Shown here in pieces: positions 1 through 32,682 of a stretch of 32,682 nucleotides of DNA. The notes below the pieces were generated by a model, which was given only the letters and a program-made list of their open reading frames with translations, made no database searches and had not been told where the DNA came from. Position numbers and translations under genes: made by a program. Each line of letters opens with the position of its first letter. The stretch's first letter is position 1. Origin of the DNA: Tissierellia bacterium (GTDB lineage: Bacteria > Bacillota > Clostridia > Tissierellales > Tepidimicrobiaceae); the NCBI GenBank assembly GCA_012728595.1, contig JAAYEU010000031.1, forward strand, positions 1 to 32,682. The letters run 5' to 3'.

Positions 1-582
1 CATCTCAACAGCTCTTTGAGATCCTCTTTTATCGGTAAAGTAGTTCTTTCTAATTCCTCTTGGTATATATCCTTCTTCATCTGGGGTTCCAATTTCTTCA
101 CCTTTAGCTATCTTTAAAGCTAATGGTACCATCTTTTTAACTGCATCTCTCATTCCTGCAGCAGAGTTCTTAGTGGATACTATATATACGCTCTTTTTGA
201 ACATATCTGCTCCAGGGTTTTCAATATACATTCCAGTTAGAGAAGGAATTCCCAATTCGCTTTGTACTGCATCTGCAATTGTACCACATGCTACTCCGTA
301 TCTTCCTGCGTTAAAGGCTGGTCCTGCTATAAATAGATCTGGTTCATATTTTTTTACCATTTCTAGTATTTCAGCTTTTGCTTCTTCTACGTTTTCGTTG
401 AAATAGCTGTCACCACAAATAATAGTTGCAACTATTTCAGCCTCTCCTTTAAATCCTGCATTTATAGCCATACCTGGTCCTACAACTTCTTCTCTAACCT
501 CTGGTTTTATATGGGCTTGTTCTTCTCCACCGATTCCGGCAAAGAATTGATTTATATAATGGACAACTTTAATTTTCCCCAT
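1..582 (-). CDS. grdB: Glycine reductase component B, selenoprotein subunit GrdB (5' part, cut by window edge)
   Basis: First 194 codons of the substrate-binding subunit of glycine reductase protein B, which activates glycine for reductive deamination to acetyl phosphate and ammonia. The start at 582 follows a strong GGAGAGGGGGG site. The N-terminus MGKIKVVHYINQFFAGIGGE and the segment GPAFNAGRYGVACG are typical of the GrdB family. GrdB is normally about 435 residues with its selenocysteine near residue 350, so the Sec codon lies outside the window and cannot be checked. It is the last visible gene of the operon, 33 nt downstream of grdA. Family call is firm; it is incomplete only because of the window edge. 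Confidence 0.95.
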   Translation of the reverse strand, partial: MGKIKVVHYINQFFAGIGGEEQAHIKPEVREEVVGPGMAINAGFKGEAEIVATIICGDSYFNENVEEAKAEILEMVKKYEPDLFIAGPAFNAGRYGVACGTIADAVQSELGIPSLTGMYIENPGADMFKKSVYIVSTKNSAAGMRDAVKKMVPLALKIAKGEEIGTPDEEGYIPRGIRKNYFTDKRGSQRAVEM

Positions 583-615
583 TAATTTCCCCCCTCTCCT
601 TTTTTTCATCGGGAA

Positions 616-1095
616 TTAATCGTTGTATTTACCGTATTGTTCTCTTATGCTTCTTACTTCTTCGATTATTTCATCAACATCTAGAACCATTTCCATCATA
701 CCAACTTGTTCATCATAAACGTCTGGATCTACTGATTCTTTAAACTCTGGCTCTACTGGATGATAAACTCTAAGTCCTAACTGGACTCCTGCTAATGGAC
801 CTGCAAAAGTTGGGTCTCCAGCTGTAACTGTTTCAGCTGCTAAACCAGCTGCTTCAGCTTCAGCTCCACCGATTATTACGATTATGTTTTCTGCACCGTA
901 TTTTTCAGTTAAATCTTTAACCCTCTTTTGATTTTCCAGGTCCATTGCTCCTGCTGCAGTTCAGACAAAACACTCAGTGGATGAGAACACTACTTCGGCG
1001 TCTGTGGTCTTAACACACTCTTCGATGGCTGGTCCTGGGATGCCATCTCTATCGCCAATGATGATAACTTTTTTGTTAGCATCAAATATTGACAT
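616..1095 (-). CDS. grdA: Glycine/sarcosine/betaine reductase protein A, selenoprotein GrdA (in-frame UGA = Sec)
   Basis: GrdA is the small selenoprotein that accepts the carboxymethyl group from protein B as a Se-carboxymethyl-selenocysteine and passes it to protein C. Reading from ATG 1095, 44 codons lead to an in-frame TGA at 961-963, then 114 more codons to the stop. The context [15 protein letters not shown] is the family's redox motif with Sec at residue 45. Total length of 159 residues including Sec equals the normal family size of about 158. A pipeline that treats TGA as stop would report only the fragment starting at Met 945. It sits between grdE and grdB in the usual order. A short hairpin lies just after the TGA (see separate entry). 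Confidence 0.97.
937..963 (-). promoter_or_regulatory. grdA UGA selenocysteine codon and candidate bacterial SECIS hairpin
   Basis: The Sec codon TGA is at 961-963. Beginning 7 nt downstream, CAGG (950-953) can pair with CCTG (937-940) around a 9-nt loop AGCAATGGA. Bacterial SECIS elements lie immediately 3' of the UGA inside the coding sequence. The stem here is short and I did not compute its stability, so the Sec codon is firm while the exact SECIS fold is tentative. Confidence 0.55.
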
Positions 1096-1153
1096 TACTA
1101 CCATCCTTTCTTTTTTATATTTTATTTTATATTAATTAAAAATTTATGTCTTT

Positions 1154-2440
1154 TTAGAATCCTTTTGCTGACATTTTGTTGAATCCTATTTCATTTGTTG
1201 CACCTGTAATAGCTTGAAGTTCTACTACTATTGAACCATCTTCTTTAAGACTTCCGTCGAATCCTCCAGCTATTATGTCAACGTATTCTAAGGATCCAAT
1301 TACCTTATCCATTGGTGGTAATTCGATAAGCTCATTAGCATTTCCTGCTGTTACTACTGCATCCGCTAATGGATCTGCGTCAGCTAGTGACTGGCTTGCA
1401 CCGTCTCTACCAGCATATTCGTCAGTTATAATTACTGTCTTAATGCCTTTTTGCTCAATCTTCTTGCAGTTCATAATTAAGTCGGTATCTGGGTTTCCGA
1501 ATCCTTCTTGTGATATTATAACTCCATCTAATCCTAGATATTCAGCTAACTTAGCTGTCCAGTTAGATGATCTTTCCTTATCAGCTAGGTATACATTTTC
1601 GTTAGTGATTATAACCCCTACAAAGTTTAATTCCTTACCATGAGCTGCTAATAGGTCATGAATAACTGGGTTATTCATTTGATGGTAAGTTGTATTCTTA
1701 TCACATGCGGATACACAGTTGCCACTTACAATTGCACCATCCATAATTTCAGTTGGATACATTATGGTTGGTACTATTTGCTTAGCGTCTACTCCATACA
1801 CATAGGTGTCGTGTAGTAGTCCTTGTGTTTGCAGCATTTGAACATATCCTATCTTTGGAAGATCTGGATACTTCTTAATGCTTTCTAACAGGGTATCTAC
1901 TTCGTACACTTCTACCTTATCTGGAGTAATATCTCTAGCAGCTTCAGCTAAATATGCAGCCGCTTTAAATCCAGCTAATCTTACAGCTCTCTCGTGGTCG
2001 TGTTGTTTTAATCCTTCAATGGGTTCGCATCTTAATACTACGTTTACCGTCTTTGAGAATGGTGTATATTCTGCTCCTGGTCCAGTCATGTCTACAATAC
2101 CTTCCTGGAACCCTACTATCTTTCCAGTTGTCATCACTGTACAACCTTTTAATACATTGGTCTTTCCACTACCAACAACATCAACCTTTGATAATATGCC
2201 TGGGAAAACTCCTCCCGGTCCTTCAACCTTAACTCTTGGTTCAACGACATCCTTTACAGGAGTAATCCTTACGCTCTCACCAGGTCTTGCTATATCTACG
2301 TCTACTTCTACTAGGTGCTCATCTTCTTTGATTAGTGCAATTAATTCTTCTTTATTTACATATAGCACCCCATTTTCAATCTTGGTTTCTTCACCAAATT
2401 GAACGTCATTAATAAGCACATGGCCTAATTCAAGACGCAT
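1154..2440 (-). CDS. grdE: Glycine reductase component B proprotein GrdE (pyruvoyl precursor)
   Basis: GrdE is the proprotein of glycine reductase component B. The family is processed at an Asn-Cys bond to give two subunits, the C-terminal one carrying a pyruvoyl group that binds the glycine amine as a Schiff base. I chose ATG 2440 (MRLELGHVLIND), not the in-frame GTG at 2449, because that GTG lies inside the ribosome site GGGGAGGTG, which is 6 nt before the ATG. With this start the protein has 428 residues and the IVSGN/CVSACDKNT segment puts the Asn-Cys pair at 241/242, where it is placed in characterised GrdE. It lies between trxA and grdA, with a 58-nt gap before grdA. Confidence 0.95.
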   Translation of the reverse strand: MRLELGHVLINDVQFGEETKIENGVLYVNKEELIALIKEDEHLVEVDVDIARPGESVRITPVKDVVEPRVKVEGPGGVFPGILSKVDVVGSGKTNVLKGCTVMTTGKIVGFQEGIVDMTGPGAEYTPFSKTVNVVLRCEPIEGLKQHDHERAVRLAGFKAAAYLAEAARDITPDKVEVYEVDTLLESIKKYPDLPKIGYVQMLQTQGLLHDTYVYGVDAKQIVPTIMYPTEIMDGAIVSGNCVSACDKNTTYHQMNNPVIHDLLAAHGKELNFVGVIITNENVYLADKERSSNWTAKLAEYLGLDGVIISQEGFGNPDTDLIMNCKKIEQKGIKTVIITDEYAGRDGASQSLADADPLADAVVTAGNANELIELPPMDKVIGSLEYVDIIAGGFDGSLKEDGSIVVELQAITGATNEIGFNKMSAKGF

Positions 2441-2509
2441 ATAGTTCACCTCCCCTTATTGTTAAAGCATCTATCTTAACTCTGGGCAAAAGCCCAGAAT
2501 TAAAATCTA

Positions 2510-2827
2510 TTAAACATATTTCTTAACCATTTCTTCTACAGCAGTAGCTGTTGCTTCTGATTCAGCTAATCTTTCTACTTCCTCTCCATCCTTGTAGATG
2601 ATTATAGCTGGTAATCCCATTACCTTTTGTTTGATTGCTAATCTTCTTGCCTTAGTAATGTCTAGAGAACAGAACTTAACCTTATCACCATATTTTTCTG
2701 CTAATTCTTCGATATGTGGCATTAATGCTTTGCATGGTTCGCAAGTTGGCCCCCAATAGTCTACTAGTACTGGTCCTTCTGCCTTTAATACTTCCTCTTC
2801 AAAATTATCCCTTGTTAACTCTACCAT
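2510..2827 (-). CDS. trxA: Glycine-reductase-type thioredoxin (CEPC active site)
   Basis: A 105-residue thioredoxin that passes electrons to the glycine reductase selenoproteins. The active site is Cys29-Glu-Pro-Cys32 within YWGPTCEPCK, instead of the canonical WCGPC. This GPTCEPC form is the variant found in thioredoxins encoded inside grd operons. The cis-Pro loop is visible as MGLPAIIIY. It starts at 2827 after a GGAGGGATACTTA ribosome site and follows trxB by 24 nt, so the two are very probably co-transcribed and form a dedicated reductase/thioredoxin pair. Confidence 0.95.
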   Translation of the reverse strand: MVELTRDNFEEEVLKAEGPVLVDYWGPTCEPCKALMPHIEELAEKYGDKVKFCSLDITKARRLAIKQKVMGLPAIIIYKDGEEVERLAESEATATAVEEMVKKYV

Positions 2828-2851
2828 TAAGTATCCCTCCTATTAATTTTT

Positions 2852-3790
2852 TTAATCATTAAAATTTTCATTTATATATTTTTCAGCCTGAACAGCTGCT
2901 ATTGCTCCGTCAGCAGTAGCCGTTACTACTTGTCTTAATGATTTAACTCTAACATCTCCTGCAGCAAATACTCCTGGAATATTGGTTTTCATATCTTCAT
3001 CAGTTACTATATAGCCATCTTCCAATTCTACTTTGCCTTCGAATAAGCCTGTTGCTGGTATAAAACCTATGAACGGGAAGATTCCAAAGGGTCCATCTTC
3101 TTCATCAGCTACTATTTCAGTTGTTTCGCCAGTTTTAACATTCCTTACTACCATAGATTCAACTATTCCATCGCCTTTTATCTCTTCCACCACTGTCTCC
3201 CACATGAATTCTATCTTGTCATTATTAAAGGCCTTTTCTTGGATGGATTTAGCGGCCCTTAATTCATCTCTTCTGTGGATAATGGTAACCTTTCTTGCAA
3301 ATTTAGTTAAGTACATACCCTCTTCTACTGCAGTGTCTCCACCGCCCACAACATATACTTCCATGTCTTCAAAGAAAGCGGCGTCACATGTAGCACAGTA
3401 GGAAACTCCCCTACCAGTTAATTCTTCTTCGCCTGGACAACCTATTTTTCTTGGATTTGCTCCTGTTGCAATTATTACAGTCTTTGCTTGGTACTCGCCC
3501 TTTTCTCCCTTAAGTACCTTGATTTTTCCTTCTAATTCCACTTCCTTAATGGTGTCTATTACTTTTTCTGCTCCAAATTCCTCGGCTTGCTCCACCATTC
3601 TGTTTACTAGTGTTGGGCCTGTAGCGTTTTCAATAGAGCCTGGATAGTTTGCAACTTCTGCCGTTGTAACTATTTGTCCCCCAGCCTTTTCCTTTTCAAC
3701 TATTAATGTCTTTAGTCTAGCTCTTGAAGCATATAATCCGGCAGCCAAGCCTGCAGGACCAGCTCCTATGATGACCACGTCATAGATCAT
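2852..3790 (-). CDS. trxB: Thioredoxin reductase of the glycine reductase operon
   Basis: A 312-residue low-molecular-weight thioredoxin reductase, an FAD flavoprotein that reduces the neighbouring thioredoxin. Visible in order: FAD-binding GAGPAGLAAG near residue 9, redox-active CATC at residues 132-135, a second dinucleotide motif VGGGDTAVEEG near 148, HRRDELRA near 172 (the phosphate-binding pattern of NADPH-dependent members), and the closing GVFAAGDVR flavin motif. ATG 3790 follows AAGGAGGAAAAGCT. It is the first gene of the grd operon. The grdX gene that often precedes it in related clusters is not seen; a long non-coding leader is there instead. Confidence 0.96.
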   Translation of the reverse strand: MIYDVVIIGAGPAGLAAGLYASRARLKTLIVEKEKAGGQIVTTAEVANYPGSIENATGPTLVNRMVEQAEEFGAEKVIDTIKEVELEGKIKVLKGEKGEYQAKTVIIATGANPRKIGCPGEEELTGRGVSYCATCDAAFFEDMEVYVVGGGDTAVEEGMYLTKFARKVTIIHRRDELRAAKSIQEKAFNNDKIEFMWETVVEEIKGDGIVESMVVRNVKTGETTEIVADEEDGPFGIFPFIGFIPATGLFEGKVELEDGYIVTDEDMKTNIPGVFAAGDVRVKSLRQVVTATADGAIAAVQAEKYINENFND

Positions 3791-4067
3791 AGCTTTTCCT
3801 CCTTTAATTATTTATAGTGTATATAAAATCAAGTGTGAATAAAACAGCGCGAGACGTTTATGATTCTAATGAGTATAAGGTTCAACTTTGGTGAAGAGTT
3901 AGATTCCCACATTACTATGTTATGTAATGTTTCCTCTATTCTGTAGAAGTGAAATATCAGATGTTGTTCCTAATTATATAATAATAGAACTTCTTTCATA
4001 AAACAACCTTCGTTTTTTATATGTCCATCATAGGTAGTTTACCCTAAGCAAGATGGGGTTGAAACAT
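3791..4067 (-). other. Long second leader between riboswitch terminator and trxB
   Basis: About 275 nt with no gene-sized reading frame. It contains, in transcription order: a possible 9-codon ORF (3970-3999, MKEVLLLYN, after a weak GAAGG); arms GTTGTT and AACAAC that could close a stem around that ORF; a 7-bp inverted repeat ACATTAC/GTAATGT with 8-nt spacing (3909-3930); a candidate promoter (3811-3839); and the trxB ribosome site. grdX, common at this place in grd operons, is absent. Any of these could be regulatory. None is proven. Confidence 0.5.
3811..3839 (-). promoter_or_regulatory. Candidate internal promoter directly before trxB
   Basis: TTCACA (3834-3839), a 17-nt spacer and TATAAA (3811-3816) match a sigma-A promoter at 5/6 positions in each hexamer. 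Initiation would fall just before the trxB ribosome site. If active, it would bypass the glycine riboswitch terminator upstream. The region is A/T-rich, so a chance match is possible. Confidence 0.45.
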
Positions 4068-4112
4068 AAAAAAACAGAATAGAAGGAAATATTACTAGCC
4101 TTCTACTCTGTT
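4068..4112 (-). terminator. Intrinsic terminator of the glycine riboswitch expression platform
   Basis: In the minus-strand RNA, CAGAGUAGAAGG (4099-4110) pairs with CCUUCUAUUCUG (4075-4086): 12 bp including one G-U pair and a 12-nt loop, followed at once by a U-run (4068-4074). It begins a few nt after the last aptamer helix, as expected for a riboswitch that controls termination. The window also shows this is too far from trxB to be a ribosome-binding-site switch. Confidence 0.9.
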
Positions 4113-4116
4113 ATAA

Positions 4117-4288
4117 ACCTGAGAGTTTCTCCATACTAATGGATTGCTCCTTCGGTGCTTAACGCTTTTCAGAGTTTCGTCAAAGCACGGTCCTTTTGCC
4201 TGAGATCATCGTCATAAAATGGCAAACTTTATGACTTATTCCTTCGGCGCCAAAATTACTTTGGTCTCTCCCGCACTTCTCATCCGAA
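4117..4288 (-). ncRNA. Tandem glycine riboswitch (two aptamers)
   Basis: Two consecutive glycine aptamers in the minus-strand RNA. The first contains GCGGGAGAGACC, then GGCGCCGAAGGAATAAG, then ATCTCAGGCAAAAGGACCG. The linker and second aptamer contain GACGAAACTCTGAAAAGCG, CACCGAAGGAGCAA and GAAACTCTCAGG. The repeated CGAAGG and CTCAGG elements are diagnostic of the family. It lies between a good promoter and an intrinsic terminator, upstream of the glycine reductase genes. Glycine riboswitches with this arrangement usually turn expression on when glycine is abundant, which suits glycine catabolism. The mode here is inferred, the aptamer identity is not in doubt. Confidence 0.95.
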
Positions 4289-4327
4289 CCATATTTAATT
4301 TTGACTTTTTTTTCACATCCCTCTGTT

Positions 4328-4356
4328 ATTATAATATAAGTTCTTTATAAAGACAA
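4328..4356 (-). promoter_or_regulatory. Sigma-A promoter of the riboswitch/glycine reductase transcript
   Basis: TTGTCT (4351-4356), a 17-nt spacer and a perfect TATAAT (4328-4333). The start would be near 4320, about 30 nt before the first aptamer. Confidence 0.75.
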
Positions 4357-4398
4357 GGCCTTTTATTCAAAAATATAATGTTTGAATTTTTACAATAT

Positions 4399-6003
4399 TT
4401 AAAACTGATCCAGTATATATAGGGCTATATTTGACGAATGGTCTGAAACCCTTTCGTAGTTACTCAACAAGTCTAAAAATACCGCACCTGAAGTTGGAAG
4501 GCATAGATGTTTGTTTAGCCTATCGATATGGGTTTGCCTATATTTTTCTTCTAATTCGTCTATCTCTTCTTCCAACTTAAGAATTTCTCTAGCCTTATCA
4601 AGATCGTTATTCTCTAGACATTCTAAAGCCATATTAAAGATCTCTAAACTTCTAGATGAAATATAGTTGAACTCTTCAATGGCTTCTTCTGAAAACTCCA
4701 GGTCATCTTCTATTGCCGTTTGGGCTAGTTCAGCAATATTATCTGCATGATCTCCTACCCTTTCTATGTCGTTTACTACATTTATCAACATGTTGACCTG
4801 GGCATGCTGAGCTTTGGTTAATGGGGCATCGGAAAGCTCTACCAGATACTGAACTATGTCGCTTTCTAATCTATTAATTATTTTCTCTTGAGAGAATACT
4901 TCCTGGGTTGATTTTTCATCCTTTTCTACAAATCCTTTCGCAGCAGTAGTTAAGTTGTCTGCAACTATTTGGCCCATTCTAACAACTTCCTTGGTAACTT
5001 GTCCCAAAGCAATGGATGGTGTTTCCATAATCCTTAAATCTAAGAACCTAAGCCCTACCTCGTCTACCTCTTCCACATCTCCGGGTACAATCTTAATAGC
5101 TGCCTTTACCAATAGATTAGAAAAAGGAAGTTGAATAATTACGTTTATAAGATTAAATAATGTATGGGCATTAGCGATTTGTCTTTGTATATCATTAGGA
5201 GAAATCTTTAATACTATCGCTTCTATGGGGTTTCTAAGTATAGTCATAAATATAATGGTACCAATAAGATTAAATAGAAAGTGTAAAACTGCTGCCCTTT
5301 TTGCAGTCTTATTAGCACCTATACTGGAAATCATAGCAGTAGTTGTAGTTCCAATGTTGTCTCCAAATAGTATTGGAAAGGCGATATTTATATTTATAAG
5401 TCCTTGGGAGGCTAAGGCTTGTAATAAACCGATAGAAGCACTACTACTTTGTATAAGAGTTGTTAATCCTAAGCCTACTAATATCCCCAAAAAAGGATCT
5501 TCCAGTCTGATCATTATATTTGAAAAAACGGGATTATCGGCTAGCGGTTTTAATCCTCCCCCCATCATATCCATACCTATGAAGAGAATTCCAAAACCTA
5601 TTAATATTTCAGCTACATTCTTTGTCTTTTTATTAGACGCCACAAGCCAAATAGCTACCCCCGCCGCTACAGCTAATGGCGCAAGGTCCGTTAAGTTAAA
5701 GGCAATCAATTGGGCAGTAACGGTTGTACCGATGTTGGCACCAAATATTACACCCACAGCCTGATGCAAGGTCATAAGACCAGCGTTAACAAAACCTATT
5801 ACCATAACGGTGGTTGCACTACTACTTTGTATAACCATGGTAACCAAAGCTCCCACAATAACTCCCATAAGCTTATTATTAGTCAGTATCTCTATTAATC
5901 TCTTTAGCCTTTCCCCAGCAGCCTTTTGTAACCCTGTCCCCATCAAATTCATACCATATAAGAAAAGTCCTAATCCACCTAACACCGGTAATGCTATGTC
6001 CAT
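4399..6003 (-). CDS. Na/Pi cotransporter family protein with C-terminal PhoU-like domain
   Basis: A 534-residue inner-membrane protein of the Na/Pi cotransporter II (NptA/YjbB) family, expected to move phosphate with sodium. Two inverted transport repeats each carry the signature QSSSA: VIQSSSATTVMVIGF in the first and TLIQSSSASIGLLQ in the second. After the membrane part (about 330 residues) comes a helical, charged PhoU-like domain ending near SNYERVSDHSSNIALYI. I chose ATG 6003 (MDIALPVLGGLGLFLYGM) because GGAGG lies 7 nt before it; an upstream in-frame extension to 6057 has no ribosome site. It lies 66 nt after trmL in the same direction. Direction of phosphate transport cannot be told from sequence. 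Confidence 0.92.
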   Translation of the reverse strand: MDIALPVLGGLGLFLYGMNLMGTGLQKAAGERLKRLIEILTNNKLMGVIVGALVTMVIQSSSATTVMVIGFVNAGLMTLHQAVGVIFGANIGTTVTAQLIAFNLTDLAPLAVAAGVAIWLVASNKKTKNVAEILIGFGILFIGMDMMGGGLKPLADNPVFSNIMIRLEDPFLGILVGLGLTTLIQSSSASIGLLQALASQGLININIAFPILFGDNIGTTTTAMISSIGANKTAKRAAVLHFLFNLIGTIIFMTILRNPIEAIVLKISPNDIQRQIANAHTLFNLINVIIQLPFSNLLVKAAIKIVPGDVEEVDEVGLRFLDLRIMETPSIALGQVTKEVVRMGQIVADNLTTAAKGFVEKDEKSTQEVFSQEKIINRLESDIVQYLVELSDAPLTKAQHAQVNMLINVVNDIERVGDHADNIAELAQTAIEDDLEFSEEAIEEFNYISSRSLEIFNMALECLENNDLDKAREILKLEEEIDELEEKYRQTHIDRLNKHLCLPTSGAVFLDLLSNYERVSDHSSNIALYILDQF

Positions 6004-6069
6004 TTTTATCCTCCTGACTAAAATATATTTGTTAAAAATATGAGTTATCCCCATCAAAATGAATGAGAA

Positions 6070-6537
6070 TCACTCAAGCTGTGGGAAATCTAACTGCCTT
6101 AGCGCTTCAAATAAGATGATGTTTACAGAATTTGCTAAATTAAGGGATCTGTCAATATCTTTTTTCATGGGAATTCTTATGGTTCTATTCTCATTTCCAT
6201 CTAGAATTTCTTTAGGAAGGCCCTTGGTTTCACTTCCAAAAACCAAAAACGAATTTTTTGAATACTCTACATCCGTATATCTATGTATAGCTTTTGTCGT
6301 AGCATAAAAAAAAGATTCGCCCTTATACTTTTCAGCTAATTCAGAAAAGCTATCATAATAGCGGATATCTACCAGGTGCCAATAGTCTAGCCCAGCTCTC
6401 TTTAGATGTTTATCGTCTACGGAAAATCCCAAAGGTCTAATAAGGTGAAGGGTTGTATTCGTTAGGGCGCAAGTCCTTGCAATATTTCCAGTATTCTGTG
6501 GAATTTCAGGTTCAACCAAAACTATATTTAAGCCCAT
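6070..6537 (-). CDS. trmL: tRNA (cytidine/uridine-34 2'-O)-methyltransferase, TrmL type
   Basis: A 155-residue SPOUT methyltransferase that methylates the ribose of the wobble nucleotide (position 34) of certain leucine tRNAs using S-adenosylmethionine. Diagnostic stretches are the N-terminal LVEPEIPQNTGNIARTC, then FGSETKGLP, and the knot motif IPMKKDIDRSLNLANSVNI. Length equals the family norm of about 155, with no extra RNA-binding domain. The start at 6537 follows AGGAGAG. It sits 14 nt after the HAD phosphatase gene, so they are probably one transcript. Confidence 0.95.
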   Translation of the reverse strand: MGLNIVLVEPEIPQNTGNIARTCALTNTTLHLIRPLGFSVDDKHLKRAGLDYWHLVDIRYYDSFSELAEKYKGESFFYATTKAIHRYTDVEYSKNSFLVFGSETKGLPKEILDGNENRTIRIPMKKDIDRSLNLANSVNIILFEALRQLDFPQLE

Positions 6538-6551
6538 AATATTACTCTCCT

Positions 6552-7385
6552 CTAATGGTGATTTAATACGTACTTTTCTATTGCCTTTGCCACTCCATCT
6601 TCGTCATTGCTAGCTGTAATAAAATCCGCATAATTCTTAATTTCCTCAATCCCATTTTTCATACCAATGGCAAGGCCAGCAACTTTCAGCATAGATATAT
6701 CATTTTCATTATCCCCTATGGAAACTACCTCTGCAGGCTCTAAATTTAGCTTTCCTATTAAATATTCTAAAGCCCTTCCCTTTGAAACTCCTTCATTCAT
6801 TACTTCAATATTGGTATCCCAGGAACTGGATATATCTATCCCTTCCACAGTCTCTAATTTTTTTCTAAACTCAAGTAGTTTATCTTTATCCTTTTCTATA
6901 AAAACCACCTTATAAACATTAGGCTTTTTATGGTCTAGTATCTCCATTGGATTTTCAAATAATTCTACCTTTATATTCTGATTCTTCCAATATTCCCCAT
7001 TGTGTTCATGGTAATTAAACATTTTGGCATCAGGCTTTCTAGAGTAAAAAGTATCTTTTTCATAAAAATGATAATAAATGCTATTTTCTTCAGCTAGTTG
7101 GATTGCTTTTTTTACGGCTACTAGATCCATACTGCTTTCATATACTATATTTTCACCTTTGGAACAAGAGATTAAAGCGCCATTACAGGCAATAACTGGG
7201 TTGCCTTTAAGGCCTAAGGCCTGATTAAAGTACAGAGCTGAACTTAAAATCCTTCCAGTAGTTATTACGATATGAATTCCCTTTTCAAGGGCTTCAACTA
7301 AAGCCTTCCTATTCCTATCCGATACCTCTTTTTGACTATTTAATAACGTCCCGTCCATGTCTATGGCTATCAATTTATACTTCAT
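6552..7385 (-). CDS. Cof-type HAD-IIB phosphatase
   Basis: A 277-residue haloacid-dehalogenase hydrolase of the Cof (type IIB cap) subfamily. Motif I is AIDMDGTLLNS with nucleophile Asp9 and acid/base Asp11. Motif II is VITTGR, and motif IV is SIGDNENDISMLKVAGLAIGM near residue 221. Members dephosphorylate sugar phosphates, nucleotides or flavin-type phosphates; the cap sequence does not let me name a substrate. The start at 7385 follows GGAGGAAGCATCA. It has its own promoter (7417-7444) and leads trmL and the phosphate transporter. Confidence 0.93.
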   Translation of the reverse strand: MKYKLIAIDMDGTLLNSQKEVSDRNRKALVEALEKGIHIVITTGRILSSALYFNQALGLKGNPVIACNGALISCSKGENIVYESSMDLVAVKKAIQLAEENSIYYHFYEKDTFYSRKPDAKMFNYHEHNGEYWKNQNIKVELFENPMEILDHKKPNVYKVVFIEKDKDKLLEFRKKLETVEGIDISSSWDTNIEVMNEGVSKGRALEYLIGKLNLEPAEVVSIGDNENDISMLKVAGLAIGMKNGIEEIKNYADFITASNDEDGVAKAIEKYVLNHH

Positions 7386-7416
7386 TGATGCTTCCTCCTA
7401 TTCTTTAGCCAAATTT

Positions 7417-7444
7417 AATATACCATAAAAAAATAAATAGTCAA
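7417..7444 (-). promoter_or_regulatory. Sigma-A promoter for HAD phosphatase - trmL - Na/Pi transporter
   Basis: TTGACT (7439-7444), a 16-nt spacer and TATATT (7417-7422). It lies in the 68-nt gap between ogt and the HAD gene. No convincing terminator for ogt is seen there. Confidence 0.65.
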
Positions 7445-7453
7445 TAAAATTTT

Positions 7454-7966
7454 TTATCGACTAATAAAATCCAAATTTTTCCTCTCTATTTCCAATAGTC
7501 TCTTTTTTAAGTCAAGGCCTCCTCCAAAACCTACTAAATCGCCATTAGAACCGATTACCCTATGACAAGGAACTACAATCAGTATAGGGTTTTTGTTTAA
7601 AGCATTGCCTACAGCCCTATAAGCTTTTGGTCTTCCAATTTTTATAGCTATGTCCTTATAAGTTCTGGTTTCCCCATAGGGAATATTTAAAAGCTCTTTC
7701 CATACTCTCATTTGAAATTCTGTCCCTCGTAAATCCAAGGGTAGGGAGAATTTTTTTAAATTCCCCAAAGTATATTCTATAAGCTCATGGTGATAACTAT
7801 AATCAGATTTATTCACCCTAATGGCTTGTCCATATTTTTTATTAATATATTTAAGCATATTCTCCCTATCCTCTGCTAAAGAAAGGTATACTATTCCCTT
7901 GTCTGAAAAAGAAATTAACATCTTCCCTAACTTGCTTTCAAAATCGTAGTATTTAATCCTATCCAT
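7454..7966 (-). CDS. ogt: Methylated-DNA--protein-cysteine methyltransferase
   Basis: A 170-residue repair protein that removes alkyl groups from O6-alkylguanine by suicidal transfer to its own cysteine. The active site is VVPCHRVIGSNG with acceptor Cys134. The helix-turn-helix region with the arginine finger is visible as YKDIAIKIGRPKAYRAVGNALNKNP. The C-terminus GFGGGLDLKKRLLEIE fits the family. It overlaps the end of the DUF2225 gene by 8 nt and uses GGAGG 10 nt upstream, so translation is probably coupled. It is the last gene of the six-gene unit. Confidence 0.95.
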   Translation of the reverse strand: MDRIKYYDFESKLGKMLISFSDKGIVYLSLAEDRENMLKYINKKYGQAIRVNKSDYSYHHELIEYTLGNLKKFSLPLDLRGTEFQMRVWKELLNIPYGETRTYKDIAIKIGRPKAYRAVGNALNKNPILIVVPCHRVIGSNGDLVGFGGGLDLKKRLLEIERKNLDFISR

Positions 7967-8633
7967 CCCTGGTTAACCTCCATTGCTCCCTAGCAAGTTT
8001 TTCAATCATTGGGTTAGATTTAATATGGGGATTGGATAGAACTCCATTAAACCATTTTAGAGCCTCCTCCTTCTTTCCAATCCTTCTATTTATTTCCCCT
8101 AATAGATAGGCTAATCTTATCTCATCCATATTGCTGCCAACTAAGGATTCATTATAGTAGCTAAATTCATATAGCTCCTTTGTAGTGGATAAAAAGCGGT
8201 TTTCCTCCTCTTTGTCACCTACAATCCTATATAGCCACGCTATACTTAAAGTTAAAGAGCCTAGCTCAATTTTAGCATAGTCTAAAAGCTGTCCAACATA
8301 GAAGGCTAGTTTATAGGTAATTATTGCATCTTCATCAGACCTTATATCCCCATAACTTCTTTTTTTCCATTTTGCTGTTATGTTATCTAATATAATCTTC
8401 TTATCTTTGTTGGAAATACTATCGAATCTGCTCTCTGATGCGGCATAGCCACAATAAGGGCAGACAAAGATCTGATATATAAGGGGGTTTACCCCTTCAT
8501 AATAGGAGAGCAAATCTTCATCTCTTTTTATTAACTTCAAGCGAGACATGCGAACCTTTTTTGTAGTAAATTCCTTATTACAAACAGGACAATCAACGCT
8601 TTTATCGTATAATAATTGATCTAATTCAGCCAT
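7959..8633 (-). CDS. DUF2225 family protein with paired CxxC zinc-binding motifs
   Basis: A 224-residue cytoplasmic protein of the DUF2225 family, function unknown. Two CxxC pairs, CPVC at residues 15-18 and CPYC at 58-61, probably bind one metal ion. The C-terminal half is helical and TPR-like (YLLGEINRRIGKKEEALKWF). I chose ATG 8633 (MAELDQLLYDKSVDCPVC) because of AAAGGGGGAACTATT before it; this leaves a 13-nt gap after the VanW gene, whereas the upstream in-frame Met at 8690 would overlap that gene by 44 nt. Family assignment is good; role is unknown. Confidence 0.85.
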   Translation of the reverse strand: MAELDQLLYDKSVDCPVCNKEFTTKKVRMSRLKLIKRDEDLLSYYEGVNPLIYQIFVCPYCGYAASESRFDSISNKDKKIILDNITAKWKKRSYGDIRSDEDAIITYKLAFYVGQLLDYAKIELGSLTLSIAWLYRIVGDKEEENRFLSTTKELYEFSYYNESLVGSNMDEIRLAYLLGEINRRIGKKEEALKWFNGVLSNPHIKSNPMIEKLAREQWRLTRDG

Positions 8634-8646
8634 AATAGTTCCCCCT

Positions 8647-10071
8647 TTATTCTTCATTTCCTCCATCTTCTTGTAGTTCATCAAATTCATTATCTAATTC
8701 AGCTTCCAAATTAGTCGATGTATCGACTGCTTCTTTAGCAATCTTATAAATGAAGTTTTTGGGTCTATAAAAGTCTTTGCTAATTAGGTCCCTACTTACA
8801 GTTTTACCATTCTTGATTATGGACTTATAGGTGTTCACCCTATAGCCAGTTCTTCCTGCCTGAACTAAAACCTTACTACCCGGTTCTAAAGTTTCATCTA
8901 CAATTACTTCTTCTTCAGCTGGAATTGTTTCTACTATTTCCGACTCAATTTTTACCGTATAATCCCTGGACTGCTTATCCCCATAAATATAAAAATATAG
9001 TCGATTCCCTACAACCTTAGAGTCGATATATATGGGATAATCGAAGTCATTCCTAAATTTTAAATCTAAGAATCCATAGGCTACTGCAGCATCCTGACCA
9101 AAATTCACATAATTCGATGGTATTGAGTGGGGTGACCTTTGCAAAATAGTTACATCAGCTAATAGTAGGGCATTATATAAAGTTGTGGATGTTTGACATA
9201 CTCCTCCTCCCACATCTGGGGTAAATTCGCCATTTAGGATAACGGTGGCCTCCTTATACCCAAATTGCTTAGCCCTAGGCCCTGTAGTTTCATTAAAGGA
9301 CATGGTTTCTCCAGGCATCAATAACTTGCCCTTAAAAGCCTGAGCAGAAAGCCTTATATTTTCTATCCTATTTTGGCTACTTCCCTGAAAGGAAGTAGAG
9401 TATTCACCAATAACTCCATTTATCCTACTCAATAGACTCTTAGTAACCTTGGGGATAATATTTTCTACTGGTATTTCTATGGTATCCAATTGGTTTATAT
9501 TCTCATAGATGGCCTGGCTTAGTCCTTCCTTATCTACCACTCTACCCACTACCTCATCAGTAATGGATATATTACCATTGTTGAAGTGAAATTCTGCATC
9601 CTTTGCATCCCTATTGATTTCTTGGCTTATAAGCTCTACTATGCGGTCTATTTTTTCCTTACTGATGTTGGACTCTAGTGGAATTACAAACCCATTCCGC
9701 TTCACATGTATAATATCCTTTATTCTCTTAAAGGCGTTGCCTTCTCTGCCAATAGAATAGGCCATATTGATAATCTTTTCATAGTCAAAACTAAGCCCTA
9801 ATTCATCTAACCCATAGACGTATTCCTCATCCAGGTACTTAAGCTTCATCTTCCTGTTTTTAACTTCTTCCCAGTGGTTATTTTTAAGGTATAAAAGTCC
9901 TTCCTCCTTGGTCATAAGAGACAAGTCGTATTTGTCAACCTTTACACCCTGGTATATTAAGTCGGTATTTAAAACCTTATAATATCCATAGAAACCTAAA
10001 CCTATAATAATTACTATAAAAATAGATAAGAGTATGAATACAATTTTCACTTTTTTGTTAGCTCTTTCCAT
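8647..10071 (-). CDS. VanW-family membrane-anchored cell-wall protein with G5-like domain
   Basis: A 474-residue envelope protein. An N-terminal transmembrane anchor (residues 9-30, KIVFILLSIFIVIIIGLGFY) is followed by a peptidoglycan-binding-type region (about 35-200), a VanW domain (about 225-355, with FNETTGPR and GGGVCQTSTTLYNALL) and a G5-like beta domain (about 375-450, with LEPGSKVLVQAGRTGYRVNTYK). The C-terminal 30 residues are acidic. VanW-domain proteins are common in Gram-positives and their biochemical role is unsettled. The start at 10071 follows GGAGGCCAGAT. It lies 63 nt after the FtsA-like gene, which makes a shared envelope role plausible but unproven. Confidence 0.88.
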   Translation of the reverse strand: MERANKKVKIVFILLSIFIVIIIGLGFYGYYKVLNTDLIYQGVKVDKYDLSLMTKEEGLLYLKNNHWEEVKNRKMKLKYLDEEYVYGLDELGLSFDYEKIINMAYSIGREGNAFKRIKDIIHVKRNGFVIPLESNISKEKIDRIVELISQEINRDAKDAEFHFNNGNISITDEVVGRVVDKEGLSQAIYENINQLDTIEIPVENIIPKVTKSLLSRINGVIGEYSTSFQGSSQNRIENIRLSAQAFKGKLLMPGETMSFNETTGPRAKQFGYKEATVILNGEFTPDVGGGVCQTSTTLYNALLLADVTILQRSPHSIPSNYVNFGQDAAVAYGFLDLKFRNDFDYPIYIDSKVVGNRLYFYIYGDKQSRDYTVKIESEIVETIPAEEEVIVDETLEPGSKVLVQAGRTGYRVNTYKSIIKNGKTVSRDLISKDFYRPKNFIYKIAKEAVDTSTNLEAELDNEFDELQEDGGNEE

Positions 10072-10134
10072 ATCTGGCCTCCAAATTTATATTTTATTTA
10101 TTATTAAATATATGTACTGCCTCTATTTAGCATA

Positions 10135-12090
10135 CTACTTACTCCAATAAATTTCTATTTCATCTCCATCTTTAAGAGGGGCCAAGTATTCAGCATCTCT
10201 ACCGTTTATTTTAAGTACTAAACTACCTCTTGGTTTTGATAGGTCGAAATCTATATAATCGAAAATATCTACGAATACAAACTCATCCTTATTGTATCTA
10301 ATAATCCTTTCCTCTTGATTTATATATAACCTTATTTCCTTATCCTTAACAATTTTTATCTCATCGCCACTTTTAAGTGGGGTACTTAAGCTAACCTTAT
10401 TGCCATTTACATAGACATCGGATATGGAAATGGCTTCATCTAAATCTTTTAAAAAGTCTGCCACATTTTCTATTCTAATAACTTCTATCCTGTCCTTTTC
10501 TTTCACTAGAGGGTTACCACTTACAATCTCTCCGTTTATCTTAACCTCTCTTATTAGGTTGTACTCCTTGCCATTGAGAAATACTATCTCTTCCAAAGGA
10601 ATGCATTGGGATAAATAGGGTTTGGCTTTTTCGCCTTGGCTAGCTTCTACTATTGTTACCACATCGCCATCTTGCAACTGGGTATTTAAGTTCCCTATCC
10701 TTCCATTTACATATATTTTAGCTTCTACACCTTCTTTTCCCATTATTACTTTCTTTTCCCCATTCAGGTAATATATGAAATCTTCTCCCAATTTAGGAAT
10801 TAGCTTTCTGGGGTTATATCCTGTTAAAACCAATATATCTGAAACCTTCACCCTTTCAACATTAAATAATCGAATCTCCTCTCCGTTAAAGGATATTTCA
10901 ATAAAGTTTTTATACCTCTTCATTAAGCTTTCTATGGCTATTCCAATTGGAGTTATAATATCTGGTCCCTTAATGCTTTCATCTAGCCCTTCCAGCTTTT
11001 CAATAAAGCTAGTATCCCTTATCGACACCCTTTCCTTTGGAAGGCCTAGTTTATCCGCTATACATTCCTTTAATCCTGGCATTTGGCTGCTGCCACCAAT
11101 TAAAAAGACTGCACTGGGAGCTTTCCCATTAAATTCTATAATCTTTTCTACTATCTCATTGGCTATATCCTCTATGGTTTCATATATGCTATCCACTATT
11201 TCCCTGGTGGTAAGTCTATGTTTTATACCTACCACATCCACGAATTCATGTTCTTCTCGGGAATTGAGTTTAACTTTTAATTCTTCCCCAGCATTAAAGT
11301 CTAGTAAGTATTTTTTAGATAGGGCTTCTGTAATCTCATCTCCCGCTTTAAAGGTCATGGCATAAGCTATAATCTTTCCATCTTTGGTTATAGCAATATC
11401 CGATGTGCCTGCCCCAATATCTACCAGAGCTAGGTTTAATAGCCTTAACTCCTCCTTAATAGCCACATCTAAAGCTGCAATAGGCTCTAGCGTTATATTT
11501 CCTACCTCAAGGCCAGATTTGGATATAACGGAATATAAACCCTCAACTACTATCTGGGGTAGGAAAGTAGCCAAAAGTTCTACTCCTATATAATTCCCCC
11601 TATGACCTTCCAATTTATCCATTGTGACTCCGTTTAAATAGTAATCCATTACGGTATGGCCAATATTATAATATCTCAGCCTATTATTTGGGTCACTATC
11701 GTTTACTATTTGCTGGGCTTTTTGGACGGCCTCTAATTCCAAAACTTCTACCATATTCCTGCTAATCAGCACATCATTTCCTATTTCCTTCTCAATTTTC
11801 ACCCTACAGGTCTTTAAGGACCTACCTGCAGCTGCAATGGAGACCTTCTTTAAAGGGATATTAAGGCTATCTTCCAATTCCCTCTTTATTTCCTTTACTA
11901 TTTCAGTAACTCCATCAATATCGTGTATCTGGCCATCATACATATTCCTCTTATTATGTTCCTTGATGGAATAATCCAATATTTTAAATTTTTGGTCTTT
12001 TGTAAGAGTGCCTACAATTCCAATTACAGTTCTTGTACCTATATCCAAAGAAAAAACCAGCTCTTCCTTCAATCTATCCAACTGTTCCAT
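10135..12090 (-). CDS. FtsA-like actin-fold ATPase with C-terminal beta-grasp-like repeats
   Basis: A 651-residue protein. Residues 10-395 form an FtsA-type actin-fold ATPase: phosphate-1 motif VFSLDIGTRTVIGIVG at 12-27, phosphate-2 LALVDIGAGTSDIAI at 220-234, adenosine motif AVFLIGGSSQMPGLK at 327-341, and TPIGIAIES at 380-388. After this, about 250 residues hold four similar units of the form (I/V/L)-x-(V/I)NG...L-(K/Q)-x-(G/K)D-x-(I/V)-x-I at about 459-481, 516-540, 559-581 and 626-648. They look like ThiS/SLBB-type beta-grasp modules. The amphipathic membrane helix that ends classical FtsA is not seen. Canonical FtsA is about 420 residues, so this is a distinct paralogue. Start 12090 follows AAGGAG at long spacing. 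Confidence 0.82.
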   Translation of the reverse strand: MEQLDRLKEELVFSLDIGTRTVIGIVGTLTKDQKFKILDYSIKEHNKRNMYDGQIHDIDGVTEIVKEIKRELEDSLNIPLKKVSIAAAGRSLKTCRVKIEKEIGNDVLISRNMVEVLELEAVQKAQQIVNDSDPNNRLRYYNIGHTVMDYYLNGVTMDKLEGHRGNYIGVELLATFLPQIVVEGLYSVISKSGLEVGNITLEPIAALDVAIKEELRLLNLALVDIGAGTSDIAITKDGKIIAYAMTFKAGDEITEALSKKYLLDFNAGEELKVKLNSREEHEFVDVVGIKHRLTTREIVDSIYETIEDIANEIVEKIIEFNGKAPSAVFLIGGSSQMPGLKECIADKLGLPKERVSIRDTSFIEKLEGLDESIKGPDIITPIGIAIESLMKRYKNFIEISFNGEEIRLFNVERVKVSDILVLTGYNPRKLIPKLGEDFIYYLNGEKKVIMGKEGVEAKIYVNGRIGNLNTQLQDGDVVTIVEASQGEKAKPYLSQCIPLEEIVFLNGKEYNLIREVKINGEIVSGNPLVKEKDRIEVIRIENVADFLKDLDEAISISDVYVNGNKVSLSTPLKSGDEIKIVKDKEIRLYINQEERIIRYNKDEFVFVDIFDYIDFDLSKPRGSLVLKINGRDAEYLAPLKDGDEIEIYWSK

Positions 12091-12106
12091 AATAACAGTC
12101 CTCTCC

Positions 12107-12757
12107 TTATTTATTAAGCTCTTCCTTATAATAGAAACAATAATCCGTTAACGGACATTTATGGCATAAAGGCCTTCTTGCCTTGCAAATTCTTCGTCCA
12201 TGGAATATCAATAGATGATGGGCTTTAGACCACATCTCCTTCCTTATATTTTCCATTAAATCCTTTTCCGTGTCCAATACATTTTTGCTATCTGCAAGCC
12301 CAATCCTATTGGATACCCTGAAAACATGGGTGTCAACAGCTATGGCGGGTTTTGAAAAGGCATTGCTTAAAACCACATTGGCGGTCTTTCTACCAACACC
12401 AGGCAGGCTCATCAATTCCTCTAATGTATCGGGTACTTTCCCATCGAATTTTTCTATTAGGAGTTTGCAAGTAGCTAAAATATTTTTACTCTTGGTCCTA
12501 TAAAATCCACAGGATCTAATCCTTTCCCCCAATTCCTCTATGCTTAATTTTAGATAATCTTCGGGAGTTTTCAACTCTTTAAAAAGTTCTTCCGTAGTTT
12601 TATTAACTTGCACATCTGTACATTGGGCTGAAAGAATTGTGGCTATTAAAAGCTCAAAGGGGTTTGAATAATTTAACTCTGCCTTTGCATCTGGATATAA
12701 ATCCATTAATATCTCTATTACCCTTTCAATTTCCTCTTTTGTTAACATCTTCTTCAT
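12107..12757 (-). CDS. nth: Endonuclease III (DNA glycosylase/AP lyase)
   Basis: A 216-residue bifunctional glycosylase that removes oxidised pyrimidines and nicks abasic sites. The helix-hairpin-helix LPGVGRKTANVVL carries the catalytic Lys124; the catalytic Asp142 is in VDTHVFRVSNRIG. The 4Fe-4S cluster ligands are Cys191, 198, 201 and 207 in the C-x6-C-x2-C-x5-C pattern. Full length. The start at 12757 follows TAGGTGATTAA. It begins 8 nt after DUF503 and ends 16 nt before the FtsA-like gene, so all three appear co-transcribed. Confidence 0.97.
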   Translation of the reverse strand: MKKMLTKEEIERVIEILMDLYPDAKAELNYSNPFELLIATILSAQCTDVQVNKTTEELFKELKTPEDYLKLSIEELGERIRSCGFYRTKSKNILATCKLLIEKFDGKVPDTLEELMSLPGVGRKTANVVLSNAFSKPAIAVDTHVFRVSNRIGLADSKNVLDTEKDLMENIRKEMWSKAHHLLIFHGRRICKARRPLCHKCPLTDYCFYYKEELNK

Positions 12758-12765
12758 TTAATCAC

Positions 12766-13047
12766 CTACAATATTTCTATGTTATAATCTATTATCTCTA
12801 CCCTACTATCTCCATCGATAAATTTTAACACTTTGGAAATAGTTTGATTGGCATGGGCACTATCATTGGTAACACAAGCAAATCCAATTAAAGAAGTCTT
12901 CCAGCTATCGTTTAAGCCTACTTCTGCTATTGAAACATTAAATCTAGACTGGATTCTAGCCATTATGCTCTTTATGATGTGCCTCTTATCCTTAAGGGAG
13001 TTGGCCTCATATAGCATCAGTTTTATTGAACAAGTTCCAACTATCAT
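12766..13047 (-). CDS. DUF503 family protein (YlxP-like)
   Basis: A 93-residue protein of the DUF503/YlxP family, which in Bacillus lies near ribosome-maturation genes. Typical features are the N-terminal MIVGTCSIKLMLYEANSLKDKR and a core with RIQSRFNVSIAEV. It has an alpha/beta ferredoxin-like pattern and no membrane segment. The function is not established; links to ribosome assembly are from gene neighbourhoods elsewhere, not from this sequence. The start at 13047 follows GGGGTG, and a sigma-A promoter lies about 32 nt upstream, making this the first gene of the six-gene unit. Confidence 0.9.
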   Translation of the reverse strand: MIVGTCSIKLMLYEANSLKDKRHIIKSIMARIQSRFNVSIAEVGLNDSWKTSLIGFACVTNDSAHANQTISKVLKFIDGDSRVEIIDYNIEIL

Positions 13048-13078
13048 ACATTCACCCCAAAGCCTATTCCTTGAATAT

Positions 13079-13107
13079 ATTTTACAACTCTACAGGCTTA
13101 ATTTCAA
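13079..13107 (-). promoter_or_regulatory. Sigma-A promoter of the DUF503 - nth - FtsA-like - VanW - DUF2225 - ogt unit
   Basis: TTGAAA (13102-13107), a 17-nt spacer and TAAAAT (13079-13084), ending 31 nt before the DUF503 start codon. No other comparable match is seen before the later genes of the unit. Confidence 0.65.
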
Positions 13108-13135
13108 TCTAAAAGAACATATAGCTTAATTAGTT

Positions 13136-13165
13136 AAAAAAAAGAGGATAAAATCCTCTTTTTTT
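13136..13165 (-). terminator. Intrinsic terminator of kbl
   Basis: AAAGAGGAT/ATCCTCTTT inverted repeat with a 3-nt loop, starting at the kbl stop codon and followed in the minus-strand RNA by eight U residues (13136-13143). The symmetric A/T flanks could also let it act on the other strand. Confidence 0.88.
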
Positions 13166-14354
13166 AACCTAATATCTTCATTTCCTTTCCAACCTTTTCG
13201 AACACATCTACGGCCCTATCCAACTGTTCCTTAGTATGGGCTGCAGTTACCATACATCTAACCCTTCCAGTTCCCCTTGGCACAGTTGGGAATACTATAC
13301 CTGAAACGAATACTCCATTTTCTAATAATTTTCTACTAAACTCCATAGTCTTTGCTTCATCACCAATTATAACTGGAGTAATTGGAGTTTCACTATTTCC
13401 TGTATTAAATCCTAGTGTACCCAGTTTTTCTTTGAAGTATTTAGCGTTTTCCCATAGCCTATCGGTATATTCAGTGGATTCCATTAACATCCTAATAGCT
13501 TCCACTATGGCTCCTACTGCAGCAGGTGGTAAGGAAGTACTGAATAGTACAGGTCTTGCCCTGTGGTTTAACCATTCATACATGGTTTTGGATCCTGCCA
13601 CATATCCACCTATTACTCCTATGGCCTTAGATAGGGTACCTATTGTAAAATCTACCCTTCCATGTAATCCAAAGTGGTCTACAGTTCCCCTTCCACTTTC
13701 ACCTAAAACTCCTGAACCATGAGCATCATCCACATAGGTCATAGCCTCATATTTTTCAGCTAATTCCACTATCTCTGGTAATTTAGCAATGTCTCCATCC
13801 ATGCTAAATACTCCATCGGTAATAATAAGTACATTTCTATATTTATCCCTATTTTCTTTTAGTAGTTGCTCTAGATGGTCTAAATCTGAGTGTTTATATA
13901 TCATCTTATCGGCCTTACTCAATCTAGTACCATCGATTATGGAAGCATGATTTAATTCGTCGGACAGGATTAAGTCTCCAGCTTCTGTTATAGCTTGGAT
14001 AGTTCCAGCATTACAATTAAATCCAGATTGATATATGAAAACGGCTTCCTCACGTTTAAATTCTGCCAGCAATTCTTCTAGCTCCTCATGGATGGACATA
14101 TTTCCAACTATAGTCCTTACAGCACCAGCTCCAGCACCATACTTTTCAACAGCCTCTATAGCTGCTCTTTTTAATCTCGGATGGTTTGAAAAGCCAAGAT
14201 AGTTATTGGAAGAAAGGTTTATTACCTTCTTTCCATCTAAAATTACCTCTGCTTCATTGGCACCTTCTAAAACTGGTAATTTTCTATATACTCCTGACTC
14301 TTTTAGTTCTTCTATTTTTTCCTTTAGATATTTTAATTCATGTACATTGGCCAA
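13164..14354 (-). CDS. kbl: Glycine C-acetyltransferase / 2-amino-3-ketobutyrate CoA ligase
   Basis: A 396-residue PLP enzyme of the alpha-oxoamine synthase family. KBL cleaves 2-amino-3-ketobutyrate (from threonine dehydrogenase) with CoA into glycine and acetyl-CoA. PLP is held by Lys243 in [26 protein letters not shown] (Asp209, His212) is the cofactor-binding motif. The start is a TTG at 14354: AGGAGGG lies 7 nt upstream and the frame opens [13 protein letters not shown]; an overlapping ATG at 14359 is in another frame. No threonine dehydrogenase is in the window. Close relatives (8-amino-7-oxononanoate synthase) have similar motifs, but there are no biotin genes here and the sequence reads as KBL. 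Confidence 0.9.
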
Positions 14355-14398
14355 AGCATTTCCCTCCTAAGATAAGTTTTTATTTTTATCACAGATAT

Positions 14399-14427
14399 AG
14401 TATAACACAAATTTTCCTTCGGTCGAC
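14399..14427 (-). promoter_or_regulatory. Candidate promoter of kbl (extended -10)
   Basis: TGTTATACT: TATACT at 14399-14404 preceded by TG one base upstream, giving an extended -10. A weak -35-like TCGACC lies at a 16-nt spacing (14421-14426). It is located in the 88-nt gap between queG and kbl. Confidence 0.5.
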
Positions 14428-14442
14428 ATGTTTGTGAAAAAA

Positions 14443-15543
14443 TTATTTAATCAATTTTTCTAGCTCCGATTTTACCCCTTCATCATTTTCTATTTTAATC
14501 CATTCTCCTACCACCACCCTTCCATAGTCATAGTCTAATTTTAACAAGGCCCAGGCTGCATATTCCCTTGTCATGGGGTTAGGATCCTTCAATAGGGGCT
14601 CTATTAATCTAATATTTTCCCTATCCTTCATATTGACCAAGGCAATTATCCCGTTTCTTTTTAATATATTTTTCCCCCTCCAACTTCCTGCCATCCTGCC
14701 ATATTTATCCTTAAACTGGCGATTGGAGATGAAGAAAAGTTCTTCAATGTCCATATATCCCTTGGTAAGCTTTGGTATAAATTCTTGATGGTCGGATTTT
14801 TTTACCCCCTTATTCTTAGGGCACACCCTTTGACAGGTGTCGCAGCCATAAATTTTTACCCCCATCTTCTCCCTTAATTCATAGGGAATGCTGTCCTTGC
14901 TTTGAGTTAAATAGGATATGCATTTCTTAGGATTAACCCTATAGGGTCCTTCCAAAGCCTTAGTGGGACAGGCATCTATGCATAAGGTGCAGTCGCCACA
15001 TTTACTTGCTGGCCTTTTGTCACCTATGTCTAACTCTAAATCCGTAAGCATATATCCTAAAAATATAAAGGAGCCATATTCATCATTTATTATGGAACAA
15101 TTCTTGCCATAATAACCAATACCCGCCCTATTGGCTACTTCCCTATCCATTAGAGGGCCTGTATCCACAAAATATCTATAATTAAAGTCCTTTAACTTCT
15201 TAATCTCCTCTATTAATTTTTCCATCCTATCTCTTAGTACCCAATGGTAATCTAAGCCCCAGGACGATTTTGAAAGGATGCCTTTTAGCCTATAATCAGC
15301 TCTTTCATTAAAGTCCACATTATAAGATAGGCCTATTGCGATTATGGTCTTACATTCAGGAAGGGTTAAAACTGGATTGATTCTTTTATTCAAGTCCTTT
15401 TCCTCAAATTCCGTTTCCCTACCCTTTTCCCTTCTAATAACTAGATAGTCCTTCATATTGTAAAAGGGTTCACAAGTTGTAAATCCTATAATATCTATCT
15501 TAACTTCCTTCGCTTTATCTATTATAAGCTGTTTTAAATCCAT
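14443..15543 (-). CDS. queG: Epoxyqueuosine reductase
   Basis: A 366-residue cobalamin- and Fe-S-dependent enzyme that reduces epoxyqueuosine to queuosine in tRNA, the last step of queuosine synthesis. The catalytic-region motif VDTGPLMDREVANRAG (near 126-141) precedes two 4Fe-4S clusters: CGDCTLCIDACPTKAL (Cys182, 185, 188, 192) and Cys208 plus CDTCQRVCPKNKG (Cys234, 237, 241). The C-terminal 70 residues (PLLKDPNPMTREYAAWALLKL) are a short HEAT-like repeat used for tRNA binding. The start at 15543 follows AGGTG. It is divergent from the suf operon, which would supply its Fe-S clusters. Confidence 0.95.
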   Translation of the reverse strand: MDLKQLIIDKAKEVKIDIIGFTTCEPFYNMKDYLVIRREKGRETEFEEKDLNKRINPVLTLPECKTIIAIGLSYNVDFNERADYRLKGILSKSSWGLDYHWVLRDRMEKLIEEIKKLKDFNYRYFVDTGPLMDREVANRAGIGYYGKNCSIINDEYGSFIFLGYMLTDLELDIGDKRPASKCGDCTLCIDACPTKALEGPYRVNPKKCISYLTQSKDSIPYELREKMGVKIYGCDTCQRVCPKNKGVKKSDHQEFIPKLTKGYMDIEELFFISNRQFKDKYGRMAGSWRGKNILKRNGIIALVNMKDRENIRLIEPLLKDPNPMTREYAAWALLKLDYDYGRVVVGEWIKIENDEGVKSELEKLIK

Positions 15544-15582
15544 AATTACACCTATTTCCCCTAATAATCTTTATCTAATTAT

Positions 15583-15591
15583 ATTATACCA
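15583..15591 (-). promoter_or_regulatory. Candidate promoter of queG (extended -10)
   Basis: TGGTATAAT, a perfect TATAAT (15583-15588) with the TG of an extended -10. No good -35 is visible. It lies 40 nt before the queG start codon. Confidence 0.55.
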
Positions 15592-15676
15592 TTCCACTTT
15601 AAATAAAACTATACTTCCTAATCATACTTTCCTCCTAGTCCACCGCTTTTAACTGCTTTCTAAAATTTTTTATAAT

Positions 15677-15695
15677 TCCTAGTAAATTACTAGGA
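15677..15695. promoter_or_regulatory. 19-bp perfect palindrome at the -35 position of the suf promoter
   Basis: TCCTAGTAA-A-TTACTAGGA, nine pairs around a single central base, centred about 40 nt before the expected suf transcription start, where a -35 element would lie. It is followed by T's and could pass for a terminator, but there is no upstream plus-strand gene to terminate. It looks more like a binding site for a dimeric regulator. The regulator is not in the window. Confidence 0.5.
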
Positions 15696-15710
15696 TTTTT
15701 TCAAAAATTG

Positions 15711-15719
15711 TGGTATACT
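15711..15719 (+). promoter_or_regulatory. Extended -10 promoter of the suf operon
   Basis: TGGTATACT: TATACT at 15714-15719 with TG one base upstream. No recognisable -35 hexamer lies 16-18 nt upstream; that place is occupied by a palindrome. The predicted start is near 15726, inside a Fur-box-like dyad. Confidence 0.6.
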
Positions 15720-15723
15720 ATGA

Positions 15724-15738
15724 TGAGAACGGGTATCA
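15724..15738. promoter_or_regulatory. Fur/PerR-box-like dyad over the suf transcription start
   Basis: TGAGAAC-G-GGTATCA has the 7-1-7 layout of Fur-family boxes (TGATAAT-N-ATTATCA) and matches 10 of 14 positions, with all outer bases conserved. It covers the predicted transcription start, a position suited to repression. An A/T-rich dyad follows (15741-15756). Regulator identity is inference only. Confidence 0.4.
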
Positions 15739-15774
15739 TTTAATAATAATTATTAATGTAAAGGAGAGTACTGT

Positions 15775-16530
15775 ATGAAAAAAACCCTACTTGAAATTAA
15801 GGATTTAAAAGTCAATGTAGAAGAAAAGGAAATAATAAAAGGCTTAAATCTCCAAATCCATGAAGGAGAGATCCATATTATTATGGGGCCTAATGGTAGT
15901 GGAAAATCCACCCTAGCCTACACTCTAATGGGTCATCCTAAATATGAGATTAGCGATGGAGAAATTATATTTGAAGATGAACTAATCAACGATCTTAGGG
16001 CTGATGAAAGGGCTAAGAAGGGAATTTTTCTATCCTTTCAGTATCCAGAAGAAATTCCAGGGGTAACTGTTGAGGAATTTTTAAGAACTGCTAAAACCTC
16101 GGTTACCGGCAAATACCAAGGAATAATGGCCTTTAAAAAGCTATTAAAAGAAAAGATGGAAGAATTAGAAATGGATGAAGAATATGCTACAAGATACTTA
16201 AACCAAGGTTTTTCTGGTGGAGAAAAGAAGAAAAATGAAATACTTCAAATGTCCATCCTGGACCCAAAACTAGCCATACTAGACGAAACGGATTCAGGTT
16301 TAGACGTAGACGCCATAAGAATAGTAGCAGAAGGCGTAAAAAGGGTTCATGATAAGGACAAATCCATCTTAGTAATAACCCACTACAATAAGCTACTAGA
16401 TTACTTAAATCCTGATTATGTTCATATACTCCTAGACGGCAAGATAGTCAAAACTGGTGGAATGGAACTAGCTGAAGAAATCGACAAGCGGGGATATGAA
16501 CATATAAGGGCAAAATATTCTGTTCATTAG
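15775..16530 (+). CDS. sufC: Fe-S assembly ATPase SufC
   Basis: A 251-residue ABC-type ATPase that powers the SufBCD scaffold for Fe-S cluster assembly in the cytoplasm. Walker A is GPNGSGKS at 38-45, the ABC signature is FSGGEKKKNEILQM at 146-159, and Walker B is LAILDETDSGLDVDA at 166-180; the SGGEKK form and DETDSGLD are typical of SufC rather than of transporters. There is no membrane partner. The start at 15775 follows AAAGGAGAG. It is the first gene of sufCBDSU and stops 11 nt before sufB. Confidence 0.98.
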   Translation: MKKTLLEIKDLKVNVEEKEIIKGLNLQIHEGEIHIIMGPNGSGKSTLAYTLMGHPKYEISDGEIIFEDELINDLRADERAKKGIFLSFQYPEEIPGVTVEEFLRTAKTSVTGKYQGIMAFKKLLKEKMEELEMDEEYATRYLNQGFSGGEKKKNEILQMSILDPKLAILDETDSGLDVDAIRIVAEGVKRVHDKDKSILVITHYNKLLDYLNPDYVHILLDGKIVKTGGMELAEEIDKRGYEHIRAKYSVH

Positions 16531-16541
16531 AGGTGAAAGAT

Positions 16542-17948
16542 ATGGAAAGAAAAAAGACCTACATTGAAGACATAGATAGGGGTATTTACGATATTAAAAA
16601 CGAGTTTACCTATAAATATAAATCGGATAAGGGATTAACACCAAAGATAATAATGGAAATTTCTAGGGAGAAAGATGAGCCAAAATGGATGACCGACTTT
16701 AGGCTCAAATCCCTGAAGATATATAACAGTAAGCCCCTTCCAACATGGGGTGCAGACTTATCAGGCCTTGACATAGATAATATAGTTACCTATGTAAGGC
16801 CAGATGCTAGTATGGCCAGCAGTTGGGATGAAGTTCCAGAAGATATTAAGAAGACCTTCGAGGCCTTGGGTATTCCTCAAGCGGAAAGGGAGGCCTTAGC
16901 AGGAGTAGGTGCCCAATACGATTCGGAAGTAGTCTATCACAATGTTAAAGAAGAACTAATAGAACAAGGGGTTATCTACACCGACATGGAAACTGCCCTT
17001 AAGGAATATGAGGATATAGTAAGGGAGCACTTTATGAAATTGATCCCTCCCCACGACCATAAATTTGCTGCACTTCATGGGGCCGTTTGGTCTGGTGGCT
17101 CTTTCGTCTATGTACCAGAAGGAGTGCAAGTAGATATTCCCCTCCAGTCCTACTTTAGATTAAATGCCCCAGGAGCAGGTCAGTTTGAACATACCCTGAT
17201 AATCGTTGAGAAAGGAGCCAGCCTCCATTTCATAGAAGGTTGTTCAGCACCCTTATACAGGGTTACAAATCTTCATGCTGGCTGTGTGGAGCTGTATGTA
17301 AGGGAGGATGCTAAGTTAAGGTACAGTACCATAGAAAACTGGTCCAGAAATATGTATAACTTAAATACCAAGAGGGCTGTAGTCGATAAAAATGGAACTA
17401 TCGAATGGGTTTCAGGTTCCTTTGGCTCTAAGGTGACCATGCTATATCCAATGAGCATATTAAGGGGAGAAGGAGCCAGATCGGAATTTACAGGAATTAC
17501 CTTTGCCTCTTCTGGACAATATTTGGATACAGGCACCAAGGTACTCCATGCTGCTCCGAATACTACCTCCAGCATCAACTCAAAGTCCATCTCAAAAAAT
17601 GGTGGATATGCCTTTTATAGAGGCCTGCTTAAAGTGGCTCCAAACGCTTACGGATGTAAGTCTACCGTATCCTGTGAATCCTTGATGCTGGATAATGAAT
17701 CTGTATCGGATACGGTACCAGTAATAGAGTTACACAACGACGACATTGACATTGGCCATGAGGCTAAAATAGGAAGGATTAGCGATGAGGCTATATTCTA
17801 CCTTATGAGTAGGGGAATAGATGAAGAGGAAGCAAAAGCCATGATAGTTAGAGGCTTTGTTGAGCCTATAACCAAAGAACTTCCATTAGAATATGCCGTT
17901 GAGTTGAATAACTTAATAAATATTGAGCTAGAGGGCTCTATTGGATAG
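16542..17948 (+). CDS. sufB: Fe-S cluster scaffold protein SufB
   Basis: A 468-residue scaffold subunit that with SufC and SufD builds Fe-S clusters. Characteristic segments are LHGAVWSGGSFVYVPEGVQ, NLHAGCVELYV, NAYGCKSTVSCESLML and the C-terminal LHNDDIDIGHEAKIGRISDE, where the family carries its conserved Cys and acidic ligands. I chose ATG 16542 rather than the in-frame GTG 16533, because that GTG is part of the ribosome site AGAGGTG, 6 nt before the ATG. It follows sufC by 11 nt and precedes sufD by 10 nt. Length is normal for the family. Confidence 0.97.
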   Translation: MERKKTYIEDIDRGIYDIKNEFTYKYKSDKGLTPKIIMEISREKDEPKWMTDFRLKSLKIYNSKPLPTWGADLSGLDIDNIVTYVRPDASMASSWDEVPEDIKKTFEALGIPQAEREALAGVGAQYDSEVVYHNVKEELIEQGVIYTDMETALKEYEDIVREHFMKLIPPHDHKFAALHGAVWSGGSFVYVPEGVQVDIPLQSYFRLNAPGAGQFEHTLIIVEKGASLHFIEGCSAPLYRVTNLHAGCVELYVREDAKLRYSTIENWSRNMYNLNTKRAVVDKNGTIEWVSGSFGSKVTMLYPMSILRGEGARSEFTGITFASSGQYLDTGTKVLHAAPNTTSSINSKSISKNGGYAFYRGLLKVAPNAYGCKSTVSCESLMLDNESVSDTVPVIELHNDDIDIGHEAKIGRISDEAIFYLMSRGIDEEEAKAMIVRGFVEPITKELPLEYAVELNNLINIELEGSIG

Positions 17949-17958
17949 GTGGGATAAG

Positions 17959-19023
17959 ATGAAAATAATAGATAGTGAAATTTATTCATTGCCTAAAGAC
18001 ATAGATTATAAGAAGGAGTATCTAAAATTTGAGGCTGCCCTTCCTGAAGGAGTAATACTGGAAAAAATCAATAAGGATAAAAATGAAATAGCATTAGATT
18101 ATCTAATAGCTAAAGAATTTGAGGAAGCTAAAGATCAACTTACTCCTCTTGTGGAAGAATCCTATAATACTGGGGTAGTGTTTTATCTTCCTAAGGATGT
18201 TAAAGTAGACCAACCTATTAAAATAGAATTCAATATGGATGATGATAACCCAGTGGTCATCAATCAAAATATCATAGTAGCTGATACTGCAAGTGAAGCA
18301 ACTATTATCATAGACTATACTTCTAGTGAAGGAGTAGAAGCCTTCCATCAGGGAATTACTAAGATATTTGCCAAAGACAAGGCCAAAATAAATGTCATCA
18401 AAATACAAAGAATGGATAACAAAGCTAAAAGCTCTGATACAAATATTGGCTTTATAAAAGGCCAAGGCCAAATCAATTGGATATCCGTAGAATTAGGAAG
18501 TGCTATTACCGTTTCCCATTATTCAAATTATCTAGAAGGAGAAGCTAGTGGATCCAACCTTTCTTCCATCTATCTAGGAGATGGAAATAGAAAGATAGAT
18601 TTAGAGTATTCTATGATCCATAAAGGTCCAAGGAGTATCAGCAATATCGAAACTAAAGGGGTTCTAATGGATGAGGCTGAAAAGATATTTAAGGGGAACT
18701 TAGACTTTAAAAAGGGAGCAAGGCGTTCTAAGGGAGTAGAGGAAGAATACGTAATACTATTAGACCCTACAGTAAAAGCCGACTCCATCCCTGCCCTACT
18801 TTGCCATGAAGACGATGTGGAAGGAGAGCACGCAGCCAGTGCAGGGCAGATTAACGAAAGTAAGCTCTTTTATCTTATGAGTAGGGGCTTAGATGAAAGG
18901 AAAGCCAAAAAATTGATAGTGGAAGCCTCCTTTAGACCAATAATCGACAAAATCCCCTTTGAAGACTACCGTCAAATAGTAATAGATGAAGTTGAGAGGA
19001 GATTTATGGATGACAAGAATTAA
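17959..19023 (+). CDS. sufD: Fe-S cluster assembly protein SufD
   Basis: A 354-residue paralogue of SufB and third subunit of the SufBCD complex. It lacks the long SufB core and ends with LCHEDDVEGEHAASAGQINE followed by LFYLMSRGLDERKAKKLIVE, the conserved beta-helix and C-terminal helical region of SufD. The start ATG 17959 has AGGTGG 7 nt upstream; the ORF can be extended to a TTG at 17941 but that would overlap sufB without a ribosome site. Its last 14 nt overlap the start of sufS. Confidence 0.95.
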   Translation: MKIIDSEIYSLPKDIDYKKEYLKFEAALPEGVILEKINKDKNEIALDYLIAKEFEEAKDQLTPLVEESYNTGVVFYLPKDVKVDQPIKIEFNMDDDNPVVINQNIIVADTASEATIIIDYTSSEGVEAFHQGITKIFAKDKAKINVIKIQRMDNKAKSSDTNIGFIKGQGQINWISVELGSAITVSHYSNYLEGEASGSNLSSIYLGDGNRKIDLEYSMIHKGPRSISNIETKGVLMDEAEKIFKGNLDFKKGARRSKGVEEEYVILLDPTVKADSIPALLCHEDDVEGEHAASAGQINESKLFYLMSRGLDERKAKKLIVEASFRPIIDKIPFEDYRQIVIDEVERRFMDDKN

Positions 19024-20248
19024 CCCGGAAATAATCAAAAAGGATTTTCCCATATTCAACCAAGATATCCATGGAAGAAAATTGGTATATCTAGACAATG
19101 GGGCTACTACCCAAAAGCCCCTTCAAGTTATTGAAGCTATGGCTGGATACAATAAAATAGCCCATGGAAACCCCCACAGAGGGGCTCATAAACTGAGCGT
19201 AGAGGCAACAAAAGCCTATAATTCATCCAAGGAAACGGTTAGGAAATTCATCAATGCCAAGTCTACAGAGGAAATAATATTTACAAGGAATACTACCGAA
19301 TCCCTAAATCTAATTGCCTACTCCTATGGGAGGGAATTTATAAATGAAGGAGATGAAATCCTATTAGCAATTTCAGAACACCATAGCAATATCCTTCCCT
19401 GGCAGAGGCTAGCAAAAGAAAGGAAAGCAATATTAAAGTACATGTACTTAAATGCTGAAGGTAGAATCCCCCTAGATGAGATTAAAAACAAGATTAGTGA
19501 GAAGACCAAGCTAGTAAGTGTAGGCCACATGTCCAATGTATTGGGTACCATCCATCCAGTTGAAGAGATTATCCACCATGCCCATAGGGTGGGTGCAGTG
19601 GTAGTAGTAGATGGAGCCCAAAGCGCTCCCCACATGAAGGTGGATGTGCAAGAGATGGATGCAGACTTTTTCGTTTTCTCTGGCCATAAGATGCTTGGCC
19701 CTATGGGAATTGGTGTACTGTATGGTAAGAAGGAAATACTAGAAAAGATGTCCCCCTTCCTATTGGGGGGAGACATGATAGAATATGTCTATGAACAGGA
19801 AGCCACCTTTGCTCCCCTACCTTATAGGTTGGAGGCAGGTACCCAAAATGTTGAGGGGGCTGTAGGAATCAAAGCGGCAATGGAATATCTAGAAAAAATT
19901 GGGCTAGATAAGATTGAAGAACATGAGAAGGAATTAACCCAATACGCCTTGGATAGAATGTTAAGCCTTCCCTATATAGATATAATTGGCCCCAAGGATT
20001 TAGAAATGAGAGGGGGGCTAATATCCTTCACCATAGATGGGATACACCCCCACGATATCGCAACTATATTAGACTCCTACGGGGTTGCCATAAGGGCAGG
20101 ACATCACTGTACCCAACCCCTAATGAGATTTTTAGATCTTCATGCAACTTCTAGGATTAGCTTTTACCTATATAATACAAAGGACGATGTGGACCAATTT
20201 ATTGAAGGAGTTAAAAATGTAAGGAAGTGGTTTGGATATGGATCTTAA
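19010..20248 (+). CDS. sufS: Cysteine desulfurase SufS
   Basis: A 412-residue group II PLP cysteine desulfurase that takes sulfur from cysteine as a persulfide. PLP is on Lys227 in FVFSGHKMLGPMGIG; the persulfide cysteine is Cys367 in RAGHHCTQP, the short-loop form of SufS; NPHRGAHKLS and DGAQSAPH are other family motifs. I chose ATG 19010 (MTRINPEIIKKDFP), with GAGAGGAG 8 nt upstream; the in-frame ATG at 18986 would add eight residues with no ribosome site. It overlaps sufD by 14 nt and sufU by 11 nt, so translation is probably coupled. Confidence 0.97.
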   Translation: MTRINPEIIKKDFPIFNQDIHGRKLVYLDNGATTQKPLQVIEAMAGYNKIAHGNPHRGAHKLSVEATKAYNSSKETVRKFINAKSTEEIIFTRNTTESLNLIAYSYGREFINEGDEILLAISEHHSNILPWQRLAKERKAILKYMYLNAEGRIPLDEIKNKISEKTKLVSVGHMSNVLGTIHPVEEIIHHAHRVGAVVVVDGAQSAPHMKVDVQEMDADFFVFSGHKMLGPMGIGVLYGKKEILEKMSPFLLGGDMIEYVYEQEATFAPLPYRLEAGTQNVEGAVGIKAAMEYLEKIGLDKIEEHEKELTQYALDRMLSLPYIDIIGPKDLEMRGGLISFTIDGIHPHDIATILDSYGVAIRAGHHCTQPLMRFLDLHATSRISFYLYNTKDDVDQFIEGVKNVRKWFGYGS

Positions 20249-20666
20249 TTCAATATATTCTCAACTTATCATGGAGCACAATAGAAGCGGACACAATAAA
20301 AAACATTTACCCAATCCAGATATAACCGAAAAAGGCCATAACCCCAGCTGTGGAGACGATATCACTTTGGAGTTAAAACTTAATGGAGATACTATAGAGG
20401 ATGCTGCCTTTACAGGGGTAGGCTGTGCCATATCCCAAGCATCTACCTCCATGATGATAGATTTAATAAAGGGCAATACCATAGAGGAGGCCTTAAAGTT
20501 AGTAGAAATATTCCTAGGAATGATCAAGAAGGAAGTTACGAATGAAGAAGAGCTGGAGAAATTGGAAGACGCCATAGTCCTTCAAAATATCTCCAATATG
20601 CCTGCCAGGGTAAAGTGTGCTGTGTTAGCATGGCATACTCTGAAGGAAGCTCTTTCGGATGTGTAG
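20238..20666 (+). CDS. sufU: SufU-type sulfur-transfer protein (IscU-like)
   Basis: A 142-residue zinc-dependent sulfurtransferase that accepts persulfide sulfur from SufS and hands it to SufBCD. The three conserved cysteines are Cys38 (NPSCGDD, with Asp40), Cys63 (GVGCAISQAS) and Cys127 (RVKCAVLAW). The stretch between residues 63 and 127 carries the ~18-residue insertion (IFLGMIKKEVTNEEELEKLE) that separates SufU from IscU. I chose ATG 20238; an in-frame TTG at 20232 is an alternative. It overlaps sufS by 11 nt and is the last suf gene, followed by a terminator. Confidence 0.96.
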   Translation: MDLNSIYSQLIMEHNRSGHNKKHLPNPDITEKGHNPSCGDDITLELKLNGDTIEDAAFTGVGCAISQASTSMMIDLIKGNTIEEALKLVEIFLGMIKKEVTNEEELEKLEDAIVLQNISNMPARVKCAVLAWHTLKEALSDV

Positions 20667-20710
20667 TAAAAAGGCTGTTCCCTTAATTTAATATGGGAAT
20701 GGCCTTTTTT
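20667..20710 (+). terminator. Intrinsic terminator of the suf operon
   Basis: AAGGCTGTTCCC pairs with GGGAATGGCCTT (12 bp including two G-U pairs), loop of about 14 nt, then a T-run. It begins right after the sufU stop. Confidence 0.88.
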
Positions 20711-20795
20711 ATTTTGTAAAGGATTTCTACTTTTGAAGTGGTAGTCTCCGGCATATTTATAAAGAACGGCATCTCCAGCCAAAGATTTGTCAAAG

Positions 20796-20825
20796 GTGGG
20801 ACAGAGGGTCTGGTCCCTTGTCCCA
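20796..20825. repeat. G/C-rich imperfect palindrome, REP-like, after the pyrophosphatase gene
   Basis: TGGGACAGAGGG and CCCTTGTCCCA pair to about 11 bp with one bulged G around the loop TCTGGT. It touches the stop codon of the pyrophosphatase gene (minus strand) and has no U-run in either direction, so it is not a standard terminator. Its G/C content contrasts with the surrounding A/T-rich sequence. GGGAC...GTCCC units of this kind are common as dispersed palindromes in clostridial genomes; only one copy is in this window. Confidence 0.4.
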
Positions 20826-22487
20826 TTACATCTGCATTTCTTCCATATTTATTATAGCTGTAGTTATTGGCGGTACTACTTGCTTCTTCCTAGAAAGTAC
20901 TCCTGCTGCATAGAAGGAATTATTTTCAATGGTCTTTCCAAAGGCATCGGCTATTAGTTCCTTATATTCTCCTACTACTACCATTTCTGAGGCCTCATTG
21001 AATATATCCGTTAACATTAATATAAATGTAGCATATCCCTGACTCTTTCGCCTTTCTTCCATAACCGATATTAAGTCTGGCTTTAAATCCTTTAGACTCT
21101 CTAGGTCCATAGTATATACTTGGGCAATACCCACCTTGTTTTCGTTTATATTGAACACCTTAAAATCTTGATTTAATAATTGTTCTGGAGTTTTATCTGC
21201 TAAGGATGTTCCAGCCTTAAACATCTCCATAGCAAATTCTTCTACATTCAGATCTGCAATTCTAGCCAATCTTTCTAGCATCATTTTATCCGTATTGGTG
21301 GATGTTGGCGACTTAAATAAGAGGGTATCGGATATTATAGCAGCTGCTAATATTCCAGCTATTTTCTTTGAAGGCCTCCTACCACTTTCAAACATTATAG
21401 ATGCGATTATGGTGGAAGTACTACCTACTGGTTCGTTTCTAAAGTAAATGGGGTGTCCTGTATATACATCTGCAATCCTATGGTGGTCTATGATTTCTAA
21501 TATCTCACATTCTTCAAGCCCATCTACAGATTGACTTCTTTCATTATGGTCTACTAAGATTACCTTCTTCTTCATGCTGGATATTAAGTGGTATCTAGAA
21601 ATTAGCCCTACTACCCTATTGTTATTATTATCATCTATTACTGGATAAGATCTGTATCTAGTCTGGGACATCTTATCCTTGACGTTGTCCACTAAATCGT
21701 CAAGGGTAAAGGTTACTATATTCTCCTTAGTCATTACCTGGCTAATAGGTATAGATTGGGTTATTAGTCTAGATGCTGTAAAGGTATCATGTGGCGTTGA
21801 TATAAGGGTAACCCCCTTTTCTTCAGCCAGCTTTATTATATCCTCATCTATTTTCACATTGCCCGTTACTATCATTAGGGAGATACTGTTTTTTATTGCA
21901 ATTTCTTGAACATCTTTCCTATTACCGCATATGACTATGTCGTTTTCTTCCAAATATTCTATCATGGTTTTAGGGTCCATGGCTAAGACTAAAATTTTCC
22001 CACATAAAGGTTTCCTATTCTCTGGAATTACAATGGCCTCAGCTGATAATGTATCTATTATGTTATCTATGGTTGTACCAGATTTTCCTAAAATGCCGTT
22101 GTCCCAAACATCTATGTAGGAAGATATGATATCGGAAATAGTTACTATCCCACAAAGCTGCTCATTTTCATCTACAACTGGAAGGCTGTTTAAATTATTC
22201 CTCTTCATTATCTCCAAGGCCATCCTATGGGATATATCTGGACTAACTGGAGCAATTTTGTCAAAATCTAAATCCTCCACACTAAGCCTTACCGTTTCTA
22301 ATAGCATGGGAGCTTCTACTCCAAAATAGTCTAAAATAAATTTGGTTTCCCTGTTTATAGGCCCTAATCTTACAGGAATTGCATTAACATCTCCATTACC
22401 ATTTTTATATTCTGCATAGGCTATAGCAGAACATATAGAATCTGAATCTGGATTTTTATGCCCTATTATATACACCGTTTCTTTCAT
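20826..22487 (-). CDS. Family II (Mn/Co-dependent) inorganic pyrophosphatase with regulatory CBS-DRTGG-CBS insert
   Basis: A 553-residue DHH-superfamily pyrophosphatase that hydrolyses PPi to two phosphates. The N-terminal catalytic motif is IIGHKNPDSDSICSAIAYAE (metal ligands His10, Asp14, Asp16); the DHH core resumes with ILVDHNE and IIDHHRIAD, and PVGSTSTIIASIM precedes the DHHA2 domain. Between them are a CBS domain (about 70-125), a DRTGG-like domain and a second CBS (about 245-305). In characterised CBS-pyrophosphatases this insert binds adenine nucleotides and diadenosine polyphosphates to tune activity. I chose ATG 22487 because GGAGG lies 7 nt upstream. It closes the mevalonate gene unit; PPi is made by prenyl transfer. 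Confidence 0.93.
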   Translation of the reverse strand: MKETVYIIGHKNPDSDSICSAIAYAEYKNGNGDVNAIPVRLGPINRETKFILDYFGVEAPMLLETVRLSVEDLDFDKIAPVSPDISHRMALEIMKRNNLNSLPVVDENEQLCGIVTISDIISSYIDVWDNGILGKSGTTIDNIIDTLSAEAIVIPENRKPLCGKILVLAMDPKTMIEYLEENDIVICGNRKDVQEIAIKNSISLMIVTGNVKIDEDIIKLAEEKGVTLISTPHDTFTASRLITQSIPISQVMTKENIVTFTLDDLVDNVKDKMSQTRYRSYPVIDDNNNNRVVGLISRYHLISSMKKKVILVDHNERSQSVDGLEECEILEIIDHHRIADVYTGHPIYFRNEPVGSTSTIIASIMFESGRRPSKKIAGILAAAIISDTLLFKSPTSTNTDKMMLERLARIADLNVEEFAMEMFKAGTSLADKTPEQLLNQDFKVFNINENKVGIAQVYTMDLESLKDLKPDLISVMEERRKSQGYATFILMLTDIFNEASEMVVVGEYKELIADAFGKTIENNSFYAAGVLSRKKQVVPPITTAIINMEEMQM

Positions 22488-22526
22488 GATATCCCTCCAA
22501 CAAAATATACTGTGCAAATTCCAATA

Positions 22527-23045
22527 TCACTCTTGTTCAATTATTCTTAATCTTTCCTTTTCTAAATCTTCAATTGCCCTAATGGTATCTTCTAAGTCTG
22601 ATTCTAATCTTCTCATTATGCTGTTAACCTTATCTATAGTACTCCTTACCCTACGCTTAGCATCATTAATCCTGGATTGAACTGTCAAATCGGCAAACAA
22701 GCCATCAAAGAAATAGTCTGCAAAGGTTAAGAATGACCCAATTTCTATGTCAATATCCACATGGCCTCCTACATCCTCTAGTTCCCTGTAAAATTTGGCA
22801 AGTAAGCTTTGAGCTCTTGGGATTTCAGATTTTGCTTTTTCCAATTTTGAATGCTTGGCCATAGTTACAAGCATGCCGCCGCCTAGCACATCCCATAATC
22901 CCCAGCTACTGGCAGAATCTAAGTTCCTATTAACCTGTCTAAGGGAATAAAGAAGGTTTTTTCCAGTTTCAATCGCCTCCTCTATCTCCTTCTTCCTATC
23001 TATATAATAGGCTTTCTTCTCCATAATCTCATCTAAATTCTTCAT
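22527..23045 (-). CDS. Uncharacterised coiled-coil protein with a WGLWDVLGGG motif
   Basis: I do not recognise a named family. The 172-residue product has no signal peptide or clear membrane segment. Residues 1-45 and 120-172 are heptad-like charged helices, probably coiled coils. Between them is a glycine-rich motif, SASSWGLWDVLGGGMLVTMA (residues 44-63), then a helix. I chose ATG 23045 (MKNLDEIMEKKAYYID) for its AAAGGAGGATTAT site; an in-frame extension to 23132 would run into the phosphomevalonate kinase gene. It lies 36 nt after that gene and 40 nt before the pyrophosphatase, so it belongs to the same unit. A structural or membrane-edge role would be only a guess. Confidence 0.75.
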   Translation of the reverse strand: MKNLDEIMEKKAYYIDRKKEIEEAIETGKNLLYSLRQVNRNLDSASSWGLWDVLGGGMLVTMAKHSKLEKAKSEIPRAQSLLAKFYRELEDVGGHVDIDIEIGSFLTFADYFFDGLFADLTVQSRINDAKRRVRSTIDKVNSIMRRLESDLEDTIRAIEDLEKERLRIIEQE

Positions 23046-23080
23046 ATAATCCTCCTTTCCCAATAACCCCTTAAATAGAT

Positions 23081-24139
23081 TTATCCATAATAAGGGTTTA
23101 CTGGTAAATGTCTTATTCCTGCTTTTTCCCACTCCTCTATCACTTGAGGCAAATATTTATCATCTTTAAAAATGGCAATTCCACAATCTCCTCCCCCTGC
23201 ACCAGAGGATTTGGCATAGCCATCATATTTTAATGCTATATCATATAATCGGGTCAATAAAGGGGTTTCTATAGCTACACTTAAATCTTTTTCTAAATCG
23301 ACTAAAAGCTTTCTATTTACATGGATTTGTTTTTGGATTTGCTCTATATCCTTTTTTTTAAAAGCTTCTGCCATCTTTTCTACACATCTTTTACTCCTAT
23401 ATAAAAATTTTTCATAAGCTATTCTATCTATGCTTTTTCTACCATCAACTTTAGCCACTAGCTTAGAAGTGCTTGCTGGCTTACCCGTCCAACCGACCAT
23501 CAGTTTTAGCTCTTTGGGAGGTAGTAGGGCCCTAATTGAAAGATTAGGCCAGGGCGTATTCAACAATTGGGTAAGGCTTTTTCTCCTCACTTCTTCTAAT
23601 ACCCAGTCCCTGTCAAAAGAAGTATAATAAATCCATCCTCCATAGGCGCTTGCAGCAATATCGCCAGCTGAACCCCTTTTATTTATGGATAGATTGGCCA
23701 GAGCGGCTAGTTTAAATAGCTCCTTTTTAGATATTTCCAATCCATAATATTTACATAAAGCCTTTACTGTAGCCACCGTAACAGCTGCACTGGAACCAAG
23801 GCCATATTTTTCTCCTGCTTCCGATTCCAGCTGGCTAGTTACTCCCAAATGGTAATAGCCCAATTTTTTCCCCTGCTCTTTTGCATAAGCTTCGATAGTT
23901 TTCATGGCAGCTAATATATAGGAAAGTCTACTGTTATTTTCACTTAATACAATTTCACCATCTATCCTCGTCCAATGGACTTTGCTGCCAGCGGCAGTAA
24001 TACTTCCCCCATCTAAAGCTTCCTTTAAAGTAATGGTAATGCCCCTATCAACAGCCACTAGAATTGCTGGATAACCTGCTTCCACAACAGCATATTCACC
24101 AGCTATATAAAGTTTACCGGGAGCAAAGCTTTCAATCAT
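23081..24139 (-). CDS. Phosphomevalonate kinase
   Basis: A 352-residue GHMP kinase that makes mevalonate 5-diphosphate from phosphomevalonate. N-terminus SFAPGKLYIAGEYAVVEAGY and the ATP-loop motif GLGSSAAV (113-120) mark the family, and SSGAGGGDCGIAIF near the C-terminus is the third GHMP motif as found in bacterial phosphomevalonate kinases. The start at 24139 follows AAAGGAGATGTAATAG. It lies 14 nt after the decarboxylase gene; together with the two upstream genes it completes the ATP-dependent steps from mevalonate to isopentenyl diphosphate. Isopentenyl isomerase and the HMG-CoA genes are not in the window. Confidence 0.92.
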   Translation of the reverse strand: MIESFAPGKLYIAGEYAVVEAGYPAILVAVDRGITITLKEALDGGSITAAGSKVHWTRIDGEIVLSENNSRLSYILAAMKTIEAYAKEQGKKLGYYHLGVTSQLESEAGEKYGLGSSAAVTVATVKALCKYYGLEISKKELFKLAALANLSINKRGSAGDIAASAYGGWIYYTSFDRDWVLEEVRRKSLTQLLNTPWPNLSIRALLPPKELKLMVGWTGKPASTSKLVAKVDGRKSIDRIAYEKFLYRSKRCVEKMAEAFKKKDIEQIQKQIHVNRKLLVDLEKDLSVAIETPLLTRLYDIALKYDGYAKSSGAGGGDCGIAIFKDDKYLPQVIEEWEKAGIRHLPVNPYYG

Positions 24140-24153
24140 CTATTACATCTCCT

Positions 24154-25125
24154 TTAAAGAATGGTAATTCCCGGTCCTGGTTTAGCTATGATTATTTGAT
24201 TAGGGTCAAAAACCTCAATAAGCCTATCCCTTATCTTATGGCTTTCCGATAGCCTACAGAGTATTTTGACATTTGGTCCTGCATCCATGGTAAAATAACA
24301 AGGAATACCTTCCCTTCTTAGTTGGTGTACCATCTGCATTACTACAAGGCTTTCTGGCTCCCAATAGGATAAGGGTGGGTTAGCCCCTAACATGCTTGCA
24401 TGCATCTTAAGTCCATTTCTTTCTGCAATCAAGCCCATTCTTTCAAAATCCCTATTCTTAATGGCAATTTTTATTTCTTTTAAATCCTCTTCGGCACTTT
24501 CAACCCAAACCTTGTAGAAAGGTGAAGTTTCTACTGTTCTTTTCATGCCTGCCCGGCTGGAAACTTTCTTTTCCCTTTTGTTTATTACTACAATTACCAT
24601 TCCTACATCCCAGCTAGCATCATCTATTGGAACTGCATAGGAGTCTTCATGAGAGGAGCCTTTCCTCCATTCCACAAAGCCTCCATAAATACTCCTTGTA
24701 GCACTTCCTGAGCCCTGCCTAGCATAGATGGATAATTCCCTCTTATCCAAATTAAGTCCACTGGCCACATTTGCAGCCGCTGCCAAGGCAGCAAAACCCG
24801 AGGCAGAGGAAGCTAAGCCCGCTGCAGTTGGTAGATAGTTTATGCTTTCTACCCGAGCTGGTAAGTCCAAATTTTTGGCTTTTCTAAAGAGATCTAAAAA
24901 TTTACTTACCCTTTCGGTAGCATCTTTTTCTTGCAGCTTACCGTTAAGATAAAAATAATCTCTATCAAAATCACCACTAAAGACAACTTCCGTTTCACTA
25001 TAAAAACAATCTATGGTTAAGGATAGACTACTATTCATAGGCAAAACCAAGCTTTCATCCCTTTTTCCCCAATACTTAATAAGCGCAATATTGGCATGGG
25101 CTCTTGCCTTTCCACTGCCTTTCAT
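24154..25125 (-). CDS. mvaD: Diphosphomevalonate decarboxylase
   Basis: A 323-residue GHMP-family enzyme that converts mevalonate 5-diphosphate to isopentenyl diphosphate with ATP and loss of CO2. Defining segments are ARAHANIALIKYWGKRDESL with the LPMNSSLSLTID stretch, and YLPTAAGLASSASGFAALAAA (about 98-117). The catalytic-Asp region near the C-terminus is YFTMDAGPNVKI. Length is normal. Its ATG overlaps the stop of mevalonate kinase by 4 nt (ATGA), so translation is coupled. Confidence 0.95.
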   Translation of the reverse strand: MKGSGKARAHANIALIKYWGKRDESLVLPMNSSLSLTIDCFYSETEVVFSGDFDRDYFYLNGKLQEKDATERVSKFLDLFRKAKNLDLPARVESINYLPTAAGLASSASGFAALAAAANVASGLNLDKRELSIYARQGSGSATRSIYGGFVEWRKGSSHEDSYAVPIDDASWDVGMVIVVINKREKKVSSRAGMKRTVETSPFYKVWVESAEEDLKEIKIAIKNRDFERMGLIAERNGLKMHASMLGANPPLSYWEPESLVVMQMVHQLRREGIPCYFTMDAGPNVKILCRLSESHKIRDRLIEVFDPNQIIIAKPGPGITIL

Positions 25126-26066
25126 TTTCTATCAACTCCCATATTGGATATCCAAGTATTTTCTGCTCCACTTAATATCAATTTTTTGCATATGAATTCT
25201 GCCTCCTCTTTACTAGCAGCTAAAGCAATCATACAACCGCCTCGCCCACCGCCAGTTAATTTGGCTCCCAAGGCACCATTTTTTGTTGCTACTGAGACAA
25301 AATAATTAAGCTTTTCATTGCTTACCCCTAGCTCATCTAATATGGCATGGGCATTATTCATTATCATGCCAAGCCTTACAATATCCCCCTTTTCAATTGA
25401 ATCCATTGCTGCCCTAGTTAAATTGCCCAATTGCCTAATCAAGGGTTTAACTTTATGAGGATTTGAATCTACCATTTTTTTAACCGCAGAAACGGCAGCC
25501 TGGGTCTCGCCTAACTCTCCAGTATCCGCCACTACCAAATAGGCATCTAGCTCAAATGGGAAAGGGATAAAGGGCTTTCCCTTAACATAGTAAAGGGGCT
25601 TCTCCCCTATTATGATTGCAGTATCGATACCACTTGGATTCCCATGAACTATCTTTTCCGACATATTGGACCATTTAAATAGGTCTTCCTCAGTTAAGGG
25701 GCGGTTGAAAAAATCGTATAGAGCCTTTACAGTGGCCACTGCTACCGCTGCACTAGAACCCATTCCACGCTCTGGTAAAATACTACTTTCAATGGTAATG
25801 TTGAAATCCTTCAATTTTTCATTGAAAGAAGAGACGATCTCCCTAACAATTGTAGTTAGGCCCAACAGCCTATCTGGTGCCTTAGAAAATAATCCCTTAT
25901 AAAAATAACACTCTAAACTAACCGGCCCCTTCTCCCTATTTATTATAGTTTTAATCTTAGTCTCGGGAAAGGGTATTGCTAATGCTGGCTGGCCATAAAC
26001 TACTGCATGTTCTCCAATTAATATTATCTTTCCAATAGCTGTAGCTATACTAGTTTCTTTTTTCAT
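25122..26066 (-). CDS. mvk: Mevalonate kinase
   Basis: A 314-residue GHMP kinase that phosphorylates mevalonate. GKIILIGEHAVVYGQPALAIPF opens the protein, MGSSAAVAVATVKAL (102-116) is the ATP-binding loop, and KLTGGGRGGCMIAL near the C-terminus is the third GHMP motif. The IGEHAVVYGQPA form is specific to mevalonate kinase among its relatives. The start at 26066 follows GAGGGAGCATAGG. It is first of the three mevalonate genes and starts 31 nt after nfo. Confidence 0.95.
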   Translation of the reverse strand: MKKETSIATAIGKIILIGEHAVVYGQPALAIPFPETKIKTIINREKGPVSLECYFYKGLFSKAPDRLLGLTTIVREIVSSFNEKLKDFNITIESSILPERGMGSSAAVAVATVKALYDFFNRPLTEEDLFKWSNMSEKIVHGNPSGIDTAIIIGEKPLYYVKGKPFIPFPFELDAYLVVADTGELGETQAAVSAVKKMVDSNPHKVKPLIRQLGNLTRAAMDSIEKGDIVRLGMIMNNAHAILDELGVSNEKLNYFVSVATKNGALGAKLTGGGRGGCMIALAASKEEAEFICKKLILSGAENTWISNMGVDRK

Positions 26067-26096
26067 CCTATGCTCCCTCTTCTTATAAAATATGAT

Positions 26097-26924
26097 TTAA
26101 TCCCTTAGTTCTTTTAATAACTCTATCTCCTTTTTATACCCATCTAGTTGGTTTGGAGTTTCCAAATAGAAGGGTAAGTCCCTTAAGGCAGGATGATTTA
26201 TTATGGCTTTAATAGCATTAAGTCCTATGGTTCCTTCCCCTAATTTAGCATGTCTGTCCTTCCTACTATTAAACTCCACCATACTATCGTTTAGATGGAT
26301 GGCCTTAAGCCTTTCCAATCCTATTATGTCATCAAATTCTTCCAAAACCCCATCTAAATTTTCAACTATATCATAGCCCGCAGAATAAATATGACAAGTA
26401 TCAAGGCAAACGCCAATCAAATCATCATACTTTACACCATCTATTATGGCCTTTAGCTCTTTGAAATTTCGGCCTATTTCCGTCCCCTTCCCAGCCATGG
26501 TCTCCAATAAAATCATGGTGGTTTCATTGCCAGTAATTATTTCATTTAAACCATCTATAATCCTTTGAATTCCATACTCACTTCCCTTACCAACATGGTT
26601 TCCTGGGTGAAAATTAAAGTAGGGTATAGAAATCTGGTTTAGCCTTTCGTAATCCTCCTTTAATATGCCTTTAGCCATCCCATAGATCCTATCCTTATGG
26701 GATGCCAAATTTATAATATATGGAGCATGGGCAAGCAAGGGCCCAAAGTTATTTTCCTTTAATATCTCCTTCATCCCCTCTACATCCTCTAAGTCCAATT
26801 CCTTATTGGATGAACCCCTTGGATTTCTACTGAAAAACTGAAAAACATTGGCTCCTACTTCTAAAGCCAATTCTGCAGCCCTTTTATAGCCCTTGGCAAT
26901 AGTCAAATGGCAACCTATATACAT
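26097..26924 (-). CDS. nfo: Endonuclease IV (AP endonuclease)
   Basis: A 275-residue TIM-barrel, zinc-dependent enzyme that nicks DNA 5' of abasic sites. Zinc-ligand segments visible in order: AHAPYIINLAS, NFHPGNHVGKG, LLETMAGKG, CLDTCHIYSAGYD, IHLNDS, RKDRHAKLGEGTIG and LETP. The N-terminus YIGCHLTIAKG is typical. The start at 26924 follows GAAAGGATGATTTA. It is between a small membrane protein and mevalonate kinase, in the same orientation with about 30-nt gaps. Confidence 0.97.
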   Translation of the reverse strand: MYIGCHLTIAKGYKRAAELALEVGANVFQFFSRNPRGSSNKELDLEDVEGMKEILKENNFGPLLAHAPYIINLASHKDRIYGMAKGILKEDYERLNQISIPYFNFHPGNHVGKGSEYGIQRIIDGLNEIITGNETTMILLETMAGKGTEIGRNFKELKAIIDGVKYDDLIGVCLDTCHIYSAGYDIVENLDGVLEEFDDIIGLERLKAIHLNDSMVEFNSRKDRHAKLGEGTIGLNAIKAIINHPALRDLPFYLETPNQLDGYKKEIELLKELRD

Positions 26925-26955
26925 TAAATCATCCTTTCTATGATAGCTAACTCAC

Positions 26956-27462
26956 TCAATAATAAAACCACCTTGTAGGCAGCAAGAAGGTCCAGGGCAT
27001 GGTAATAATTGCAATGGTCAAGGAAAGCTTAAACCTAAGGCTTAAATCTTCTACTAGCTCCCTAAAGCTAATCCTATAATTAAATAGGAATATAAAAAAT
27101 CCCGATATTAATATGGCTATTAAAATTATGATAACTGCTAGGGGATTGCTAAAGGGGTCATAGTTTATTCCATTAATCAGTTCATAGGATAAACCAAAGG
27201 AATCCCCCAATATCCCCAACACAAACAATATTGTAGCACCTATAAAATCGGCCAAAAAACCGAAAAGCCAAACTTTAATTATGCTTTTCTTGTAGTAATA
27301 CATTATAGGCTTTGGGTTTACCAATTTAAATTTCTTAAAACAGCCCAATATGACCAAGGAATCGATTATAAAATTGCCTGCTAGAGTTATGAATATAAGC
27401 GGAGGAAAAAAGAGTAAAAGCCATATGGGAAAGATAATATTTCTCAATTTAATCTCTTTCAT
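26956..27462 (-). CDS. Small polytopic membrane protein, unknown function
   Basis: I do not recognise the family with certainty. The 168-residue product has four hydrophobic stretches: about 8-38 (IIFPIWLLLFFPPLIFIT), 64-88 (WLFGFLADFIGATILFVLGI), 107-131 (LAVIIILIAILISGFFIFLF) and a shorter C-terminal one (LSLTIAIITMPWTFLLP). Only short, basic loops join them and no catalytic motif is visible. I chose ATG 27462 with AAGGAG 8 nt upstream; a preceding TTG is in frame. It lies 30 nt after the SRAP gene and 31 nt before nfo, but nothing links it to repair. Confidence 0.7.
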   Translation of the reverse strand: MKEIKLRNIIFPIWLLLFFPPLIFITLAGNFIIDSLVILGCFKKFKLVNPKPIMYYYKKSIIKVWLFGFLADFIGATILFVLGILGDSFGLSYELINGINYDPFSNPLAVIIILIAILISGFFIFLFNYRISFRELVEDLSLRFKLSLTIAIITMPWTFLLPTRWFYY

Positions 27463-27492
27463 CAATCCATCTCCTTAGCATTTTATATAAAA

Positions 27493-28119
27493 TTAAAACA
27501 TCCTAAGCTGCTCAAAATTCTCATTCTCACTTCTTTTAATCACAAGCTTACCATCCATTTCAGTTTTAAGTATCCTTTTTAAATCTTCTACTGGGGTGTT
27601 CCTCCTTAACCAAGTATCCACCATATCATCTTCTATTATAAGGGGCATCCTAGAATGAATGGATTTCATGGTCTCATTGGCTTCGGTAGTTATTATAGCA
27701 AATATTAACTGCTCATCCAAATTCTCATCTACACTCACCTTATAGATGCCTGCTAGGGATATTAAAGGGCTATCCTTTAAGCCTATCTCATATTTAATTT
27801 TTTTCCTTTTTCCCTCATCCTTCCACTCGTAGAAGAGATTAGCAGGAATAATACACCTATTGCTATAAAAGGAATCTTTAAACATGGGCTTTTCCATAAT
27901 GGTTTCTGCCCTTGCATTTATTACCACCGCTTTTTTCTTCTTAATGGAAAAGCCCCATTTTGCAAGGCTAATAGCCCTGACACCATTTTCTAACACTATA
28001 GGGGCAGTATTGGTAGGATAGAAATCCCCCCTATCAAATTTATCTATTTTCTTATTATATATTCCATAAGTTCTAACTATATCCTCTATATGGGCATCGA
28101 GACAAAATCTTCCACACAT
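27493..28119 (-). CDS. SRAP-domain (HMCES/YedK) abasic-site-binding protein
   Basis: A 208-residue SOS-response-associated peptidase family protein. Its family forms a covalent thiazolidine crosslink between Cys2 and abasic sites in single-stranded DNA, protecting them. Cys2 is in MCGRFCLDAH; other active-site elements are NARAETIMEKPMF, IPANLFYEWK (catalytic Glu) and IHSRMPLII (catalytic His). I chose ATG 28119 because the Met must be followed directly by Cys, and TAGGAGG lies 7 nt upstream; the in-frame Met at 28179 would bury the cysteine. It shares its transcription unit with nfo, another abasic-site enzyme. Confidence 0.95.
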   Translation of the reverse strand: MCGRFCLDAHIEDIVRTYGIYNKKIDKFDRGDFYPTNTAPIVLENGVRAISLAKWGFSIKKKKAVVINARAETIMEKPMFKDSFYSNRCIIPANLFYEWKDEGKRKKIKYEIGLKDSPLISLAGIYKVSVDENLDEQLIFAIITTEANETMKSIHSRMPLIIEDDMVDTWLRRNTPVEDLKRILKTEMDGKLVIKRSENENFEQLRMF

Positions 28120-28227
28120 ATAAAAGCCTCCTAAAATCTTAAATTTCCCATTAATTTCTTTTATACTGCTACCTTTCATTATACCCTATATTAGAATCTT
28201 AAATGATGTCATTTTTATATATCTTCC

Positions 28228-28236
28228 ATATAAAAT
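28228..28236 (+). promoter_or_regulatory. Candidate rodA promoter (extended -10)
   Basis: TGATATAAT: TATAAT at 28231-28236 with TG one base upstream. No good -35. It lies about 95 nt before the rodA start in the 212-nt gap between the divergent SRAP and rodA genes. On the other strand a TATAAT at 28178-28183 could serve SRAP, also without a clear -35. Confidence 0.45.
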
Positions 28237-28331
28237 ATGATATAATTGATTTTAGCTATAAAAGCTATTATCCTAACTATTATATTACTAGCTTTAATTT
28301 ACCTATTTTCCATAAAGAAGGAGTATCAACT

Positions 28332-29438
28332 ATGTTCAACTTAAAGAGAAAGGCTTTTAAAAACTTCGATTTCATACTATTTATCACCGTTATTCTCCTA
28401 TGTATTTTTGGAATGGTAATGATTAAATCGGCTACTTTAACCTTTGAAACAAATCGTTTTGTAAAAGTGCAAGCCCTTTCCACCATCTTAGGCTTTTTAG
28501 CCATAGTATTTTTAGTATTATTCGACTATCAAATATTGGGTAAATTCTATATTCCCATCTATATAGTTTCCGTTTTACTATTGGTAGCAGTTGTTTTTTT
28601 TGGAACTGGCGCGGAACAATGGGGGGCAAATTCTTGGTTATCCATAGGAGGCTTTACCTTCCAACCTGCAGAGATTTCAAAAATAGGACTTATAATCTTT
28701 CTAGCCAAATTTATTGAGAAAAATAAAGCGGAAATAAATAGACCCCTAACCCTATTAAAGATAATGGTGCTTGCAGGAATACCCATATTATTAATTGCAA
28801 AGCAACCCGACTTAGGAACTGCCATTGTATTCGTATTCTTTGTAGTGGTAATGCTGTTTGCAGCAGGTTTGGATTGGAAGTACATCGGTTATGCCACACT
28901 AGCAGGGGTATTGAGCCTACCCGTTCTATGGTTCTCCCTTGAAAATTATCAAAGGGATAGGATATTCAACTTCCTAGAACCAGAAAGGGATCCGTCTGGT
29001 ACAGGCTATCAGGCGCTACAGGCAAGAATTGCAGTAGGGTCGGGAAAGGTATTTGGAAGAGGCTTGTTCCAAGGAACCCAGACCCAGTACAATTACCTAC
29101 CTGAAAAACAGACGGACTTTATCTTTGCAGTAGTAGGTGAAGAGTTGGGTCTAATAGGAGGACTGGCCCTAATCCTTTTATATACAATACTGCTCTTTAG
29201 GCTGATTAAAATTGCAAAGAATAGTAAGGACACCTTCGGTTCCCTCATGATTACTGGCTTTGCTGCCATGTTCCTCTTCCATATATGGGAAAACATTGGA
29301 ATGACCATAGGTCTTATGCCTATAACGGGAATTCCTCTACCCTTTTTAAGCTATGGGGGAACCTTCCAATTGATAAATTTAATATGTATTGGAATTGCCT
29401 TAAGCGTTTCAGTCCATAAAGAAGGCTTAAATTTTTAG
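28332..29438 (+). CDS. rodA: SEDS-family peptidoglycan glycosyltransferase RodA
   Basis: A 368-residue polytopic membrane protein of the SEDS family (RodA/FtsW/SpoVE), which polymerises glycan strands of peptidoglycan. Around ten membrane segments can be seen. Diagnostic motifs are AKQPDLGTAIVFVFF (catalytic-Asp region), YQALQARIAVGSGKVFGRGLFQGTQ, LPEKQTDFIFAVVGEELGLIGG and ITGIPLPFLSYGGTFQLINL. I chose ATG 28332 (MFNLKRKAFKNFDF) with AAGGAG 8 nt upstream; the frame stays open to 28203 but without a ribosome site. RodA rather than FtsW is favoured by the sequence order and the GTQ-QYNYLPEKQTDF form, but no mreB/pbp2 neighbours are here to confirm. Confidence 0.88.
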   Translation: MFNLKRKAFKNFDFILFITVILLCIFGMVMIKSATLTFETNRFVKVQALSTILGFLAIVFLVLFDYQILGKFYIPIYIVSVLLLVAVVFFGTGAEQWGANSWLSIGGFTFQPAEISKIGLIIFLAKFIEKNKAEINRPLTLLKIMVLAGIPILLIAKQPDLGTAIVFVFFVVVMLFAAGLDWKYIGYATLAGVLSLPVLWFSLENYQRDRIFNFLEPERDPSGTGYQALQARIAVGSGKVFGRGLFQGTQTQYNYLPEKQTDFIFAVVGEELGLIGGLALILLYTILLFRLIKIAKNSKDTFGSLMITGFAAMFLFHIWENIGMTIGLMPITGIPLPFLSYGGTFQLINLICIGIALSVSVHKEGLNF

Positions 29439-29462
29439 CTGCAGCTTGCAGCTATTTTTTTT
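29436..29462 (+). terminator. Intrinsic terminator of rodA
   Basis: TAGCTGCA-GCT-TGCAGCTA: an 8-bp stem with a 3-nt loop followed by a run of eight T's. It starts inside the rodA stop codon. Confidence 0.92.
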
Positions 29463-29468
29463 AGTACC

Positions 29469-29497
29469 TTGCAATAAAAGGTAGCATATTGTATAAT
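29469..29497 (+). promoter_or_regulatory. Sigma-A promoter of the padR - DUF1700 - DUF4097 - S41 operon
   Basis: TTGCAA (29469-29474), a 17-nt spacer and a perfect TATAAT (29492-29497), located right after the rodA terminator and about 30 nt before padR. PadR regulators usually repress their own promoter, so an operator is expected here; no clear dyad was seen. Confidence 0.72.
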
Positions 29498-29527
29498 ATA
29501 GTTAATCTAAAATGAAAGGGAATGCCT

Positions 29528-29848
29528 ATGAATATACAATTTAAAAAAGGAGTATTAGAACTATGCGTCTTATCATTACTAACCAAAAGGGATTTTTACG
29601 GTTATGAACTAGTAGAATATATATCAAAATATATCAATATCTCAGAAGGAACTATATATCCCCTATTAAGGCGGTTTAGAAAAGAGGGATATGTGACCAA
29701 TTACCTGCAGGAATCCCAAGAAGGACCTCCAAGAAAGTACTATAAAATTACAGAGGAAGGATTAGCTGCTTTCCAAAAATTACAAAGTGAATGGGAAGAT
29801 TTCACCGATGGGGTTAATAAGATTATAAGGGGTGATTTTGTTGAATAG
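29528..29848 (+). CDS. PadR-family transcriptional regulator
   Basis: A 106-residue winged-helix repressor. The N-terminus FKKGVLELCVLSLLTKRDFYGYELVEYI and the recognition region SEGTIYPLLRRFRKEGYV are typical PadR sequences, followed by PPRKYYKITEEGLAAF (the wing) and a short C-terminal helix of the small (PadR-s1/2) class. I chose ATG 29528 with AAAGGG 7 nt upstream; an in-frame ATG at 29522 lies too close to that site. Its stop overlaps the start of the DUF1700 gene. PadR - DUF1700 - DUF4097 is a recurrent Gram-positive arrangement, so it most probably controls this operon. The inducer is unknown. Confidence 0.93.
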   Translation: MNIQFKKGVLELCVLSLLTKRDFYGYELVEYISKYINISEGTIYPLLRRFRKEGYVTNYLQESQEGPPRKYYKITEEGLAAFQKLQSEWEDFTDGVNKIIRGDFVE

Positions 29849-30410
29849 GACTGAATTCATAAGCACACTGCGTAGCGGATTAAAGGGGTTACCAGAAAAT
29901 GAAATTATGGATATACTATACGATTATGAGGAGCATTTTGAAATAGGCTTATCAAAAGGAAAATCAGAGGAGGAAATCGCAAGGGAATTGGGCGACCCTA
30001 GAAATATATCAAAAGCCTATAGGGTATCTTCCACCATTTCAGAAGCAGAAAACAATCCATCTGCCAAAAATTTATTAAAAGCCATATTATCCGCCATGGC
30101 CCTAGGAATTTTTAATGTCATAATTGTTCTAGGCCCATTTTTGCTAGTGGTAGGCTTATTATTTGGCCTCTATACCATTTCATTATCCTTCATTGTAGGA
30201 GGTATTAGTGCCTTCTTCGGTACAATAATAGCACCTTTTTTTCCCTATAGCATCCATATAGATGTGCATCCCATAACTGCCATATCCTTTGGGATCGGTT
30301 TAGTATCTTTAGGCTTATTAATAGGTATTGGGAGTTTTTATTTAACTAAGCTATTGTATCAAGGAGCTATCAAATATCTAAGATGGAATATAGATATTAT
30401 AACTAAGTAA
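29841..30410 (+). CDS. DUF1700 (HAAS-type) membrane protein
   Basis: A 189-residue membrane protein. Residues 1-60 (NRTEFISTLRSGLKGLPENE ... YEEHFEIGLSKGKSEEEIA with ELGDPRNISKAYR) match the helical HAAS/DUF1700 N-terminal domain. Two to four membrane segments follow (about 75-105, 108-125 and 140-175). The start is taken as TTG 29841, giving M-NRTEF as in family members; AAGGGGTG lies 8 nt upstream, and the longer GTG/TTG starts at 29832-29838 fall in or near that site. It overlaps padR by 8 nt. The family is thought to regulate or anchor neighbouring envelope proteins; its role is not established. Confidence 0.85.
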   Translation: MNRTEFISTLRSGLKGLPENEIMDILYDYEEHFEIGLSKGKSEEEIARELGDPRNISKAYRVSSTISEAENNPSAKNLLKAILSAMALGIFNVIIVLGPFLLVVGLLFGLYTISLSFIVGGISAFFGTIIAPFFPYSIHIDVHPITAISFGIGLVSLGLLIGIGSFYLTKLLYQGAIKYLRWNIDIITK

Positions 30411-30422
30411 GGGGGTATTAGC

Positions 30423-31379
30423 ATGAATGTTAAAAAAGTAGTGTCTATTTTAATTGGTGTAACATTGATATCATTTGGAGTAGGATTTTTGAGTTTGAGA
30501 TTAAAAGAAAGCTACTCAGTAAATATAAATGAAGGTAAGAACTATTCGGTAAATATAAATAAACCCTGGCTCCATAATAGAAATGGTAAATATAAAAAAA
30601 TAGATGAGAGAGATAGTATACCCTTAGATGGAATTGAGGAAATACACATTGATGTCGACATTGCTAACATTAATATTATATCTGAAGATAGAAAAGATTT
30701 ATCCCTCCATTATTATGGTACAATATCAGAACACATAAAAACTGACCTAAATACAAGAGTAGCTGGAAAAAGTTTAATGGTTGAAGCTAAAACTAACGAA
30801 AGCAAAAACTTAAATAAATCTAACAAAACGGATTTACACCTGGATATAATTATACCAGCCTCCTATAAAGACAACTTAAGCCTAAAAGCCAATCTCGGTT
30901 CTACAAATATTGAAGGACTGGAATTGGATAAAATATACCTTAAAGGAGAATTGGGGGATATAAATGTTAAAAATTCAACATTCAAGGAATTAGATATTAA
31001 GTCCTCCTTAGGAAAGATAGATATAGATAATGTAATTTCAAAGGAAAATAAGTTAAATGCAGATTTGGGTTCAATAGAAGTCAAAAACCTTAAAGGCTTT
31101 TTAGATGCAAGGACCAATTTAGGGGGTATGGATTTAAGATACGATGAAATAGATTGGGATATAAAGGCAGAATCTAGCTCAGGTAGCATCAATATAGTAC
31201 TACCCAAGAACTCTAATTTCACCCTCGATGCCACAACCAGCCTAGGAAGCATAAAGTCTAGTATACCATTGGAGAGTAAGGAGGAAAGTAAAACTAGATT
31301 ATCTGGTAAAACTGGCAATGGTGAAAACTCCATAACTCTAATTGTGGGTTTAGGAAGCATCTCTATTGAAGGAAAATAA
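30423..31379 (+). CDS. DUF4097 family beta-strand repeat protein, membrane-anchored
   Basis: A 318-residue protein. A short N-terminal hydrophobic segment (about 7-25, VSILIGVTLISFGVGFLSL) probably anchors it. From about residue 70 it is a right-handed-beta-helix type DUF4097 domain with short repeats such as LKANLGSTNIEGLELDK, LKGELGDINVKNSTFKE, IKSSLGKIDIDNVISKE, LNADLGSIEVKNLKGF and ARTNLGGMDLRYDE. Each has the pattern (D/N)LGxxxI/V. Function is unknown; the domain is generally extracellular or envelope-linked. Its ATG follows AAGGGGGTATTAGC. It is third in the PadR-led operon. Confidence 0.88.
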   Translation: MNVKKVVSILIGVTLISFGVGFLSLRLKESYSVNINEGKNYSVNINKPWLHNRNGKYKKIDERDSIPLDGIEEIHIDVDIANINIISEDRKDLSLHYYGTISEHIKTDLNTRVAGKSLMVEAKTNESKNLNKSNKTDLHLDIIIPASYKDNLSLKANLGSTNIEGLELDKIYLKGELGDINVKNSTFKELDIKSSLGKIDIDNVISKENKLNADLGSIEVKNLKGFLDARTNLGGMDLRYDEIDWDIKAESSSGSINIVLPKNSNFTLDATTSLGSIKSSIPLESKEESKTRLSGKTGNGENSITLIVGLGSISIEGK

Positions 31380-31398
31380 ATACTAGGGGGTATAAAAA

Positions 31399-32625
31399 TT
31401 GAAAAATAAAAGGATATTAAAGGGGTTAATCTTATTAATATTAATTGGACTTTTAGTTTCTTCTGTAGGATGTAATCAGCCTAAAAAAAGCCTTTCAAGC
31501 TTTGATACTCCCCTTACCCTGGAAGAAAAACTAGAGGATTTTGAATATGCCTATAATCTTATAAAGGAAAACTACCCTTTTTTAGAAGTAAATAAAAGAC
31601 TACATGGCGTTGACTGGTTGGCAAATAAGGAGGAATATGTGGAAAGAATTAAAAACACCAGGACAGATGATGAGTTTATGATGGAATTATCCAATATAAT
31701 GAGAGAACTTAATAATGGCCACACCCATGTGGTAGAAAAGGAACATTTTAAATGGTACCATAAAGCCTATTCACAGGATAGGATACTATTTGAAAATCCC
31801 TGGTCTAAGGTCTTTAATGAGGAAAAAGTTTTAGCCAGATACAATTATTCAAAGCAAGAGGATGATGAAGAAATTGGATATTTCGGTAATACTAATCCCG
31901 CATTTGAAACGGATATAATAGTGCCTAATAAGGTAGCCTACTTAAAAATCCATGTCATGGACGGTGGCCGGGTTGAAGAAGATGGAAAGGAAATAAGGAA
32001 GTTCTACGAAGAAATAAAGGATTATGAAAAACTTATAATAGATATCAGGGGAAATTCTGGCGGCAGTGACCATTATTGGCAAGCCAATGTTATTTCCCCC
32101 TTAGCTAAGGAGCCAATTTCCGTCAGCAATTATCTATTAGTCAGAGGAGATTACGGTAACCCCTTTTACAGATCACGGGGCATAAAGCTAAAACCCATAT
32201 CCCATTTAGATCAGGATATTTTAAAAAAGATGCCAGAGGAAGTAGAAAGGAATTTCCAAAGATATTGGAAGGTTACCAAAACCATAAAACCTAAAGACCC
32301 TATAGATTTTAGGGGTAAAATATATCTGTTGGTTGATTATAGGGTTTATTCTTCCTCGGAAAGCTTTGCAGCCTTCTGCAAGGATAGCGGATTTGCTACC
32401 CTGGTAGGTGAAACCACTGGTGGGGATGGCATTGGTATTGACCCCTTATTCTTTTCACTACCAAATAGCGGAATAGTAATAAGGTTTAGTTCTATGATGG
32501 CTTTAAATGGGGATTTTACCATTAACGAAGAAGTTAAAACCACACCCCATGTAAAGGTAAGTGCTGCCCCAATTAAGGATTATAGGTATGATAAGGCTAT
32601 TCAGTATGTATTAAATGAAAACTAA
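31399..32625 (+). CDS. S41-family (tail-specific protease-like) lipoprotein
   Basis: A 408-residue lipoprotein: residues 7-24 are hydrophobic and the lipobox LVSSVGC puts the lipidated Cys at 25. The core is an S41 peptidase fold: LIIDIRGNSGG at about 212-222, YSSSESFAAF with the likely nucleophile cluster Ser318-320, and GETTGGDGIGIDPLFFSLPNSG at about 337-358. The lysine that completes the Ser-Lys dyad in CtpA-type enzymes is not seen in its usual place; this GETTGG form is common in S41 relatives whose activity is less clear. The start is a TTG at 31399 with AGGGGG 8 nt upstream. It is the last gene of the PadR operon. Confidence 0.87.
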   Translation: MKNKRILKGLILLILIGLLVSSVGCNQPKKSLSSFDTPLTLEEKLEDFEYAYNLIKENYPFLEVNKRLHGVDWLANKEEYVERIKNTRTDDEFMMELSNIMRELNNGHTHVVEKEHFKWYHKAYSQDRILFENPWSKVFNEEKVLARYNYSKQEDDEEIGYFGNTNPAFETDIIVPNKVAYLKIHVMDGGRVEEDGKEIRKFYEEIKDYEKLIIDIRGNSGGSDHYWQANVISPLAKEPISVSNYLLVRGDYGNPFYRSRGIKLKPISHLDQDILKKMPEEVERNFQRYWKVTKTIKPKDPIDFRGKIYLLVDYRVYSSSESFAAFCKDSGFATLVGETTGGDGIGIDPLFFSLPNSGIVIRFSSMMALNGDFTINEEVKTTPHVKVSAAPIKDYRYDKAIQYVLNEN

Positions 32626-32649
32626 GTCGATATCGACTTAGTTTTCATT
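32614..32649. terminator. 36-bp perfect palindrome, bidirectional terminator between convergent genes
   Basis: A perfect 36-bp inverted repeat centred between 32631 and 32632, with GTCGATATCGAC at its centre and AAAAC/GTTTT arms. In each direction a hairpin followed by a short T-run can form. The arms contain the last codons and stop codon of both genes (TAA at 32623-32625 on plus and 32638-32640 on minus). Confidence 0.82.
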
Positions 32650-32682
32650 AATGGCTTTTAATTTTTCTAATATCTTCTTATA
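32638..32682 (-). CDS. 3' end of a convergent gene (last 14 codons only)
   Basis: On the minus strand the window's last 45 nt read in frame to a TAA at 32638-32640 as YKKILEKLKAINEN. It is a plausible helical C-terminus, and its stop lies symmetrically with that of the S41 gene in a shared palindrome, which supports a real convergent gene. Too little is visible to name it. Confidence 0.5.
   Translation of the reverse strand, partial: YKKILEKLKAINEN

Follow-up and report, generated by a model that had tools for sequence, protein, structure and literature searches.

The window analysed in this work, a contig of 32,682 nucleotides from a Tissierellia bacterium, encodes a protein of 651 amino acids in which an FtsA/PilM-like actin-fold ATPase is followed by a tail of beta-grasp repeats. 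This protein belongs to what is apparently a distinct, widespread and unstudied Bacillota family of FtsA/PilM-related actin-fold ATPases. The domain anatomy of core and tail is well supported and, together with the distribution of the family, is solid; its function is a matter for hypothesis, and the one put forward below is offered tentatively. The features of the gene are as follows:

10135..12090, reverse strand: entire gene for the 651-aa protein, an actin-fold ATPase of FtsA/PilM type with beta-grasp repeats at its C-terminus
10927..12090, reverse strand: ATPase domain, residues 1-388, from the alignment with the FtsA model TIGR01174
12031..12051, reverse strand: phosphate-1 motif SLDIGTR (residues 14-20), D16, G18 and T19 invariant in 42 homologues
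11398..11421, reverse strand: phosphate-2 motif DIGAGTSD (residues 224-231), D224, G226, G228, T229 and D231 invariant in 42 homologues
11086..11106, reverse strand: adenosine motif FLIGGSS (residues 329-335), G332 and G333 invariant in 42 homologues
10627..10911, reverse strand: beta-grasp unit 1 (residues 394-488), full hairpin-helix-strand, from the hhalign match to unit 4 (E 5e-14) and ThiS/MoaD/TGS structures
10468..10599, reverse strand: beta-grasp unit 2 (residues 498-541), partial, lacking the helix, from the hhalign match to unit 1 (E 2e-13)
10339..10473, reverse strand: beta-grasp unit 3 (residues 540-584), partial, lacking the first hairpin, from the best Pfam ThiS/TGS stretch and profile comparison
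10138..10344, reverse strand: beta-grasp unit 4 (residues 583-651), full, closing the protein, from profile and structure alignment and the invariant W649

That the ORF at 10135-12090 on the reverse strand is real is evidenced by 41 aligned homologues with 33-76% identity; members of the family are about 590-860 aa long. The FtsA model TIGR01174 matched the protein with 100.8 bits in an end-to-end alignment of residues 12-384 with positions 2-368 of 371, the FtsA structure 7q6f was the first phmmer match (residues 9-382, E 2e-15), and Pfam PF14450 scored above its cut-off, which together with the three nucleotide motifs places the protein in the actin superfamily. The PilM and EutJ models matched the core more weakly than the FtsA model. 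E202 and P203 of the ATPase domain were likewise invariant in the 42 aligned homologues. The FtsA-like or actin-like ATPase proposed by the first-pass annotation is thus borne out by the TIGR01174 alignment and the conserved motifs, and the invariance of the latter suggests that the 651-aa protein is probably an active ATPase. The full-length structure model, obtained from three sequences, reached a pLDDT of 53.8 and is too weak for use, including for the arrangement of the core relative to the tail.

The first-pass annotation had also described the about 250 residues that follow the ATPase part as beta-grasp-like, a description upheld by domain models, internal repeats and the predicted fold. 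Pfam ThiS matched the protein with 54.7 bits (cut-off 22.5) and TGS with 38.4 bits (cut-off 22.2), and at E<=0.01 TGS was found in 33 and ThiS in 25 of the 42 homologues. Profile-profile comparison based on 84 homologues showed that units 1-4 match one another with E values of 1e-11 to 5e-14 and probabilities of 97-98%, while segments of the ATPase domain gave at most 34% and column-shuffled profiles at most 2%. The starts of the four-unit motif were confirmed at residues 459, 516, 559 and 626; the tail held 3-4 copies of the motif, a count of 0 being obtained in 2000 tail shuffles, and all four copies were visible in only 2 of the 84 homologues. On these sequence comparisons the four-fold motif is clear only in the lineage of the window, whereas homology among the repeats extends to the whole family. 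A model of the tail (residues 390-651, mean pLDDT 70.9, from a three-sequence alignment) contained beta-grasp repeats as anticipated: linear tetra-ubiquitin and bacterial multi-ubiquitin proteins ranked first in Foldseek (E 4e-7), and with VIA-align Z values of 7-8 at 2-2.5 A were obtained for unit 1 on ThiS, MoaD and TGS domains, and of about 7 for unit 4 on ThiS, MoaD and Urm1. A Z of 7-8 is modest on its own, but it agrees with the sequence evidence for a beta-grasp fold. The count of four units stands as regards their positions and mutual homology and has to be qualified as regards their completeness: since units 1 and 4 are complete and units 2 and 3 only partial, three or four domains are possible, and units 2 and 3 may together form one domain.

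The tail units share fold and sequence signature with ThiS, MoaD, TGS and ubiquitin-like domains; the difference lies in their tandem fusion to an actin-fold ATPase and in the lack of the C-terminal Gly-Gly used for thiocarboxylation or conjugation. The bacterial multi-ubiquitin-domain proteins of PDB entries 9cd2 and 9d5a, which were among the best Foldseek matches of the tail, also contain tandem ubiquitin-like modules, but their chains of about 215 residues are too short to include an actin-like ATPase and, with an identity of about 9-11%, they are related to the tail by fold only. Beta-grasp domains are common protein-recognition modules, and this would suit a non-filamentous ASKHA ATPase that handles clients in the style of EutJ or the diol dehydratase reactivases, its beta-grasp modules recognizing the client; EutJ models indeed match the core with 59-65 bits and Pfam DDR weakly matches 29 of the 42 homologues. 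Yet the best match, covering the core end to end, is to the FtsA model, and no consistent enzyme neighbour accompanies the gene, so that we regard this explanation as unlikely.

The chain terminates in GDEIEIYWSK, which is predicted to form a strand and has a low hydrophobic moment (0.34), and neither a transmembrane segment nor a C-terminal amphipathic helix was found in the 651-aa protein. The absence of the amphipathic helix typical of FtsA, pointed out in the first-pass annotation, was therefore corroborated. W649 is invariant in the 42 homologues, most of which terminate in, or soon after, the corresponding IxW strand. No C-terminal Gly-Gly was detected at the IYWSK terminus or in the homologue ends listed, and without such an end a role as a covalent ubiquitin-like modifier was rejected.

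The family was detected in at least 167 of 299 sampled Bacillota genomes (E<=1e-50), and in at least 44 of the 196 genomes of the class and at least 44 of the 100 genomes of the order to which the window belongs. Named carriers include Anoxybacillus, Acetoanaerobium and Clostridium sp. Cult1; the member from Anoxybacillus, which belongs to Bacilli, is labelled PilM in its public record. When the ATPase parts were placed in a maximum-likelihood tree, the family formed a clade of its own (support 98/96), apart from FtsA (95/93), PilM and MreB, although the deep branches are long and the exact sister group is unsure. A search of the open-access literature in PMC for FtsA-like or PilM-like proteins in Clostridium or Bacillus, or for FtsA with beta-grasp domains, returned nothing on the family (subscription journals may differ), and FtsA is not mentioned in a survey of the beta-grasp fold (PMC1949818). 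The homologues of family f114, about 850-860 aa long, are extended at the N-terminus by about 65 residues.

The ATPase domain of the family resembles FtsA in its end-to-end alignment and conserved nucleotide motifs and differs from it in several respects: the TIGR01174 score lies below the equivalog cut-off of 175.85, the proteins form a separate clade, the gene is not beside ftsZ, and about 250 extra beta-grasp residues take the place of the C-terminal amphipathic helix. In the genome of the window ftsZ is located on contig C4 and the family gene on contig C54. The ftsZ locus (L057:1303-10299) reads murG-murA-ftsQ-DUF881-DUF881-sbp-ftsZ-spoIIGA-sigE-sigG, with gene names assigned by reading of the sequences, and does not contain ftsA. 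A canonical ftsA next to ftsZ, for which the first-pass annotation had suggested looking elsewhere in the genome, was found neither at this locus nor on other contigs of the 93% complete assembly; given this completeness, an ftsA located away from ftsZ could be missing from the assembly. The remaining FtsA-domain matches were MreB with mreCD, an Mbl/MreB beside a flagellar rod gene, and two PilM genes. The organism appears as a spore-former that divides with SepF and in which no canonical FtsA was found. The combination that the first-pass annotation had set against its own reading, a sole FtsA with a membrane-targeting helix at its tail, is not what was found: apart from MreB, Mbl and PilM, no FtsA-like protein other than the 651-aa one was found in the genome, but the latter has no such helix.

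These findings raise the question of whether the family protein is the working FtsA of this organism, binding the FtsZ tail peptide and anchoring the Z-ring after loss of canonical ftsA, and the normal C-terminal peptide retained by its FtsZ (DIPTFLRRR) would fit this idea, as would the lack of any other FtsA-type protein in the genome. Against it, canonical FtsA occurs alongside the family protein in at least 18 of 44 genomes at the level of the class and at least 15 of 44 at the level of the order, many genomes of the order have neither protein, SepF, the usual alternative anchor, is present in the genome of the window, and a membrane-targeting helix is missing. The two proteins are thus not mutually exclusive, the family is not simply a substitute for FtsA, and replacement of canonical FtsA is not supported; a working FtsA in this particular organism is improbable.

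The family shares with PilM (TIGR01175/PF11104) a cytoplasmic FtsA-like actin fold and, as proposed below, docking to proteins rather than to lipid. A role as a PilM-type component of the apparatus for type IV pili or competence, as implied by the annotation of the Anoxybacillus protein, would be consistent with the Pfam PilM_2 match, which passed its cut-off (36.1 vs 27) and extends to all 42 homologues, and with the sigma-H link described below, as competence in some Bacillota is also driven by sigma-H. However, the NCBIfam PilM model TIGR01175 scored 63.3 bits against a cut-off of 133, PilM has no beta-grasp tail, and the genome has two distinct PilM genes, with pilN/pilO-like genes downstream of each. 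No pilN/pilO partner or other pilus gene adjoins the family gene in the window, and none recurs over the 84 loci compared. We consider a PilM-type role very unlikely.

Two genes flank the family gene in the window:

12107..12757, reverse strand: nth, coding for endonuclease III, which lies 16 bp ahead of the family gene and is near it in 30 of 84 loci
8647..10071, reverse strand: VanW/G5/PG-binding membrane protein, downstream neighbour, adjoining in 23 of 84 loci

Gene order in the lineage of the window is DUF503-nth-family gene-vanW-DUF2225, and nth, the most frequent neighbour, is separated from the family gene by a gap of 16 bp (12091-12106) and is probably co-transcribed with it. In other lineages the family gene stands alone, has hem genes, glgA or an M20 peptidase as neighbours, or is placed between aroA-ccpA and ytxJ; over the 84 loci no partner was found that is kept throughout the phylum. 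The first-pass annotation had named the VanW protein as the obvious partner, with the family protein acting as a scaffold that joins an actin-like filament to it. Direct adjacency of vanW downstream in 23 loci, two of them outside the order, speaks for such a pairing, but all the others come from that order or its named relatives, 61 of the 84 loci have no adjacent vanW, and nth and DUF2225 are adjacent as often or nearly so. The cytoplasmic part of VanW is an N-terminal stretch of about 8-15 unconserved residues, in which no PilN-like conserved peptide was found. The proposal was not supported: confined almost to one order and resting on so short a stretch, the pairing is weak, VanW was rejected as a universal partner, and a VanW scaffold is highly improbable.

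A clue to the timing of expression came from the DNA upstream of the family genes. The sigma-H consensus is RNAGGAWWW / RNNGAATWW (as cited in PMC8510167), and scanning of AGGAWW-N11-14-RNNGAAT within 200 bp upstream yielded matches in 24 of 122 family genes vs 32 of 1046 other genes at the same loci (p 9e-11, a value that overstates independence, as the copies are related and the idea was drawn from some of the same sequences). All but one of the family sites lie 41-95 bp before the start. Neither the eight motifs of sigma A, B, D, E, F, G, K and W upstream of family genes nor three scrambled, reversed or re-spaced sigma-H controls showed enrichment. Of the stand-alone copies, with at least 80 bp free upstream, 22 of 71 carried the motif; among other genes with that much room the figure was 16 of 498, and the shuffled upstream DNA of the family gave a mean of 0.3 matches. 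By our own tally the matches are spread over about 20 GTDB families. No sigma-H site was found near the copy in the window, which sits in an operon 16 bp behind nth. Altogether, the pattern suggests that many Bacillota may switch the family gene on via sigma-H at the end of growth.

The family gene accompanies spore-formers. In the phylum sample, 154 of the 167 genomes with the family gene and 96 of the 132 lacking it contained spoIVA (odds ratio 4.4, with a Fisher p of 7e-6 and kinship ignored), the corresponding figures for the order being 42 of 44 and 24 of 56; the genome of the window contains both spoIVA and spo0A. On the other hand, 96 of 250 spoIVA-positive genomes have no family gene and several genomes with the gene (families f29 and f114) have neither spoIVA nor spo0A, so that the gene is neither needed for nor confined to sporulation, and a sporulation-only gene was rejected. 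In two loci of f114 (L168 and L139) a sigma-H-like site was observed some 50 bp ahead of the likely start, despite the lack of spoIVA and spo0A. In Bacillus subtilis the septation that accompanies sporulation draws on a sigma-H promoter of ftsAZ itself, and by analogy it is plausible that the family protein acts near division or septation.

Based on the available evidence, the reading we favour, though we would put it somewhat short of probable, is that of a cytosolic ATP-switched adaptor or filament for envelope work at the transition phase or during sporulation, with beta-grasp modules docking in place of a membrane helix. In the mechanism that we infer, which comprises ATPase activity, polymerisation, tail docking, timing in this organism and a link to division, the actin-like core would, like FtsA and PilM, be switched or polymerised in the cytoplasm by ATP binding. 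The beta-grasp tail would not enter the bilayer but would dock the core non-covalently to protein partners, which might be located at the membrane or the division site. In many lineages sigma-H would turn the gene on at the end of growth, the likely setting being the transition phase or entry into sporulation, when the machinery of division or of the envelope would be remodelled. The bolder formulation, that of an unrecognised cytoskeletal ATPase family with a poly-ubiquitin-like docking tail, deployed by sigma-H at the passage from growth to sporulation as a stage-specific counterpart of FtsA without its membrane helix, is doubtful at present. Only a small number of actin homologues are known from bacteria, and most of them have been studied well. 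A family as widespread in Bacillota as this one, with its unusual tail of tandem ubiquitin-like modules and with no study of it found in the open-access literature searched, represents a gap in our picture of Gram-positive cell organisation, for which the sigma-H signature provides a concrete first hypothesis, namely that the protein is timed to the end of growth.

In a plasmid collection, all matches reaching into the tail came from Bacillota. The 2.63 Mb "plasmid" of Acetoanaerobium noterae (NZ_CP154629.1), which carries the family gene, looks like a mislabelled chromosome. This chromosomal-type gene was also observed in "Bacteriophage sp." records from human faeces (MT835753, MT838720, MT835546, MT835512, MT839800, MT838807, MT836467 and MT837764), which resemble bacterial DNA picked up in virome assemblies.
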